DNA of 64,000 nucleotides. It comes from Croceicoccus pelagius (GTDB lineage Bacteria; Pseudomonadota; Alphaproteobacteria; Sphingomonadales; Sphingomonadaceae). The position numbers and the translations under genes were made by a program. The notes beneath the pieces were generated by a model that was not told the DNA's origin, did not search any database, and was given only the letters and a program-made list of their open reading frames with translations. Positions 1-64,000 of the stretch are shown here, piece after piece; the stretch's first letter is position 1, and each line of letters starts with the position of its first letter. The stretch is from contig NZ_LYWY01000040.1 of NCBI RefSeq assembly GCF_001661915.1, forward strand, positions 1 to 64,000. The letters run 5' to 3'.

Positions 1-49
1 GAGGGCGTAGCCCGAGCGGGGGTCGCCAACACCCGGATTGTCATTTCTG

Positions 50-817
50 TCAGGGGTTGGGGCGTGCTTTTCGTGCCTGGCTCTGGGCCAGACGATAGCT
101 CTCGCCATTCATTTCCAGGATGCTGACGTGGTGGGTAAGCCGGTCGAGAAGCGCGCCGGTCAGGCGCTCGGAACCGAACGTTTCGGTCCATTCGTCGAAC
201 GGCAGGTTGCTGGTGATCAGCGTCGAGCCACGCTCGTAACGCTGCGAGATCAGTTCGAACAGCAGTTCCGCGCCGGTCTTTGACAGGGGAACGAACCCCA
301 GCTCGTCGATGATGAGGAGCTTGTATCCGGCCATCTGCTTTTGCAGGCGCAGCAGGCGGCGTTCGTCGCGTGCTTCCATCATTTCGCTGACCAGCGCGGA
401 CGCGGTGGTAAAACCGACTGTCAGACCCTTCTGGCAGGCCGCGAGGCCCAGGCCGATCGCGACATGGGTCTTGCCGGTTCCTGACGGGCCAAGGGCGATG
501 ACGTTCTCGCGCCGGATGATCCATTCGCAGCGCGCCAGTTCGAGCACCTGCATCTTGTTGAGCTTCGGGATGGCGGTAAAATCGAAGCTGTCGAGGCTCT
601 TGGCCGCCGGGAACCGCGCGGCCTTGATCCGGCGCTCGACCATCCGCCGTTCCCGGTCGATCAGTTCCAGTTCGACAAGCCGGGCAAGATAGCGGACATG
701 ATCCACGCCCTCTGCCGCGCATTGCCGGGCCAGCTTGTCATGCTCACGCAGGAACGTCGGCAGCTTGAGCGTCTTGAGGTGATTGGTGAGCAGCAGTTCG
801 GGAGCCGGGCTGCTCAT
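50..817 (-). CDS. istB: IS21-family helper ATPase IstB
   Basis: This 255-residue AAA+ ATPase assists the IstA transposase and selects target DNA during IS21 transposition. The Walker A motif GPSGTGKT is at residues 110-117. A Walker B-like LLIIDELG follows at about 168-175, and the arginine-rich C-terminal part is normal for IstB. The length is usual for the family. Its start codon overlaps the istA stop by four bases (ATGA), the usual translational coupling of the pair. No frameshift is seen. Confidence 0.95.
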   Translation of the reverse strand: MSSPAPELLLTNHLKTLKLPTFLREHDKLARQCAAEGVDHVRYLARLVELELIDRERRMVERRIKAARFPAAKSLDSFDFTAIPKLNKMQVLELARCEWIIRRENVIALGPSGTGKTHVAIGLGLAACQKGLTVGFTTASALVSEMMEARDERRLLRLQKQMAGYKLLIIDELGFVPLSKTGAELLFELISQRYERGSTLITSNLPFDEWTETFGSERLTGALLDRLTHHVSILEMNGESYRLAQSQARKARPNP

Positions 818-2322
818 GCCGCGTCCTTCGTCTCGCCCGACAACAGCCGCATGTACGAGCGCGCCGATGTCGTCTCCACCCTCGTCCTGGGCAGGTAGGG
901 ATAGATCGCCATATCCAGTCTGGGCACCCGGCGTTCAACCCGGCACAATACAAGGTGCTTCACCGCATCGAAGCCGATCGCGCCCATATCAAGGGCCTGC
1001 TTCACCGCGGCATGCAGATCGGCAAGCGTGAAGCTTTCCAGCAGGCGCAGCACCTGCACATACTCGCGCCGGCCATGCTTGCCCCCATGACGGTTCAGGC
1101 GCGCTTCCATCAGCCGGCGCAGCGTCACAAACGCCTCGGGCAGGTTCCAGCCTTGCAAGGGCGCGGCCTGATCGAGGGCATTGATCTTCTGTTCGATCAG
1201 GGGAAGGTAATGGACCGGATCGAAGGTCACGTCTTCGCGGCTATAGCTGCGGGGATGACGGGCAATGACCTCGCCCCGGCAGCCGATCACCACCTCGCCG
1301 ACATAGCCCCTGATCCATACTTCCTGGTGGCCGAAGCGTACCGGTACCGAGTAATCATTGGTCCGGTAGCGCACCAGCGCCTGCGACGAGACCTGGCCGC
1401 TGGTCTGGTCACAGGCCTCGAACGGCGATGCCGGAAGGTCCTGCATCGCCGCCAGATCGCGTTGCAGTCTCTCGCCGATCGTCTCGTTCTCGCCGCGCAG
1501 CCGATCGTTCTGCCGTTTGCGGCATTGCTCCTCGAGCCACAGGTTGAACGCCTCCCATGTCGCGAACCGGGGGATCGGGACCATGAAGTTGCGGCGGGCA
1601 TAGCCGACCAGACCTTCCACGCTGCCCTTGTCGTTCCCCTTGCCAGGGCGGCCGTAACGATCGCGGATCAGGTAGTGCGACAGAAAGGCGCTGAACAGCC
1701 TCGCGCGCCGCCGCGTGCTGTCAGGAAGGATCTTAGAGACCAGGCAGCGATCGTTGTCGTAGACGATCGAGAGCGGTACCGCGCCGAAGAACGCGAAGGC
1801 ATGAACGTGGCCGTCCATCCACGCCTCGGCAACGGCCGCCGGATAGGCCCGCACGTAGCAGGCATCGCTGTGCGGCAGATCGAGCACGAAGAAGTGCGCC
1901 TTCTGCTCCACACCGCCGATCTCAACCAGAGCCTCGCCGAAATCAGCCTGTGCGTGGCCGGGGGCGTGCGCCAACGGCACGAACATCTCCCGGCTGCGCT
2001 GAACCCGCTCCCGGATGTAATCCTTGATGATCGTGTAACCGCCGGTGAAGCCATGCTCTGCGCGAAGGCGGTCGAACACACGCTTCGCCGTATGGCGCTG
2101 CTTGCGCGGAACCGACCGGTCCCCTTCCAGCCAGCCATCGATGATCGGTATGAACGCTTCCAGCTTCGGTCGCCGCACCGGGGCGCTGCGACGGTAACCG
2201 GGCGGCACCGAATACGACAGCATCTTGCGAACCGTGTCGCGCGATATGTTGAAATGCTTCGCTGCCTCGCGCTGGCTCATCCCTTCAGAACACGCCAGAC
2301 GAACCCTCAGGTAAAGTTCCAC
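814..2322 (-). CDS. istA: IS21-family transposase IstA
   Basis: This 502-residue DDE transposase cuts and joins the ends of the IS21 element. A helix-turn-helix (SQREAAKHFNISRDTV) lies at residues 16-31. The catalytic core follows, with acidic residues visible in QADFGE, IVYDND and KGSVEG, matching the D-D-E triad. A GTG start at 2322 leaves about 110 bases to the element end. It is coupled to istB by a four-base overlap. Length and domain order are normal for IS21, and the gene appears intact. Confidence 0.95.
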   Translation of the reverse strand: MELYLRVRLACSEGMSQREAAKHFNISRDTVRKMLSYSVPPGYRRSAPVRRPKLEAFIPIIDGWLEGDRSVPRKQRHTAKRVFDRLRAEHGFTGGYTIIKDYIRERVQRSREMFVPLAHAPGHAQADFGEALVEIGGVEQKAHFFVLDLPHSDACYVRAYPAAVAEAWMDGHVHAFAFFGAVPLSIVYDNDRCLVSKILPDSTRRRARLFSAFLSHYLIRDRYGRPGKGNDKGSVEGLVGYARRNFMVPIPRFATWEAFNLWLEEQCRKRQNDRLRGENETIGERLQRDLAAMQDLPASPFEACDQTSGQVSSQALVRYRTNDYSVPVRFGHQEVWIRGYVGEVVIGCRGEVIARHPRSYSREDVTFDPVHYLPLIEQKINALDQAAPLQGWNLPEAFVTLRRLMEARLNRHGGKHGRREYVQVLRLLESFTLADLHAAVKQALDMGAIGFDAVKHLVLCRVERRVPRLDMAIYPYLPRTRVETTSARSYMRLLSGETKDAA

Positions 2323-2369
2323 GGTGTAAATCCCTCATCCCTCCTCGCCAGCTTCGCGAAAAGGGAAAA

Positions 2370-2432
2370 GTGGACGACTTTTACGCCGCCCGCAGCAGCA
2401 CTGCGCCGCCGCTACCGTGGCCTAATTTTGCA
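2370..2432. repeat. Multiple terminal repeats of the IS21 element
   Basis: Two copies of a related 15-16 base motif lie 47 bases apart: GTGGACGACTTTTAC at 2370-2384 and GTGGCCTAATTTTGCA at 2417-2432. About 11 of 15 positions match. IS21-family ends carry such repeated transposase-binding sites. The outer copy ends in CA, which fits the usual TG...CA termini, so 2432 is the likely last base of the element. Confidence 0.6.
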
Positions 2433-2458
2433 CCGCCGTTCTCACCCGCATCGAGGCC

Positions 2459-2824
2459 ATGGACCTTGATGCGCTTCGTGCGGAATGGAGGCAGCGCTAC
2501 GGCGCGCCTCCTGCACTCCGGTCCGAACCGAGCCTGCGCATGCTGCTTGCCTGGCGCGTCCAGGCCGAGACATTCGGCGGGCTCGACAAGGAGACCCGGC
2601 AAGCACTGTCGCGCTCTGGCCCTGTTCAGGCCGAAGGCCGGCATCTTGGCATCGGTGCGACACTGACCCGCAACTGGAAGGGCCGAAAGGTTACGGTAGT
2701 GGTCGAAGAGGACGGTTTCAGTTGGGAAGGCCAGCTCTTCCCCAGCCTGTCAGCTGCCGCAACCGCGATCGCCGGGAGCCGCTGGAACGGTCCGCGGTTC
2801 TTCGGGCTGAGGCAGGAACCATGA
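2459..2824 (+). CDS. DUF2924 protein, 5' end removed by the IS21 insertion
   Basis: The 121-residue product matches DUF2924 proteins. It has the conserved opening DLDALRAEWRQRYGAPP, the central TLTRNWKGRK segment and the closing GSRWNGPRFFGL. These proteins of unknown function are usually encoded directly before large serine recombinases, as here. The same frame stays open upstream for eleven codons (reading FCTAVLTRIEA) and then hits a TAA at 2423-2425 inside the IS terminal repeat, so the native start was lost. The ATG at 2459, with GAGG four bases upstream, may rescue translation. The stop overlaps the recombinase start (ATGA). Confidence 0.75.
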   Translation: MDLDALRAEWRQRYGAPPALRSEPSLRMLLAWRVQAETFGGLDKETRQALSRSGPVQAEGRHLGIGATLTRNWKGRKVTVVVEEDGFSWEGQLFPSLSAAATAIAGSRWNGPRFFGLRQEP

Positions 2825-4407
2825 GCGCTAAGCCAAAAATCCTGCGCTGCGCGATCTACACCCGCAAAAGTTCGGAGGAAGGGCTCGACCAGTCCTTCAA
2901 CAGTCTCGATGCCCAGCGCGAAGCGAGCGAGGCCTATGTGAAGAGCCAGGCCAGCGAAGGCTGGACCGTCCTGCCTGCCCATTACGACGACGGCGGTTAT
3001 TCTGGCGGGACAATGGATCGGCCCGGGCTGCAGCAGCTGCTGTCCGATATCGAGGCCGGCCAGATCGACATCGTCGTCGTTTACAAGATCGACCGGTTGA
3101 CCCGCTCGCTCACCGACTTCTCGCGTATCGTCGAGATATTCGAGAAGGCCGATTGTAGCTTCGTCTCGGTCACCCAGTCCTTCAACACCACAAACTCGAT
3201 GGGTCGCCTGATGCTGAACGTGCTTCTCTCGTTCGCCCAGTTCGAGCGCGAGGTCACCGGCGAGCGCATCCGTGACAAGATCGCAGCGTCCAAGGCAAAG
3301 GGCTTCTGGATGGGTGGCAATCTGCCCTTGGGCTATGACCTCCCGGTGGCCGGAACACGTAAGCTCGTCGTCAACGAGGCGGAGGCCGGAACGGTCCGCC
3401 ATATCTTTCGGCGCTATCTCGAACTGGGATCGGTCCACGCGCTGCAGCGCGATCTGGATGCAGCCGGCATCCGCTCCAAGCAGCGCGTGACGATCTCCGG
3501 CAAGACGGTGGGCGGCAACAGCTTTACCCGTGGCCCGCTCTTTCATCTCCTGCGCAACCGCATCTACCTCGGCCAGATCGTGCACAAGACCAAGATCCAT
3601 GAAGGCGAGCACGCCGCCATTGTTGGTGCCGATCTCTTCGAGCAGGTTCAGGCCAAGCTCGATGCCAATGCGCGGCGGTTCCACAAGGCGGCGCAGCATC
3701 GCATGGTGAGGGCGCCGCTTGTCGGCAAGCTCTTCGATGCCGGCGGCGATGCGATGAGCCCGACTTTCTCACGTGGGAAGTCGGGACGCTCTTACCGCTA
3801 CTATGTCTCCGCTTCGCTGCAGAAGGGTGCGGCCAGCAACCGCGATGGCAAGGTTCTGCGGCTTCCTGCACCTGCCATCGAAGCTATCATCGCCGGCCTT
3901 CTGCATCGCTGGCTGCCGTGTGAAGACAAGCCAAACGACAAGCTGCGCCAAGTGCGGCTTTGCGACGGTGGGCTTGCAATCACGCTTGCGGGCGTGAAGG
4001 TGTCCGATCTGGCGATCCACCTCGATGAGGAGGAGCGGCTTATTCACCAGGAGCGATCGGGGTGCACGATCCAGCTTCCGATCGCACTGCCATTGCGCGG
4101 TGGGCGCAGCCGCATGACGTCCGGGACCAAATCCAGCAGTGCGCCGAACGAGAAACTGATCGCAGCGCTGCGGCGTGCCCATGGCATGCTAGGGCGCGAT
4201 CGGGGAATGCCGATCTTGCAGTCCGCGCCCGTCTCTCCCTACGAGCGCAAGATCCTCCGGCTTGCGTTTCTGGCTCCCGACATCCAGCGCGACATCATCG
4301 CCGGCCGCCAGCCTCCGCACGTAAACCTGGAAAGACTGGTCAAGACGGACATCCCGCTTGCCTGGTCCGAGCAGCGCAGATCACTCGGTTGGCCGGGTGC
4401 CAATTGA
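2821..4407 (+). CDS. Large serine recombinase
   Basis: This 528-residue site-specific recombinase has an N-terminal resolvase domain. The catalytic serine is probably Ser17 in YTRKS. The typical VVYKIDRLTRSLTDF helix and the FAQFEREVTGERIRDK segment follow. A central recombinase domain includes GPLFHLLRNRIYLGQIVHK. The C-terminal part is short compared with phiC31-type integrases. ATG at 2821 was chosen because it overlaps the DUF2924 stop and starts just before the domain. The pairing with DUF2924 and the facing tRNA-Ser suggest it serves an integrated element, but whether it integrates or only resolves cannot be told. Confidence 0.9.
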   Translation: MSAKPKILRCAIYTRKSSEEGLDQSFNSLDAQREASEAYVKSQASEGWTVLPAHYDDGGYSGGTMDRPGLQQLLSDIEAGQIDIVVVYKIDRLTRSLTDFSRIVEIFEKADCSFVSVTQSFNTTNSMGRLMLNVLLSFAQFEREVTGERIRDKIAASKAKGFWMGGNLPLGYDLPVAGTRKLVVNEAEAGTVRHIFRRYLELGSVHALQRDLDAAGIRSKQRVTISGKTVGGNSFTRGPLFHLLRNRIYLGQIVHKTKIHEGEHAAIVGADLFEQVQAKLDANARRFHKAAQHRMVRAPLVGKLFDAGGDAMSPTFSRGKSGRSYRYYVSASLQKGAASNRDGKVLRLPAPAIEAIIAGLLHRWLPCEDKPNDKLRQVRLCDGGLAITLAGVKVSDLAIHLDEEERLIHQERSGCTIQLPIALPLRGGRSRMTSGTKSSSAPNEKLIAALRRAHGMLGRDRGMPILQSAPVSPYERKILRLAFLAPDIQRDIIAGRQPPHVNLERLVKTDIPLAWSEQRRSLGWPGAN

Positions 4408-4408
4408 T

Positions 4409-4631
4409 CCCTGTTATGGCTGATTAGCTCCCCTGATATCGCCGATAGAGGCCCCTGTTACGGCGATTAAATACCCTGTTCCGTCGAAGAACAGGAAAAC
4501 GGGCAATAGATGCCCCTAACCCACGGAAAACCGCAGACTATATCCAGGCACCTTCCCTTCAGATCGCCTCACGTGGTCTGTTTTTCGCCTCGAATTCGCA
4601 ATTTTCCCTGTTCCTGCCCTGTTATGCAGGG
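4409..4631. repeat. CCCTGTT repeat cluster in the 393-base spacer between recombinase and tRNA-Ser
   Basis: The spacer 4408-4800 has no convincing gene. CCCTGTT occurs at 4409, 4453, 4474, 4606 and 4617, and a variant CCCTGAT lies near 4431. The first two copies extend into a longer match (CCCTGTTATGGCTGATTA and CCCTGTTACGGCGATTA). The last copy forms a palindrome, CCCTG at 4617-4621 with CAGGG at 4627-4631. Such clustering next to a serine recombinase suggests a recombinase-binding or attachment region. This is inference from position only. Nothing else is seen in 4632-4800. Confidence 0.5.
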
Positions 4632-4800
4632 AAACCGAACCGATGCTGGTTCGCGCAGAGACGCCCTGCGCAAAGCCGGCCTGTTCCCGAGGATGAGACA
4701 CACAGATCACGCGCCCCACGACGGATTGGGCCGCGCAAAGCCGCTTGTTCCGCGGGGTTGGCGCGGGGCCCTGTTCCTAGAGACAAGTGCTGGGGGTAGG

Positions 4801-4890
4801 TGGCGGAGCGAGAGGGATTCGAACCCTCGATACGGGTTACCGTATACACACTTTCCAGGCGTGCGCCTTCGACCACTCGGCCACCGCTCC
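4801..4890 (-). tRNA. tRNA-Ser (GGA)
   Basis: Read on the minus strand, the gene starts GGAGCGGTGGCCGAGTGG and ends in GCTCCGCCA. The acceptor stem pairs GGAGCGG with TCGCTCC, with G as discriminator and CCA encoded. The anticodon loop contains GGA. A long variable arm, typical of serine tRNA, precedes the T arm GGTTCGAATCC. The tRNA reads UCC and UCU codons. The 3' end points toward the serine recombinase, the usual geometry for an element integrated at a tRNA 3' end. Confidence 0.97.
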
Positions 4891-4995
4891 GCATGCCTGA
4901 CGGCAGAGGGGCGAACTAGCGCTACGCGCGAGACAAGGCAAGGCAATCATGACGCTTTTTGCGCCATGCCCTGCCCCGCCCCCGATCCGTCCTAA

Positions 4996-5997
4996 TCAGA
5001 TCACCGCAGCGCCGTTGTCGAGACGGTCGAAATAGGCCGCCATGGCGGACGCAGCCAAGTCGCTCAGTTCGATGAAAGCGCGGCGGCGGTCCTGCGGATC
5101 GCGGACGCGGTCGAGCAATCCGGATTCGGTCATCTGCCCGATCCAGCGCAGCGCCGTGGTCGGCGGCACGCAGGCCGCGATGCACAGGCTGGACACGCTG
5201 ACCTGCTGACCCTCGCCCTTTGCCGCGGTAAGGTCGAGCAGGATATCCCAGGCAGGATCGGCAAAAAGTTCGCCTTCGAAGAATTGAGCGCGAAGCTGAC
5301 GCTGGCGAATGATTTCACGGACGAGGACCGGCGAAGGAAGTGCCGGGTTGGTACCGGCAGCTGGCGCCCTCTTTTGGCTTGGTGGTGCCATATAAGACAG
5401 AACCGGCGAACGGACGCTGAAACTTTCATCCTCAAACTCGTCGGCGAGCTTACCGCCCTGTGCGACAAAACCGTCCATCTTGCGTGCCAGCATCTGAACC
5501 TGTTCGGTGAGGCGGAGCAGCGCAAGGCGGTCTTCCCCGCTCAATTCGTTGACGGTGCCCACCGGCATCCGCGCCAAGGCATTACCGAGCGCCAGTGCCC
5601 GCTCCGCCTCGGAAGGCGACACGAGGATCTGGGCCGAGGACTGGTCCACGCAGCCGAACACGCTGTCGAGTGCCTCTGCCGAAGTCGATACGATCATCTC
5701 GCACCCGCTGCGCGCGGCGCGCATGTCGAGGCGAGCAATCGTGGCGAGAAGCTCGGCATCAATCACCGGCGCATCGATGATGACGATATCGCCCAGCACC
5801 AGTGCTTCCCCGCCCGTCAGCCGCGAAAGCGGTTCTGACTGTCGCAGGACGAGGCCCACTTCCAACGCGTGATCGCACAAGGTCGAGCGAAGCGCATCGC
5901 GGCTGGCGAAAATGGAAATGCTGGCCGCGGCGGAACGCGAAGGGCGCTCAGCCGGGGACGCATCATCGAACCGGAACGCTTCTACAACTTGTGCCAT
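4996..5997 (-). CDS. Winged-helix regulator with an N-terminal pseudo-receiver-like domain
   Basis: The 333-residue product ends in a winged-helix segment (about 230-325) with WDILLDLTAAKGEGQQVSVS, TTALRWIGQMTESGLL and DRRRAFIEL, resembling MarR-type DNA-binding domains. Residues 25-150 alternate strand and helix like a response-regulator receiver (VIIDAP, CEMIVSTS, QILVSP) but lack the usual acidic pocket and lysine. ATG at 5997 is preferred to a TTG 45 bases upstream. A GGGG lies about ten bases before the ATG. The gene follows purA on the same strand after 100 bases. The target genes are unknown. Confidence 0.7.
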   Translation of the reverse strand: MAQVVEAFRFDDASPAERPSRSAAASISIFASRDALRSTLCDHALEVGLVLRQSEPLSRLTGGEALVLGDIVIIDAPVIDAELLATIARLDMRAARSGCEMIVSTSAEALDSVFGCVDQSSAQILVSPSEAERALALGNALARMPVGTVNELSGEDRLALLRLTEQVQMLARKMDGFVAQGGKLADEFEDESFSVRSPVLSYMAPPSQKRAPAAGTNPALPSPVLVREIIRQRQLRAQFFEGELFADPAWDILLDLTAAKGEGQQVSVSSLCIAACVPPTTALRWIGQMTESGLLDRVRDPQDRRRAFIELSDLAASAMAAYFDRLDNGAAVI

Positions 5998-6097
5998 GGA
6001 CCTGTTTTCCCCTGCTCCATACGCGGAACAAGGTGAGAACAAATTGAAAACAAGTCAAGTATGTTTCTGATCCGTTCCGGATCGAAAGCTCCCTTCC

Positions 6098-7387
6098 TCA
6101 GTCCATGAACGGATCCCGCACGAGGATCGTGTCCTCACGCTCGGGGCTGGTCGAGACCAGTGCGACGGGTGTTTCGATGAGTTCCTGCACGCGCTGGATG
6201 TACTTGATCGCCTGTGCGGGAAGCTCGGCATAGGAACGCGCACCCGCCGTCGTCGCCTGCCAGCCTTCCATCTCTTCGTAGATGGGCTCGACCCGTGCCT
6301 GATCGCCGGCGTGGCTGGGCAGGAAGTCGAGAATCTTGCCGTTGAGGCGGTAGCCGGTGCAGATCTTCACGGTCTCGAACCCGTCGAGCACGTCGAGCTT
6401 GGTCAGCGCGATGCCGGTGACGCCCGAGATCGCGCAAGTTTGGCGCACCAGCACGGCATCGAACCAGCCGCAGCGACGCTGGCGGCCGGTGACGGTGCCG
6501 AATTCATGGCCGCGCTCGCCAAGGCGCTGGCCGTCGGCGTCTTCCAACTCGGTGGGGAACGGGCCCGATCCGACGCGGGTGGTGTAGGCCTTCACGATGC
6601 CCAGTACGAAGCCGGTCGAATTGGGGCCAAGGCCCGAACCGCTCGCCGCCGTGCCCGAAACCGTGTTCGAGCTGGTGACGAAGGGATAAGTACCGTGGTC
6701 GACATCGAGCAGAACGCCCTGCGCGCCTTCGAACAGGATGCGTGCGCCGGCCTTGCGGACCTTCTTCAGACGCTTCCACACCGGTTGCGCATATTGCAGC
6801 ACGAAAGGCGCGATTTCCCTGAGGTCTGCGATAAGCTGCTCGCGGTCGATCGGGTCCTGCCCGAAGCCTGCGCGCAGAGCGTCGTGATGGGCGCAGAGAC
6901 GGTCGATCTGGGGTGCCAGGTCGTCAACATGATCGAGATCGCAGACGCGGATGGCGCGTCGACCGACCTTGTCTTCATAGGCAGGGCCGATACCGCGACC
7001 GGTCGTACCGATCTTGCCCTTGCCCGCGGCCTGTTCGCGCAGTCCGTCGAGGTCGCGGTGCAGCGGCAGGATCAGCGGGCAGTTGTCGGCGATGGCGAAA
7101 TTCTCGCCATTGATGTCGACGCCCTGGCCTTCCAGCTTCTCGATCTCCGCCTTCAGGGCCCAGGGGTCGAGCACGACGCCGTTGCCGATCAGCGAAAGGG
7201 TGCCGGTGACGATGCCCGAAGGCAGCAGCGAGAGTTTGTACACCTTTTCGCCGACGACGAGCGTGTGGCCCGCGTTGTGGCCGCCCTGGAAGCGGACGAC
7301 GGCGTCGGCGCGGCTGGCCAGCCAGTCGACGATCTTGCCCTTGCCTTCGTCGCCCCACTGGGCGCCGATCACGGTCACATTTGCCAT
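6098..7387 (-). CDS. purA: Adenylosuccinate synthetase
   Basis: PurA joins IMP and aspartate using GTP to give adenylosuccinate, the first committed step from IMP to AMP, in the cytosol. The 429-residue protein starts [18 protein letters not shown], with the IMP/GTP-binding loop GDEGKGK at residues 12-18 and the GGHNAGHT motif soon after. [13 protein letters not shown] and [15 protein letters not shown] are also typical. ATG at 7387 gives the family-standard N terminus. An upstream in-frame start would add 28 unrelated residues. The gene diverges from the esterase gene across about 200 bases. Confidence 0.98.
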
Positions 7388-7591
7388 GGATAGAGTCCTT
7401 CCCCCTGCCCGGTGGATCCGCTTCGCGCCCTTCGACAGGACTCGGCGCGAGGGATGGACGGTAGGAGGCAAAAAAGAACGCCTCCGGATGCGCCGCGCGC
7501 GTTAGAGGCAGGGGGCGCATCTAGTCAAGCAGCAAGCGCATGATCGCCTCGTTCGGGAGCGGTAAAGCTTTGCCCTTCTATCGAGTGCGCC

Positions 7592-8488
7592 ATGCGTATC
7601 GCTGCACTCACTCTCGCCCTCGGCGCGCTTGTCGCTGCCCCGCTTGCCACCTCGATCCCGGCGCGACCCGCCGCTGCGGCCACTGCGACGACGATGCCGG
7701 GCGAAGTCATCGAATACGGCTCGCACCCGTTGCAGGCGATGGATTTCTATCCCGCGTCAAAGGATTTCTCGGGGCCCCGCCCGCTCATCGTCTTCGTCCA
7801 CGGCGGCGCTTGGGCGGGCGGTGACAAGTCCGATTCGACCGGTGCGGCGAAAATCCGGCACTACACCCAGAACGGCTATGCACTGGCCAGCATCAATTAC
7901 CGACTGCTGCCCGAAGTCGACATCGAGGACCAGGCCCGCGACGTTGCCGCCGCCATCGCGCGGCTTCGCGACAGTTCGGCAGACTTGGGCGTCGACAAGC
8001 GCCGCATCGTGCTGATGGGGCATAGCGCGGGTGCGCATCTGGCTGCACTGGTGGCGACCGATCCGCAGTGGCTCGACAATGTCGACATGCGCCCCGGCGA
8101 CATCGCGGGCGTCGTCCTGCTCGATGGTGCAGCCTATGATGTGCCGGTTCAGATCCGCGATGCCGGGCCGCTCTTGGGCTTTGCCTACCAGATCGCGTTC
8201 GGCAGCCGGCCTGCGCGCCAGGACCAGCTTTCGCCGACCTATCACGCGGGCGGAGAGAACGCGCGCAGGTTCCTCCTCCTCCACGTCGAGCGCGCCGATG
8301 CGAAGCGGCAGGCGGAGATGCTGGGCGAGGACCTGAAAGCGGAGGGCACCGACGCGCAAGTCATGGCTTTTCCCGGTCGCGGAATGGAGGGGCACAACCT
8401 CATCAACGCCATGCTGGGCCGCAGCGATTCCCCTGCGACCGTGCCGGTTGACGAGTGGCTGGCCGCCACGGTTGGGAAGGCGCACTGA
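7592..8488 (+). CDS. Secreted alpha/beta hydrolase (carboxylesterase-like)
   Basis: This 298-residue protein has an N-terminal signal peptide (about 1-30, ending near RPAAAA) and a catalytic alpha/beta hydrolase domain of the BD-FAE/HSL-like type. The oxyanion-hole motif HGGAW is at 70-74, the nucleophile is Ser145 in GHSAG, and a likely catalytic His268 lies in EGHNL. The substrate cannot be read from the sequence. It probably acts in the periplasm or outside on small esters. It diverges from purA and is followed after 142 bases by an aldo/keto reductase on the same strand. Confidence 0.85.
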   Translation: MRIAALTLALGALVAAPLATSIPARPAAAATATTMPGEVIEYGSHPLQAMDFYPASKDFSGPRPLIVFVHGGAWAGGDKSDSTGAAKIRHYTQNGYALASINYRLLPEVDIEDQARDVAAAIARLRDSSADLGVDKRRIVLMGHSAGAHLAALVATDPQWLDNVDMRPGDIAGVVLLDGAAYDVPVQIRDAGPLLGFAYQIAFGSRPARQDQLSPTYHAGGENARRFLLLHVERADAKRQAEMLGEDLKAEGTDAQVMAFPGRGMEGHNLINAMLGRSDSPATVPVDEWLAATVGKAH

Positions 8489-8630
8489 TCGTCGCCATCG
8501 GGCCGATCTTGGCTTCGAAGGCGGTAAAACGGTTGAAATTCAACGATCGAGGGCCAGCTAGAAAAGCGAACCCGGCGTTTCAGGCGGCAATCGCCCCTGC
8601 GCCACCTATCCACGATCCATTGGAGTCTTG

Positions 8631-9470
8631 ATGCCTCAGCCAGTTCAGACAGCTTTTCCCACTGCAATCCTCAACGACGGTCGCGAGATGCCGCAATTCG
8701 GTTTCGGCACCTCCGGCATCGACAATGATCAAGCCGAAGACAAAGTCGGCGAAGCCATCAAGCGCGGCTATCGCCTGATCGACACCGCGGCGATGTACGA
8801 CAACGAGGAAGGCGTAGGAAAAGGCGTCGGTTCGCGACACGACATCTTCCTGACGACCAAGATCTGGAACGACCGACAGGGCCATGCCGAAGCCAAGGCC
8901 GCATTCCGCGAGGCACTGGCCCGCATGGGTCGTGACGAAGTCGATCTCCTGCTCATCCACTGGCCCGCGCCGGGCAAGGATCTTTACGTCGACACGTGGA
9001 AGGCTCTGATCGAACTGCGCGAAGATGGCCGCGTGAAGTCGATCGGCGTGTCGAACTTCATGCCCGAGCACATCGATCGCCTGATCGCCGAAACCGGCGT
9101 GACGCCGGCGGTAAACCAGATCCAGGTCCACCCGATGTGGCAGCAGCGCACCGTGCGCGCCTACAACCGCGACAAGGGCATCATCACCCAGTCGTGGAGC
9201 CCGCTTGGTTCCGGGCAGCTGTTGCGCCATCCGGTGCTGACCCAGATCGCAGAGGAGCTGGAAGTGCCGGTGGCCTCGGTGATCCTGCGCTGGCATCTGC
9301 AGCACGGCCTTGTGCCGATCCCGAAGACGGAAACGCCCGAGAGGATGAGCGACAACCTCGATGCCATGCGCGTCGTGCTGAACCGCGATCACATGGCGCG
9401 GATCGACGCGCTCGATCATCCCGAAGGCAGACTTGGCCCGGACCCGATGGTCCACGGCAACGACGCCTGA
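8631..9470 (+). CDS. Aldo/keto reductase
   Basis: This 279-residue cytosolic NADPH-dependent reductase belongs to the AKR superfamily and resembles 2,5-diketo-D-gluconate reductases. The catalytic tetrad is visible as Asp51 (RLIDTA), Tyr56 (AAMYDNE), Lys77 (LTTKIW) and His110 (LLIHWP). The cofactor-binding C-terminal part has VPIPKTETPERM. ATG at 8631 was chosen because GGAG at 8622-8625 sits at good spacing. A TTG just before it is less likely. A strong terminator follows. The physiological substrate is unknown. Confidence 0.9.
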   Translation: MPQPVQTAFPTAILNDGREMPQFGFGTSGIDNDQAEDKVGEAIKRGYRLIDTAAMYDNEEGVGKGVGSRHDIFLTTKIWNDRQGHAEAKAAFREALARMGRDEVDLLLIHWPAPGKDLYVDTWKALIELREDGRVKSIGVSNFMPEHIDRLIAETGVTPAVNQIQVHPMWQQRTVRAYNRDKGIITQSWSPLGSGQLLRHPVLTQIAEELEVPVASVILRWHLQHGLVPIPKTETPERMSDNLDAMRVVLNRDHMARIDALDHPEGRLGPDPMVHGNDA

Positions 9471-9483
9471 TCCTGCAGACACG

Positions 9484-9515
9484 AAAAAGGGGCCGTTTTC
9501 TCGGCCCCTTTTTTC
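9484..9515. terminator. Bidirectional intrinsic terminator
   Basis: AAAAAGGGGCCG, a short TTTTCT loop, and CGGCCCCTTTTTTC form a GC stem flanked by A and T runs. It lies between the convergent aldo/keto reductase and hisZ stops and can serve both. Confidence 0.9.
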
Positions 9516-9538
9516 TTGTGCCGCCGGTGCAGCGCGCG

Positions 9539-10660
9539 TCACAGAGCGCGCGGTTCCTTGCCGTCGAGAACGTGGGTGCAGCCCAGCGCCCTGGCATCGT
9601 CCGATGCGTCCAGCGCGGCCACGGTCTGCCAGCCGATAGTGCGCAGGCGCAAAGCCGCGTCGCGGTCGTGGCCCAGTGGCAGGAACAGGCGTTCGATCTT
9701 CGCGCTGCCCGCCCCGCGCGCAATGAGGGGATCGGGGTATAGCGAGAAGCCGGTCGCGACCTCGTCGTGCCCGCCCTCGCTGGTGATCCGATAGGTACCG
9801 CCACGGCCCAGCGCGCCGCGCACGCCCGAGGCGTAGATCGTGAAGCCGAACCACGACTGATATTCGAAACCGTGACGCTCGGTCGGATCCAGCGTCAGGC
9901 GCGCCGCACCATCGATGTGGGCGGCGATTTCCTTCAGGCCTTCGATACGCGATGCAACGGCATCGCCCGCGTCGAGAGCGGCCAGCTTTTCGATCGCGGT
10001 CGCGAATGGCCCGGTAGCATAGAGCAGCGGCAGGTAAGCTTCGCCCCCTGCGGCGACCAGCGAACCTGCGTCTTTCGCGTCGAGCTCGCGGCGCACGGCC
10101 GGAACGGCTGCCTCAGGTAGCGGCAGGCTGCTGGCGGCCAATGTGTCGACAAGGTCGGGCAGCGTAAAGTCGACCGAAATATCGCGCGCGCCTGCGGCCT
10201 TCAGCGCCTCAATCGCAAGCGAAACCGATTCGGAAGCGGCGGCGACGGTGTCGTTGCCGATGATTTCCGCGCCTACCTGCAGCCGCTCGCGTTCGGGTTC
10301 CAGCCCGTTGCCCTTCAGGAACAGCACCTGCCCCGCATAGGACAGGCGCAGCGGGCGGGCCGCATCCTTGAGACTGGTGGCGGCGATCCGGCCGACCTGC
10401 ACGGTCATGTCCGAACGCAGCGCCAGCGTGCGCAGCGAAGCGGGATCGACGAAGCGGACCATTCGGTTGCGCTTCGTCCCTGCCATGCGGCTGGCGAGCG
10501 AACGTTCGAATTCCACCATCGGCGGCTGGACCGGATCGAAACCGTGACCTGCCAGAACATCATTCATCGCGCGCGTCACGCGCAAAGCTTCGGCCGCCAA
10601 CGGCGGCAGGCGGTCTGACAGCCCCTCGGGCAGCAGGTCGGGATCGGCCTCTTCGAACAT
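9539..10660 (-). CDS. hisZ: ATP phosphoribosyltransferase regulatory subunit
   Basis: HisZ is a catalytically inactive histidyl-tRNA synthetase-like protein that partners the short form of HisG in the first step of histidine synthesis. The 373-residue product shows class II synthetase-like segments (PPMVEFERSLA, TLALRSDMTVQVGRIAAT, RLSYAGQVLFLKG). It lacks an anticodon-binding domain, as expected for HisZ. ATG at 10660 lies 73 bases after the serA stop, so it is probably expressed with serC-serA. hisG is not in this window. Confidence 0.9.
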   Translation of the reverse strand: MFEEADPDLLPEGLSDRLPPLAAEALRVTRAMNDVLAGHGFDPVQPPMVEFERSLASRMAGTKRNRMVRFVDPASLRTLALRSDMTVQVGRIAATSLKDAARPLRLSYAGQVLFLKGNGLEPERERLQVGAEIIGNDTVAAASESVSLAIEALKAAGARDISVDFTLPDLVDTLAASSLPLPEAAVPAVRRELDAKDAGSLVAAGGEAYLPLLYATGPFATAIEKLAALDAGDAVASRIEGLKEIAAHIDGAARLTLDPTERHGFEYQSWFGFTIYASGVRGALGRGGTYRITSEGGHDEVATGFSLYPDPLIARGAGSAKIERLFLPLGHDRDAALRLRTIGWQTVAALDASDDARALGCTHVLDGKEPRAL

Positions 10661-10733
10661 CGCGGCTTCGCCTAGATGGCTATGGGGGGAGAGGCAAGCA
10701 CCCCTCCCCCGATTTGGGTCAGAACGGTTGTGG

Positions 10734-12317
10734 TTAGAACGAAAGAGCCTTCACGGTCTTCACGCCCGGGCAGTCGCACGCGGCCTTCAGGACTTCCTGC
10801 GGGATTTCCTGGTCGACCGAGAGCAGCAGCACCGCCTCGCCGCCGGTTTCGCGGCGGCCAAGGTGGAACGTGCCGATGTTGATGCCCGCTTCGCCAAGAA
10901 GCGAACCGATGCGGCCGATAAAGCCCGGCGCGTCCTCGTTCACGATGTAGAGCATATTGCCGTCGAGGTCGGCCTCGATACCGATGCCGAAGATGTCGAC
11001 GAGACGCGGCTGGCTCTTGCCGAACAGGGTGCCGGCAACGGTGCGTTCGCCCGCATCGGTATCTACCTTGATGCGGATGAGGGTGCTGTAGGCGCCTTCA
11101 CGCTCGTTGCGGATTTCGCGAACTTCCATGCCGCGTTCCTTGGCGATGAACGGTGCGTTGACCATGTTCACGGTGTCCGAATAACGGCGCATCAGGCCAG
11201 CCAGCACCGCGCCGGTGATCGGCTTGATGTTGAGCGTCGCAGCATGGCCTTCAACCTCGATGCCGATGCGCTTGAGGTTGCCGTGCGCCAGCTGGCCGAC
11301 AAGGCTGCCCAGCTTTTCGGCCAGCGCCATGTAGGGCTTGAGCTTCGGGGCTTCCTCTGCCGACAGCGACGGCATGTTGAGCGCGTTGGTGACGCCGCCA
11401 TTGACGAGGTAGTCGGACAGCTGTTCCGCCACCTGCAGCGCGACGTTGACCTGCGCCTCTGTCGTCGAAGCGCCGAGGTGCGGGGTGCAGATGAAGTTCG
11501 GCGCGCCGAACAGGACGTTTTCCTTGGCCGGTTCGACAGCGAACACGTCCAGCGCGGCACCGGCGACGTGTCCGTTGTCCAGCATTTCGCGCAGCGCAGC
11601 CTCGTCGATCAGGCCGCCGCGAGCGCAGTTTACGATGCGGACGCCCTTCTTCGTCTTGGCGAGGTTTTCGGCAGACAGGATGTTCTTCGTCTCTGCCGTC
11701 AGCGGCGTGTGCAGCGTGATGAAGTCGGCACGGGCGAGAAGCTGGTCAAGCTCGACCTTCTCGACACCCATTTCGACGGCGCGTTCGGCCGACAGGAACG
11801 GATCGAAGGCGATGACCTTCATCTTGAGGCCCTGCGCGCGGCTGGCGACGATCGAACCGATGTTGCCCGCACCGATGAGCCCAAGCGTCTTGCCGGTCAC
11901 TTCGACACCCATGAAGCCGTTCTTCGGCCACAGGCCCTGCTGGGTCTGCGCGTTCGCTTCGGGGATCTGGCGGGCCAATGCCATCATCATCGCGATCGCG
12001 TGTTCGGCCGTCGTGATCGAGTTGCCGAACGGCGTGTTCATCACGACGACGCCTTTGGACGAAGCGTAAGGGATATCGACATTGTCGACGCCGATACCGG
12101 CGCGGCCGATGACCTTCAGGTTGGTCGCGGCGTCGAGCACTTCCTTCGTCACTTTCGTGGACGAGCGGATGGCAAGACCGTCATAGTCGCCGATGCGGGC
12201 GATAAGCTGTTCGGGGGTTTCGCCGGTGATGACGTCGACGTCACAGCCGTTCTCTTCGAAGATACGGGCGGCGTTGGGGTCCATCTTGTCGGAAATAAGA
12301 ACGCGGGGCTTGCTCAT
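10734..12317 (-). CDS. serA: D-3-phosphoglycerate dehydrogenase
   Basis: SerA oxidises 3-phosphoglycerate to phosphohydroxypyruvate with NAD, the first step of serine synthesis. The 527-residue long form has a substrate/NAD-binding core (GLIGAGNIGSIVASRAQGLK), the catalytic NCARGG and PHLGAST segments, an intervening domain, and a C-terminal ACT domain (NEDAPGFIGRIGSLLGEAGI), the usual serine-binding regulatory site. ATG at 12317 is preceded by AAGGAGG at ideal spacing, ruling out an upstream TTG. It follows serC by 78 bases and likely shares its leader-controlled transcript. Confidence 0.97.
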   Translation of the reverse strand: MSKPRVLISDKMDPNAARIFEENGCDVDVITGETPEQLIARIGDYDGLAIRSSTKVTKEVLDAATNLKVIGRAGIGVDNVDIPYASSKGVVVMNTPFGNSITTAEHAIAMMMALARQIPEANAQTQQGLWPKNGFMGVEVTGKTLGLIGAGNIGSIVASRAQGLKMKVIAFDPFLSAERAVEMGVEKVELDQLLARADFITLHTPLTAETKNILSAENLAKTKKGVRIVNCARGGLIDEAALREMLDNGHVAGAALDVFAVEPAKENVLFGAPNFICTPHLGASTTEAQVNVALQVAEQLSDYLVNGGVTNALNMPSLSAEEAPKLKPYMALAEKLGSLVGQLAHGNLKRIGIEVEGHAATLNIKPITGAVLAGLMRRYSDTVNMVNAPFIAKERGMEVREIRNEREGAYSTLIRIKVDTDAGERTVAGTLFGKSQPRLVDIFGIGIEADLDGNMLYIVNEDAPGFIGRIGSLLGEAGINIGTFHLGRRETGGEAVLLLSVDQEIPQEVLKAACDCPGVKTVKALSF

Positions 12318-12395
12318 GGTAGCCTCCTTCAATCGAATAGCGTTTGGAAAATGTGGGCGGACCCCGCGCGCACGAGGTCCGCTCCTGTCAGCGGA

Positions 12396-13517
12396 TCAGG
12401 CCGAAAGTTGGGTGTATGCCCAGTCGAGCCACGGGCCGAGAGCCTCGATGTCCGCTGTGTTAACAGTCGCGCCGCACCAGATGCGCAGACCCGCCGGGGC
12501 ATCGCGGTAACCCGCGATGTCATAGGCAGCGCCTTCATCCTCGAGCAGCTTGGCGAACTTCTTGATGAAGTCCGCGTCCGCACCCGCGACGGTGAGGCAG
12601 ACCGAGGTGTTCGAACGGATCGAGGGATCGGCCACAAGGTGCCCCAGCCACTCACGCTCTTCCACGATCTTGTTCAATGCGGCGGCGTTGGCGTCGGCAC
12701 GGGCGCGCAACGCGGCGGCACCGCCAATTTCCTTGCCCCATTCCAGTGCGAGGATCGCGTCCTCAACTGCCAGCATCGACGGAGTGTTGATCGTCTCGCC
12801 CTTGAAGACCCCTTCGACCAGCTTGCCGCCCTTGGTCAGACGGAAAACCTTCGGCAGCGGCCACGCAGGCGTGTAGCTTTCAAGACGTTCGACAGCGCGG
12901 GGACCGAGGATGAGCACGCCGTGCGCGCCCTCACCGCCCAGAACCTTCTGCCAGGAGAACGTGGCGACGTCGATCTTGGTCCAGTCGATGCTCTGCGCGA
13001 AGACCGCGCTGGTCGCGTCGGCGAAGGACAGGCCTTCGCGGTCCGCTGCGATCCAGTCGGCATTCGGGACGCGGGCGCCCGAGGTCGTGCCGTTCCAGGT
13101 GAAGAGAACGTCGCTGCCCCAGTCGACCTGCGAGAGGTCGGGAATTTCGCCATAGGGCGCTTCCATCACGGTCGGATCGACCTTGAGCTGCTTCACGGCA
13201 TCCGTGACCCAGCCCGAACCGAAGCTTTCCCACGCCAGCGTCGTCACCGGACGCGCGCCCAGCATCGTCCACATCGCCATTTCGAAAGCGCCGGTATCCG
13301 AACCCGGCACGATGCCGATGCGGTGCGTTTCGGGCAGTTCCAGCAGTTCGCGCATCAGGTCGATGCAGTACTGCAAACGTGCCTTGCCGATCTTGGAGCG
13401 ATGCGAGCGCCCAAGCGATGCGGTATCGAGCTTTTCGGGAGTCCAAACCGGGGGCTTGGCGCAGGGACCGGACGAGAAATAGGGACGCTCCGGCAGCGTC
13501 GGTTTTGTATCAGTCAT
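12396..13517 (-). CDS. serC: Phosphoserine aminotransferase
   Basis: SerC converts phosphohydroxypyruvate and glutamate to phosphoserine with pyridoxal phosphate, the second step of serine synthesis. It also serves the pyridoxal pathway. The 373-residue product starts near RPYFSSGPCAKPP. The PLP lysine is Lys191 in FSWQKVLGG. This is the alphaproteobacterial-type SerC (ending PWLDWAYTQLSA). ATG at 13517 has GGAG eight bases upstream, and that GGAG can be locked in a hairpin (see the leader). serA follows on the same strand. Confidence 0.97.
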   Translation of the reverse strand: MTDTKPTLPERPYFSSGPCAKPPVWTPEKLDTASLGRSHRSKIGKARLQYCIDLMRELLELPETHRIGIVPGSDTGAFEMAMWTMLGARPVTTLAWESFGSGWVTDAVKQLKVDPTVMEAPYGEIPDLSQVDWGSDVLFTWNGTTSGARVPNADWIAADREGLSFADATSAVFAQSIDWTKIDVATFSWQKVLGGEGAHGVLILGPRAVERLESYTPAWPLPKVFRLTKGGKLVEGVFKGETINTPSMLAVEDAILALEWGKEIGGAAALRARADANAAALNKIVEEREWLGHLVADPSIRSNTSVCLTVAGADADFIKKFAKLLEDEGAAYDIAGYRDAPAGLRIWCGATVNTADIEALGPWLDWAYTQLSA

Positions 13518-13602
13518 TTAAGACTCTCCTTGCAGAGAGCACGCGCGGCGTTGGGACCGCGTGGCCCGCCGGCCGCTCTAAAGATGGCGCGCGCAGTGTC
13601 AA
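13518..13602 (-). promoter_or_regulatory. Candidate serC-type RNA leader with a Shine-Dalgarno-sequestering hairpin
   Basis: On the minus strand the leader offers two exclusive pairings. CTCTC (13535-13539) can pair with GAGAG (13524-13528), burying the AAGGAG ribosome site of serC. Alternatively GCTCT (13536-13540) can pair with an upstream AGAGC (13575-13579) around a GC-rich stem-loop, freeing it. A TTGACA lies at 13597-13602, with TTTAGA 14 bases on, a short spacing for a promoter. A conserved serC RNA motif is known in alphaproteobacteria. Identity with it is my inference from position and the two-state fold. Confidence 0.55.
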
Positions 13603-13713
13603 TCGATCTTTGGGTCCAATCGCGCAACTTTCGAAAAAGGTTGGACGATTTCGTGAAGGGATATGTGCCGCCTGCCATTTGGCGACGGCGGCACGGACCC
13701 GTAGAGTGCATAT

Positions 13714-14418
13714 ATGTCGAACCGAATCCGGCGCCTTCCGTTCCACCGCCTGCCGCGGTGCAGCACCGCAGTGACGGTTCCGGTGCTTGCCCTGATGCTG
13801 GCGGCCTGCGCATCGGACCGTCCCACCCCGCCCCGCACTACGACCAGCGCGCCCGCCGCCCGCCCCGTCACCACGGCAGAGGCGCGGATATGCCGGCGTG
13901 AACTGGCCGAACAGGGCGCGGATTTCGTGCCGCTGGACGACCTGCTGACAGGCGGCGGGTGTTCCAGCACCAATGCGGTCACGCTGTTCCACCTTGCGGG
14001 CGATAATGGCCGTTTCGAAGTGACGAACGCGAAACGCATCGCCTGCCCGCTGTCGCAGACGGTGGCGGCTTGGGCGCGATACGGCGTGGATCGCGCCGCG
14101 CGCCAAATGCTGGGCAGCGGGATCGTGCGGATCGAGACGTTCGGATCGTACAACTGCCGCAACGTCGCCGGATCCTCGCGCCGGTCGGCCCATTCCAACG
14201 CCAATGCGCTCGACGTATCAGGCTTCGTGCTGGCCGACGGGCGCCGGATCACGGTGAAGGACGATTGGGACGGCGGGACCGAGATGGAGCGCCGTTTTCT
14301 CCGTGTCGTGCAGGCCAGCGCCTGCAAGCGGTTCGGCACCGTGCTCGGCCCCGAATACAACGCCGCGCACGAGGATCACTTCCACGTCGAACTGGGCGAC
14401 GGAAGCTTCTGCCGCTAG
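13714..14418 (+). CDS. Extensin-like family lipoprotein
   Basis: The 234-residue product has a lipoprotein signal (LMLAAC, lipidated Cys at about 33) and a proline/threonine-rich linker. An extensin-like C-terminal domain follows. Zinc-ligand-like motifs H-S-N-A-N-A-L-D and EDHFHVEL match the M15-type peptidase fold to which this domain is related, suggesting a role in cell-wall peptide cleavage. That activity is inferred, not shown. The protein is probably anchored in an outer or inner membrane facing the periplasm. It diverges from serC and converges, with a one-base gap, on the next gene. Confidence 0.85.
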   Translation: MSNRIRRLPFHRLPRCSTAVTVPVLALMLAACASDRPTPPRTTTSAPAARPVTTAEARICRRELAEQGADFVPLDDLLTGGGCSSTNAVTLFHLAGDNGRFEVTNAKRIACPLSQTVAAWARYGVDRAARQMLGSGIVRIETFGSYNCRNVAGSSRRSAHSNANALDVSGFVLADGRRITVKDDWDGGTEMERRFLRVVQASACKRFGTVLGPEYNAAHEDHFHVELGDGSFCR

Positions 14419-14419
14419 G

Positions 14420-15364
14420 TCAGCAGGGTTCTTCCCACGTCCGCGAATGATCGTCCGACTGGTTGAGCATGACGCAAGGCTCTCGCGTCAGGTCCAGCAC
14501 CAGATCGGCCGAGGCCAGCGTGATGCGATCCTTTCCCGAGCGGTAAACGGTTGGACTGCTGGCAAGGAGATCGGCCAGTTCAGTGCCCGAAAGGCCCGGC
14601 ATTGAAAATCCTCCCGTCAGATCGCCGCATGCCTTGCGGATCGCCGCAGCATCGGCGCCGCCGGTCCGTTCCAGCCGTCCATCTTCGGTGTAGCGCGTCG
14701 TAACGGTGGCCTCGGCACAGCCGGACAAGGCAAGCCCGGTATCGCCGATCACGACCCTTTCCGCCAATCCGGACAGCCCGATGCCACGGATTCCGCCATT
14801 ATCCATCTTCATGAAGCTTTCGGCCCGCCATGGCCCTGAAATGTCGTCCATCGTCGGCAATGTCGCGATGCGGACCTCCTCCACTCTCGCCAGCAGGAGT
14901 TCACTATCCCCCGCCCGCATAAGAAGCCTTCCGTCGGGCCTGATCTCCATCGTGGGGTTTTTGCGGAAAAAGCCGAAATAGGCGCTATCGCGCTTGTTCT
15001 TTTCGGGACCGCAACTCATCGCCGTCTGGCCTTGCGGAGGCGCATCTGCGGGATAATTGAAACGACCGTCCGCAACCTGGCCCGCCGCGCCCGACCAGTT
15101 GCACTCAAGCCTGAGGCCCACCCCGCCTTCAAATGCGAAGCTGGCAAAGGCATGGGGTCGCGGATGGACATAGACAGGCGGCTCATAGCCGTCGAACGAC
15201 AGGACCTGCCAGTCGCCGAGAACCTGCATGACATCGGTAACTGGGATCGGGTCATCCGAGACTGCGACCGGCGTGCCGGCCTGCGATGACGCCGGTGTTT
15301 CGGCCGTGCCGCAACCGGTCGCAAAGGCAGCCAGCATCAAGGCCGAGATCATCAACAGCCGCAT
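14420..15364 (-). CDS. Lipoprotein with META-like repeats
   Basis: This 314-residue protein has a clear lipoprotein signal, with the lipobox FATGC ending at Cys18. Two related stretches, LGDWQVLSFDGYEPP and ISGPWRAESFMKMDNGG, resemble the start of META/HslJ domains, each followed by a CGP or GCAEA cysteine region. HslJ-type proteins sit in the envelope and have been linked to stress resistance, but no function can be assigned here. It converges on the extensin-like gene. The 5' side faces the riboswitch region. Confidence 0.65.
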   Translation of the reverse strand: MRLLMISALMLAAFATGCGTAETPASSQAGTPVAVSDDPIPVTDVMQVLGDWQVLSFDGYEPPVYVHPRPHAFASFAFEGGVGLRLECNWSGAAGQVADGRFNYPADAPPQGQTAMSCGPEKNKRDSAYFGFFRKNPTMEIRPDGRLLMRAGDSELLLARVEEVRIATLPTMDDISGPWRAESFMKMDNGGIRGIGLSGLAERVVIGDTGLALSGCAEATVTTRYTEDGRLERTGGADAAAIRKACGDLTGGFSMPGLSGTELADLLASSPTVYRSGKDRITLASADLVLDLTREPCVMLNQSDDHSRTWEEPC

Positions 15365-15477
15365 CGTCGTTTCCCCCGCCCCGTCTTAACCTGGCGCCTG
15401 ATACTTGTCTCTTGATCGACCGCACCGAGTTAATCGTGCTTGAATAGCGCGCCTGCCCCCGCTACCTCCCCCACGTC

Positions 15478-15652
15478 ATCCGGGGAGTAGCCACCCGCGC
15501 TTCATAGCGCGGGCCCGCCGTCGACATACTGGGCCGAGAGGCTCCGGCGCGTGGGGAATGAATTCCGGCGAGACTGCGTGACACCGAACCCCCTGTCCGG
15601 CCGGGCGGGGGTGCGGTGTTGCCCATGTCTGCTGCGAATGCCCGGCCCGGAG
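15478..15652 (+). promoter_or_regulatory. yybP-ykoY manganese riboswitch
   Basis: The two hallmark loops are present: GGGGAGTAGCC at 15482-15492 and GTCGACATACT at 15520-15530, joined by a GC-rich stem (CCCGCGC/GCGCGGG), and followed by GGCCGAGAGGCTCC. This class senses Mn2+. Downstream, CCGGCCGGGC (15597-15606) can pair with GCCCGGCCCGG (15640-15650), covering the GGAG at 15649-15652, so translation control is likely. The controlled gene encodes a GDT1-family Mn exporter, a known partner of this riboswitch. Confidence 0.93.
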
Positions 15653-15660
15653 AATTTTTT

Positions 15661-16233
15661 ATGGAAGCCCTCCTAACCTCCACCGCCGTCGTCGCGCTGG
15701 CCGAAATCGGCGACAAGACGATGCTGCTCGCCATGTTGCTGGCCGCGAAATATCGCCAGCCGGTGCCGATCGCGTTCGGAATCCTATTGGCGACGCTGGC
15801 CAACCATTTCCTTGCTGCGCTGATCGGCGCGCAGGCGGCAGCATGGTTTGACGGCGATCTGTTCCGCTATCTCGTCGCGGCGGGTTTCGTCGTAATGGGG
15901 CTATGGACGCTGATCCCCGACAAGTTCGAGGAAGACGACAAGCCCAGGTCGCGCGGCGGGGCTTTCCTGACAACGCTGGTCGCGTTCTTCCTGGTCGAGA
16001 TCGGCGACAAGACGCAGGTCGCGACGATTGCGCTGGGCGCGCGGTTCTCCGACGCGGTCATGGTCACCATCGGGACGACGATCGGCATGATGCTGGCCAA
16101 TGCGCCGGTCCTGTGGCTGGGCGACAGGCTGGCCAACCGGTTGCCGCTGGCGAAGATTCGCATCGCGGCGGCGGCGCTGTTCGTGATAGTCGGCCTGTGG
16201 CTGGCCGCGGAAACGGCAGGACTGCTGGGCTGA
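15661..16233 (+). CDS. GDT1/TMEM165-family cation exporter, probably Mn2+
   Basis: The 190-residue inner-membrane protein contains two copies of the family signature E-x-G-D-K-T, at residues 15-20 and 113-118, each in a hydrophobic repeat of about three helices. A charged central loop (FEEDDKPRSRGG) separates them. Family members export Mn2+ (MneA, Mnx), and the upstream manganese riboswitch supports that role. ATG at 15661 has GGAG nine bases upstream. An earlier in-frame start would lie inside the riboswitch and is rejected. Confidence 0.93.
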   Translation: MEALLTSTAVVALAEIGDKTMLLAMLLAAKYRQPVPIAFGILLATLANHFLAALIGAQAAAWFDGDLFRYLVAAGFVVMGLWTLIPDKFEEDDKPRSRGGAFLTTLVAFFLVEIGDKTQVATIALGARFSDAVMVTIGTTIGMMLANAPVLWLGDRLANRLPLAKIRIAAAALFVIVGLWLAAETAGLLG

Positions 16234-16331
16234 ACCGGATCGGGGCTGAAAGAACAGGGGAATGCCCGCCGCGACTTGGACACAGTGTCGCGACGGGCCC
16301 CCACCAGGTCCCAACCGGACCATCTGCGAAA

Positions 16332-16949
16332 TCAGTGCAACCAGTCGCCTATCGATGCTTCGAGGCGCAGGCGAACCGCCTCTGCCGCGTGGCGCGCACC
16401 CAGCTTTTCCATCATGTTGCCGCGGTGGATTTCCACCGTGCGCGGGCTGATGTCGAGGTCGCGGGCGATTGCCTTGTTCGAACAGCCTTGGGCCAGCCGG
16501 TCCAGCACTTCGCGTTCGCGGTTCGACAGCATCGAAATCCGCGTCCGTGCATCGAGCGACCGCTTGCGGATTTCCACCTGCGTCGCCGCTTCGCGCGCGA
16601 CGCGTTCGATTGCCAGTTCGAGCGCCGGGGGGTGTAGCGGCTGCGGCAGGTAATCGAACGCGCCCGCGCGCATCGCGGAAACGACGTGATCGATGCAGGG
16701 CCGGTCGGCCATGGCAATGATCGGCAGCCACGCGCCCTTTTCGGCCATGGCATCCATCAGTCCCGCGATGCCGCCCGTCGACTGGTCGTCACGGGCAAGG
16801 ACGATCCCCTTACGCGGCATGTGCGAAGTCAGTTCGAAGACGTCGTCGTAGACTTCGGCGTGATGCCCCATCTCGAACACGGCGCGGGCATATTGCGCCC
16901 GATTGCGCGGATCGACGTCAACGATGTGGATGATGCTGCGCTTTGCCAT
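16332..16949 (-). CDS. FixJ-like response regulator with a degenerate receiver
   Basis: The 205-residue protein has a receiver-like half (1-120) and a LuxR-type DNA-binding domain (about 138-200) with LSNREREVLDRLAQG and ISPRTVEIHRGNMMEKLGA, closely FixJ-like. A candidate phospho-acceptor Asp54 (VLARD) and Asp11 remain. However, the second acidic residue is Val12, the switch Thr is Met80, and the invariant Lys is Gln103 (YLPQPL). It may act without normal phosphorylation. No kinase gene is adjacent. Its targets are unknown. Confidence 0.85.
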   Translation of the reverse strand: MAKRSIIHIVDVDPRNRAQYARAVFEMGHHAEVYDDVFELTSHMPRKGIVLARDDQSTGGIAGLMDAMAEKGAWLPIIAMADRPCIDHVVSAMRAGAFDYLPQPLHPPALELAIERVAREAATQVEIRKRSLDARTRISMLSNREREVLDRLAQGCSNKAIARDLDISPRTVEIHRGNMMEKLGARHAAEAVRLRLEASIGDWLH

Positions 16950-17101
16950 GGGCGCGACAATGCCCCGGAAAACTGCGTAAGTGCCATTAAGGACGATTCC
17001 GAAACGGATATATTGAAGTCGTTAACCAGTTGAATCCGCAGCGATCTTCGGAGGAATAGACCCATTTTGGAGCTAGGACACCTGGCCCTTTACCCTAAGA
17101 G

Positions 17102-17860
17102 TCATTCCGCAGTCGTGGTCTTGTCCAGCGAATAGGACGGCAGCGAATGGAACGCGGTGCGCAGCGCCTCGCTCCACCCAGTAGAGATCGACTGGAAGAA
17201 CGGATCGCTGGCGTGAATGCGCCTCTCATGCAACGGCTCGAAGTTGTCGCGTTCAATCACCATGAGGTCGAGCGGCATACCCACCGACAGGTTTGCCGCG
17301 AGCGTCGAATCCATCGACACCATGAGCAGCTTCACCGCATCCACGAAATCCATGTCGCGGTTGTAGGCGCGGATGATGATCGGGCGGCCGTACTTCGTCT
17401 CGCCGATCTGGAAGAAAGGCGTGTCCATCGACGCCTCGATGAAGTTGCCTTCGGGGTAGATCAGGAACAGGCGCGGCTCCATCCCCGCGATCTGGCCGGC
17501 GACGATGATCGATGCGGTGAACTTGGGCCCGCCCGACATGTGATCGTTCGATTCCTGACGCTTGCGGATGGTTTCGGACAAAAGATCGCCGATCATCGTG
17601 GCAACGCGGAACATCGTGGGCGCGCGAAGGATCGATGGTTCGCGGTCTTCGGGTGCCTTGGTGCGTTCTTCCAGCAGGCTGATCACCGCCTGCGTCGTGG
17701 CGAGGTTGCCCGCAGTCATCACGGCGATCACCCGCTCGCCCGGTACGGACCAGCTGTGCATCTTGCGAAAGACGGAGATGTTGTCGACGCCCGAATTGGT
17801 GCGGGTGTCGCTCATCAGCACCAGCCCCTTGTCCAGCATCATGCCGACGCAATAGGTCAA
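17102..17860 (-). CDS. Anbu-type bacterial proteasome homologue (Ntn hydrolase)
   Basis: This 252-residue protein belongs to the Anbu family, self-compartmentalising relatives of proteasome beta subunits. After removal of the initiator residue the chain begins TYCVG, placing Thr as residue 1, with Asp17 (SDTRT) and Lys32 (FRKM) as the expected active-site partners. The start is a TTG at 17860 with AAGGGG nine bases upstream, and it is the only start giving an exposed threonine. It is the last of five same-strand genes with a transglutaminase, alpha-E, ATP-grasp and hydrolase. The substrate is unknown. Confidence 0.93.
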   Translation of the reverse strand: MTYCVGMMLDKGLVLMSDTRTNSGVDNISVFRKMHSWSVPGERVIAVMTAGNLATTQAVISLLEERTKAPEDREPSILRAPTMFRVATMIGDLLSETIRKRQESNDHMSGGPKFTASIIVAGQIAGMEPRLFLIYPEGNFIEASMDTPFFQIGETKYGRPIIIRAYNRDMDFVDAVKLLMVSMDSTLAANLSVGMPLDLMVIERDNFEPLHERRIHASDPFFQSISTGWSEALRTAFHSLPSYSLDKTTTAE

Positions 17861-17945
17861 GAATTTTGCCCCTTCATGGCTTGTCCGCGCAGGTTCGAAG
17901 CTGTTCGCTCCACCGCGATTCCGCCTCGCTTAGCGCAAGTGGCGC

Positions 17946-18758
17946 CTATTGTTCCACTGTCTGCTGCGAAACTTCGAGTTCGACGCTCAGGCTGTCGCCA
18001 GATCCGCCGAAGCTGATGCCGGTGATCGGCGCCGCTTCGGAATAGTCCTTGCCCGTCGCGACGCGGACATAGCGGGCATCGGGACTGATCCCGTTCGATA
18101 TGTCGAACCCGACCCAGCCGAGATCCTTGATGAACGCCTCGGCCCAGGCGTGACCGGCCTCTTGCATGACGCGGTCTTCCATCATCAGGTAGCCCGACAC
18201 GTACCGCGCCGGAATGCCGAGATGGCGCGCGCAGCCAATGAAGATGTGCGCGTGATCCTGGCACACGCCGTGCCCCGCCTCTGCCGCTTCCTCCGCAGTC
18301 GTTTCGCTGGTCGTGCGGCCCGTTTCGTAGCGGACCTTGTCCAGCACCTTGGCGGACAGTTCGTGAAGCATGTCCAGGCGGTCGTCGCTGTCAGCCATGC
18401 CGGAAACGATTGCCTTCATGGCAGAGCCCGGCTTCGTCATCTTCGACTGGCCTGCGAAATGCCAGATCGGCAAATGTCCTGCATGGCGACCGATCACGCC
18501 GGCGTTGTCGTTGGTATCGACCAGCCCGCGGCATTCGATTTTCACCTGCTGGATGCCGGGTTCGACAGCGACCAGCGTGGTCGTGTTGCAGTTGTGGTCT
18601 TCATACTCCAGTTCGCGGTGTGCGCCTTCCATGTTCATCGACCATTCGATGATGGACTGCCCGCTGGTGCTCTTGGGCGTGAGGCGCAGGCGTTGTAGCG
18701 CGTGGACGACCGGCTCTTCGAAATCGTACCGGGTGCGATGGGTGATTGCGATGCGCAT
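17946..18758 (-). CDS. Transglutaminase-like cysteine protease
   Basis: The 270-residue protein has an N-terminal beta-rich bacterial transglutaminase-like domain (from MRIAITHRTRYDFEEPV) and a catalytic core with Cys in GHGVCQDHAH, His in AGHAWAEAF and Asp in VGFDISNG. Family members usually hydrolyse peptide or isopeptide bonds rather than crosslink. No signal peptide is seen, so it is probably cytosolic. It lies 12 bases downstream of the alpha-E gene and 85 bases before anbu, a conserved partnership. It may cut the bond made by the ATP-grasp enzyme (inference). Confidence 0.92.
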   Translation of the reverse strand: MRIAITHRTRYDFEEPVVHALQRLRLTPKSTSGQSIIEWSMNMEGAHRELEYEDHNCNTTTLVAVEPGIQQVKIECRGLVDTNDNAGVIGRHAGHLPIWHFAGQSKMTKPGSAMKAIVSGMADSDDRLDMLHELSAKVLDKVRYETGRTTSETTAEEAAEAGHGVCQDHAHIFIGCARHLGIPARYVSGYLMMEDRVMQEAGHAWAEAFIKDLGWVGFDISNGISPDARYVRVATGKDYSEAAPITGISFGGSGDSLSVELEVSQQTVEQ

Positions 18759-18770
18759 GGGCAGCTCCGG

Positions 18771-19715
18771 TCAGTCGGTAAAGCGGTAGTCGGTTTCGAC
18801 GGCGCGGGCGATGTCGTTGTTGCACGCGATGAAGTCGCTCAGAAACTCGTGCAGCCCCATGTCGATGACGAAATCGATATCCCTGTCCTGCAGCTTGAGA
18901 TCGGCATTGCGCATGACCTCGTGCGCGCGGACTTCCCCGCCGTATTGTAGCGCCAGGCTATGCAGGTTCGAACGGATCTTCGAATAGCAGAACGACAGCG
19001 AGCGCGGGAAACGTCCGTCGAGGATCAGGAAATCGGCAATACCGCGGGCATCGAGTTGCCCTGCATTGAGCCAGCGATAGGCCCGCTCCGCCCCCAGCGA
19101 GCGCAGGATGGTTTCCCACTGCACGTTGTCGAGGCTGGACCCCACGTACGACAGCGAGGGCAAGAGAACGTAGTATTTCACGTCGAGGATACGGGCCGTA
19201 TTGTCGGCACGTTCGATGAAACTGCCGATGCGCGCGAAGTTGTAGATGTCATTGCGCAACATCGACCCGTCCATCGCGCCGCGCACCAGAGTCGATTCGC
19301 GCTTCACGGTGTTGATCGCGTCGGCAAGGCCGGACTGGTTGACGGGGCGGGCCAGCAGGTCGTTGAGCTGGAGATAGCTCTCGTTCACCGCCTCCCACAG
19401 CTCGCTGGTGATAACGTTACGAGCCGATCGCGCATTGCTGCGCACCGCCCCGATCAGAGAGCGGATCGAGTTGGAGTTTTCGCGATCGCGCAAGATGTGG
19501 TTCCACACCTGTATGCCGGTGTAGGTGCCGTGCTGTTCCTGATAGGAATCGCGCATTCCCGCAGTTTCGATGACCGACCGCCATTCCTCTTCGGCAGTAA
19601 GGTGGTCGCGGGTAAGTGCCATGCGAAAGCCGGTATCGAGCAGGCGGGCAAGATTCTCCGCCCGCTCAAGATAGCGGAACATCCAGAACACGGCGTTGGC
19701 TGAGCGTCCGAGCAT
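18771..19715 (-). CDS. Alpha-E domain protein
   Basis: This 314-residue, almost wholly helical protein starts MLGRSANAVFWMFRYLERAENLARLLD, the conserved alpha-E opening (COG2307). Charged helices continue to a C-terminal DMGLHEFLSDFIACNNDIAR. Alpha-E proteins have no known activity. They always accompany the circularly permuted ATP-grasp ligase and may position its substrate. The start lies five bases after the ATP-grasp stop, implying translational coupling. No signal peptide or membrane helix is seen. Confidence 0.93.
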   Translation of the reverse strand: MLGRSANAVFWMFRYLERAENLARLLDTGFRMALTRDHLTAEEEWRSVIETAGMRDSYQEQHGTYTGIQVWNHILRDRENSNSIRSLIGAVRSNARSARNVITSELWEAVNESYLQLNDLLARPVNQSGLADAINTVKRESTLVRGAMDGSMLRNDIYNFARIGSFIERADNTARILDVKYYVLLPSLSYVGSSLDNVQWETILRSLGAERAYRWLNAGQLDARGIADFLILDGRFPRSLSFCYSKIRSNLHSLALQYGGEVRAHEVMRNADLKLQDRDIDFVIDMGLHEFLSDFIACNNDIARAVETDYRFTD

Positions 19716-19720
19716 CGTCC

Positions 19721-21151
19721 TTACTCCTCCAGCACCCAGCTGTCTTTCGTGCCGCCGCCCTGGCTGGAGTTAACCACCAGGCTGCCGCGTTTCAGCGCGA
19801 CGCGGGTGAGGCCGCCGGGGGTAATCTCGATACCGTTGGGGCTCATCAGCACGAAGGGACGCAAGTCGACATGGCGCGGGGCGAGTCCCTTCTTGGTCAG
19901 GATCGGAACGGTGGAAAGCGAGAGCGTGGGCTGCGCGATGTAATTATGCGGGTTGGCCTTCAGCTTCTCGGTGAAACTGGCAATCTCTCGCCGCGAGGAC
20001 GTGGGACCGATCAGCATCCCGTAGCCGCCCGAACCATGCACTTCCTTCACGACCAGATCAGCGATGTTGTCGAGGACGTACTTGAGCGCGTCCTCCTCCA
20101 TGCAGCGATAAGTCTCCACATTGGGGAGCAACGGTTTCTCGCCCGTATAGAACTCGACGATTTCGGGCATGAAGGAATAGAGTGCCTTGTCATCGGCAAT
20201 GCCGGTGCCCGGCGCGTTGGCGATCGTGATGCCGCCTGCGCGATAGACGTCCATGATGCCGGGCACGCCCAGCATGGAATCGGCCCGGAACGTAAGCGGA
20301 TCCAGGAAATCGTCGTCGACTCGGCGATAGAGCACATCGACCGGCGTGAACCCGCGCGTCGTGCGCATCTGCACCCGCCCGCCCATGACGCGAAGGTCCG
20401 ATGCCTCGACCAGTTCCGCACCCATCTGGTCGGCAAGGAAGGCATGTTCGTAATAGGCCGAATTGTAGATGCCCGGCGTCAGCACCGCGACGACAGGGCG
20501 GCCTTCGCAAGCCGGCGGGGCGCAAGCGGCAAGGCTGCGGGCAAGGCGGCGCGGATAGTTCGAAACCGGCGCGACCTTTACCCGCGTGAACAGTTCGGGG
20601 AACATCGCCATCATCGTTTCGCGGTTTTCCAGCATGTAGGAAACGCCGCTGGGCGTGCGGGCATTGTCTTCCAGCACGTGAAAGTCGTTGGGGCCGGTGC
20701 GAACAAGGTCGATGCCGGTGATGTGGGTATAGACGTTACCGGGCGGGGTGAAACCGCTCATGTGCGGCAGGTATGCCGGATTTCCGCGCAGCAGCCATTC
20801 GGGCACTCGGCCCGCCTTGATGATTTCCTGGCGGTGATAAAGGTCGTGAAGGAAGGCGTTGAGCGCCCTCACCCGCTGCTCGATCCCGCGCGACAGGCGG
20901 CGCCATTCCTGCGCGGTGACGATGCGGGGCACCGGGTCGAACGGGATCAGCCGTTCCTCGGCATCTTCCTGGCCATAGACGTTGAAGGTGATGCCGGTCT
21001 TGCGAAAGAACGCCTCGGCTTCCTGGTGCTTGCGCTTCAGCCCTTGCGGATCCTGCTCGTCATACCAGTCCCTGTACCCTTTGTAGGCAGCGCGTACCCC
21101 CCCTTCGGCGTCGATCATCTCGTCGAAATTGTCGGGGCTATGTGCGCTCAT
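19721..21151 (-). CDS. Circularly permuted ATP-grasp ligase
   Basis: This 476-residue enzyme belongs to COG2308, in which the ATP-grasp lobes are circularly permuted. Recognisable segments are YGQEDAEERLIPFDPVPR, VLEDNARTPSGVSYMLENR, LVVKEVHGSGGYGMLIGP (nucleotide lobe) and HVDLRPFVLMSPNG near the C terminus. ATP-grasp enzymes join a carboxylate to an amine, so a peptide or amide ligase is predicted. Substrates are unknown. ATG at 21151 overlaps the upstream hydrolase stop by four bases. An upstream in-frame start would add 34 arginine-rich residues and is rejected. Confidence 0.93.
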   Translation of the reverse strand: MSAHSPDNFDEMIDAEGGVRAAYKGYRDWYDEQDPQGLKRKHQEAEAFFRKTGITFNVYGQEDAEERLIPFDPVPRIVTAQEWRRLSRGIEQRVRALNAFLHDLYHRQEIIKAGRVPEWLLRGNPAYLPHMSGFTPPGNVYTHITGIDLVRTGPNDFHVLEDNARTPSGVSYMLENRETMMAMFPELFTRVKVAPVSNYPRRLARSLAACAPPACEGRPVVAVLTPGIYNSAYYEHAFLADQMGAELVEASDLRVMGGRVQMRTTRGFTPVDVLYRRVDDDFLDPLTFRADSMLGVPGIMDVYRAGGITIANAPGTGIADDKALYSFMPEIVEFYTGEKPLLPNVETYRCMEEDALKYVLDNIADLVVKEVHGSGGYGMLIGPTSSRREIASFTEKLKANPHNYIAQPTLSLSTVPILTKKGLAPRHVDLRPFVLMSPNGIEITPGGLTRVALKRGSLVVNSSQGGGTKDSWVLEE

Positions 21152-22077
21152 GCCTTGTCCGTTTGCTGAGTGTCGGGAATGTCGGGATTGTCGAGCTCGC
21201 AGGGCGGATCGGCGAGAACGCCGGCCACCGCCTCGATCGCGGCGGGGTGCCATGCAAAACCCATGTGCGTGCAGCGCACGTGGAGCGCGAGATCGCGCTC
21301 ACCCGGGCGGCCGCAGGCGCAGTGGCGATGGACGATACCGTCCTGAGCGCTCCACAACGCGACAGTCGGCACAGCGGGCTTGGCCGCGAAATCCTCGCCC
21401 ACGGGCGGTTCGTCGACCGGGTGGCCGACCAGCCAGTGATAGATGCGCCATGCATTGTTGCCGTGCATGTCGCCGGAGAAGGGCGAGCCCATCGTCACAA
21501 CCATTTCGACATGATCGGGCAGCCGCTTTGCCACTTCGCGCGCGAATACGCCACCAAGGCTCCACCCCACGAGGGTTATCTTGCGGCCCTCGGCGCGCGA
21601 CACGCGCTCGATACGGGACAACAAGCGGTCGAAACGGTCCTCGCTCGCTCCCAGGTTCCAGCCTAGGCCCCAGTCCGTCACCGAGTGCCCCGCCTTCTTC
21701 AACGCGTCGCGCATAGCGGCCATACGCCACGGGTGCGACCCGAAGCCGGGCAAGAGCATGACCGAGCGCGGGCTGGTCACTTCGGCGATCTTCGGCTTGC
21801 CGTGGATCGCGGAATAGAGATGGGGAAAGGCCAGTGAGGCGAATTCGGAGATCAGCAGGCGCGAAGGCGGCGTCGACACGCCATCGGGCTGCGGGCGCGA
21901 GGCCAGCGAATGACGACGGCGGAATTCGGCGAGGAGCAGGCTGAAACCGCGGCCCGGCTTCTTCGGCCCCTTTGCCGTGTCCAGAGCGGGGTTCCGACCA
22001 TCGGGCAGCCGAGCTTCGATCACGGCCTGTGCGCCGTGTTCAGAAACCTTGCTGTCATGCGTGGTTGCCATGGTCAT
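21148..22077 (-). CDS. Alpha/beta hydrolase heading the Anbu/ATP-grasp operon
   Basis: The 309-residue protein has an extended N-terminal segment of about 100 residues and then an alpha/beta hydrolase core: VMLLPGFGSHPWRM, nucleophile elbow GWSLGG, WSAQDGIV for the acid, and a late CTHMGFAWHP for the histidine. No signal peptide is evident. It is the first gene of the operon and its stop overlaps the ATP-grasp start (ATGA), so the two are probably made together. Substrate unknown; an amidase, esterase or lipase-like role are all possible. Confidence 0.8.
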   Translation of the reverse strand: MTMATTHDSKVSEHGAQAVIEARLPDGRNPALDTAKGPKKPGRGFSLLLAEFRRRHSLASRPQPDGVSTPPSRLLISEFASLAFPHLYSAIHGKPKIAEVTSPRSVMLLPGFGSHPWRMAAMRDALKKAGHSVTDWGLGWNLGASEDRFDRLLSRIERVSRAEGRKITLVGWSLGGVFAREVAKRLPDHVEMVVTMGSPFSGDMHGNNAWRIYHWLVGHPVDEPPVGEDFAAKPAVPTVALWSAQDGIVHRHCACGRPGERDLALHVRCTHMGFAWHPAAIEAVAGVLADPPCELDNPDIPDTQQTDKA

Positions 22078-22206
22078 CCCGTCAGTCTTAGCAAAACACT
22101 TCGCAGGTGCAAAATGATTGAACTGCAGTTGCGAAATTGCCGCCCTGTCCTCCCAACGCGCCGGATTGGCAGTGGTTTCCGCTTTTCCCGATCAGCCCGC
22201 TTCCAA

Positions 22207-22794
22207 TCAACCGGGGCAGTCACCCGTCCGCTTGCTGGTCACGTGCATTTTCATGGCCATGCGGCCGCCCGGCAGATTCGACGACGTCATGTCCATCGCC
22301 ATGTCCATTTCCGAGCCCGTTTCCGTGCCGGTCCCGCTCATCGTCATCGTGCCGCGGGCATCGTCGTTATCGCAGCTCATCTTGCCGACGAACTTGCCGC
22401 CGTCGACCTTGAAGCTGTCTACCGTGCAGCCTTCCTGCTGCGCCTTGGCCAGTTCCTCGAAGCCTTTTTCAGCCTCGTCCGGCGTCAGGCACCGACTGGT
22501 GGTGCGCGACAGCGAGGCGACCATCATGTCCTTCATCTGCTTGGCCTGCGCTGCCGGAATGCCGGGAACGTCAAGTTCGACGAGTTCAGCGCTCGACGTG
22601 TACTGCCCGGGTTTCGGCCGGACCGCCTTTTTCATCTCGGCCTCGATCTCATCGTTGCTCATGCCTTGGGGCGCGGTCAGCGCGTCTTGCGCTGCTGCAT
22701 CGGACTGCTCTGCCGGTTCGTCCGAACCGCAGGCGGCCAGCGCAAGCGGCGCAAGGCACAGGACGGCAAGCCTCGACACGGGGCGGATGTTCAT
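22207..22794 (-). CDS. DUF3617 family lipoprotein
   Basis: The 195-residue product has a lipoprotein signal (LALAAC) and a DUF3617-type body with KPGQYTSS, a cysteine pair (SRCLTPDEA, GCTVDSFKV) and a methionine-rich end (GTETGSEMDMAMDMT). It is probably periplasmic and membrane-anchored. The function of DUF3617 is unknown. ATG at 22794 was chosen because GGAG lies upstream. An in-frame start 57 bases earlier would spoil the signal peptide. It stands alone between the Anbu operon and the J-domain gene. Confidence 0.8.
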   Translation of the reverse strand: MNIRPVSRLAVLCLAPLALAACGSDEPAEQSDAAAQDALTAPQGMSNDEIEAEMKKAVRPKPGQYTSSAELVELDVPGIPAAQAKQMKDMMVASLSRTTSRCLTPDEAEKGFEELAKAQQEGCTVDSFKVDGGKFVGKMSCDNDDARGTMTMSGTGTETGSEMDMAMDMTSSNLPGGRMAMKMHVTSKRTGDCPG

Positions 22795-22934
22795 TTCGTT
22801 TCTCTCCGAAAGACGAGACTGTCTTTGATGCTGAATTTGACCGGGGTGCACGCTAGACCACGCCCCCGCGATTGCAACAGTCGGCAGGTAAAGTCGCGCC
22901 AGGGAGAGAGGGAGGAAGGCTGCGCAGCGCCCGA

Positions 22935-23525
22935 TCAGGAAAAACCCGGCCCCGACGTCACGATCGGTTTCTGCTGAAGGAGCAGCGTCTCCGCCTCACG
23001 CGAACGCGACATCGAGATCACGTGGTCGACGCCCGCGATGGTCACCGCGATCGTGCCCTGCTCGGTCACTTCGATGAAGCCCTTGTTCTTCAGGTACCAG
23101 ACGTGGAATTCGAAGTGGTCCTCCGAACAGCCGAGCATTTCCTGCAGCAGCCAGCCGATCACACCCGCGTCGGACGCGTGTTCGCGGCGGCGCTTGTACA
23201 GGAATGAAAGGATCTTGGCGTGCGTCTCCGCATCGGAGAGAGCCGACTTCTCGTCAATGGCCAGCTCGTCGCTTTGCGGAAACTCGTACGCCGGACCCGC
23301 GCCGCGCTTGTAGGTGCGGTCGTAGGCCGCGCGCTTTTCGGGGTCGCGCAGGACACCATACGCCTCGATCGTTTCTGCAAAGCGGTCCGGATCGGCGGTT
23401 GCCGAATTGTCCGGGTGGTACATCTTGGCAAAGTAGTGGTACGCAAGTTCAAGTATTCTTGCGTCGCAATCGGGGTTTACTTTCAGAACCTTGTAGTAAT
23501 CGGTATATCGGTGCCCATGCTCCAT
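22935..23525 (-). CDS. J-domain (DnaJ-like) protein
   Basis: The 196-residue protein has an N-terminal J domain (about 7-70) with the essential HPD at residues 37-39 (KMYHPDN), which would stimulate a DnaK-type Hsp70. It lacks the Gly/Phe, zinc-finger and C-terminal substrate domains of full DnaJ. The rest, with FLYKRRREHASDAGVIGWLLQEM and a section that reads like a small winged helix (KNKGFIEVTEQGTIAVTIAG), is of unknown role. It diverges from uvrB across about 260 bases that hold no gene and no obvious LexA site. Confidence 0.85.
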   Translation of the reverse strand: MEHGHRYTDYYKVLKVNPDCDARILELAYHYFAKMYHPDNSATADPDRFAETIEAYGVLRDPEKRAAYDRTYKRGAGPAYEFPQSDELAIDEKSALSDAETHAKILSFLYKRRREHASDAGVIGWLLQEMLGCSEDHFEFHVWYLKNKGFIEVTEQGTIAVTIAGVDHVISMSRSREAETLLLQQKPIVTSGPGFS

Positions 23526-23783
23526 GGCCTGAAAACCCCCTTGGCACCCATCGACGATCGGCGAAAAATCGACGGATGCGCTGCCCCACCAGCCCCGTCA
23601 ACCACAACGGGAAGCGTTACGCTTAACGCACAGTAATTGTCACTTTATTAAGCCCGTCTGTCAAAGCGCCCTCCGCAGGAATTCGGCGGGTGTGGGCAAG
23701 TAAATGACAACACGTTAAAAGCCGGCGACTGCCGCGCCAGCCCGCGATTGAATCCGCGAAGCTTCGCACCCATATTCGCGCCC

Positions 23784-25970
23784 ATGGCAGAACTCGTGAT
23801 CCGTCGCGGCCTTGAAGAGCCGGATACTTCAGAAGGCTTCGTCCCCCACAAACCGCAGCGCCCCGAAAAATCCATGCCGGGCAAGCGGTTCCAGCTTGTT
23901 TCCGAATATCAGCCCGCCGGCGACCAGCCCACCGCCATCGCGGAACTGGTGCAGGCCGCAAAAGAGGACGAGAAGACACAAGTCCTTCTGGGCGTCACGG
24001 GTTCGGGCAAAACCTTCACGATGGCCAAGGTGATAGAGGAGATGCAGCGCCCCGCGCTCATCCTTGCGCCGAACAAGATTCTTGCCGCGCAGCTCTATGG
24101 CGAATTCAAGAGCTTCTTTCCGAACAACGCCGTCGAATATTTCGTATCCTACTACGATTATTACCAGCCTGAGGCCTACGTCCCCCGGTCCGACACCTAT
24201 ATCGAGAAAGAAAGCTCGGTAAACGAGGCGATCGACCGGATGCGCCACTCCGCCACGCGCGCCCTGCTCGAACGCGACGACGTCATCATCGTCGCCTCTG
24301 TCTCGTGCCTCTACGGCATCGGCTCGGTCGAGACGTATTCGGCCATGATCTTCGACATCAAGAAGGATGAGACCGCCGACCAACGCGAGATCATCAGGAA
24401 GCTGGTCGCCCTTCAATACAAACGCAACGACGCCGCCTTCGCCCGCGGAAATTTCCGCGTGCGCGGTGACAGTCTGGAAATTTTCCCTTCGCACTATGAA
24501 GACATGGCCTGGCGCATCTCGTTCTTCGGAGACGAGATCGAGGAGATCAGCGAGTTCGACCCCCTGACGGGCAAGAAGGGTGCCTCGCTGGACAAGGTCC
24601 GCATCTACGCGAACTCGCACTACGTGACCCCCGGCCCGACGATGAAGCAGGCGAGCGAGGCCATACGGTTCGAATTGTCGGAGCGGCTGAAGGAGCTGGA
24701 GGCGGAGGGCAAGCTGCTGGAACACCAGCGCCTTGAGCAGCGCACCAATTTCGACCTCGAGATGATCGCCGCCACGGGCAGCTGCGCCGGGATCGAAAAC
24801 TATTCCCGCTTCCTGACCGGCCGTCTTCCGGGCGAGCCGCCGCCGACCCTGTTCGAATACTTGCCCGACAATGCCCTGCTGTTCGTCGATGAAAGCCACC
24901 AGACCGTGCCGCAGATCGGTGCGATGGCGCGGGGCGACCACCGGCGCAAGCTGACGCTGGCCGAATACGGATTCCGCCTGCCCAGCTGCATCGACAACCG
25001 CCCGCTGCGGTTCAACGAATGGGACGCGATGCGCCCGCAGACCATCGCCGTATCCGCAACGCCCGGCGGTTGGGAGATGGAGCAGACCGGCGGCGTCTTC
25101 GCCGAACAGGTCATCCGGCCCACCGGCCTCATCGACCCGCCGGTCGAGATCAAACCGGTCGAGGACCAGGTCCAGGACTGCATCAACGAATGCAAGGCGA
25201 CCGCGGCCAAGGGCTACCGCACGCTCGTCACAACGCTGACCAAGCGCATGGCTGAAGACCTGACCGAATTCATGCACGAGGCAGGCGTGCGCGTGCGCTA
25301 CATGCACAGCGACGTAGAGACGCTGGAACGTATCGAGTTGATCCGTGATCTCCGGCTTGGCGTATATGACGTGCTGGTCGGCATCAACCTGCTACGCGAA
25401 GGGCTCGACATTCCCGAATGTGGCCTCGTCTGCATTCTCGATGCCGACAAGGAAGGCTTCCTGCGCAGCGAAACATCCTTGATCCAGACCATCGGCCGTG
25501 CCGCACGTAACGTCGACGGGCGGGTGATCCTCTATGCCGACCGCATGACCGGTTCGATGGAGCGCGCGATCGCCGAAACCGACCGCCGCCGCGCCAAGCA
25601 GGAGGAATACAACCTCGAACACGGCATCACGCCGCAGACGATCAAGCGCAACATCCACGACATCGTGGCCGACACCGCCAGCAAGGACGGGGTCACGGTC
25701 GATACCGGCGATGACGAGCGCAACAATCTCGTCGGGCACAACCTGCGCGCCTATATCGAGGACCTTGAAGCGCGGATGCGCGCCGCGGCCGCCGATCTCG
25801 AGTTCGAGGAAGCGGGACGCCTGCGCGACGAGATCCGCCGGCTGGAGAACGAGGAACTGGGCCTGCCCGATGGCGAGAAGAAGGCTCCGATCGTGGGCCG
25901 CTCGAACGAAGGCAAGCCGGGCACGCGCAAGACGCGCTATGGCAAAGTCCAGAAGAAGTGGAAGCGTTAA
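23784..25970 (+). CDS. uvrB: Excinuclease ABC subunit B
   Basis: UvrB is the damage-verifying helicase-like subunit of UvrABC nucleotide excision repair. The 728-residue product carries Walker [11 protein letters not shown], the beta-hairpin [16 protein letters not shown], helicase motifs ([19 protein letters not shown]), and a C-terminal UVR domain ([18 protein letters not shown]) for UvrC contact. ATG at 23784 gives about 45 extra N-terminal residues before [16 protein letters not shown], as in other sphingomonads. A start 36 bases upstream is less likely. Confidence 0.98.
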
Positions 25971-26010
25971 GCCGGTTGCCGCGAATGTAACGGCTTGGCA
26001 TATCGCGCCG

Positions 26011-27537
26011 ATGCGATTTCATCTGAAACCGGTTTGCACCGCGCCCGCACTGGCTTTGGCCCTTGGCATCCTTGCCGCTCCCGCCGCCGTATCCGCCGCC
26101 GACAAGGATGATGAGAAGGCCGCAAAGCCTGTGACCGACTATACGCCGCTTTCTTCGGAAAGGCAGCTTAGCGGTACGTTCGGCGGCCAGCGGATCGACT
26201 ATACCGCGCGCGTTGCCGAAACCGTCCTCAAGGCCGAAGACGGCACACCCAAGGCCGCGATCGTCACCACCAGCTATGTCGCCAAAGGCAATGACCGCAA
26301 TCGCCCCGTGACCTTCCTTTTCAACGGCGGGCCGGGTTCGGCCTCGCTCTGGCTGCAGATGGGCGCTTTCGGACCCAAGCGCGTCGACACGCCATCCGAT
26401 GCCACCGACGACGGCGCACCGCCCTTCCCCATCGTCGACAATCCGGATTCGCTGCTCGACGTAACCGATCTCGTCTTCATCGATCCCGTCGGCACCGGTT
26501 TCTCGCACACCATCGGCGAGACCGAGGGCAAGGAATACTGGGGCCTGCAGCAGGATGCGAAGTCGATCGCCGAGGTCATTCGCAAGTGGCTGACCGAGAA
26601 TGGCCGCTGGAACAGCCCCAAGTATCTGGGCGGCGAAAGCTACGGTACGACCCGCTCGGCCCTTGTCGCGTCGGAACTGGAAAGCGGCTGGAACGACGTT
26701 GCACTGAACGGGGTGATCCTGATCTCGTCGATCCTCGACTTCCCTACCGTCTGGGGCGGCGGTGAGGACGGGAACGAACTGACCTACCCGATGTACATCC
26801 CCTCGATGGCCGTGACCGCGGCCTATCACGGCAAGCGCACCGGCGGGTCGCCCGCCGAGGTTGCCGAGGAGGCGCGGCAGTGGGCGCTTGGCCCCTACAT
26901 GACGGCTCTGCTCAAGGGCCAAGACCTGCCCGCCGACGAACGCGCGAAGATCCGCGCGGAAATGTCGCGCCTGACGGGACTTTCGGAAGAGTACATAGAA
27001 CGGGCGAACCTGCGCGTGACGCCGGGCCGGTTCTACAAGGAACTGCTGCGCGACCGCGGGCAAGTCGTGGGGCGGTTCGATTCCCGCTATCTCGGCGACG
27101 ATTTCGACGACGCGGGAGAAACGCCCGACAACGATCCCTCGGGCTTCGGCATCGACGGGGCCTATACGGCCGCCGCGAACGACTGGCTGCGCCGGTCGCT
27201 CGGCTTTGACACCGAGCGCGACTACGTGCCGCTGGGCGGAGTGACCGAATGGGACTGGCGGCCCGAAGGTGAAGGCAGCGTCGCGCCCTACCTCAACGTC
27301 GCGCCCAAGCTGGCGCGGGCAATGCGCGAGAATTCGCAGATGCGCGTATTCGTCGGTCAGGGCTGGTACGATTTCGCAACGCCCTTCTTCGCGGCGGAAT
27401 ATTCCATGAACCGCCCCGGATTCCCGCAGGACCGCATGACGTGGAAGTACTACGACGCGGGTCACATGATGTATCTGCGCGACGAAGACAGGACGAAGCT
27501 TTCGCGCGACGTACGGGCGTTCATAAAGGCGCGATAG
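26011..27537 (+). CDS. Secreted serine carboxypeptidase (S10 family)
   Basis: The 508-residue protein has a signal peptide (cleavage near AVSAAD) and an S10 peptidase domain: FLFNGGPGSASLWLQMG, IDPVGTGFSH, the nucleophile in GGESYGTTR, the acid in GWYDFATP and the histidine in YYDAGHMMY. These enzymes remove C-terminal residues from peptides, here probably in the periplasm. ATG at 26011 gives the signal peptide directly. It follows uvrB by 40 bases but need not share its promoter. Confidence 0.92.
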   Translation: MRFHLKPVCTAPALALALGILAAPAAVSAADKDDEKAAKPVTDYTPLSSERQLSGTFGGQRIDYTARVAETVLKAEDGTPKAAIVTTSYVAKGNDRNRPVTFLFNGGPGSASLWLQMGAFGPKRVDTPSDATDDGAPPFPIVDNPDSLLDVTDLVFIDPVGTGFSHTIGETEGKEYWGLQQDAKSIAEVIRKWLTENGRWNSPKYLGGESYGTTRSALVASELESGWNDVALNGVILISSILDFPTVWGGGEDGNELTYPMYIPSMAVTAAYHGKRTGGSPAEVAEEARQWALGPYMTALLKGQDLPADERAKIRAEMSRLTGLSEEYIERANLRVTPGRFYKELLRDRGQVVGRFDSRYLGDDFDDAGETPDNDPSGFGIDGAYTAAANDWLRRSLGFDTERDYVPLGGVTEWDWRPEGEGSVAPYLNVAPKLARAMRENSQMRVFVGQGWYDFATPFFAAEYSMNRPGFPQDRMTWKYYDAGHMMYLRDEDRTKLSRDVRAFIKAR

Positions 27538-27577
27538 GGCTACCCCCGCGCGCGGGGCGGTGTTAGCGCATCGCCCC

Positions 27578-28165
27578 ATGATCCGGTCGCTTCCCCGAAC
27601 CGCCGCGATGGCGGCCATTGTCCTTGCCGCCAGTGCCTGTTCCTCGAACTCCGAACCGGAGGGCGCGCCGAACGAGCCGGTGACCAAGTTCTCCCTGCCG
27701 CACCACGACCAGGCGGAGCTGGATGTCGAACGCAAGATCACCGAGGCCATGCCCGGAAAGATCGACCCGCCCGACGCCACCTGGCGCGAAACGAAGTCGG
27801 GCGCGATCTATGGCGAGCCGGATCGGAAGCCGCTGATCGAGATGGCCTGCAATGACGGTATGGTCGACGTGACGCGCAACGTCGCGTCCGACGACGGGGC
27901 CAAGGCGCTATTCGCCTTCGTCGGCTATCGCGGGATCCTGCGGCTCAAGGTCGAGAACGACGGCGCGGCATGGCACGGCAGCCTGCGCAGCGACGATCCG
28001 CTGTGGATCGCGGTGACCGGCGGCCCGTTCTACGCGACCGTCGCGGGCGGCGGCAAAGTGATCTCGCCGGCAAGCTCGATCGCCTCGTCGGTCATTACCG
28101 GCTGCAAGCCGGAGGCCGACGCGACGATCAAGGGCGCGGCAGTCGATACCGACGAGACCGCCTGA
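27578..28165 (+). CDS. Putative lipoprotein of unknown function
   Basis: The 195-residue product begins MIRSLPRTAAMAAIVLAASAC, a lipoprotein signal ending in the lipobox ASAC, then an acidic, proline-containing stretch. The body has GILRLKVENDGAAWHGSL and VTGGPFYATVAGGGKVISP and looks beta-rich. No known domain was recognised. ATG at 27578 was chosen to give a clean signal peptide. The end converges on the HhH gene with a six-base gap. Confidence 0.7.
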   Translation: MIRSLPRTAAMAAIVLAASACSSNSEPEGAPNEPVTKFSLPHHDQAELDVERKITEAMPGKIDPPDATWRETKSGAIYGEPDRKPLIEMACNDGMVDVTRNVASDDGAKALFAFVGYRGILRLKVENDGAAWHGSLRSDDPLWIAVTGGPFYATVAGGGKVISPASSIASSVITGCKPEADATIKGAAVDTDETA

Positions 28166-28171
28166 CGCGCG

Positions 28172-28807
28172 TTAAAGCTTTCCGAACCTTTCCTCGTACC
28201 CAGCGGCATCACCCTCGGCGAGGAACTTTGCCTGCGTGCGCCAGTCGTCGCGCGTGATACGGCCCTTGAAGCGGCCCAGCCGCTCGTCGATTTTCTGTAC
28301 GTCGTCATCGCTCCACGCCGCGATCTGGTCGAAACGCGAAATGCCCATGTCGCCCAGCATGGCGACCAGCTTCGGCCCAAGCCCCTTGATGCGCGAGAGA
28401 TCGTCCAGCCCTTCGCCGGGGTGATCGGCGGCATCGATCTTCACCGCGGCGGCCACGGCCTGCGCATCGCGCGCATTTCCGGGCATGTGGTCTTCCTCGG
28501 CCACCGCAGCCTTTTGCATTTCCTCGTCATGCTCGAGCGCGGCAGCCGCAACCGCGATGCCGACCCCGCCCATGCCTTCGGGCGTCGCGGGCGGTTCGTG
28601 TTCGTGAGTGACGCCAGAAGCCGCAGGCGCCGAATCGATCAGCGCCTGATTGCGCTTGGCCGGGCCAACCCCTTCGTCCAGCACGTCGGGACGGTGGCTG
28701 CGCACGCGTTCCTTCTTCGGGCGGGCCAGCAGCCACAGCGCGATGATAACGGCCAGGACCGCGACGATCGCGAAGGCCACCCAGTTCGCCTGGATCAGTT
28801 CCACCAT
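28172..28807 (-). CDS. Membrane-anchored helix-hairpin-helix protein
   Basis: The 211-residue protein has one N-terminal membrane helix (residues 8-27), a long low-complexity linker rich in alanine and acidic residues, and a C-terminal helix-hairpin-helix segment (LSRIKGLGPKLVAMLGDMGI, then a partner GRFKGRITRDDWRTQAKFLAEG), as in COG3743-type proteins. Such domains bind DNA or act in protein contacts. The function is unknown. It is the last of a six-gene run, one base after the small membrane protein. Confidence 0.75.
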   Translation of the reverse strand: MVELIQANWVAFAIVAVLAVIIALWLLARPKKERVRSHRPDVLDEGVGPAKRNQALIDSAPAASGVTHEHEPPATPEGMGGVGIAVAAAALEHDEEMQKAAVAEEDHMPGNARDAQAVAAAVKIDAADHPGEGLDDLSRIKGLGPKLVAMLGDMGISRFDQIAAWSDDDVQKIDERLGRFKGRITRDDWRTQAKFLAEGDAAGYEERFGKL

Positions 28808-28808
28808 T

Positions 28809-28964
28809 TCAGCTTTCCTCTTCTAGTCTTTCCGCCCGGCGAGCGGCGCGCAGATTGACGAGGTTGCGGAACCTCACCCTGCGCGAAAACCAAAGCAACG
28901 CCAGCGACAGGACCGCGCCATAGACGATCAGCAACGCGACGAGCAATTCGATCCAGAGCGGCAT
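28809..28964 (-). CDS. Small single-span membrane protein, 51 residues
   Basis: MPLWIELLVALLIVYGAVLS opens a hydrophobic helix of about 22 residues, followed by an arginine-rich tail (FSRRVRFRNLVNLRAARRAE). The start at 28964 has GGGAG eight bases upstream and lies ten bases after the OmpA-family stop. The stop is one base from the next start. Tight packing between real genes supports its reality. No homologue was recognised. Confidence 0.65.
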   Translation of the reverse strand: MPLWIELLVALLIVYGAVLSLALLWFSRRVRFRNLVNLRAARRAERLEEES

Positions 28965-28974
28965 GTCCGTCTCC

Positions 28975-29733
28975 CTACCCTGCGTCCGGCGTATCGACCG
29001 GCGTCGGCACTTGCGGCGCGATCGAGATGACCGAGAACTCGATACGGCGGTTGGCCGGATCGGTCGGGTCCAGGCCTTCGACCGGCCGGGCCGAGCCGTA
29101 ACCTTCGGCGCGCAGCGATGCGCGCGGTAGCCCGCGTTCCACCAGCGCATCGCGCACGGCATCGGCGCGTTCGCGGCTGAGGCGCAAGTTCACTTGTGCA
29201 TCGCCCACGGAATCGGAATGGCCGGCAACCGCGATGATCGATCCGCGGCACGGCTTGAGGGCCTCTGCCACTTCGTCCAGCAGCAGATCGCTATCGTCCT
29301 CGATCTTCGCGCTGCTCTGCGCGAAACGGATGACGCGCACGGCAAGCAGTGCTTCGACATCGCGCTGGCAATGATAAGGGCCGGGTTCGACTGTTTCCAC
29401 GGTTTCGACCGGTGGGCGCGAGCCCTTGGCCCAGTGGACTCCGCCGACACCCCGAACCGCGGCAACGGCGCGGGCAACGCGCCGGCGGGTGTCATCGTCC
29501 AGCGTCTCGCCCCCGCTCAATTCCGGGTGCCTTGTCGGCCAGCCCTGATCGGTGCGGAAATCGGCAACGATGCCGGTGCCGCCCTGCCGCTCGATCGCGG
29601 CTTTCGCCTCGTTCTCCAGCCGTGCGATCGTGTTCTCGCTCGTCATGTCCGAGGCGATCAGCGCGATCACGACAACGCAGGCTGCGCCAATCAGCACCTT
29701 GAGCCACGGGGTAAGCGAGAGAATTGCCTTCAT
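28975..29733 (-). CDS. OmpA-family protein with an N-terminal membrane anchor
   Basis: The 252-residue protein has an N-terminal hydrophobic helix (about 8-27) without a clear cleavage site, a middle segment with two cysteines, and a C-terminal OmpA-like peptidoglycan-binding domain (IIAVAGHSDSVGDAQVNLRL, ERADAVRDALVERGLPRASLRAEGYG). It may tether the inner membrane to peptidoglycan, like MotB- or TssL-type proteins. It lies 20 bases after the flippase gene in the tsaD run. Confidence 0.85.
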   Translation of the reverse strand: MKAILSLTPWLKVLIGAACVVVIALIASDMTSENTIARLENEAKAAIERQGGTGIVADFRTDQGWPTRHPELSGGETLDDDTRRRVARAVAAVRGVGGVHWAKGSRPPVETVETVEPGPYHCQRDVEALLAVRVIRFAQSSAKIEDDSDLLLDEVAEALKPCRGSIIAVAGHSDSVGDAQVNLRLSRERADAVRDALVERGLPRASLRAEGYGSARPVEGLDPTDPANRRIEFSVISIAPQVPTPVDTPDAG

Positions 29734-29753
29734 GCGCAAAGTCGATAGCGAAG

Positions 29754-31307
29754 CTAACCCTCTGGCGGAAGGGCGGCTGTGTCCTTCTTGCCCGCCTGCC
29801 GGAAAAGCACACGATCTTCCTCGCCAAAGCCGCGCTTCCAGATGACGTAGCCATAAGTCGCGAGGATGGCCGGAATGCCGATGGCAAGCTCCATCCATTC
29901 GGGCAGGTAAGTGAAGGCGAAACCGACGACGACGGCCGGCGCAATCGCCCAGACAAGCGGCCAGCGGAAGTTGTTGATCCGCTCTCCCAGAATGCCCGCG
30001 AGCACGCGCGACTTGGTAAAGCTGGCAAAAGCGAGCGCGAGACACAGCGAAATTGCAGCGCCCGCTGCCTGGAACAGTTCGCTGAACCCCAGTTCCTTGA
30101 TCGCGAAGATCACGCCGACCGTCAGCAGCCCCTGCAGCGTGATCGTCGCGAACGAGATCGCGAGGTTCTTCAGCCGAGCCAGATAGATCAGCGCCGCTTC
30201 CGAAACGACCGCGGTCGACGCGACCACTTCCGCCAGCAAGAGGAACGCCAGCGCGCCGTTGCCGTAAATGAACTGCGGCCCGACAAGGCCGAGCACGCCT
30301 TCGCCCGGAATGCCCAGCGCCAGCCCGATGCCGGTCTGCGCGGCGATGATCCAGAAACCTGCCTGGCAGACCTGCCGGGCGATCGCGGCATAGTCCTTTT
30401 CCTTCAGTTTGCGCACGATGACGGGGCCAAGGATCGGCTCGAAACTGGTCTTCAGCTTTTGCGGCAGGCTCGCCACCTGCACCGCGACGTAATAAATGCC
30501 GACTGTCGCCGGACTGACGAAAATACCCAGGATCGCAATGTCGAGGCGGCGTGTCCCCCACTCGATCGCGTCGGCCAGCGCGAGCGGGAAATTGTCGCGA
30601 GCAATGGCGGCAAGGTGGATCAGGTGCGGCTTCCATCCGTGCGGCCAGCCGTAACTGCGCAGTAGCGGGATCAGCGCGGTCAGCGCCGCCGCGATGACCG
30701 AGAACAGGTACGACAGCGCCAGCCCGCCTTCCTGCGTCGCGGGGATGAAATAGAACACGCCCGCCATGATTGAGAGCGACCACGGCTCCACGATGGAACG
30801 GCTGCGCACGGTGGCCGCGATGTTGTATCGGTAGGCGAGCGCAGCCAGCATCACTTCGGTCAGCGCCAGCATGACGATCGCGATGGGTAGATAGAGGTCC
30901 CACCCGCTGTTCATCCCGTTGGGGAACATCGGGGCGGGAAACACGAACAGGATCGCGGCAAACAGCGAACTGGTGATCAGCGAGAGCAGCAGTCCGTCGG
31001 TGATGACGTGGGTCTCGTCCCGCTTCTCGTTATGCAGCTCCTTGGCAAGCCCGCGCTTGAGGCCCAGCGTCGCGATCTGGCCCGCGATCTCGATGACGAT
31101 CAGGGCCGAGGCAAAGCGCCCCAGCTGGTCCGCGCCGTAAAGGCGGCCCGCGATGAACAGGAACGGCAGACGCGCGGCAAGACGCAGCAGGAAGCCGAGA
31201 AAATTGGTCCTGCCACCCTTGGCAAGAGCGGCAAGATCCTGACCCGGCTGTCCGGAGCCATCCGGCGCGGGCTGGCCACCCGATGCGGGCGGCGCGGGGT
31301 TTGTCAC
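29754..31307 (-). CDS. Polysaccharide/lipid flippase-like membrane protein (Wzx/MOP type)
   Basis: This 517-residue polytopic protein has about 12-14 predicted helices and a 35-residue proline/glycine-rich N-terminal tail. The pattern (LPFLFIAGRLYGADQLGRFAS, FASALIVIEIAGQIATLGLKR, ILGIFVSPATVGIYYVAVQV) matches O-antigen/oligosaccharide flippases of the MOP superfamily. It starts with GTG at 31307, which overlaps the gpsA stop (GTGA). The cargo is unknown, and no glycosyltransferase lies next to it. Confidence 0.85.
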   Translation of the reverse strand: MTNPAPPASGGQPAPDGSGQPGQDLAALAKGGRTNFLGFLLRLAARLPFLFIAGRLYGADQLGRFASALIVIEIAGQIATLGLKRGLAKELHNEKRDETHVITDGLLLSLITSSLFAAILFVFPAPMFPNGMNSGWDLYLPIAIVMLALTEVMLAALAYRYNIAATVRSRSIVEPWSLSIMAGVFYFIPATQEGGLALSYLFSVIAAALTALIPLLRSYGWPHGWKPHLIHLAAIARDNFPLALADAIEWGTRRLDIAILGIFVSPATVGIYYVAVQVASLPQKLKTSFEPILGPVIVRKLKEKDYAAIARQVCQAGFWIIAAQTGIGLALGIPGEGVLGLVGPQFIYGNGALAFLLLAEVVASTAVVSEAALIYLARLKNLAISFATITLQGLLTVGVIFAIKELGFSELFQAAGAAISLCLALAFASFTKSRVLAGILGERINNFRWPLVWAIAPAVVVGFAFTYLPEWMELAIGIPAILATYGYVIWKRGFGEEDRVLFRQAGKKDTAALPPEG

Positions 31308-32323
31308 CGGGGCTGCTCCGAAATCTCTTCAGGTACTTCCTGCTTCAGCGGGCGGGCCAGCAGCGCATCGACCATTTGCGAGGCGGTGACCTTGCCTTCC
31401 AGCAGCGCGCATACCGCGCCGGTGATCGGCATTTCGATGCCCATGTCGTGTGCAATGCCCTGAAGCACGGGCGCGGTATGCGCGCCTTCGGCCACGGTGC
31501 GGCGATTGGCCATCAGGCCGACAGGATCCTCACCCTGCCCCAGCGCGGTGCCGAGCGAGAAGTTGCGGCTGGAAGTCGAGGAACAGGTCAGCACCAGATC
31601 GCCCAGCCCGCAAAGGCCCGAAAGCGTTTCGGCCTGCGCGCCGCGGGCAAGGCCGAAGCGGAGCATTTCCGCAAATCCGCGCGCAATCAGCGAGGCGCGG
31701 GCGTTCTGGCCAAGCTCCATCCCGTCTACCACGCCGCAGGCGATGGCGAGAACGTTCTTCACCGATCCGCCGATCTCGGCCCCGACGATGTCGTCGGAAT
31801 AATAGGGGCGGAACTCGGTGCGGGCGACGGCTTCGGAAAGACGCTCCCACTGCTCCTCGCCGCCCTCGCAGGCGAGCGTCACGGCGGTCGGCAGACCTGC
31901 GGCGACTTCGTGCGCGAACGTCGGACCCGACAGCACGGCAAGCGTGGCGTTCGGGCAAGCGTCGCGCGCGACTTCGGCCATCAGGCGGTTCGTGCCCTTC
32001 TCGATCCCCTTGCAGCACAGCACCAGATCGCCCGAAAACTGCGGAAGCCCAGACATGACGCGGTCAAGATGCTGGGCAGGCGTCACGGCCAGCAGCACGT
32101 CGAGATTGGCGAAATCGGCAAGATCGCTGCTCGCGCGGATCTTTTCCGACAGATGCGCGCTGGGCAGGTAAGTCGCGTTGCGGTGTTCGTCGTTGATGCC
32201 GGTGACGACGTCCTCCTCGAACGCCCAGATCAGGACATCGCGTCCGTCGCTGGCCAGCATCTGCGCAAGGGCGGTGCCCCATGCGCCAGCGCCGATCACG
32301 CCGACGGTCGATATCTTGCTCAT
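31304..32323 (-). CDS. gpsA: Glycerol-3-phosphate dehydrogenase [NAD(P)+]
   Basis: GpsA reduces dihydroxyacetone phosphate to sn-glycerol 3-phosphate for phospholipid synthesis. The 339-residue product begins with the nucleotide-binding motif [16 protein letters not shown] and has the [15 protein letters not shown] and KNVLAIACG segments typical of the family. ATG at 32323 overlaps the tsaD stop by four bases. The next gene also overlaps, so expression of tsaD, gpsA and the flippase is tightly coupled. Confidence 0.97.
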
Positions 32324-33402
32324 GCTTTCACTCCTGCTCCGCGTGCGGGTTCGGCATCTGGGTCGAGCGGCCAGCGCGGCCGCGCCGCGACGTCCAGCGG
32401 ATCGCCACCTTCGGCCACCAGCCCCGCGGCCAGCCGTTCCTGCCCTGCCCATGCGATCATTGCGGCATTATCGGTACAAAGCTTCATCGGCGGTGCAACG
32501 AAGCCGAGACCGTTTTCCTCAGCAAGTGCCTCCAGCGCTGTGCGAAGCGACTTGTTCGCCGCGACACCGCCAGCAACGACCAGCGCGCCGACCTCGCCCG
32601 CATCGGCCAAGGCGCGTGTCGTGCGGTCGATCACGCAGTCTAGCGCGGCCTGCTGGAAACTGGCAGCGATGTCGGCCTTTTCGTACTGCCCGCTTTCGAA
32701 AGCGCGCAGGACCGCGCTTTTCAGTCCCGCGAAGGAGAGATGCGGTTCGGCAGAGCCTTTGAGCGGACGCGGCAGCGGCACGGCTTTCGGGTCGCCTTCT
32801 GCTGCCAGCCGCTCGACCGCCGGGCCGCCCGGATAGCCGAGACCCAGGATCTTCGCGGTTTTGTCGAACGCCTCGCCCAGCGCGTCGTCGATCGTCGTCG
32901 CCAGCCGCCGGTATTCGCCGACGCCGCGCACTTCCAGAATCTGGCAATGCCCCCCGCTTGCCAGGAGCAACAAATAGGGAAAGGCCAACTCGCGGTCAGC
33001 AAGACGCGGGCTCAGCGCATGGCCTTCAAGGTGGTTAATCGCAATCAGCGGCCTGTCGCCCGCCATGGCCAGCGCCTTGCCGGTGACGAGACCGACCATG
33101 ACCCCGCCGATCAGCCCCGGCCCTGCCGTCGCGGCAATCGCATCGAGATCGGCCAGTTCCATGCCCGCCTCGGCCAGAACCTGTTCCACCATCGGGCCCA
33201 GCACTTCGACATGCGCGCGGGCCGCAATTTCGGGCACTACGCCGCCGAACGGGCGATGCGCTTCGTCCTGAGAGGCGATGGCCTGCGCGACGATCGTCCC
33301 GTCCGCAGCCACGACCGCAGCCGCGCTTTCGTCGCAGCTGGACTCGATACCGAGCACCAACGGGCGCGAAAACTGTGAAACCTTCGGATTTGTGGCACTC
33401 AT
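32320..33402 (-). CDS. tsaD: tRNA N6-adenosine threonylcarbamoyltransferase
   Basis: TsaD transfers the threonylcarbamoyl group to A37 of ANN-reading tRNAs. The 360-residue ASKHA-fold protein shows [16 protein letters not shown], the metal-binding NHLEGH histidines, ASGGHCQI, and a glycine-rich [14 protein letters not shown] at 33402 was chosen for the family N terminus. It diverges from hemC with only 43 bases between start codons and leads a run of six minus-strand genes. Confidence 0.97.
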
Positions 33403-33445
33403 GGCGGGTTTCCCTGAACGCTTTGCGCCGCTAGCACAACCCGCG

Positions 33446-34399
33446 ATGCCCGACGTCACGCAAAACCCGCTGCCCGCCCCTGAACGCCCGCTTCGCCTCG
33501 GCACGCGCCGTTCCCCGCTCGCCATGGCACAGGCCCACGAGGCCCGCGACCGCCTGTGCAAGGCGCACGAGTGGCGCGAGGACGCTGTTGAGATCGTCCC
33601 CGTGCTGGCCAGCGGCGACAAGGTGCAGGACCGCCCGCTTGCCGAAATCGGCGGCAAGGCGCTGTGGACCAAGGAACTCGACGGCTGGCTGATCGAGGGG
33701 AAGATCGACTTCTCCGTCCACTCGATGAAGGACGTGGAGACGATCCGCCCCGAACAGATCGCGATTGCCGCCCTGCTGCCCCGCGCCGACGTGCGCGACG
33801 TGCTTGTGGGCGCAAGTTCGGTTGCCGCGATCCCGCCGGGCGCGCGTGTCGGCACAAGCGCGCCGCGCCGTGCAGCCCAGATGTTGAGCTTGCGCCCCGA
33901 TCTTACCGTCGTGGGCTTCCGCGGCAATGTCGCGACGCGTCTTGCCAAATTGCAGGCGGGCGAGGCGGATGTGACGCTGCTTGCCGCCGCCGGTCTCGAA
34001 CGCCTTGGCGAAACGGGTGTCGGCCACCCGCTCGAAGCGGCCGAGTGGTTGCCCGCGCCGGCGCAAGGCGCGATCGGCATCGAATGCCGCGCCGACGACG
34101 CTTTCGTTAAGCAGGCGCTGTCCGCCATCGACCATGCGCCGACGCGCGCGCAGATCATGGCCGAACGCGAACTGCTGCTGGCACTGGGCGGCAATTGCCA
34201 TAGCCCCATCGCGGTGTGGACGCGGGGCGACAGCGAACTGACCATGACCGCACGGCTCTACAGCCCCGACGGATTGGTGAAGGTGGAAGGCGAAGCCACC
34301 TTTTCCGCCAACTCCGACGGGGCCAGCGTCCTGGCCCGCCGGCTTCTGGCCGATGCGCCCGAGGCGGTTGCCGTCCACTTCGCAGGCCCTCCGGCTTGA
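33446..34399 (+). CDS. hemC: Hydroxymethylbilane synthase
   Basis: HemC condenses four porphobilinogens into hydroxymethylbilane in tetrapyrrole synthesis. The 317-residue product shows [26 protein letters not shown] and [10 protein letters not shown]. The dipyrromethane-cofactor cysteine lies in [11 protein letters not shown], a slight variant of the usual GGC-x-x-P-I spacing. ATG at 33446 gives a normal length. An ATG at 33401 would add 15 residues and overlap the tsaD start. The gene overlaps hemD by four bases. Confidence 0.95.
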
Positions 34400-35079
34400 A
34401 ACCCATCATCACCATCCGTCCCGCGCCCGGCGATGCCCGGACAGTGGCGCTGGCGAGGGAAATGGGCATCGAAGTCGCAAGCCACCCGCTTTTCGCGGTG
34501 GAGCCAGTGGCATGGGCCTGCCCCGATGCAGGCGCGTTTGACGCGATCCTGATCGGTAGCGCCAATGTCCTGCGCCACGGCGGTGATTGCCTGTCCGGCC
34601 TGACCACACTCCCCGCATGGTGCGTAGGCGAAGCCACTGCCAAGGGTGCGCGCAAAGCGGGTTTTACGGTCGCGGGCAGCGGCACGGGCGGCTTGCAGTC
34701 ACTTGTCCCGATGGCCGAAGCCGCAGGTCACCGCCGCCTGCTGCGCGTGAGCGGTGAAGCGCACGTCCCGCTCTCCCTGCCAGCGGGGATGAGCGCCGAT
34801 ACCCGCACCGCCTATCGCGTCGCGGCCTACCAGATCCCGCCCGAACTGGCCTGCATGCTGTGCGAACCCTGCGTGGTCCTGCTTCATTCGGGCGAGGCCG
34901 CCGCCCATTTCGCGGCCGAAGTCGACCGGCTGGGCATCGCGCGCGGCAATATCGCGCTTGCATGTCTTGCGCCGCGGATCGCGGACAGCGCGGGTTCAGG
35001 GTGGATGTGTCTATCCACCGCTCCGCTTACCGACGACGGGGCACTGCTGGCCTTGGCCAGGCAAATGTGCCAAGCCTGA
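34396..35079 (+). CDS. hemD: Uroporphyrinogen-III synthase
   Basis: HemD closes and flips ring D of hydroxymethylbilane to give uroporphyrinogen III. The 227-residue product begins [19 protein letters not shown] and continues FDAILIGSANVLRHGG and a C-terminal GNIALACLAPRIAD, as in this poorly conserved family. It probably starts with TTG at 34396, overlapping the hemC stop (TTGA). No ATG fits the conserved N terminus. Confidence 0.9.
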   Translation: MKPIITIRPAPGDARTVALAREMGIEVASHPLFAVEPVAWACPDAGAFDAILIGSANVLRHGGDCLSGLTTLPAWCVGEATAKGARKAGFTVAGSGTGGLQSLVPMAEAAGHRRLLRVSGEAHVPLSLPAGMSADTRTAYRVAAYQIPPELACMLCEPCVVLLHSGEAAAHFAAEVDRLGIARGNIALACLAPRIADSAGSGWMCLSTAPLTDDGALLALARQMCQA

Positions 35080-35104
35080 AGCTGAAAAACTAACCAGAGA
35101 TGTA

Positions 35105-36025
35105 ATGGAAGCGACAACCCCCAACGCGACCTCGATTTCGGATCGTTCCGGCAGCACCAACCGCATGCGCGCGATGGCGACTGCCGTCCTGATCGCGTTC
35201 AGCGTCGGCTGCGCGCTCGCCTTATATCTGGCGTGGAGCTACGGTTTGACTTCTTCTGAAGAGGCACCCACCGAAACCGCGCAGACCGCCGCCGCGCTTC
35301 CCGGCGATGCCGAACTGGCCGCTGCCGTCCCCACCAGCATCCCGACAACCGCGAACGAGACGACGATGGGCATGCGCCTCGAAGATCTCGAACGCCGCTT
35401 GAACCGGCTGGACCTGCAGGCCGAGGCCGCATCGGGCCACGCCGCCCGCGCCGAAGGGCTGCTGGTCGCTTTTGCCGCCCGCCGCCTGATCGAACGCGGC
35501 GCGCCGCTCGGCTATCTCGAGAATCAGCTGCAGCTTCGTTTCGGCAATGCCCAGCCGAACGCGGTGCGCACGATCATCAACGGGTCGCGCAATCCGGTCA
35601 CGCTCGACGCCCTGCGGCTGGAGCTTGAGGAAATCGCCAACGAGGCGGTGAACGAGCCGGACAATGCCACCGGCTGGGAACGCGTGAAAGCGGAAGCCTC
35701 GCGCCTGTTCGTGCTACGCAAGTCGAGCGCGCCTTCGCCACAACCGGAACTGCGCGTCGACCGGGCCCGCACCCTGCTGGACGATGGCCGCGTCGAAGCC
35801 GCCGCCGCGCTGGTAGAACGCCTGCCCAACCGCGAACGTGTCGAACCGTGGCTGGCCGAGGCCCGCCGCTATACCGCGATGCACGATGCGCTCGACCTGA
35901 TCGAGACCGCGGCCCTGCTCGAACCACGCCAGCTCATCGACGGTGAAGGACAACCCGTGCGCCAGCGCAGCCCTGCCGCGCCGACGCCGACGCCGTCACC
36001 CGAACAGACGGCTGCTGCCGAATAA
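35105..36025 (+). CDS. Mitofilin/Mic60-like membrane protein at the heme locus
   Basis: The 306-residue protein has one N-terminal membrane helix (about 24-46), a spacer, a coiled-coil-prone segment (MRLEDLERRLNRLDLQAEAA) and a helical C-terminal part ending in LLDDGRVEAAAALVERLPNR and PWLAEARRYTAMHDALDLIE, which resembles the conserved mitofilin end. Alphaproteobacterial Mic60 homologues (COG4223) commonly follow hemC-hemD, as here with a 25-base gap. It may shape the inner membrane. Assignment rests on position and topology. Confidence 0.7.
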   Translation: MEATTPNATSISDRSGSTNRMRAMATAVLIAFSVGCALALYLAWSYGLTSSEEAPTETAQTAAALPGDAELAAAVPTSIPTTANETTMGMRLEDLERRLNRLDLQAEAASGHAARAEGLLVAFAARRLIERGAPLGYLENQLQLRFGNAQPNAVRTIINGSRNPVTLDALRLELEEIANEAVNEPDNATGWERVKAEASRLFVLRKSSAPSPQPELRVDRARTLLDDGRVEAAAALVERLPNRERVEPWLAEARRYTAMHDALDLIETAALLEPRQLIDGEGQPVRQRSPAAPTPTPSPEQTAAAE

Positions 36026-37255
36026 TCAGTCCTGAAGCAGGGCGGGAAGCGCGCCGGATACGCCGCGCGCTTCGTCCATGAAGAAGGTCTTCAAGGGGGC
36101 GAACTTCTCGATCGCGCTCATCCCTGCGCGGCGCACCAGGCTTGCCGTCTTTCCGGGGACCCCGAAGATCCAGGTCAACCCGTCAGTCGCCAGTGCCACG
36201 CTGAAATCGTCGAGCGCGCGCCAGTCCTGATACCGCTTCAAAAGCTGCGCATCCCCCGGCTCCAACCCCAGCCGCATGCCATCGCCCAGCACTTCGGCCA
36301 GTGCCGCCGCATCGCGCAGGCCAAGGTTCAGTCCCTGCCCCGCGATCGGGTGAATGCCGTGCGCCGCATCGCCGACCAGCGCCAGCCGCTCCGCGATGAT
36401 CGTCGGCGCGTGATGGAAGCCCAGCGGGAAAGACGTGCGCTGACCGTCGAGAGCGATTTCGCCCAGCACGCCGCCCATGCGCTTTTGCGCTTCGGCCACA
36501 AAAGCCCGCTCGCCCAGCTTCAGCCAGGCATCGGCTTCCTTCTCGGCCACGGTCCAGACCAGCGCGGTGCGGTGGCGCCCCTGATCGTCGTCAAGCATCG
36601 GCAGCAGTGCGAAGGGCCCTGCCGGATAGAAGATTTCCCAAGCGACGTTGCCGTGCGGCTTTTCATGGGTCAGCCCGCAGATCAGCGCGCGGTGGCGATA
36701 GTCCCACTTGGCGACCGTCAGTCCAGCCTCTTCACGCGTTGGCGAACGGCGTCCCTCGGCAGCGACCAAAAGGCTGCCCTCGAAACGGGCACCGTCCTCG
36801 CGGATGGCGGCGACACCGAATTCGCCGCGTTCGCGTGCGACGATCCGGCTCTTGGGATGGAATGCGATTTCGGTACGTTCCTTCGCCGCTTCAAACAGGG
36901 CGATGCGAAGCTGGCGATTGGCGAACATGCGGCCGAGCGACCCTTCGCCCGGTTCGGGGCGGAAGTGCAGTTCGCCCGGCTTCAGCTGGTCCGACACGGC
37001 GATCGCGTCGATCGGACAACCGTACTTTTCCAGCCGGTCGGCGATGCCGATGTTGGTGAACAAGTTCCAGCTTGCCGTCGAAATGGCAGAGGCGCGGCCG
37101 TCGAAACCTGCGGCCATCTGCGCTTCGGGATCGGCGGCGTCGAGGACGTGGCTGGTAATGCCCAGTTCCGCCAGTGCGAGGGCGAGGCTCATGCCCACCA
37201 GTCCGCCGCCAAGGATCACCACGTCGCGCCGTTCCATCTCGATCTCGCCGCTCAC
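36026..37255 (-). CDS. FAD-dependent hydroxylase of ubiquinone synthesis (UbiH/COQ6 family)
   Basis: This 409-residue flavoprotein monooxygenase has an N-terminal FAD motif (VILGGGLVGMSLALALAELG), the central FDGRASAIS, and the C-terminal GDAAHGIHPIAGQGLNLGLRD. Family members hydroxylate the ubiquinone ring. Which position cannot be told from sequence alone. A GTG at 37255 is favoured because GGAG lies eight bases before it. An ATG six codons later is the alternative. It converges directly on the mitofilin-like gene. Confidence 0.9.
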   Translation of the reverse strand: MSGEIEMERRDVVILGGGLVGMSLALALAELGITSHVLDAADPEAQMAAGFDGRASAISTASWNLFTNIGIADRLEKYGCPIDAIAVSDQLKPGELHFRPEPGEGSLGRMFANRQLRIALFEAAKERTEIAFHPKSRIVARERGEFGVAAIREDGARFEGSLLVAAEGRRSPTREEAGLTVAKWDYRHRALICGLTHEKPHGNVAWEIFYPAGPFALLPMLDDDQGRHRTALVWTVAEKEADAWLKLGERAFVAEAQKRMGGVLGEIALDGQRTSFPLGFHHAPTIIAERLALVGDAAHGIHPIAGQGLNLGLRDAAALAEVLGDGMRLGLEPGDAQLLKRYQDWRALDDFSVALATDGLTWIFGVPGKTASLVRRAGMSAIEKFAPLKTFFMDEARGVSGALPALLQD

Positions 37256-37401
37256 CCGATAATCTCCGCCTGCTTGCCGAACCGGCCCTGATCGCGCTGT
37301 TCTGGACAGCACCTGTTGCTGCCCCTAAACGCTTCAACCATCAGATGGCGGTGCGGCGCCTGCCATGCAAGCCCCGCCTGCCCGCAAGCGAACCGGACAC
37401 G

Positions 37402-39450
37402 ATGCCCCGCGCCTTCAATCCCGCATTCCGATACAGCCGCACCATCGCCGCCCTGCTGCTGGCGATACTAGCTGCTTTCGCCGCACTTCCCGCGCTGGCC
37501 AACAACATCGAGACGCGGCTTGTCGTCGAAGGGCCGGTCGCGCCGGGTGGGACGGTGACGCTCGCCATCGCGCAGCAGCCCAAGCCCACGTGGCACGGAT
37601 ACTGGCTCAATCCGGGCGATGCCGGTTTTGGCATGGATACGATCTGGACGCTCCCCGAAGGCTGGTCGGTGGGTAGGGCGGAATACCCCGTCCCCGAACC
37701 GCTCGTCATCGGCAATTTGATGAATCACGTCTACGAAGGGCCCTACGCCATTCTCGTGCCCCTGACCGTTCCGGCCGATGCGAAAGCGGGCGAGACGATG
37801 CAGATCGGTCTCGAAGCCAACTGGCTGGCCTGCACGGACGAGATATGCGTACCCGAAAAAGGCACGTTCACCGCGCAAGTGACCGTCGCCGATGCGGATA
37901 GCGAACCGCCGTACGATCCGCAGTTCGACGAATGGCGCGCGCACCTTCCCGCGCCCCTCGCTGAAAAGGGCCGCTATGCCCTTAACGGAGAGACGCTGCG
38001 CATCGCGGTTCCGGTCGCGCCCGGCGCGGACGTGACTTCGCCGCATCTGTTTCCGGCCGCCGACGGGTTTGCCAAATACATCGCGCCGCAGAGCTTTTCG
38101 CGCAACGGCAACTGGCTGATTGTCGAAACCGGCGCGGACGACGGCGCGGCCTCGGGTGAACCTTACGATGCCGTCCTGCGCCTTGGCGACGGCACCGGCC
38201 TTGCCGTCACGCTGGAGGCTGGCGACGTGCCTGCCGCGGGCGAGCCGATAGCGGGCCTTCCCGCATCGGGCGGTGCGCTGCCGGGTCTCGCCTGGTTGCT
38301 GGTGCTGGCCTTTGCGGGCGGCGTGATCCTCAACGTCATGCCATGCGTATTCCCGATCCTCAGCCTCAAGGCGATCTCGCTGGCCAAGGCGAACGAACAA
38401 GGCGCGCACAAAGATGCGCTGGCCTATACGGCGGGCGTTATGGTCGCGGTCCTGCTGCTGGGCGCGGTGCTGCTGGGCCTGCGCGCGGCGGGCGAGGAAG
38501 TGGGCTGGGCCTTCCAGCTTCAGGAACCGGCGACGATCGTGCTGCTGCTGATTCTTGCCTGCGCGATCACCGCCAACCTTGCCGGCCTGTTCGAAATGAT
38601 GCTGCCCATCGGCCGGTCCAGCCACGGCAGCGGCGCTTTCCTGACAGGGCTTCTCGCCGCCTTCGTCGCGACCCCGTGCACCGGACCGTTCATGGCTGCC
38701 GCGATGGGTGCGGCACTGCTGCTCCCCGTGCCCGATGCCTTGCTGCTGTTCGCGGCGCTTGGACTGGGCCTTGCCTTCCCCTTCCTGCTGATCGGCTTCG
38801 TTCCCTCGATCCGGCGCCTGCTGCCCAAACCCGGTGCGTGGATGAACACGTTCCGCCGCATCATGGCTGTCCCGATGGGTCTCACCGCGCTGGCGCTCGT
38901 CTGGCTGACCTGGCGCATCGGCGGAGAGGCGCTGCTTGCGCTCGGCCTCGTTGCCACCGCGCTTGTCCTGATGCTGTTGTTCGAAACCGGGCGCAGGCAG
39001 AAGCTCGGCCTCTATGCCAAGGGCGCGGTCCTTGCCGCATTCGCGCTGGCACTTGTCGCCACCGCGATTGCCGCGTCGATGCAAACCGATGCCCCGGCGG
39101 TCGAGGACGAGCTTGGCGCGACCGAATACAGCGAGGCCGCGCTCGCCGAGGCGCGGGCCAGCGGCAAGCCGGTTTTCGCCTATTTCACTGCCGACTGGTG
39201 CGTGACCTGCAAGGTGAACGAGGCGACCGCCATCAACCGCGAGGATACGAAACTGGCCTTCGAAAAGGCTGGTGTCGTCGTGATCCGCGGCGACTGGACG
39301 CGGCGCGATGCGACGATCACGCGCTATCTGGAAAGCCAGGGCGCGGCGGGTGTGCCGCTATACGTTTGGTACGCGCCGGGCAGGGATGGCGAAGTCCTAC
39401 CGCAGATCCTGACCGTCGATGCACTGACCTCGCTGGCATCCGGCGATTAG
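37402..39450 (+). CDS. DsbD-family thiol:disulfide interchange protein
   Basis: This 682-residue inner-membrane protein moves reducing power from cytosolic thioredoxin to the periplasm. It has a signal peptide (to about PALANN), a periplasmic domain with a cysteine pair (LACTDEICVP), a membrane domain with conserved cysteines in NVMPCVFPILS and VATPCTGPFM, and a C-terminal thioredoxin domain with WCVTC. All the expected cysteines are present. ATG at 37402 gives a clean signal. An ATG at 37345 is an alternative. Confidence 0.93.
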   Translation: MPRAFNPAFRYSRTIAALLLAILAAFAALPALANNIETRLVVEGPVAPGGTVTLAIAQQPKPTWHGYWLNPGDAGFGMDTIWTLPEGWSVGRAEYPVPEPLVIGNLMNHVYEGPYAILVPLTVPADAKAGETMQIGLEANWLACTDEICVPEKGTFTAQVTVADADSEPPYDPQFDEWRAHLPAPLAEKGRYALNGETLRIAVPVAPGADVTSPHLFPAADGFAKYIAPQSFSRNGNWLIVETGADDGAASGEPYDAVLRLGDGTGLAVTLEAGDVPAAGEPIAGLPASGGALPGLAWLLVLAFAGGVILNVMPCVFPILSLKAISLAKANEQGAHKDALAYTAGVMVAVLLLGAVLLGLRAAGEEVGWAFQLQEPATIVLLLILACAITANLAGLFEMMLPIGRSSHGSGAFLTGLLAAFVATPCTGPFMAAAMGAALLLPVPDALLLFAALGLGLAFPFLLIGFVPSIRRLLPKPGAWMNTFRRIMAVPMGLTALALVWLTWRIGGEALLALGLVATALVLMLLFETGRRQKLGLYAKGAVLAAFALALVATAIAASMQTDAPAVEDELGATEYSEAALAEARASGKPVFAYFTADWCVTCKVNEATAINREDTKLAFEKAGVVVIRGDWTRRDATITRYLESQGAAGVPLYVWYAPGRDGEVLPQILTVDALTSLASGD

Positions 39451-39598
39451 ATGCAAGACTATCATTTGTCATAATGGCGGGAACCCGATCGGACCCGCGC
39501 GGTTCTCGCTATGGATAAGCGGTCGATGTCGATCGTATCTGGTTATTAACCAAACGACTGTAGGATCGGACTAGCAGTTCGCAAGGGTGCAAAAAGGC

Positions 39599-40003
39599 AT
39601 GGCAGACTGGGGCTATGAAAAGGCGGGTTTCGAGACGGCGGGAAGTACGCCCGTGGTCCTGCTTGTCGAGGACGAGATGATCATCGCCTTCGACATGGCA
39701 GATCAGCTTGCCTGCAACGGGTTTACCGTCGACGGCCCCTATCCCAGCAACGCCAAGGCACTTGCCGCGCTCGACGGTGACAAGCCGAATGTCGCGATCC
39801 TCGACGTTCAGCTTACCGACGGCGACGTCTATCCCGTCGCTGACAAGCTTCGCGATATGGGCGTTCCCATCGTTTTCCATTCGGGCCACGCCGATCCTCA
39901 GGAATTGCGCCGCGACTATCCCGAAGCCATCGTGTGCACCAAGCCCTGCCCCAACGACCAACTAGAAGACGCGATCCGGCAGGTCCTCCAGGCCCACGCC
40001 TGA
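39599..40003 (+). CDS. Single-domain response regulator
   Basis: The 134-residue protein is a receiver domain alone. It has the acidic pocket in LLVEDEMI, the phospho-acceptor Asp in AILDVQL, the switch residue in VFHSGH, and the conserved Lys in VCTKPCP. Such proteins relay phosphate or act as sinks, often with HWE-type kinases. ATG at 39599 with AAGGG upstream is preferred to a GTG four codons earlier. No kinase is adjacent. Confidence 0.85.
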   Translation: MADWGYEKAGFETAGSTPVVLLVEDEMIIAFDMADQLACNGFTVDGPYPSNAKALAALDGDKPNVAILDVQLTDGDVYPVADKLRDMGVPIVFHSGHADPQELRRDYPEAIVCTKPCPNDQLEDAIRQVLQAHA

Positions 40004-40123
40004 TCTCCGCTCACCGAACCGATCGGCGACCACCGATCCCTACGATATTGCCATGAGAGTCCGCTGCCCCTAATCCCTTGGGCGTTGGCGCACCTTTGCG
40101 CGATAGGGGAACACCGGCGCGCG

Positions 40124-40555
40124 ATGGCCTTGATCACGATTCTGAACGGACCGAACCTCAACCTGCTCGGCAAGCGTGAGCCGGAGATTTACGGTCACGC
40201 CACGCTGGACGACGTGAAGGCGCTCTGCGGCGCGCGGTGCGAGGCCTTGGGCCACGACATGCGCTTCCTCCAGTCCAATGCCGAACATGAGCTGATCGAC
40301 TGGATCCACACAGCGCGAGACGAGGCCGCGGCCATCGTCATCAACCCCGCCGCCTTCACGCATACCTCGGTTGCGCTGCGCGATGCGCTTTCGGCGTTTG
40401 AAGGTCCGATTGCGGAAATCCACATCTCCAACGTCCACGCTCGCGAGGAATTCCGCCACCACAGCTATGTCTCGGCAATCGCCGACACGGTGATCTGCGG
40501 GGCAGGCATCGCCGGTTACGGCTTTGCGATAGAGGCTGTCGCCGCGAAGATCTGA
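40124..40555 (+). CDS. aroQ: Type II 3-dehydroquinate dehydratase
   Basis: AroQ dehydrates 3-dehydroquinate to 3-dehydroshikimate in the shikimate pathway. The 143-residue product shows [17 protein letters not shown] (catalytic Arg and Tyr), the [13 protein letters not shown] segment, [16 protein letters not shown], and the catalytic His in [18 protein letters not shown]. The length is typical. In many alphaproteobacteria accB-accC follow, but here an SDR gene follows after 135 bases. Confidence 0.97.
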
Positions 40556-40690
40556 GCGGCCATTTACCTCTCGTCGCGCGCGGATTTCGCGCCGCCGCAG
40601 AAGGCGGAACCAAACGATTGCAGGACCGTCGGTCGAGCAAAGAGGCAGCGCATCTGGCGCACCCAAAACACTCGAAAGACAGGATTTATA

Positions 40691-41452
40691 ATGCAACGTT
40701 TTCAGGACAAGACCGTCATCGTCACCGGCGCAGGCTCGGGTATCGGCAAGGCCACGGCCAAGCGCTTCATCGACGAAGGCGCGACGGTCGCGATGTTCGG
40801 CAACAGCGACAAGGTGGAAAAGGCGGCCGGGGAATTCCTCGAGGGCAAGGCGATCCCCGTCCGCGTAGATGTCCGCAATTCCGAAAGCGTGAAGGCTGCG
40901 ATCGACATGATCGCGGAAAAAACCGGCCGCATCGACGTGCTGTGCAACAATGCAGGTGTCGCCGTCATGGCCGACCCGGAAGACCACAGCGATGAAGACT
41001 GGCACAAGGTGCTCGACACTAATGTCGACGGCATGTTCTTCTGCGCCCGCGCCGCGATCCGGCATCTTGAAAAGACCGGGGGCAGCATCGTGAACACCAG
41101 TTCGGTTTCCGGCACCGGAGGAGACTGGGGCATGGTGGCCTACAACACGTCGAAGGGCGGCGTTTCGAACATGACCCGCGCGCTGGCGCTCGACCTTGGC
41201 AAGAAGGGTATCCGCGTCAACGCGGTTGCGCCCTCGCTGACCGACACGAACCTTGCCGAGGGGATCATGGAAGACAAGGACAAGCTGGCGAAGTTCGAAG
41301 AACGTATGCCGCTCGACCCGCCGGAACAGCCCGAAGATATCGCGGCGGTCATCGCGTTCCTGGCGAGCGACGATGCCCGGATGGTGACAGGCGCGGTCCT
41401 GCCGGTCGACGGCGGCGTCACGGCATCGAACGGCCAGCCACCCATCGGCTGA
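40691..41452 (+). CDS. Short-chain dehydrogenase/reductase
   Basis: The 253-residue oxidoreductase has the SDR cofactor motif TGAGSGIG, the NNAG motif, the catalytic Ser in NTSSVSG and Y-N-T-S-K-G-G. The C-terminal VDGGVTASNGQPPIG is typical of classical SDRs. It resembles 3-oxoacyl-ACP reductases and glucose dehydrogenases. The substrate is unknown. A strong terminator follows, so it is a single-gene unit. Confidence 0.92.
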   Translation: MQRFQDKTVIVTGAGSGIGKATAKRFIDEGATVAMFGNSDKVEKAAGEFLEGKAIPVRVDVRNSESVKAAIDMIAEKTGRIDVLCNNAGVAVMADPEDHSDEDWHKVLDTNVDGMFFCARAAIRHLEKTGGSIVNTSSVSGTGGDWGMVAYNTSKGGVSNMTRALALDLGKKGIRVNAVAPSLTDTNLAEGIMEDKDKLAKFEERMPLDPPEQPEDIAAVIAFLASDDARMVTGAVLPVDGGVTASNGQPPIG

Positions 41453-41471
41453 TCCCGTTCCCTTCTGACCG

Positions 41472-41505
41472 GAAAACGCTCGCGGCTATCCCGCGGGCGT
41501 TTTCG
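41472..41505 (+). terminator. Intrinsic terminator after the SDR gene
   Basis: GAAAACGCTCGCGG, a five-base loop and CCGCGGGCGTTTTC form a long stem ending in a T run. It separates the SDR gene from the polysaccharide locus. Confidence 0.85.
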
Positions 41506-41632
41506 TATCCGCTTTAGCCGGGGTTTGCCCGGAATTCGACATAGATAAGATCGGATACGGATACGACTTGCCTAACCGCCTGCCCGCTCCCGCTCCTAGA
41601 ATGGGCGGGGAAAAGGCAGGGGACGGACGAGA

Positions 41633-43483
41633 ATGAGCGCGCAGCGCAGCTTGGCAATCGTTATCGCGGCATTGGCCCTGCCGTGCTCCACACCGGCGCT
41701 GGGCCAGTCGGTCACGCGCGCGATCTCGTTGGAGGAGATCGGCCTTCGCAATGGCGTGGAATTTTCCGGCATGGACGGTTCGCGCACTTTGCACTTTCCG
41801 ATCGGCGATCCCTCCGACGTGCAAAGCGCGGCGCTGACGCTGCCGTTCGAGACGCAGACCGCCTTTCCCGCCAACCGGCAGGTCACCTTGCGCGTTGGAG
41901 GGCGCGCGCTTGCGACGAGGCGCTTTGCTGATAGCGAAAGCGGCGTCTGGCGCGTGCCGGTTCCCGCCTCGCTGATGCAGGGCCGCTACCTTGCCGCGAC
42001 TCTCGAATATTCCGGCTCTCGCATCGGGGCGCAGTGTGTCGACACGCGGATCGGCGGCGACTGGATCCGGTTCGGCAGCGCGGCAGAGGCGAAGATCGTC
42101 TATGCCCGTTCAGCCATGAAAGGCGCCGCCCGTGCGCTTGGCCATGCGCCGGGATCGCTGGTCATCGAACTGCCCGCGCTGCCCAGCGAGGCGCAGGTCG
42201 CGGGCGCTTTGCTACTGTCCGCAACCCGCCCGTCTCGCTTCGGACCGTCCGACGACACCGGCGACTGGCGCGAAACGCGGGTCGTTTTCGCAAACCGTTC
42301 GAACTCCGCCCTCTCCGTCATCAACGGCCCCCGCCCTGCATTCGCGATCGGCGACCCGCTGGCTGCTCCGCGCCTCTTCGCCCGCACTACCGACTATCGC
42401 GGCGGCGCGATGCCCACCGCTACTGCCGCATTGGGCGAAACCTCTACTGACGACCGCGCGGCCATCTCGCTCGGCACTCTCGATGCCGACCTTGCTCCAC
42501 GCCTGATATCCGACCGAGGGGGGTTGACTGTCCCTCTCCCTGCCACCCGCGTCCCTTCGGGTCGGGCGCTCTCCGGGCTCGTGGCCGATCTCGTTCTCGC
42601 TGACGATGGGGAAGATGCCCCCGCCATTGTCACGATCGCGTTGAACGGTCTCCTGCTCGCAAGCCGGCCAGCGATGCCCGGAGAGCGCAGCCACCTTTCC
42701 GTCTCCATTCCCGAGGGGCTGGCGACGACCGACAACCGCATCGATGTCAGCGTCCTGCGGCAGGAACGCGGCAGCGATTGCAACACGCTCCCCATCCGGC
42801 AGGAAGCCCGCCTCCTGGGGTCGAGCCACGCGGTTCTTGCCAAGGCCGATGCCGTGGCGGATTTCCATGACCTGCCCGCCACCTTTGCCGGCGGAGTGAC
42901 CCTAGTCCTGCCGGCGCAGCCAGACAGCGAGAAAGTCGCGGCCATCGCGGGCCTCCTTGGCGGAATGCTGTCTGCTACCACGCCCCTGTCGGTACAGTTC
43001 GGCGGCGCGATGCCGGAGGGCTCCGTTATCTGGCTCTCGGACTCACCGCCACCCGGAACCCGCGCACCACTCGACCCTTCATCGAGAACACGGATCACGG
43101 CCGTCGACGGGACGCCGATGGTCGATGCGGCAACGCTTGCCGATGCCTCTGTCGTCCAGCTGCTGGCGCAAGGCGGTCGTCCGGTGCTCTGGATCCGCCC
43201 CGGACGCGAATTCACAAAGCTTGCCGGAATGAGCTCTGCCGCACGCCTCGGCTATGGCGACATCGCGCTTTACGACGGATCGGGCCGCCTGTTCGCCATG
43301 CATTCGGAGCGCGAGAAACTGGTCGACATCCAGACCGAGGGCGATGTCGACCTTGCCGACTGGATGCGTGAGAACCGCATCTGGCTGGTGCTGGGGGCAT
43401 GGCTGCTCGTGTCCGCCCTGTTCGCATGGTTGCTGCGCCAGACCTACCTCTCGCGCGATCGCGGCGACGACGGCGATGGCTGA
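41633..43483 (+). CDS. BcsB-like periplasmic subunit of a polysaccharide synthase
   Basis: The 616-residue protein has a signal peptide (to about PALGQS), a long beta-rich periplasmic body and one C-terminal membrane helix (IWLVLGAWLLVSALFAWLL) followed by a short charged tail, the topology of BcsB. Segments such as TLHFPIGDPSDVQSAALTL and LTVPLPATRVPSGRALS fit BcsB-type carbohydrate-binding/flavodoxin-like repeats. It overlaps by eight bases a GT2 glycosyltransferase that would provide the BcsA-like partner. No bcsC or bcsZ is nearby, so the product need not be cellulose. Confidence 0.75.
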   Translation: MSAQRSLAIVIAALALPCSTPALGQSVTRAISLEEIGLRNGVEFSGMDGSRTLHFPIGDPSDVQSAALTLPFETQTAFPANRQVTLRVGGRALATRRFADSESGVWRVPVPASLMQGRYLAATLEYSGSRIGAQCVDTRIGGDWIRFGSAAEAKIVYARSAMKGAARALGHAPGSLVIELPALPSEAQVAGALLLSATRPSRFGPSDDTGDWRETRVVFANRSNSALSVINGPRPAFAIGDPLAAPRLFARTTDYRGGAMPTATAALGETSTDDRAAISLGTLDADLAPRLISDRGGLTVPLPATRVPSGRALSGLVADLVLADDGEDAPAIVTIALNGLLLASRPAMPGERSHLSVSIPEGLATTDNRIDVSVLRQERGSDCNTLPIRQEARLLGSSHAVLAKADAVADFHDLPATFAGGVTLVLPAQPDSEKVAAIAGLLGGMLSATTPLSVQFGGAMPEGSVIWLSDSPPPGTRAPLDPSSRTRITAVDGTPMVDAATLADASVVQLLAQGGRPVLWIRPGREFTKLAGMSSAARLGYGDIALYDGSGRLFAMHSEREKLVDIQTEGDVDLADWMRENRIWLVLGAWLLVSALFAWLLRQTYLSRDRGDDGDG

Positions 43484-45374
43484 CATTTCGAACACCGATG
43501 CGTGGACGGGCGATCACCTCGTCGATCAGGGGATCATCTCGCTTGCAGAGCTTGACGCGGCGTGGGCGCTTTCGCGGCGCTGGCAGATGCCGCTGCCCGA
43601 CGTCCTCATCGCGCGCAGCTCGGTCGATAGCCGCACGCTTTACCGCTCGCTCGCCGATCGCTTCGGGCTCGACCATGTCGACCTGATCGAAAATCCGCCC
43701 GACCTCGCGCTGCTTAATGAAAGCGAGGCGGAGGAATATATGCGCGAGCTGACGGTGCCGTGGCGGGTCCGTGACACCGCGAAAGGCAAGCGGCTGACCG
43801 TCGCAACCGCGCAACCCGGCCCGCAGGCCATGCTGCATATCCGCCGCCGGTGGGGCAGCGAAGTCGAAGTCGTCATCACATCCCGACGCGCGCTGCGGCA
43901 GGCGGTGCAGCACGCCTTTTCGAAAAGCTGGACCCATCGCGCCGTTTATGACCTCGACGACCGCGATCCGGTGATGAGCGCGCGGACGGTTTTCACCCCG
44001 TTCCAGCTCCTCGTCCTATGGGCCCTGGCCAGCGCCTGCGCCATCGGCGCGGTGCTCGCCCCCATCGTGACGCTGATCGTGCTGAACGCTTTGATGAGCG
44101 TGTTCTACCTCGGCAATTTCGCATTCAAGGGACTGGCCATCTGGGCTGGCGGCGTGGACCTCGTCGCGCAGCGGAGGGAGATCGACGCGGCCATCGGGTT
44201 GCTTTCGGACGAGGACCTGCCCGTCTATACGATCCTCGTCCCCATGTTCCGCGAACCCGACGTGCTGCCGATCCTGGCCGGCGCATTGCGGCGGCTCGAC
44301 TATCCGGCCGCGAAGCTCGACATCAAGATCGTACTGGAAGAAGGCGACACTGCGACAATCGAGGCGGCCCGCGCTTTGAAGCTGGAAGAAATCTTCGAGA
44401 TCGTTCTCGTCCCGCCATCACACCCGCAGACAAAGCCCAAGGCCTGCAATTACGCCTTCCGCCTCGCGCGCGGCGAATTTTGCGTGATCTACGACGCGGA
44501 GGACAAGCCCGAGCCGGACCAGTTGAAGCGCGTCGTAGCCGCCTTTGCCCGCGCGCCGCAGAACGTGGCCTGCGTGCAGTGCCGCCTCAACTATTACAAC
44601 CGGGACGAAAACTGGCTGACCCGTCTCTTCACGCTCGACTATTCGCTCTGGTTCGACCTGATGCTGCCGGGGCTGGAGCGGATGGGCGTGCCGATCCCGC
44701 TGGGCGGAACGTCTAACCATTTTCGCACCGATGTCCTGCGCGAACTGCACGCGTGGGACCCGTTCAATGTGACCGAAGATGCCGATCTCGGCATTCGCAT
44801 GACGCAGAAAGGCTATCGCACCAAGCTGGTGGAATCGACCACGTTCGAAGAAGCGAACGTCAGCGTCGGCAACTGGATCCGTCAGCGTTCGCGCTGGATC
44901 AAGGGCTATATGCAGACGCTGCTGGTCCACTTGCGGCGTCCCGGACAATTCGCGCGGCAGGTGGGTCCGCTGGGCGTGCTAGGATTCTTCATGTTCATTG
45001 GCGGAACAATGACGTCGGGACTGATAAACCCGGTGTTCTGGGCAGTGTTCGTGGTCTGGGCGCTGACGCAGGCGGCGGGTTTCGACATCTTCTTCCCGCC
45101 GGTTCTGCTGTACGTGTCGCTATTCAACCTCCTGCTTGGCAACGGGATGCTGATCTTTCTGATGATGCTGGCGCCGTTCCGTCGCAACTGGCTGGAACTG
45201 ACGATCTGGGCGCCGACGGTGATCGCATACTGGGTGCTGATGTCGATTGCGGCCTGGAAGGGACTGTTCCAGCTGATCACGCGGCCGTTCTATTGGGAAA
45301 AGACGACGCATGGGTTGTCGAAAATGACCGCGTTGGAACGGGCACAGGCCGACAGCCACGGTGAAGCGGCATGA
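43476..45374 (+). CDS. Cellulose-synthase-like GT2 glycosyltransferase with an N-terminal MshEN/GspE-N-type domain
   Basis: The 632-residue protein starts with a domain like the N terminus of GspE/MshE ATPases (residues 10-75: HLVDQGIISLAELDAAW, LPDVLIARSSVDSRTLYRSL, then GLDHVDLI). Membrane helices, a processive GT2 core and more helices follow. Core motifs are the DxD-like VIYDAED, the base in TEDADLGIRM and QRSRWIKG, the QxxRW loop of cellulose and hyaluronan synthases. MshEN domains can bind cyclic-di-GMP, so allosteric control is likely in place of PilZ. ATG at 43476 lies inside the preceding gene. Confidence 0.9.
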   Translation: MADISNTDAWTGDHLVDQGIISLAELDAAWALSRRWQMPLPDVLIARSSVDSRTLYRSLADRFGLDHVDLIENPPDLALLNESEAEEYMRELTVPWRVRDTAKGKRLTVATAQPGPQAMLHIRRRWGSEVEVVITSRRALRQAVQHAFSKSWTHRAVYDLDDRDPVMSARTVFTPFQLLVLWALASACAIGAVLAPIVTLIVLNALMSVFYLGNFAFKGLAIWAGGVDLVAQRREIDAAIGLLSDEDLPVYTILVPMFREPDVLPILAGALRRLDYPAAKLDIKIVLEEGDTATIEAARALKLEEIFEIVLVPPSHPQTKPKACNYAFRLARGEFCVIYDAEDKPEPDQLKRVVAAFARAPQNVACVQCRLNYYNRDENWLTRLFTLDYSLWFDLMLPGLERMGVPIPLGGTSNHFRTDVLRELHAWDPFNVTEDADLGIRMTQKGYRTKLVESTTFEEANVSVGNWIRQRSRWIKGYMQTLLVHLRRPGQFARQVGPLGVLGFFMFIGGTMTSGLINPVFWAVFVVWALTQAAGFDIFFPPVLLYVSLFNLLLGNGMLIFLMMLAPFRRNWLELTIWAPTVIAYWVLMSIAAWKGLFQLITRPFYWEKTTHGLSKMTALERAQADSHGEAA

Positions 45375-46876
45375 ACGCGCCTGCCTGGCCGCTGGTAAAT
45401 GTCCGCGCACTCGTCTCGGCGCCGGTGCCTGCTGCGACAGGGCAGGCCCACCCCTCGGCTACGCTTGCCGCGTTGGCCATGACATCGGCTCTGCTGTGCC
45501 TGTTGCTGTGGCTGCAGGATGCCGGTTATGCCTCGCAGGCTTCGCTGGAGCTTTGGGGACAGGCGCTGCTGGCATCGGACGGCGCGGTTGCCGCGCCCTC
45601 GATCATCGCCGCCTCGCCGCCGCTCCCCTATTTCGCAACGATCGTTGCCGAACTGGCGATGCCTTCGTTCGGGATGCGTATCCTGCCGCTCATCACAGCT
45701 CTGTTCTTTGCGCTGATGATCGCGGGATGGCTGCGCGCGTTCCGGTCGGCGCGACTGTCGTGGTCCGTGGCGCTGGGGGCGGCGATGCTGCTGGCATCCA
45801 ACCCTGTCCTGATGCGCAGCGTTGCCGAGGGGCCGGGCTGGGCCAGCCTCCATGCGGGACTGTCGATGCTGGCGGTGGGCCTGTTCAACTTGCGCCGCGA
45901 TCACCGGATCACCGATGTCATCCTCGTCGCGCTGTCGCTGCCGCTGATCCTCATGTCGCAGCCAGTGGGCCTCGTCTTCGTGGTCGCCGCGGTACCGTTC
46001 ATCGCGCTCTGCGTGCCCGAGGCGCAGATGCGCCGCTCGATCAGCGGGGTGATGATAACGCTGCTGTTCCCCGCAGCTTTCGTGTTGGGCGGGTTCGCTT
46101 ACGTGAACTGGATCTTCAACGGCGATGCCTTCGCTTTTCTCGGCCAGTTTGCCGACATTCCGATCACGCCGCCGCTACCACCTTCCGCACTGCTGATCGC
46201 GCTGGCAGGCATGGTGGCGAGCGCGCCTATCCTGCCCGCCATCGTGGTGCGCGCACGCAGGCAAATCGGCGTGCGGCGCGCGTCAATGGCGATCGGCGGA
46301 TTTGCGCTTGCCTGTGCGGTTCTTTGCTGGCTGACGCAAACGATGCCCGAACCGGTGCAGGTTGCCGCGCTGGCGATCCCGATGGCAATGGCCGCGGCAA
46401 CGCGCTGGCCGCGCAATCGCGCGCGTTCGGAAACGCTGGTCCTTGCCATGCTCGCGCTCGGCTGGGTCGGCGGCGCGGTCACCTTGTGGCAGGCCCGCGA
46501 TATCGAAAGCGCGAACTTGCGCGCCGTGCTGACGGGTCGCCCGACGGTCGCCGTAGATGGCGAACTCGCCGCGCTGGGCCTTGCGCTTCAAGGGCGCGAC
46601 GACATCCTGTTCGACGCCGCTGCCGCCCCTGCCGCCATTGCTCACCGCGGCAGCGCAAAGGGTATCGCAGCGGCCAGTTCCATCCGCTTCCGCCTTGCCG
46701 GAATGCGGCAGGATGCGAACGCAACGATACAGGTCGTGCGCGATACGCGCTCGCCGCGCGGGGCCGATGCGATGGGCCGCACGTTCCCGGATCTCTACGA
46801 ACGCGGCCTGCCCGGCTACCGCATCCTGCACGAAGGTCCGCACTGGCGCGCATGGATCAGGGAGAACCAGCCATGA
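45371..46876 (+). CDS. Polytopic membrane protein of the polysaccharide locus
   Basis: The 501-residue protein has about ten membrane helices from residue 35 to 375 and a soluble C-terminal part ending HWRAWIRENQP. The arrangement recalls GT-C glycosyltransferases (ArnT/PMT-like): an early ELWGQALLASDG loop, then paired helices. No catalytic motif was identified with confidence. It overlaps the GT2 gene (ATGA) and the next gene (ATGA), so all four are coupled. It may modify or help export the polymer. Confidence 0.7.
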   Translation: MNAPAWPLVNVRALVSAPVPAATGQAHPSATLAALAMTSALLCLLLWLQDAGYASQASLELWGQALLASDGAVAAPSIIAASPPLPYFATIVAELAMPSFGMRILPLITALFFALMIAGWLRAFRSARLSWSVALGAAMLLASNPVLMRSVAEGPGWASLHAGLSMLAVGLFNLRRDHRITDVILVALSLPLILMSQPVGLVFVVAAVPFIALCVPEAQMRRSISGVMITLLFPAAFVLGGFAYVNWIFNGDAFAFLGQFADIPITPPLPPSALLIALAGMVASAPILPAIVVRARRQIGVRRASMAIGGFALACAVLCWLTQTMPEPVQVAALAIPMAMAAATRWPRNRARSETLVLAMLALGWVGGAVTLWQARDIESANLRAVLTGRPTVAVDGELAALGLALQGRDDILFDAAAAPAAIAHRGSAKGIAAASSIRFRLAGMRQDANATIQVVRDTRSPRGADAMGRTFPDLYERGLPGYRILHEGPHWRAWIRENQP

Positions 46877-47883
46877 ACCAGCTATCCAACGCCTCCGCCA
46901 TCGAACACGGCAACAACGAGGGGCCGCGAGTCCTCATCGTCGACGACGATGCGGATTCGGCAGAGATCACGGCCCGGATGCTCACCAATGGCGGCGAAGA
47001 TTTCCGCATCCGCTGCGTCGCAAGTGCAGAAGAAGCCTATGTCGCGCTCTCGCTCGTCGGCGGTACCGGGCAAAGTGCCCGCATGGCCTATGACATCGTT
47101 ATCATGGACATCATGATGCCCGGCGTCGACGGGATCGAGGCAACCGCCGCCATCCGCACCACAAAGCGCGGGTCTTTCGTCCCGATCCTGATGCTGTCGG
47201 GTCGCCGCGATCTCGACGCGCTGGGACAGGCCTTCATGGCAGGGGCCAGCGACTTCGTTACCAAGCCCATCGAGCCGGTCGAACTGCAGGCCCGCGTGCG
47301 CACCCTCCTTCGCCTGAAGCGCGAACAGGAACGGCGACAGGCGCGCGAAAGGCAGTTCGAAGAAAGCAACCGCGAACTGCAGCAGTCGGTGATCGACGGC
47401 ACCCTGATCGACCGCGCGACCGGAATGCCGTCGCGCGCATGGGCCGAAATGGTCCTGCGCGAATGTCGGGGCAGCGGTGTTCCGCTGGCCGCCGCGATGG
47501 TGCAGATCGAAGAACTGGACGCCTATTCCGCCCTTCACGGCGTGCGTGGGGCCGAACGGCTTCATGCCGACATCATGCGCCGCCTGACATCCGTCCCCGC
47601 CCCGCTGGGTGCGACCCTGGCCTCTTGGGATGAAGGACGCTTCATCGTCCTGCTCCCCGGCATGAAGGATAGCGCCCGTGTCGCGGCGCTCTGCACCGGG
47701 CTGCAACGCGCGGTCGAATATCCGGCAATGCCCCACGGCAATGCCCTGCACCATGACCGCGTCCGCGTATCGACCGCCAATGGCTGGCGCCCTGCCCCGC
47801 AGGCGGCGGAGCTGCCGTCGGCCCTGATCGCCAGCCTTGCCGAAGAAAACTTCCGCGGCCACCGCAACGTCGAAAACGCCTGA
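46873..47883 (+). CDS. Response regulator with a degenerate GGDEF domain
   Basis: The 336-residue protein has a canonical receiver (VLIVDDDADS, phospho-acceptor Asp in IVIMDIMMPGVDG, Lys in DFVTKPIEP), a coiled linker (QERRQARERQFEESNREL) and a GGDEF-like domain. The signature that should read GG(D/E)EF is ASWDEGRF, so cyclase activity is unlikely. It could bind GTP or cyclic-di-GMP or act by contact. ATG at 46873 overlaps the previous stop, placing it under the same control as the synthase. A terminator follows. Confidence 0.85.
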   Translation: MNQLSNASAIEHGNNEGPRVLIVDDDADSAEITARMLTNGGEDFRIRCVASAEEAYVALSLVGGTGQSARMAYDIVIMDIMMPGVDGIEATAAIRTTKRGSFVPILMLSGRRDLDALGQAFMAGASDFVTKPIEPVELQARVRTLLRLKREQERRQARERQFEESNRELQQSVIDGTLIDRATGMPSRAWAEMVLRECRGSGVPLAAAMVQIEELDAYSALHGVRGAERLHADIMRRLTSVPAPLGATLASWDEGRFIVLLPGMKDSARVAALCTGLQRAVEYPAMPHGNALHHDRVRVSTANGWRPAPQAAELPSALIASLAEENFRGHRNVENA

Positions 47884-47889
47884 CAAGAA

Positions 47890-47927
47890 AAGGGCCGGGC
47901 CTCCCATGCGGAAGCCCGGCCCCTTTT
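47890..47927. terminator. Bidirectional intrinsic terminator
   Basis: AAGGGCCGGGC and GCCCGGCCCCTTTT pair around a loop, with A residues before and T residues after. It sits between the convergent response-regulator and M16 peptidase stops. Confidence 0.9.
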
Positions 47928-47944
47928 GTTTCCGATTTACGGCG

Positions 47945-50812
47945 TCAGAACTCGCTGGCGTCGCGGTATTCGATCGGCATGTCGATTGTCTTCAGCTGAT
48001 CGTCGATCTTCGAACGGTCGCCGACGACGATGATCGTCAGGTTGTCGGGCGTCAGATATTGCGCCGCCGCCCCGTTGATCGCTGCGGCATCGACGCCGCG
48101 ATAAATCGTGGGAAGCTGCTTCTGATAATCCGCCGGACGGCCCAGACGCTCGTTCGCGAGCAGTGCGCCCAGCACCTGACCGTTGGTCTGGAAGCTGTTG
48201 GGCAACCCGCGAATGTTGCCGTCGGTGACGCGCTGCAGTTCGACATCGTCGACCCCGCGCGAGCCGTCGGAAAACTCCTTGACCCGATCGAGGATCAGCT
48301 TGATCGAATCGGCAGTCCGGTCGGTCTGGACGGGCGTGTAGATGGAGAACGTGCGCGGTCCGACATCGCCTGCCGAAACCGAACTGCGCACGCCGTAGGT
48401 CCAGCCCTTGTCTTCGCGAAGGTCGCTGTTGAGACGCGACAGAAAGCCTGAGCCGACCACCTCGTTCGCGATGTCCAGCGCTTCCATTCCCTGCGCCGTG
48501 CCTTCGAGCGGAAGGACGCGGGCAAGCAGCAGGTAGGACTGCGGCGAGTTGGGACGGTCGATCACGACGATCCGGCTCTTCGCCTCGGGCACGGCGGCGT
48601 CGAGGGTCTTGGCCGGAACTGCGCTGGCAGGCGCGCTCCAGTTGCCGAAGGCAGCCTCCAGCGCGGGCTTGAGCTGTTCCATCGTGATATCGCCGACAAC
48701 CGTGATCGCGGCATTGTCGGGCCGCAGCCACGTCTCGTGAACCGATTCCAGCGCCGCCGGGGTCAGCGGCTCGATCGCGGAGACGAGACCTGCCGAACCG
48801 ACCGAACCGTAAGGGTGGTTCTCGCCAAAGATCAGCGGGCCGATCGCGCGCGATGCGATACTGCCCGGTGTTGCCTGCTGCTGTGCGATGGCGGCAAGGC
48901 GCTGGCCTTTCACGCGCGCGACCTCGGCCTCGTCGAAGGCGGGATTGCGCACGATGTCGGAGAACAGATCGAGCGAGGGTGCAAGGTTCGCGGTCAGTGC
49001 GGTAAGGTAGACGACGCTGCTATCGGTCGTCGTGCCCGCGTTGATCGAAGCGCCCAGACGTTCCTGCTCGGTCGCGATGTCGAGCGTGGAGCGCGTGTCG
49101 GTCCCTTCTTCCAGCAGGCTCATCATCAGCGACTGCGTACCGGCATTGGCGCTGCCGTCGGCGGCGTTACCGGCATCGAACGTCATCGCCATGCTGATCT
49201 TCGGGATAGAGGTGCGGCGCGCCAGCGTGACCGGAATGCCGTTCGACAGCGTCGCGGTCTCGACCGTCGGGAAAACGAGTTCGCCGACCGGCGCGACCGG
49301 CGGGAATGCGCGCGGCGGGCCCTGGTCAATAGCGGCAACGGGTTTCTTCGCGTCGGGCGCAGGCGGCGCGACGGTGCCTTCATCACCCCAGCCGCCCATC
49401 AGCGCGCCATCCTCGGTCCGCTCACCCGGCTTCACCACGAGCGTATAGCTGGGGCGCGAGAGCCAGGTGTTCATCGCACTTTGCACTTCGGCGGGGGTGA
49501 GTGCGGCGATTTCGGCAAGGTCTTCCTTGTAGGTCGCCGGATTACCCGAATAGAGCAGCCCTTCGGCCAGCGTCGACCCCTTGCCACCGAACCCGCCGAC
49601 CGCTTCGAGAGAGCCAATCTGCGAAGACACGAACTGCGTCGCGGCGCGGGTCAGTTCATCCTCGCTCGGCCCTTCGGCCATGAGCTGTGCGATCACTTCG
49701 TCAAGGCGCTTTTCCGCGACTGCGGTGTCCACGCCCGGCTTCACGTCCATCGTCGCCTGCAGGAACGAGGCATTTTCGAACGGCAGCATGTAGGCCGAAA
49801 CGCTGACCGCAAGCTGTTCGTCCCGCACGAGGATATTGTCGAGCCGCGAAGAGCTGAGCCCACCCAGAACGGCCATGCCCATGCCCAGATCCGCCGCCTG
49901 CGCGTGGTTGAGGCCAGGGCCGCTCCACACCTTGTAGACGCGCGTCACCGGCACCTGGTCGGTCATTTCCTCGCGCACCGGCGCGGCCAGCGTTACCAGC
50001 GGGGCGTCGGGCTGTACGACTTCGGGGCCGCGCGGGATGTCACCGAACCACTTTTCGACCATCGGGCGCGCGGTCGCGGCATCGATGTCGCCGGCAAGCG
50101 CCAGCACGACGTTGTTGGGCGCGTAATTGTCGGTGAACCACTTGCGCACGTCGGTCAGGCTGGCCGCGTCGAGGTCGGCCATGGAGCCGATCGTCGCGTG
50201 GCGGTAGGGATGGCCGATCGGGTAGAGCGCGTCGGCGATCTTGTAATCGGCAAGGCCGTAGGGCTGGTTGTCGCCTTGGCGCTTTTCGTTCTGGACGACG
50301 CCGCGCTGCTTATCGAGCTTGTCCTGCGTGACCGCGCCGAGCAGGTGGCCCATGCGGTCGCTCTCCATGAAGAGCGCCAGGTCGAGCGCCCCGGTCGGCA
50401 CCGTTTCGACATAGTTCGTGCGGTCGTACCACGTCGAACCGTTGGTCGAGGTCGAACCGGCCGCTTCCAACGGAATGTCGAAGTTCTCGACGTTTTCGGA
50501 ACCGCCGAACATCAGGTGTTCGAACAAGTGAGCAAAGCCGGTGCGGCCGCGCGGTTCGTGCTTCGAGCCGACACGGTAATAGGTCGTCACACCCACGATC
50601 GGCGACTTGCGATCGGTGTGGACCAGAACGGTAAGCCCGTTGTCGAGCGTGAAGCTCTCGTAAGGGATGTCGACTTCGGAAACGAGCTGCGAAAGCGGGG
50701 CCACGGTCGCAGCAGGAGCGGGGGCCGCGACTTCTACCGGAGCGGGCTGGTAGGCGCAGGCAGCAAGGGCGAGAGACAGGGAAAGCGAGACCGGAACGGT
50801 TATACGGCGCAT
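47945..50812 (-). CDS. M16 family zinc metallopeptidase, lipoprotein
   Basis: The 955-residue protein has a lipoprotein signal (LSLALAAC) and two M16 units. The zinc site is in the first: HLFEH (family HxxEH) after GRTGFA, with a distal glutamate expected in the region of KLDKQRGVVQNEKRQ. The second half is the usual inactive partner domain. This is the full-length PqqL/pitrilysin-like layout. It probably degrades peptides in the periplasm. Stand-alone gene, converging on the polysaccharide locus. Confidence 0.92.
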   Translation of the reverse strand: MRRITVPVSLSLSLALAACAYQPAPVEVAAPAPAATVAPLSQLVSEVDIPYESFTLDNGLTVLVHTDRKSPIVGVTTYYRVGSKHEPRGRTGFAHLFEHLMFGGSENVENFDIPLEAAGSTSTNGSTWYDRTNYVETVPTGALDLALFMESDRMGHLLGAVTQDKLDKQRGVVQNEKRQGDNQPYGLADYKIADALYPIGHPYRHATIGSMADLDAASLTDVRKWFTDNYAPNNVVLALAGDIDAATARPMVEKWFGDIPRGPEVVQPDAPLVTLAAPVREEMTDQVPVTRVYKVWSGPGLNHAQAADLGMGMAVLGGLSSSRLDNILVRDEQLAVSVSAYMLPFENASFLQATMDVKPGVDTAVAEKRLDEVIAQLMAEGPSEDELTRAATQFVSSQIGSLEAVGGFGGKGSTLAEGLLYSGNPATYKEDLAEIAALTPAEVQSAMNTWLSRPSYTLVVKPGERTEDGALMGGWGDEGTVAPPAPDAKKPVAAIDQGPPRAFPPVAPVGELVFPTVETATLSNGIPVTLARRTSIPKISMAMTFDAGNAADGSANAGTQSLMMSLLEEGTDTRSTLDIATEQERLGASINAGTTTDSSVVYLTALTANLAPSLDLFSDIVRNPAFDEAEVARVKGQRLAAIAQQQATPGSIASRAIGPLIFGENHPYGSVGSAGLVSAIEPLTPAALESVHETWLRPDNAAITVVGDITMEQLKPALEAAFGNWSAPASAVPAKTLDAAVPEAKSRIVVIDRPNSPQSYLLLARVLPLEGTAQGMEALDIANEVVGSGFLSRLNSDLREDKGWTYGVRSSVSAGDVGPRTFSIYTPVQTDRTADSIKLILDRVKEFSDGSRGVDDVELQRVTDGNIRGLPNSFQTNGQVLGALLANERLGRPADYQKQLPTIYRGVDAAAINGAAAQYLTPDNLTIIVVGDRSKIDDQLKTIDMPIEYRDASEF

Positions 50813-50964
50813 AGAATTTCCAGCTGATCTTTAAGGATGCAGCAAGGACTAGCACGGCGTTTGCCGCTTGGCACTACCTTGATATCGCTGACTTATGACA
50901 CAGGCGCGAAGGCGCGCGGACAGCCAAGGTCCGGCGCAGATTCCAGCCGATTTTCCAGGGAGGA

Positions 50965-51040
<76 letters not shown>

Positions 51041-51138
51041 GTTCCATCCGTTCGCCCGCCACCGGGCGAGGCGGGTGGTTAGCAGCGAGACCGCAGGCTT
51101 GGGAAGAGGGAAATTGCGTCCCCCCTTCCCCGCAAGCC

Positions 51139-51930
51139 TCAGCTGCCGGAAGCAACCACGCCGGTGTCGGTCGACGCCGAAGTCTGCGGCAGGCTCAGCG
51201 TCTGTTCGGGAGCCAGCGGATCGGTCGCCTCTGGCGCGAGCGGGTTGCCGCCCGGACGGCGATAGGGAACCCCGTAAGTCGCAAGATAACGCGCATCCCA
51301 CGCGGTCGCGGCAACGCGGTATGCCTCGTATTCCGAGAAGAACTGGAGGAACACGCTTTCGAGCTGCGGCAGGAGCGTTGCCGCGGCAACGTCGAGGTTG
51401 CCCTTCTCCACCGTGGTCAACTGGTTGCTGACCGAAAGCGCAGCGGCACAGAAGCGGTCCAGCGCGGGCGGCAGCGCGAAGTAGTTGTAGACCTGCGTCA
51501 TGTACTTGTCGCGCACGTCCTTGTAGCCCGGCCCGTACTTCTGGCGGAACTCGCTGTCGAGCGCGCGGTTCGTGGCCGAAAGTTCGCGCGTGTGGGTCTT
51601 CAGGAATTCGCCGTACTGAGCGGCCATGGCGGCATGTTCCGGCCCCTGGCAGTTGAGCGCGGCGACGTTGTAGGCAGAACGCAGGTTCCACGTCGTCTGC
51701 GCCGAAGTCAGGCCGGTATTCACCGTCTGGCGAATGCCCATCGCGTCGGTTGCCGGGACGGCGAGATTCTCCTGCGCGTATCCGGGCGCGAGCGGGCGCG
51801 CGGGGAATGCCTCGACTACCGGCGGCGGCGGCGGCGGGGGTGCCGGCGGCGGCGGTGGCGTACAGCCCGCCAGTGTTGCCACGCCCACGATGGCGCATGC
51901 CTGCACGATTTTCACGACTTTAGAAGTCAC
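51139..51930 (-). CDS. Proline-rich lipoprotein of unknown function
   Basis: The 263-residue product has a lipoprotein signal (VGVATLAGC) followed at once by a proline run (TPPPPPAPPPPPPP), then a helical body (WNLRSAYNVAALNCQG, EFLKTHTRELSATNRALDSE, LPQLESVFLQFFSEYEAYR). The start is a GTG at 51930 with AGAGGG upstream. A TTG ten codons earlier is less likely. The proline run could span peptidoglycan from a membrane anchor. It follows tRNA-Ala with no gene between. Confidence 0.75.
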   Translation of the reverse strand: MTSKVVKIVQACAIVGVATLAGCTPPPPPAPPPPPPPVVEAFPARPLAPGYAQENLAVPATDAMGIRQTVNTGLTSAQTTWNLRSAYNVAALNCQGPEHAAMAAQYGEFLKTHTRELSATNRALDSEFRQKYGPGYKDVRDKYMTQVYNYFALPPALDRFCAAALSVSNQLTTVEKGNLDVAAATLLPQLESVFLQFFSEYEAYRVAATAWDARYLATYGVPYRRPGGNPLAPEATDPLAPEQTLSLPQTSASTDTGVVASGS

Positions 51931-52128
51931 CGACCCGAACCCTCTTTCCCGATGTTCCAAACTGATTGCGCGCAGTCTGCATGAACCCGGCTTTCGGCAG
52001 GATTAAGGCGGCGCGGCAAGCAGGCCCCTTCATGCCCGCACGTTAACCACAGCGCATCCCGGCATTGGGGACAGTCCACAAGGAATGCGACGAGCGGACC
52101 ATGCGGCGTGGACGAGCCGAAAACGCGA

Positions 52129-52161
52129 AACGCCCGATGCGGGGATACCGCACCGGGCGTT
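52129..52161 (-). terminator. Intrinsic terminator after the Bax-inhibitor-1 gene
   Basis: AACGCCCGATGCGG and CCGCACCGGGCGTT form a long stem with a five-base loop. On the minus strand T-rich sequence follows, fitting termination of the 52965-52219 gene. The rest of 51931-52218 shows no gene. Confidence 0.75.
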
Positions 52162-52218
52162 CGTATTCGTAGCGGGCCGGGCGGGGAGTTACTCCCCTTT
52201 TGGCCCTGCCCTGTCTGG

Positions 52219-52965
52219 TCAGTCGCGCTGGCCCATGAAGGCGAGCAGGAACTGGAACATGTTGATGAAGTCAAGGTACAGCGACAGTGCGCCCAGGATC
52301 ACGGCCTTGCCGATGAACTCGGTGCCGGCGAGGTGATAGTACTGGGCCTTCAGGCGCTGCGTATCGTAGGCGGTGAGGCCTGCGAAGATCAGGACGCCGA
52401 GGAAGCTGATCGCCCAGTAAAGCGCGCTCGACTGGATGAAGATGTTAATGACCGAAGCGATGATCAGGCCGATCACGCCCATGATCAGGAAGCTGCCCAT
52501 GCCGGACAGGTCCTTCTTCGTGGTGTAGCCGAACAGCGAGAGACCCGCAAAGGCGCCTGCGGTGGCGAAGAAGGTCGCGGCGATCGATCCACCCGTATAG
52601 ACGAGGAAGATCGTCGACAGGCTCATGCCCATCAGGACCGCAAAGGCCCAAAACAGGATCTGGAGCGTGCCCTGCGAGAAGCGGTTGGCACCAAAGCTCA
52701 TCGCGAAGACGATAGCGAGAGGCGAGAGCATCACAAGCCACATGACCGGCGAGCCGATCATGCCCTGCGTCATTCCACTGTTCGCCATCAGCACCGCCAC
52801 GATGCCCGAAAGCAGCACGCCCGAGGCCATGTAGTTGTAGATCGACAGCATGTACTTGCGCAGGCCCGCGTCGAAACCGGCCCGCGTGCTCGGCACGCTC
52901 GGATTAAGGCCCGGAGCCGCGCCGAAGCCCTGTCTCGTGGGCTGGGGGTCGTTCCAGTTTGCCAT
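52219..52965 (-). CDS. Bax inhibitor-1/YccA family membrane protein
   Basis: This 248-residue inner-membrane protein has a soluble N-terminal stretch of about 45 residues and seven predicted helices. The family pattern includes SLSTIFLVYTGGSIAATFFATAG, TKKDLSGMGSFLIMG and a C-terminal AYDTQRLKAQY and LGALSLYLDFINMFQFLL, containing the conserved acidic residues of the BI-1 calcium/proton channel fold. ATG at 52965 was chosen over an upstream start that adds unrelated residues. The physiological role in bacteria is uncertain. Confidence 0.93.
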   Translation of the reverse strand: MANWNDPQPTRQGFGAAPGLNPSVPSTRAGFDAGLRKYMLSIYNYMASGVLLSGIVAVLMANSGMTQGMIGSPVMWLVMLSPLAIVFAMSFGANRFSQGTLQILFWAFAVLMGMSLSTIFLVYTGGSIAATFFATAGAFAGLSLFGYTTKKDLSGMGSFLIMGVIGLIIASVINIFIQSSALYWAISFLGVLIFAGLTAYDTQRLKAQYYHLAGTEFIGKAVILGALSLYLDFINMFQFLLAFMGQRD

Positions 52966-53045
52966 TGTCTTTCTTAACTCCTCTTGGCCCTCACCATGCG
53001 GGGCCGTCCAAGGCAATATCGCGATTGAATCGCATCAATTCAAGC

Positions 53046-53079
53046 AAAACCGGCCCGTCAGTCCACGGACAGGCCGGTT
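53046..53079 (-). terminator. Hairpin after proC, probable intrinsic terminator
   Basis: AACCGGCC and GGCCGGTT enclose an inner GTCC/GGAC pairing. On the minus strand it is followed by TTTTGCTT. It lies 54 bases after the proC stop, upstream of the Bax-inhibitor-1 gene. Confidence 0.65.
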
Positions 53080-53133
53080 GCGACAAATTGTTACAATGCG
53101 CGGCAGACGTACAAGGCGCGGCAGACAGGGCGT

Positions 53134-53940
53134 TCAGCCCTTGGCGCGGGCCTCCTGCGACATTTCGGCGCTGCGGGCAGCCGCATCGCGCAAGGTGTCG
53201 GTCATTAGCTTGAGCAGGCGATCGTCCGCATCCAGCGTGTCGAGCCCGGCCTGTGTCACGCCGCCCTTTGATGCAACGCGCCGTGCCAGTTCGCCCGGCG
53301 AATGTTCGCTACGCATGGCAAGCGCGGTCGCGCCGTCGACAGTCGCGACGGCAAGCCGGTTGGCCTGTTCCTCGGGCAGGCCGAGCGAGGCCGCGGCCTT
53401 GCCCAGCGCATCGATGAAGCGATAGACGAATGCAGGACCCGACCCGGCCAGCGCGGTGGTGAGGTCGAACGTATCCTCACCGATCCACTCGCCCTGACCC
53501 AGCATGTCGGCCAGCGTCTTGACGGTGTCCTTCTGCGCATCGCTCAGGCCCTTTCCGGCCAGCGCCACGGGCGATTTGCCCAGCTTGGCCGACAGGTTGG
53601 GCATTACGCGTACAACGCCGCCCGCACGCGGGAACCGTTCGGCCAGCGTGTCGAGCTGAACCCCCGCCAGAAGCGAGAGCAGCACCGTATCGGGACCGAT
53701 GATGGGTTCGATGGCGGGCGCCGCCTCGGCAAGGCCCTGCGGCTTTATGCCGAGCAGGACGACATCGAATTGCTCGTCAGGTTGGGTGCGGGTCAGGCGC
53801 ACGCCTTCCGGTACGGACGGGATCATGGGATCGAGAACGGTGAAGATGGCAGGGTCCGCGGCTGCGGCCAGCCAACCATCCAGCATGGCGCCTCCCATGT
53901 TACCGCAGCCGATCAGCAGCATCTTGTTCGGCAATGTCAT
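53134..53940 (-). CDS. proC: Pyrroline-5-carboxylate reductase
   Basis: ProC reduces pyrroline-5-carboxylate to proline with NAD(P)H. The 268-residue product begins with the dinucleotide motif LLIGCGNMGGAML and has the C-terminal signature region (TTALAGSGPAFVYRFIDAL, SPGELARRVASKGGVTQAGLDTL). The length is typical. It starts one base after the stop of the YbjN-like gene, so the two are probably cotranscribed. Confidence 0.96.
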   Translation of the reverse strand: MTLPNKMLLIGCGNMGGAMLDGWLAAAADPAIFTVLDPMIPSVPEGVRLTRTQPDEQFDVVLLGIKPQGLAEAAPAIEPIIGPDTVLLSLLAGVQLDTLAERFPRAGGVVRVMPNLSAKLGKSPVALAGKGLSDAQKDTVKTLADMLGQGEWIGEDTFDLTTALAGSGPAFVYRFIDALGKAAASLGLPEEQANRLAVATVDGATALAMRSEHSPGELARRVASKGGVTQAGLDTLDADDRLLKLMTDTLRDAAARSAEMSQEARAKG

Positions 53941-53941
53941 T

Positions 53942-54448
53942 CTAGGCTTCTCCGGCAGCGTCGATGAGCGCGGCGTCTAACGCGTCCTGAGGCTGACGGC
54001 CACCCCACAGCACGAACTGGAACGCCGGATAGAAGCGGTCACACTCTTCAACCGCGTGTTCGACGGCCATCTGGGCCTGCATGATGGACAGCAATCCGTC
54101 GTCACCCAGCATCATGCCGTGACGGTACAACAGGACCGAGCCCGACGACCAGAGATCGAAGTGGCCCAGCCAGATCTGTTCGTTGACGAGGCTCAGCAGT
54201 TCGAACATCGCCGTGCGCTTGTCGTCACCGACCCGCACTTCGGGCAGGCAGAGCAATTGCAGAACATTGTCCTCACGCCGCCAGATCGCGCGCATCTGGT
54301 ATTTGGCCCAGGCGCCCTGGACTTCGCCCGAAAGCTCGTCCTCTCCGATCAGTTCGTAAGGCCAGCCCCGCGCCTCGAACAGCGCGACCAGCGTATCGAC
54401 CGGTGCGGAATCATCTTCGCCCGTGTCGGTGTGCCGGTCTGTTATCAT
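53942..54448 (-). CDS. YbjN domain-containing protein
   Basis: The 168-residue protein shows the YbjN core: an N-terminal APVDTLVALFEARGWPYELI, the strands AKYQMRAIWRREDNVLQLLC, and helices VNEQIWLGHFDLW and AQMAVEHAVEECDRFYPAFQFVLWGG. This fold resembles type III secretion chaperones. The function is unknown, and pairing with proC is common in alphaproteobacteria. ATG at 54448 was chosen to match the family. The 207 bases upstream hold no gene. Confidence 0.88.
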   Translation of the reverse strand: MITDRHTDTGEDDSAPVDTLVALFEARGWPYELIGEDELSGEVQGAWAKYQMRAIWRREDNVLQLLCLPEVRVGDDKRTAMFELLSLVNEQIWLGHFDLWSSGSVLLYRHGMMLGDDGLLSIMQAQMAVEHAVEECDRFYPAFQFVLWGGRQPQDALDAALIDAAGEA

Positions 54449-54655
54449 GTGCGTGTCCGTCCAGCGTTTGGGGTTGATTGTCCTTTGGCACCCCTGATGA
54501 ATCTTTTCACCCCCGTGACACAATCACCCCCGCCCCCGCTTGCTGGGCATAAGTCGACACATTTGTGCAGAGCTTGTGGACAAGCACGGGACAGCCTGTG
54601 GAAGCCGCTGTTCGCGCTGCTTCGGGCCAGTTCACTCGCCGGCTCACTCGCCCGG

Positions 54656-55540
54656 TCAGTCCCCGGGTCGGCGGCGCTTGGCGCGCTGTGCTTCGGCGGC
54701 GGAATTGCCGGCCTGTGCAAGCGAGGGAAAGATGCCCAGATTGGCCGCCGCAGCCTGCTGCGCGCGGGTCAGGTTCGGCATCTGCAACAGGTAGGGTGTC
54801 AATTCGGCGGCGACGTCGGATGGCAGGATGCGGTTCAGCACTTCAACCGCCTCGTCCCCGCGCCCGTTGATCGCCAGCATGAAGGCCTGCATCCGCCACG
54901 CCGGACGATCGCCGATATTGAGCAAAGGCTTCAGCATCGCCGCGCCCGTGTCGTAATCACCGATGATCGACAGGCTGAGCGCATAGCGGCGCAGCGTTTC
55001 GTCGTTCGGGTTCAGGCGGTTGGCTATGGCGTAGTAGTACTGTGCCGAAGGCTGGTCGCCGAGGAGATCGTAGCCGAGCGCACGGTCCGAAACGAAGACG
55101 TTTTCGGGCAATCCCGCCATGTCGGCCTGCTCGAACAGAGCCAAGCCCTGCCGCGGGCGGCCACGGTGAATCTCGATCGCGCCGCGCGCGGCGGTGATAT
55201 GCGCGTCGCCCGGCGCAAGCTGTTGCGCCCGTTGGGCATAAGTGGCGGCAAGGTCGATGCGGCCCAGTCGCATGGCGGCCTGCACCCCCTCGCGAAGGGC
55301 ACGCAAGTCCGAAGGATCGCGGCTCAACTGGTCGCGGGCGCGTTCAAGGGCGCGTTCGTTCGCATCCATCGCGGTGCGAACCGCCTGCGCGGCGGCGGGC
55401 GGAGAGTGCAGCTGCACCCCGCCAGCAAGCAGAACCGCCGCCGCGACGAATGCGCGACGGCGGTTCTTCGACTTCGTGTTCCGGTTAACGGTTATGCCGT
55501 CCCAGGAAACGCGGGATGTTGAGCTCCGCGCCGTCGTCAT
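54656..55540 (-). CDS. Secreted tetratricopeptide-repeat protein overlapping ftsZ
   Basis: The 294-residue product has a hydrophobic signal ([13 protein letters not shown], ending near PAAAQA) and TPR-like helical repeats, for example [41 protein letters not shown] and [20 protein letters not shown]. It is probably periplasmic. The signal is only complete if translation begins inside the ftsZ 3' end. ATG at 55540 with GAGG six bases upstream fits and gives a 56-base overlap, with an unusually long pre-signal region. The function is unknown. Confidence 0.75.
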
Positions 55541-56969
55541 CATCATCCTCGCGGGTTGGCTGCTCGTCACGCGGGCGCGACAGGCTGGCCATGCGTTCGA
55601 ACAGCGTGCTGCCGCCCGAAGAAGCGGGCGCCGCCGGAGCGGGTGCTGCCGGACGGGGCGTCGGCGCGGGCTGCTGCCAGCCGCCGGTCACGACCGAATC
55701 GGACTGTGCGGCAGGGCGCTGCACGAATTCGTCGCCCAACACCAGTTCGTCCGAATTGTCCGATACCTCTTCGCTCAGTTCCAGGGGCAGGTCGAGCGGT
55801 TCGTCGTTGGCCGAACCGAAGCCCCCGCCCACGATCTTGTGCTCGCTGTCATCAGCCGGATCGTCGATGCCGCCGCGCGGATCGGTGGTATGGTGATCGG
55901 GCGTCGGAGCGGCTGCGGCAGGCGCCATGCCCGGGCGCATCGGCGCGCGGCCCGAACCGAGCGAGAACGGCTGCGCACCGCCCTGCGGCTGCACCTGTTC
56001 GGTCGACTGGTCGATGCCGGTGGCGACAACCGAGACGCGGATCTTGCCCGCAAGGTCGGGATTGAAGGCCGACCCCCAGATGATGTTCGCATCGGGATCG
56101 ACAAGTTCGCGGATGTGGTTCGCGGCTTCGTCGACTTCCATGAGGCGCATGTCCTCGCCGCCGATGATCGAGACTATGACGCCCTTGGCGCCGGCCATCG
56201 AAACACCGTCCAGCAGCGGGTTGGCGATTGCCTTTTCCGCCGCTTCGAGAGCGCGGGAATCGCCTTCGGCCTCGCCCGTGCCCATCATCGCCTTGCCCAT
56301 TTCGCCCATCACCGAACGCACGTCGGCAAAGTCCAGGTTGATGAGACCCGGCATGACCATGAGGTCGGTGATCGAGCGCACGCCCTGCTGCAGCACTTCG
56401 TCGGCCAGCGCGAAAGCTTCCTTGAAGGTGGTATCGGGGCTGGCGACCAGGAACAGGTTCTGGTTCGGAATGACGATCAGGGTGTCGACGTGCTTCTGCA
56501 GTTCCTCGATGCCCGCATCGGCATTGCGCATGCGGCGGCTGCCTTCGAACATGAAGGGCTTGGTCACGACGCCGACGGTCAGCACGCCCTTTTCGCGCGC
56601 GGCCTTGGCGATGACGGGGGCCGCACCGGTGCCGGTGCCGCCGCCCATGCCGGCAGCGATGAAGCACATGTGGACGCCGTCGAGCATCCGGTCGATCTCG
56701 TGCAGGGTTTCCTCTGCCGCGGCGCGGCCAACCTCTGCCCGCGAACCCGCGCCCAGACCCTGCGTGATTTCAGGGCCGAGCTGGATGCGATCTTCGGCGA
56801 TCGAATTGTTGAGGGCCTGCGCGTCGGTATTCGCGACGACGAAATCGACCCCCTCGATCTCCGCCTGAATCATGTTGGCGATGGCGTTGCCACCTGCGCC
56901 ACCGACACCAATTACGGTGATGCGCGGCCGCAGTTCCTCGACTGCCGGTGGACCGATATTGATGCTCAT
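55485..56969 (-). CDS. ftsZ: Cell division protein FtsZ
   Basis: FtsZ is the tubulin-like GTPase that forms the division ring. The 494-residue product has the GTPase signature [10 protein letters not shown], the N-terminal [18 protein letters not shown]7 loop NLDFADVR, a long disordered linker (about 330-480) and the conserved C-terminal peptide ending [12 protein letters not shown], which binds FtsA and others. The start lies 169 bases from the upstream metallo-hydrolase gene, leaving room for its own promoter. Confidence 0.98.
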
Positions 56970-57138
56970 GAACGTCTCCGCAAAATCGCTGCGTCCAGCG
57001 TGCCCCTGAATTTGACTCTCTTTGTGCCACAGAACGAATCACCGGAGCAAAGCATTCTCATAGATTTCCACACCTCGGTTAGGGCAGGAAATCGGCGATT
57101 CGCGACGAAGCGGCCCGCTTTGCCGACCAAGCGAAAAA

Positions 57139-58488
57139 TCAGCCGTGCGCGGCTTTCCACGCGCCCATCGAGCCCAGGTAGATATCCAGCTTTTCGAACC
57201 CCTTGGAGGCAAGCAGTCCAGCCGCGACGCTCGCTCGCATTCCGCTGGCGCACATGACGGTGTAATGCGTGTCCTTGTCCAGGTCGCGCCACTTTTCACC
57301 CAGTTCGCCGACGTAGATGTGCTCAGACCCCTCGATTGCGGCCTGCTCCCGCTCGTCCGCGTCGCGCACGTCGAGCAGTTTCCAGCCCGTCTCGCCCTCG
57401 TTCAGACGTGCTTCGACTTCTTCGGTGACAACTGTCGGCACCCGCGCCATGTCGCGACCTTGCGCGGCGGCAGGGACGATGCCGACGTAGCCGCCGACCA
57501 CGTTGTCGAGCGCGATGCGGACCAGATGCTCCATCGCGGTCGCGATCTGGCTGTGATCCGATCCGACGAGCGCAATGCTTTCGCCCTCGCCCACGAACCA
57601 CCCTGCGAAGGCCGATATCATGCCAACGGGAAGGCACAGCGCACCGGGGAAATGCGCCGAAGCCCATGCCAGCGGCTCGCGCACGTCGATGACGTGATCG
57701 ACATCCAGCGCCTTGAACCGGTCTAGCGACAGCACGGGCGGGGCGATGACAGGCGGGGCCGGATCGCCGCCTTCGAGGTTCAGCCGCTCCATCAGCCGGA
57801 AATAGGGCGGCTGGTAATGGTTCTCGGCAACCTTGGCCTCGACGAAGGCCTCGCGGTTCAGTTGCAGGCGCGGGTTGTTCGCACGCTCGTGCCCGATGGT
57901 CGAGAATTCGCGTTCCGCCATGCCCGATCCGCAGACCGAACCTGCCCCGTGGGCGGGATAGAGAAGCGTCTGGTCGCCCAGCGCCAGCAGCTTCTGCAGG
58001 CTGTCATAGAGCATGCCCGATACCTCGCGCGCGCGGTCGGGGAAGAAGTCTGTCCGCCCCACGTCACCGATGAACAGCGCATCGCCGGTAAAGACGGCGA
58101 CCGGCCCCTCGGGATAGGCAGTGTCGTGCAGGACATACGCAAGATGGTCGAGCGTGTGGCCCGGTGTTTCCAGCACCTCGATCCGCAACTGCCCGATATC
58201 GAAGCAATCGCCCTCGCCCGCGATTTCTGCATAGGCGACCTTGCCCGCCGCATTGGGGCCGTGGAGCACTTTCGCGCCGGTCATCGCGGCAAGGATCGGC
58301 GCGCCGGAGACAAGGTCCTCGTTCCGATGGGTTTCGAAGATGTGTGTGACCTCGAGCCCCTCTGCGCGGGCCTTTTCGACATAGATCGCGCAATCGCGAC
58401 GCGGGTCGATCACCGCCGCCTTACCGCCCGCGCCCAAGATGTAGGACAAGTGCGAAAGGCCGGGCGTCCTGATTTTCTCGAGCAGCAA
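57139..58488 (-). CDS. Metallo-beta-lactamase-fold hydrolase with two rhodanese domains
   Basis: The 449-residue protein has an MBL domain (about 1-230) related to persulfide dioxygenases, then two rhodanese-like domains. Only the second rhodanese keeps a catalytic cysteine (VMCASGMRAS). The first has GSDHS. The metal motif reads THRNED rather than THxHxDH, a variant seen in other members of this subfamily, with GHTLDHL and PAHGAG downstream. It may handle sulfane sulfur. A TTG start at 58488 has a perfect AAGGAGG five bases upstream. It lies between ftsA and ftsZ. Confidence 0.88.
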   Translation of the reverse strand: MLLEKIRTPGLSHLSYILGAGGKAAVIDPRRDCAIYVEKARAEGLEVTHIFETHRNEDLVSGAPILAAMTGAKVLHGPNAAGKVAYAEIAGEGDCFDIGQLRIEVLETPGHTLDHLAYVLHDTAYPEGPVAVFTGDALFIGDVGRTDFFPDRAREVSGMLYDSLQKLLALGDQTLLYPAHGAGSVCGSGMAEREFSTIGHERANNPRLQLNREAFVEAKVAENHYQPPYFRLMERLNLEGGDPAPPVIAPPVLSLDRFKALDVDHVIDVREPLAWASAHFPGALCLPVGMISAFAGWFVGEGESIALVGSDHSQIATAMEHLVRIALDNVVGGYVGIVPAAAQGRDMARVPTVVTEEVEARLNEGETGWKLLDVRDADEREQAAIEGSEHIYVGELGEKWRDLDKDTHYTVMCASGMRASVAAGLLASKGFEKLDIYLGSMGAWKAAHG

Positions 58489-58541
58489 TTGATCCTCCTT
58501 CGTACCTTTAAGATACGTGGAGGATCAGCGCGGGTTCCGGA

Positions 58542-59810
58542 TCAGAAATACTCGCGGATCGCCCGCATGACGCGCGCGGGCAGATTCATCCTGCCAAAGC
58601 GCGATGTCGTCTGCCATGCCGAACCGTGGGTGCGGATGTCGACCGGATCGGCCGCGGCATAGAGCACCAGTCCTGCCAGCGCTGCAAAACCGGGGCGCGC
58701 GTGCGCTTCGGGAAGGCCGGTCATCTGTGGCGGGCGACCGGTTCGCACCGGCTTGGCCAGCGCCTGCTGGACATAATCGGCAAGACCGGCGAGTTCCGCG
58801 CCGCCGCCGGTCAGTACGATCTGCCGCCCGCTGCCGCCGCGCCCGGTTACGAAACCCATGCCTTTCAAAGCCTTGGCCACGTCCTCGGTCCAGCGGCCAA
58901 GCTGGCCGTTGATGACGCTGATCAGTTCCGCGCGCTGCACTTCTTCGCCGCCGTGCTTGCCTTCCGCGCCCAGCGGGATCATCTCGCGGTGGTCGGTCGG
59001 GCTGGCGATGGCAGAGCCATAGACGCACTTCAGCCGTTCCGCCTGCATCCGGCGAATACCGAAGGCAGAGGCGATGGCATCGGTCACGTCGTTCGAGCCG
59101 TAAGGCAGGACCGAGACGCCCACCAGCATCCCGCCGACGTGGACCGAAACGTGCGTCACTTCCGCGCCGAAATCGACGACCGCGACGCCCAGTTCCTTTT
59201 CCTCGTCGCTAAGGCAGGCATGGCCACTGGCCACCGCCGCGCCGACGACACCCTCAACCTCCAGGTGCGCGTTCTGCACCGCTTCCATCAGGTTGCGGAG
59301 CGGGCCTGCCTCGGCCTCCATCACGTGGACGGCAACGGCAAGACGCTGCGCGTGAAGGCCGCGCGGGTTCGACACGCCCTGCGCGCCGTCAAGGATGTAG
59401 TGCGCGGGCTGGGCGTGCAGCACGACGCGCGGTTCGCCCACTTGCGGCACAATACGGTCGCGGGCTTCTGCCAGCAGGTATTCGACGTCGTCCTGATCGA
59501 TGCGCCGGCCGCCGGTCTCGATATCGACTTCGCGGATTTCGCTCATCAATCCGGCGTTCGCACAGCCGATCCAGACGGAAGAGACCTGCGTGTCGGCGGC
59601 CCGTTCGGCGCGTTCGATCGCGTCGCGGATGGCGTGGCTGGCCGCGTCCATGTCGGTGACATAGCCGCGCCGGATGCCGTCCGCCGCGCGGTGCCCCGAA
59701 CCCAGCACGATCATCTCTCCGTCCGCCGTCAGCCCGGCGATCATCGCCGAAATGCGGAAAGACCCGATGTTGATCGCGCCGAAAACCTTTTCGATCCTGA
59801 GGTTCGCCAT
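58542..59810 (-). CDS. ftsA: Cell division protein FtsA
   Basis: FtsA is the actin-like ATPase that anchors FtsZ to the membrane. The 422-residue product shows the actin-fold phosphate loops (AINIGSFRISAMIAG, VAVVDFGAEVTHVSV), QIVLTGGGAELAGL, and a C-terminal amphipathic end (NLPARVMRAIREYF) typical of the membrane-targeting helix. It starts five bases after the ftsQ stop. Confidence 0.97.
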   Translation of the reverse strand: MANLRIEKVFGAINIGSFRISAMIAGLTADGEMIVLGSGHRAADGIRRGYVTDMDAASHAIRDAIERAERAADTQVSSVWIGCANAGLMSEIREVDIETGGRRIDQDDVEYLLAEARDRIVPQVGEPRVVLHAQPAHYILDGAQGVSNPRGLHAQRLAVAVHVMEAEAGPLRNLMEAVQNAHLEVEGVVGAAVASGHACLSDEEKELGVAVVDFGAEVTHVSVHVGGMLVGVSVLPYGSNDVTDAIASAFGIRRMQAERLKCVYGSAIASPTDHREMIPLGAEGKHGGEEVQRAELISVINGQLGRWTEDVAKALKGMGFVTGRGGSGRQIVLTGGGAELAGLADYVQQALAKPVRTGRPPQMTGLPEAHARPGFAALAGLVLYAAADPVDIRTHGSAWQTTSRFGRMNLPARVMRAIREYF

Positions 59811-59815
59811 AACCC

Positions 59816-60763
59816 TTAGCCCCCGTTGTCCCGCGCCGCTTCGGCGGCGAGACGCTTTGCTTCTTCGCGTGCCTTCGCCTCGTCCTGCGCGCGTCCGGGA
59901 ACGCGCATGTAGACGCGGCTGGGATCGCGCATGTCGAACACCGCGACCTTGCCGCCCAGAAGGCGGTTCATGCCGTCCATCTGCGCGAAGGCCACCAGCG
60001 CCTCTGCCGACTGGTCCTCACCTTCGGGCAAGGCCACGACTTGCCCTGTCGAGAACGTCAGGTTCCAGCGGCGATTCCCGATCCATTCGGCCCCGCGCAC
60101 CTGATTCTTCAAGGCAGGCGCAGCTTCCAGCAGGATGGCAAGATCGGCGGCCCGTTCGGCCGCGCCGTCGCCCTTCAGCACCAGCATCTTTTCCGCCTTG
60201 GCAGGCGCGACCGGTTCCAAACGATGGCCGGTCGGGTCGATAAGGACGAAATCCTCACCCTGCTGCAGCACCGCGTGGGGCGTGCGTTCGATGATGTCGA
60301 TGACCAGCGTGTCGGGTAGCTGGCGCGACACGCGCGCGTCGGACACCCATGCCAGCGAGACCAGCTCTTCGCGCAGGTTCGCCACATCCAGCTGAGTTAT
60401 CGGTTGGGCCTGTGCTGCGATGGCTCGGCTGTAGATCTCTTCCTCGTCCATGCGCTCCACGCCGTGGACCTCGACACGGCGAACCGCAAAGCCGGTGTCG
60501 GCGGCAAACTTGCCGATCGTCTCGTCCGCGAAAGTCGGGAAGCCTGAAATGACCGCAATGCCCCAGATCGCCGCGCCCGCAACGATGACGATGAGGCCGG
60601 TGAACGTCTTTTGCAGCGCGCTTTCGGATAGCCCCAGTGCGCCGATCATGCGCGAAAACAGGCCGCCGGTCCTTGCCTTGGCTCCAGCGACTGCGCGCTT
60701 CTTGCCTTTTGCCGATGCCGCGCGGCGAACCCCCTTGCCTCCGCGCTTGATCGTGGTGCTCAT
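59816..60763 (-). CDS. ftsQ: Cell division protein FtsQ
   Basis: FtsQ is a bitopic divisome scaffold contacting FtsB and FtsL. The 315-residue product has a basic cytosolic tail, one membrane helix (about 55-75), a POTRA domain (RRVEVHGVERMDEEEIYSRA) and a beta domain (SRQLPDTLVIDIIERTPHAV). ATG at 60763 overlaps the murB stop by four bases. No ddl gene separates the two, unlike many related clusters. Confidence 0.95.
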   Translation of the reverse strand: MSTTIKRGGKGVRRAASAKGKKRAVAGAKARTGGLFSRMIGALGLSESALQKTFTGLIVIVAGAAIWGIAVISGFPTFADETIGKFAADTGFAVRRVEVHGVERMDEEEIYSRAIAAQAQPITQLDVANLREELVSLAWVSDARVSRQLPDTLVIDIIERTPHAVLQQGEDFVLIDPTGHRLEPVAPAKAEKMLVLKGDGAAERAADLAILLEAAPALKNQVRGAEWIGNRRWNLTFSTGQVVALPEGEDQSAEALVAFAQMDGMNRLLGGKVAVFDMRDPSRVYMRVPGRAQDEAKAREEAKRLAAEAARDNGG

Positions 60764-61728
60764 ACCCCCGGCTCCACCTTGGTCGCGCCGAACTTGCCGA
60801 CGCGGCGGATTTCCCATTCGAGCGTCACGCCCGACTTGTCCTTAACCCGGCGGCGTACTTCCTCGCCCAACATCTCGATGTCCGCGGCGCTCGCCTCGCC
60901 CCGGTTGATGAGGAAATTGGTGTGCTTTTCGCTGACTTGCGCGTCGCCGACGATCAGGCCGCGGCAACCGGCTTCGTCCACCAGCTTCCACGCCGATGTG
61001 CCGTCGGGGTTCTTGAAAGTCGACCCGCCCGTCTTGGTACGCAACGGCTGCGATGCCTCTCGCGCCTCGGAAATGCGGTCCATCTCGGCCTGGATCGCGG
61101 CAGGTTCGCCCGGTTCACCGCGCATCGTGGCCGATACAACGATCGCACCTTCGGGCAAGTCGGAGTGGCGATAGGTATAGCCCATGTCGGCCAGGCCAAA
61201 CGTCTTGCGCGTCCCGTCGCGCAAGACGACGTCGCATTCGGTCAGGATGTCCTTCACCTCGCGGCCATAGGCGCCGCCGTTCATCCGCACGAAACCGCCG
61301 ACGGTGCCGGGGATGGACTTAAGGAATTCCATGCCGGCAATGCCCGCATCGCGCGCGGTGGAACTGGCCAGCACGCCCGGCGTGCCGCCGCCGAAGCGCA
61401 CGGTCGTCTTGTCCAGAACCTCGGTATCGAAGAACGGCTTGCCGAGGCGAATGACCACGCCCGCAACGCCGCCATCACGCACGATCATGTTGGAGCCAAG
61501 CCCCAGCCCCATGACGGGAACATCAGCAGGAAGCGCGGCAAGAAATGCGGCCAGATCGTCGGCGTCCTCGGGCTCGAACAGCAGTTCGGCAGGACCGCCG
61601 GTCTTGAACCAGATCAGCTTCGCCAGCGGCGCATCGGCAGTCAGGTCGCCCCGCGGCGCAGGCATTGTGAAGGTCCCGCTTTCCAGCGTGACCTCCAGCG
61701 TGTCGCCATTCCGGACGATTGCCGCCAT
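60760..61728 (-). CDS. murB: UDP-N-acetylenolpyruvoylglucosamine reductase
   Basis: MurB reduces the enolpyruvyl group to make UDP-MurNAc, using FAD and NADPH. The 322-residue product shows WFKTGGPAELLFEPED, GLGSNMIVRDGG, the GTVGGFVRMNGGAYG FAD loop, the catalytic region GGSTFKNPDG and late Glu-containing FLINRGEASAADIEML. It is a type I/II-like short form. ATG at 61728 overlaps the murC stop by one base (TGATG). Confidence 0.97.
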   Translation of the reverse strand: MAAIVRNGDTLEVTLESGTFTMPAPRGDLTADAPLAKLIWFKTGGPAELLFEPEDADDLAAFLAALPADVPVMGLGLGSNMIVRDGGVAGVVIRLGKPFFDTEVLDKTTVRFGGGTPGVLASSTARDAGIAGMEFLKSIPGTVGGFVRMNGGAYGREVKDILTECDVVLRDGTRKTFGLADMGYTYRHSDLPEGAIVVSATMRGEPGEPAAIQAEMDRISEAREASQPLRTKTGGSTFKNPDGTSAWKLVDEAGCRGLIVGDAQVSEKHTNFLINRGEASAADIEMLGEEVRRRVKDKSGVTLEWEIRRVGKFGATKVEPGV

Positions 61729-63164
61729 CAGCCTGCGGTCCGTCCGTTCACGGCATCGGCAAGGCCCGCCGCCCATTTGGTGATGTCGCCGGCACCAAGG
61801 CACACGACCTGGTCGCCCGGTTCGACCACTTGCGCCAGGGTGTCGGCAAGATGGTCGACATCTTCGACCACGCTGACGGTGCGGTGTCCGCGATCCTTCA
61901 GCCCCGCGACAAGCGCGTCGGCATCCACGCCTTCGATCGGCTGTTCGCCCGCCGGATAGACCGGGGTGACATAGACGATGTCGGCATCGTTGAATGCCTG
62001 CTGGAACTCGCTCATATGGTCGCGCAGGCGAGTGTAGCGGTGCGGCTGCGCCACGGCGATGACGCGCCCCCCTCTCCCGCTACTGCCCGCCCCTTCGCGC
62101 GCGGCGGAAAGCACGGCGCGGATCTCTACGGGGTGGTGGCCATAGTCGTCGATGACGATCGCCGGCTCGGCTCCCGTCGCGATCTCGCCCACCTTCGTAA
62201 AGCGGCGCTTCACGCCCGAGAAGCGCGAGAAGCCATCAGAAATCGTCCCGTGCGGGCACTGCATTTCAAGCGCGACGGCAATCGCGGCCAGCGAGTTCTG
62301 CACGTTGTGGCGGCCCGCCATCGGCAGGTCGACGCCCTCGATCTTGTCGACATGGCCATCGCGGTGGCGGATCGACACGTCGAACCTGTTGCCACCGGGA
62401 TAGGGCTGCACATTCTCGCCGCGCACGTCGGCCTGCGCGGAAAAGCCGTAAGTGACCACGCGCCGGTCGCGGATTTTTGGCAGGATCGCCTGAACCTCGG
62501 GATGGTCGATGCACAGCACCGCCGCGCCGTAGAAAGGCACGTTCTCGATGAATTCGACGAAGGCGTCCTTCACCGCATCGAAGCTGCCGTAATGGTCGAG
62601 ATGTTCGGGATCGATATTGGTGACGACCGCGATCTGCCCGTCGAGACGCAGGAAGGACCCGTCGCTCTCGTCCGCTTCGACGACCATCCAGTCGCTCTCA
62701 CCCACGCGCGCGTTCGAACCGTAGGAATTGATGATGCCGCCGTTGATGACCGTCGGATCGACCCCGCCCGCGTCAAGCAGCGCAGCGATCATCGAGGTTG
62801 TCGTCGTCTTGCCGTGCGTGCCCGCAACCGCGACCGTGCGTTTGAGGCGCATCAGTTCGGCCAGCATTTCCGCGCGGCGCACTACGGGGATGCGGTTTTC
62901 CAACGCATAAACCACTTCGGGATTGTCGCGCTTCACCGCGGTCGAGGTGACGAGGACGGCGACCCCTTCGAGGTTCTCGCCCTTCTGCCCGATCATCACC
63001 GGGATGCCCTTCTTGCGAAGCCCCTCCACGACGTAGCTTTCGTTGATGTCCGACCCCTGCACCGAATAGCCCAGGTTGTGCATCACTTCGGCAATGCCGG
63101 ACATGCCGATGCCGCCGATGCCGGCGAAGTGGATCGTGCCGATGTCGGTCGAAACGCCCTTCAT
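61728..63164 (-). CDS. murC: UDP-N-acetylmuramate-L-alanine ligase
   Basis: MurC adds L-alanine to UDP-MurNAc with ATP in the cytosol. The 478-residue product has the N-terminal [22 protein letters not shown] loop [15 protein letters not shown], central [13 protein letters not shown], and C-terminal [16 protein letters not shown]. The start overlaps the murG stop (ATGA). Confidence 0.98.
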
Positions 63165-64000
63165 GCGCCTGCTCCTGCGGTCTGGGTGGAAGTTTCGGGC
63201 GCTGCCGACTTGCCGACGCGGATCACGTCCATCAGCGGCGCGCCGCCGAAGCTTTCCACCAGGTCGGCCAGGTCCTTTGCCGCATTTGGGCGGCCGCAGT
63301 TCCAGGCCATGTGCGCGGCATTGCCCAGCGTTTCGGGATCGGCTGCCATCGCCTCGATCTGGCGGGACAGTTCCTCGGGCGTGAACCTGTCCTGCCGGAT
63401 GGATCGCGCGCCGCCCGCTTCTGCCATGTCGCGCGCATTGGCGGACTGGTGATCGTCCATGGCACTGGGCAGCGGGATCAGGATCGCGGGGCGGCCCACG
63501 GCGGTCAGTTCGGCAATGGTCGATGCGCCCGCGCGGCCGATGAACAGGTGCGCGTCGGCAAGGCGTTCGGCCATGTCCTCGAAATAAGTGCCCAGCTCGG
63601 CGGGAATTTCGTGACGCTGATAGGCCTCGCGCACCGTATCGATGTCAGCGGCGCGGCACTGCTGCGTCACCTGCAACCGGTGCCGAATGCTCTTGGGCAA
63701 TTGCGCCAGGCCGTCGGGAACGACCTTGGACAGCACCGTCGCGCCCTGGCTACCGCCGGTGACGAGCACGCGCAGAAGGCCATTTTCGCTGAACGCCGGA
63801 TAAGGGCGGTCGCGCAGCTTGAGCACTTCGGCACGGACGGGATTGCCGACGAGGTGGATCTTATCCGCCGTGCCCGCAGGCATTCGTTCGATCTTTTCGT
63901 AGGCTGTGGCGATCGCCGCGACGCTACGGGCAAGGAAACGGTTCACGCGGCCCAGCACCGCGTTCTGTTCGTGGATCACCGACGGCACTTTGGCGGCGCG
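63161..64000 (-). CDS. murG: MurG N-acetylglucosaminyltransferase, 5' part outside the window
   Basis: MurG transfers GlcNAc to lipid I, giving lipid II, at the inner membrane face. About 280 C-terminal residues are visible, starting before [20 protein letters not shown], with the GGSQGA loop, the CRAADI segment and the donor-site [23 protein letters not shown]. The N-terminal GT-B half continues beyond 64000. The reading frame is open to the window edge, with no damage seen. Confidence 0.96.

Follow-up and report, generated by a model that had tools for sequence, protein, structure and literature searches.

A sphingomonad Anbu operon with an added hydrolase gene and candidate PhaR-type sites upstream

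The genes at one locus of Croceicoccus pelagius, within the 64,000-nucleotide stretch of DNA analysed here (the window), form what we predict to be the sphingomonad version of the known Anbu operon of four genes, to which a putative serine hydrolase is added at the 5′ end. Of the whole locus, the upstream sequence is the most informative part: it appears to resemble the control region of carbon-storage genes, a candidate clue to when the cell uses the operon. The Anbu operon (COG2308-COG2307-COG1305-COG3484; Iyer et al. 2009, Fuchs et al. 2017, Piasecka et al. 2018) was first described in 2008-2009, and no substrate, product or phenotype has been established for it since. The window carries the same four families, in the same order and on one strand, keeps the catalytic residues of Anbu and has no AAA+ partner among the genes; it differs by the extra 5′ hydrolase and by the lack of a strong sigma-54 site upstream, and part of the sphingomonad copies have PhaR-type or related operator-like sites upstream. 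The features are as follows.

22207..22851, minus strand: DUF3617 protein (PF12276), upstream neighbour, not counted in the module
22124..22135, minus strand: distal TTCGCAACTGCA site, one arm of an inverted pair, about 58 bp before the hydrolase start
22100..22111, plus strand: proximal TTCGCAGGTGCA site, the other arm, about 37 bp before the hydrolase start
21148..22077, minus strand: alpha/beta hydrolase, 309 aa, candidate triad Ser173, Asp246, His271; clade-limited accessory gene
19721..21151, minus strand: circularly permuted ATP-grasp protein (type 2), ligase-like, 476 aa, relative of 3n6x
18771..19715, minus strand: Alpha-E protein, 314 aa, all-helical model, two homologous halves
17946..18758, minus strand: transglutaminase-like protein, 270 aa, Cys166, His203, Asp219
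17102..17860, minus strand: Anbu, proteasome beta-subunit relative, 252 aa, TTG start, Thr1 candidate nucleophile
16332..16949, minus strand: FixJ/LuxR-type response regulator, downstream neighbour, not counted in the module

The first-pass annotation had described five minus-strand genes in this order, and all were recovered as open reading frames with the spacing it gave: a 4-nt overlap of hydrolase and ATP-grasp, then gaps of 5 (to Alpha-E), 12 (to the transglutaminase-like gene) and 85 nt (to Anbu). Its family names were borne out by Pfam matches for all five proteins and, for Anbu, by solved chains. The ATP-grasp protein (CP_ATPgrasp_2, PF14403, 1e-164) aligns with the solved structure 3n6x (E 4.2e-191), labelled a putative glutathionylspermidine synthase, and polar residues are conserved across 143 sequences; a relative is published as releasing phosphate from ATP. 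The transglutaminase-like protein matches Transglut_core (PF01841, 1e-24) and Bact_transglu_N (PF08379, 4e-18), with Cys166, His203 and Asp219 present in the alignment to 3isr (numbering counted by eye). Anbu has a Proteasome match (8e-9) and is identified by solved Anbu chains (5loy, E 1.6e-86; 5nyj, E 6.7e-74; also 5nyf, 5nyw and 5lox); its TTG start gives a Met-Thr N-terminus, the catalytic residues Thr1, Asp17 and Lys32 are all kept (aligned to 5loy, counted by eye), and this copy is the only Anbu match in the genome.

Alpha-E (PF04168, 2e-86) is modelled as all-helical (pLDDT 89.8), and comparison of its residues 7-98 with about 155-254 (HHalign E 3e-12) shows that it is an internal duplication. 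No convincing solved relative was found in the PDB (best Foldseek E 0.24; nothing by phmmer up to E 1), and no relevant literature report of the duplication was found; we present this duplication as new here, and it limits what the unexplained protein Alpha-E can be. A second locus in the same genome (C32) holds the same ATP-grasp, Alpha-E and transglutaminase families, yet there ATP-grasp and Alpha-E are fused in one 803-aa protein, which replaces the canonical ATP-grasp residues E161, N163, K322, K369 and D429, and there is no Anbu match.

We considered two sets of loci, a Sphingomonadales sample with 57 Alpha-E loci (the order sample) and a set of 80 named loci. Of the 57, 43 show the order ATP-grasp, Alpha-E, transglutaminase-like, Anbu, with the hydrolase in 25 cases and lacking it in 18; among the 80, this order occurs at least 59 times. 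Anbu and Alpha-E occur together in 45 of 147 genomes against 19.8 expected (p 4e-20). By these counts, order and tightness go beyond chance. The operon-like layout proposed earlier is supported, and the genes are a putative transcription unit. Eighteen of the 80 named loci, mostly Rhizobiales by record title, have no Anbu beside the operon, a count that covers the locus only (at least L202 ends at a contig end).

The earlier view of all five genes as one set held for the four-gene core but not for the hydrolase as an equal member, which accompanies only 25 of the 43 core loci. The hydrolase stands at the head of the operon in 25 of the 57 order-sample loci and in 10 of the 80 named loci, and on the latter count we rejected it as a universal fifth gene. 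It is clade-limited and separable, an extra gene in part of the sphingomonads. Its Abhydrolase_1 match is weak but over the cut-off (3.7e-7); its structure model is poor (pLDDT 66, 9 sequences) and its hits are numerous and generic, spread over alpha/beta hydrolases, thioesterases, lipases and esterases, so we claim no substrate class.

Only a little short of an even chance, in our judgement, is that the hydrolase is a chance neighbour, with DUF3617 and hydrolase a stable pair that in one clade adjoins the operon but has no common function with it. Among hydrolase-bearing order-sample loci, 22 of 25 have the DUF3617 neighbour and 24 of 25 the FixJ/LuxR-type response regulator. In one genome (G068), DUF3617 and hydrolase persist in similar surroundings with neither an Alpha-E nor an Anbu match, and a strong hydrolase match unaccompanied by Alpha-E is seen in 10 genomes, as expected if the pair is independent of the operon. 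Likewise, 18 of the 24 order-sample relatives have 59-82 nt between hydrolase and ATP-grasp, and an operator-like site falls within that gap in L077 and L091. Against this, the two genes overlap by 4 nt in the window, L278, L279, L281, L282, L083 and L095, the operator-like site instead lies 5′ of the hydrolase in the window, L278, L279 and L282, and adjacency is kept in as many as 25 of the 57 loci.

PhaR is a repressor responsive to PHB, a storage polymer, and its published binding consensus, TGCRNYGCASMA, was deduced from footprints and aligned promoters (PMC6201568). The window lacks an exact TGCRNYGCASMA and has only a longer form, one base longer than the consensus and with different spacing, as the inverted pair before the hydrolase. 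The 12 bases of the distal site are identical in the congener L278, and two differ in L279; of the 13 other Croceicoccus genomes, 4 have a site of the longer form between -37 and -39. Within Croceicoccus, the longer form precedes the hydrolase in the window and four others, the PhaR consensus stands at -50 of ATP-grasp in five genomes (5 of 13 congeners), and 4 of 14 genomes have neither. A terminator-like hairpin (22116-22097) overlaps the proximal site, and is possibly an alternative reading of part of it.

Across the order sample, 11 of 55 genomes have exact TGCRNYGCASMA in the 130 bp before ATP-grasp, seven of these 11 from one genus (L111-L118, genus g2), against 0.17 expected from Markov shuffles and about 0.3 from the whole-loci rate; individual matches in L079 and L198 had already come to notice when this test was made. 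The 55 upstreams are those of the 57 loci minus L094 and L107, which have no usable ATP-grasp upstream. The longer form is found there in 7 of 55 against 0.54 expected, an enrichment that is partly circular because the form was first noticed by eye, upstream of L075 and L077, and relaxed versions were chosen after more sites had been seen. Neither form is present in 37 of 55. As controls, the PhaR consensus was found in 0 of 181 upstreams of the DUF3617, hydrolase, Alpha-E, transglutaminase-like and response regulator genes and in 3 of 45 upstreams of Anbu; reversed patterns gave none upstream, and whole loci gave 26 matches versus 1 for the reversed pattern. Outside sphingomonads, there was no clear excess.

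All 10 genomes tested, the window genome among them, have the phaR gene itself, and in 7 of 10 a longer-form site that departs from TTNGCANNTGCARCA by no more than one mismatch lies at -29 to -55 of phaR (p ≤ 0.015 each). A search of the open-licence literature, papers on PhaR included, found no link of Anbu or circularly permuted ATP-grasp with PhaR; a S. meliloti PhaR paper does list one ATP-grasp protein, SMb21227, among PhaR-affected proteins. The published PhaR consensus upstream of sphingomonad Anbu operons is new here, and we treat these matches as candidate sites. We hold it an even call that in Sphingomonadales the PHB-sensing PhaR regulon includes the Anbu operon, as a module that would be built when carbon storage granules form.

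The longer form also lies near glnK, dusB, hfq and other genes, and therefore another regulator may own it. Its positions at glnK (two genomes), dusB, an hfq/NtrX-like interval (NtrX assigned by eye) and an Lrp/AsnC gene would suit a nitrogen or amino-acid regulator of the NtrC, NtrX or Lrp type rather than PhaR. We give this roughly one chance in three; against it, longer-form sites stand at phaR in 7 of 10 genomes, the corresponding promoter of other genomes carries the published PhaR consensus, and nifR is among the PhaR-repressed genes with a site in Bradyrhizobium (PMC6201568). The neighbouring FixJ-like response regulator is an unlikely owner, because L064, L067, L071 and L075 carry the motif with no such gene in the sequence retrieved around each. 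Control of the window operon by sigma-54 was rejected for want of a site, though rpoN is present (59 of 59 genomes): the window upstreams of ATP-grasp, hydrolase and DUF3617 score 11-12 of 15.5 (p 0.18-0.67), and a strict pattern was found in 0 of 79 named loci with an ATP-grasp match (L225 and L231 lack an ATP-grasp start). Near-full scores occur only before L063 (14.5) and L065 (15.5), with the next best at 13.5; a sigma-54 promoter is a trait of some Anbu operon copies, not all. A simple sigma-70 scan gave no promoter-like site.

Our best explanation, which we rate slightly below an even chance, is a PHB/PhaR-switched module, amide-making and amide-cleaving, that makes and recycles a small compound, with the hydrolase optional. 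When carbon is in excess and nitrogen short, PHB granules would draw the repressor PhaR off its TGC-rich operators and so turn the operon on. The ATP-grasp enzyme would spend ATP to activate a carboxylate and join it to an amine, with Alpha-E as its probable dedicated partner, as the natural fusion and fixed adjacency suggest. Judging from their residues, the transglutaminase-like enzyme, with Cys, His and Asp, and Anbu as a threonine hydrolase may cleave or rearrange the same kind of amide; since both would act on the amide type made by ATP-grasp, the set would make and recycle a small amide or peptide compound rather than tag proteins. The hydrolase, where present, probably acts on substrate or product by trimming an ester, thioester or amide.

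A comparable pairing exists in glutathionylspermidine synthetase/amidase, in which an ATP-grasp amide ligase is paired with an amidase. The likeness lies in an ATP-grasp ligase with an amide hydrolase and in the label of 3n6x; in the window, ligase and hydrolases belong to other families and each has its own gene. The reading that the operon combines an amide-forming enzyme with amide-cleaving ones, which the first-pass annotation also proposed, agrees with the published view of the four-gene operon (PMC5666114, PMC6376114). Induction by nitrogen limitation is published for Pseudomonas and Burkholderia homologues (PMC5666114, PMC8050072, PMC5491218): PP_2685 and PP_2688 of P. putida are raised on nitrate versus ammonium, and in B. 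cenocepacia a cluster that holds ATP-grasp, Alpha-E and transglutaminase genes is NtrC-dependent (PMC8050072, PMC5491218). Both observations give independent support for the physiology, and use of this ATP-driven module under carbon excess and nitrogen shortage is likely.

A cycle of protein tagging and removal, in which ATP-grasp and Alpha-E attach a small tag that the transglutaminase-like protein and Anbu remove, we regard as improbable. PafA, the pupylation ligase, has a glutamine-synthetase fold. The pupylation likeness drawn earlier, which does share with the window a ligase and a proteasome-like protein in one locus, is not supported: the window ligase is an ATP-grasp protein, a tag-protein gene does not fit the gaps of -4, 5, 12 and 85 nt and none, Pup-like or otherwise small, lies between the five genes, and there is no GS-fold ligase or ATPase ring among them, nor any AAA+ domain by Pfam in nine locus proteins (the five and four neighbours). 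Tagging was the first hypothesis published for the Anbu operon (cited in PMC6376114), and solved chains relate Anbu to the proteasome; purified Anbu proteins, however, cleaved none of three standard proteasome substrates, and the Yersinia operon proteins gave neither complexes nor specific interactions nor peptidase activity (PMC6376114). Nor does tagging suit the 18 of 80 named loci with no Anbu adjoining the operon. Nitrogen salvage, with Anbu degrading proteins or peptides non-specifically in starvation and the others releasing or re-using amide ammonia, is about as improbable: induction of homologues by nitrogen limitation would fit, but the ATP-consuming ligase and Alpha-E, the most constant pair, and operons without adjoining Anbu are left unexplained, and Anbu had no peptidase activity in vitro (PMC6376114).

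The hydrolase data caution against treating five adjacent genes as a single biochemical cycle. If the PhaR-switched module is correct, nitrogen-linked control of the Anbu operon would be reached through different regulators by lineage, NtrC/sigma-54 elsewhere and PhaR here, and a close relative of the proteasome core would be placed in the response to carbon/nitrogen balance, with the duplicated, helical Alpha-E as the partner of the ligase. The predicted operator, by tying the operon to a repressor and to the state of a storage polymer, would make its function directly testable in a culturable sphingomonad.

The five-gene minus-strand set described in the first-pass annotation, including its 4-base overlap and subsequent gaps of 5, 12 and 85 bases, was borne out on the sequence, and is laid out with its flanking features as follows.

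22077 to 17102, minus strand: genes for an alpha/beta hydrolase, a CP ATP-grasp type 2 protein, Alpha-E, a transglutaminase-like protein with a bacterial N-terminal domain, and a proteasome-like protein
16332-16949: FixJ-like response regulator, its receiver domain scoring weakly
22100-22111 and 22124-22135: inverted motif pair 5' of the hydrolase gene

The proteasome-like product is Anbu; its five best PDB matches comprise three labelled Anbu, with the designed Anbu 5loy on top, and two labelled peptidase, one of which (5lox) is Anbu according to a passage of PMC8665760. In the same database, 3n6x is the one solved relative of the ATP-grasp protein, aligning over almost its full length, and 3isr aligns to the transglutaminase-like protein around its Cys-His-Asp residues. 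Croceicoccus mobilis is the closest named relative among the Alpha-E matches listed (79% Alpha-E identity).

Across 147 Sphingomonadales genomes (the order sample), Alpha-E was found in 57, Anbu in 51, and a hydrolase match in 83. The five families had initially been treated as one linked group, and this linkage held for the four genes without the hydrolase, a widespread set in which Anbu and Alpha-E occurred together in 45 genomes versus 19.8 expected, but extended to the hydrolase in only part of the loci, 25 of 57 with Alpha-E (the window and 56 others that were fetched, some at contig ends). These 25 had the complete five-gene order, and in 24 of them the response regulator follows Anbu. 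The remainder comprised the four-gene set (18), ATP-grasp, Alpha-E and transglutaminase-like genes (8), ATP-grasp and Alpha-E (3), and one locus each with Alpha-E alone, without the transglutaminase-like gene, or without ATP-grasp, the last two retaining Alpha-E and Anbu. Among the best 80 of 518 confirmed Alpha-E relatives, taken as a separate set of named loci, 49 were of the four-gene type, 10 included the hydrolase, 18 showed no Anbu adjoining it (3 of these with a second transglutaminase-like match, 15 without one), and 3 were arranged otherwise. By the counts in both sets, the four-gene order is the Anbu operon already known to be widespread, with the hydrolase as an extra gene in some Sphingomonadaceae/Erythrobacteraceae. 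An orphan Anbu with 43% identity to that of the window was seen in a genome without Alpha-E match (G135, C1:1358001-1358726). One genus (g2, loci L111-L118) had no Anbu match, an ATP-grasp and Alpha-E locus with or without the transglutaminase-like gene, and a fused copy elsewhere in the genome.

Since Ser173, Asp246, and His271 are invariant across 13 hydrolase sequences, the enzyme is probably catalytically active as a serine hydrolase. The gene can be separated from the operon: 10 order-sample genomes match it strongly but lack Alpha-E, and in genome G068, although neither Alpha-E nor Anbu is matched, the hydrolase adjoins a DUF3617 gene, with uvrB-like and extensin-like genes close by as in the window (both by eye) and no response regulator in the 12-kb stretch. 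This locus (L119) represents a natural near-empty site, with a window-like neighbourhood and none of the other four genes. Hydrolase and ATP-grasp genes are spaced by 59-82 nt in 18 of 24 relatives, and the 4-nt overlap recurs in L083 and L095 and, within the genus of the window, in four Croceicoccus genomes (L278, L279, L281, L282). In Novosphingobium flavum (L205, about 3523-5577), a membrane GGDEF-type protein, recognized by eye, separates the two.

The gene set itself is already known; what is new is the candidate regulatory link and the duplication within Alpha-E. Residues 7-98 and about 155-254 of Alpha-E are homologous (HHalign probability 97.6%, E 3e-12, versus E 0.39 for a reversed control and 0.0026 for the best of 30 block-shuffled controls), both halves carry ERA(E/D)NxAR, and E17, R18, R24, E168, R169, R175, and D178 are identical across 64 sequences. 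The AlphaFold model is all-helical (pLDDT 89.8), and Foldseek against the PDB returned no convincing match (best E 0.24). The C. pelagius genome also encodes, on contig C32 (L002:1453-3864), an 803-aa fusion of CP ATP-grasp and Alpha-E adjoining a second transglutaminase-like gene, which argues that Alpha-E works with ATP-grasp. The ATP-grasp part of this fusion has replacements at E161, N163, K322, K369, and D429, residues whose conservation across 143 canonical sequences is 97% or more.

The operator-like motif TTCGCANNTGCARCA, hereafter the longer form, was first spotted by eye in two upstream regions. It has five exact matches in 764 kb (60 fetched loci plus the window), all 53-73 bp 5' of an ATP-grasp gene, and 49 matches across twelve chosen genomes against none for the reversed pattern; a shorter version, TTCGCANNTGCA, has 23 matches in the C. 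pelagius genome against 2 reversed. The consensus given in PMC6201568 for PhaR, a repressor sensing the storage polymer PHB, is TGCRNYGCASMA, with a core one base shorter than that of the longer form. Within 130 bp upstream of ATP-grasp, 11 of 55 genomes from the order sample carried the exact consensus (0.17 expected), 7 of the 8 g2 loci among them; 7 of the 55 carried the longer form, allowing one mismatch (0.54 expected), and none had both. Of 79 named loci from the best 80 of 518, 3 had the consensus upstream of ATP-grasp (0.47 expected) and 8 had the longer form (1.17 expected); six of the 8 are sphingomonad-type, and the other two (L228, L240), both Rhizobium records, match poorly. The consensus was absent from 181 control upstreams of the DUF3617, hydrolase, Alpha-E, transglutaminase-like, and response regulator genes, and reversed patterns from these and Anbu upstreams; it was present 5' of Anbu in 3 of 45 order-sample loci, where Anbu may have an additional promoter inside the operon. 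Ahead of the hydrolase gene, the longer form was found in 1 of 25 order-sample loci (the window; 0.12 expected), none of 10 named loci from the same best 80, and 4 of 13 other Croceicoccus genomes (L278, L279, L280, L282; 0.11 expected). Five more Croceicoccus genomes (L283-L287) carry TGCAACGCAGCA at -50 of ATP-grasp, in the 3'-terminal part of the hydrolase gene, and L281 and L288-L290 have neither form.

This pattern of predicted sites is interpreted as the turnover of a single operator type, most likely owned by PhaR. The consensus lies somewhere in the 3.3-kb phasin loci of 10/10 genomes, a count independent of distance to the gene start, and the longer form (within one mismatch of TTNGCANNTGCARCA) directly 5' of phaR in 7 of 10 (p ≤ 0.015 each; absent in L181, L182, and L185). 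However, many genomes have neither form, and seven of the eleven consensus matches come from one genus. Another regulator or a wider sphingomonad regulon is perhaps behind the longer form, which, in loci fetched for 30 of its 49 sites, is also close, at L153, L154, L163, L132 and other sites, to glnK in two genomes and to dusB, hfq, and an Lrp gene (by Pfam) and, by eye, to typA-like (three sites), dnaB- and other genes.

Starting from the observed gene content and order, residues, operator-like sequences, and fusion, we propose that ATP-grasp and Alpha-E would form an amide, that the Cys and Thr enzymes would cleave or rearrange amides, and that the hydrolase would be an optional side enzyme. 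As the gaps leave no room for a tag gene, the product would be small rather than a protein tag; of the amide-tagging and removal cycle suggested in the first-pass annotation, amide making and cleaving are retained as putative steps, but the tag is not. With PhaR as the preferred regulator, PHB accumulation would be accompanied by induction.

Homologues elsewhere are reported under nitrogen control, namely PP_2685 and PP_2688 of P. putida, in entries of PMC8050072, and I35_5080-5083 of B. cenocepacia, listed in PMC5491218 as ATP-grasp, Alpha-E, and two transglutaminase-like genes. Of the Sphingomonadales loci, only L063 and L065 had a near-full sigma-54 site upstream, although rpoN was found in 59/59 genomes. 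Should PhaR be the regulator, the trigger would be common to both, an excess of carbon at a time of nitrogen shortage, but reached another way.
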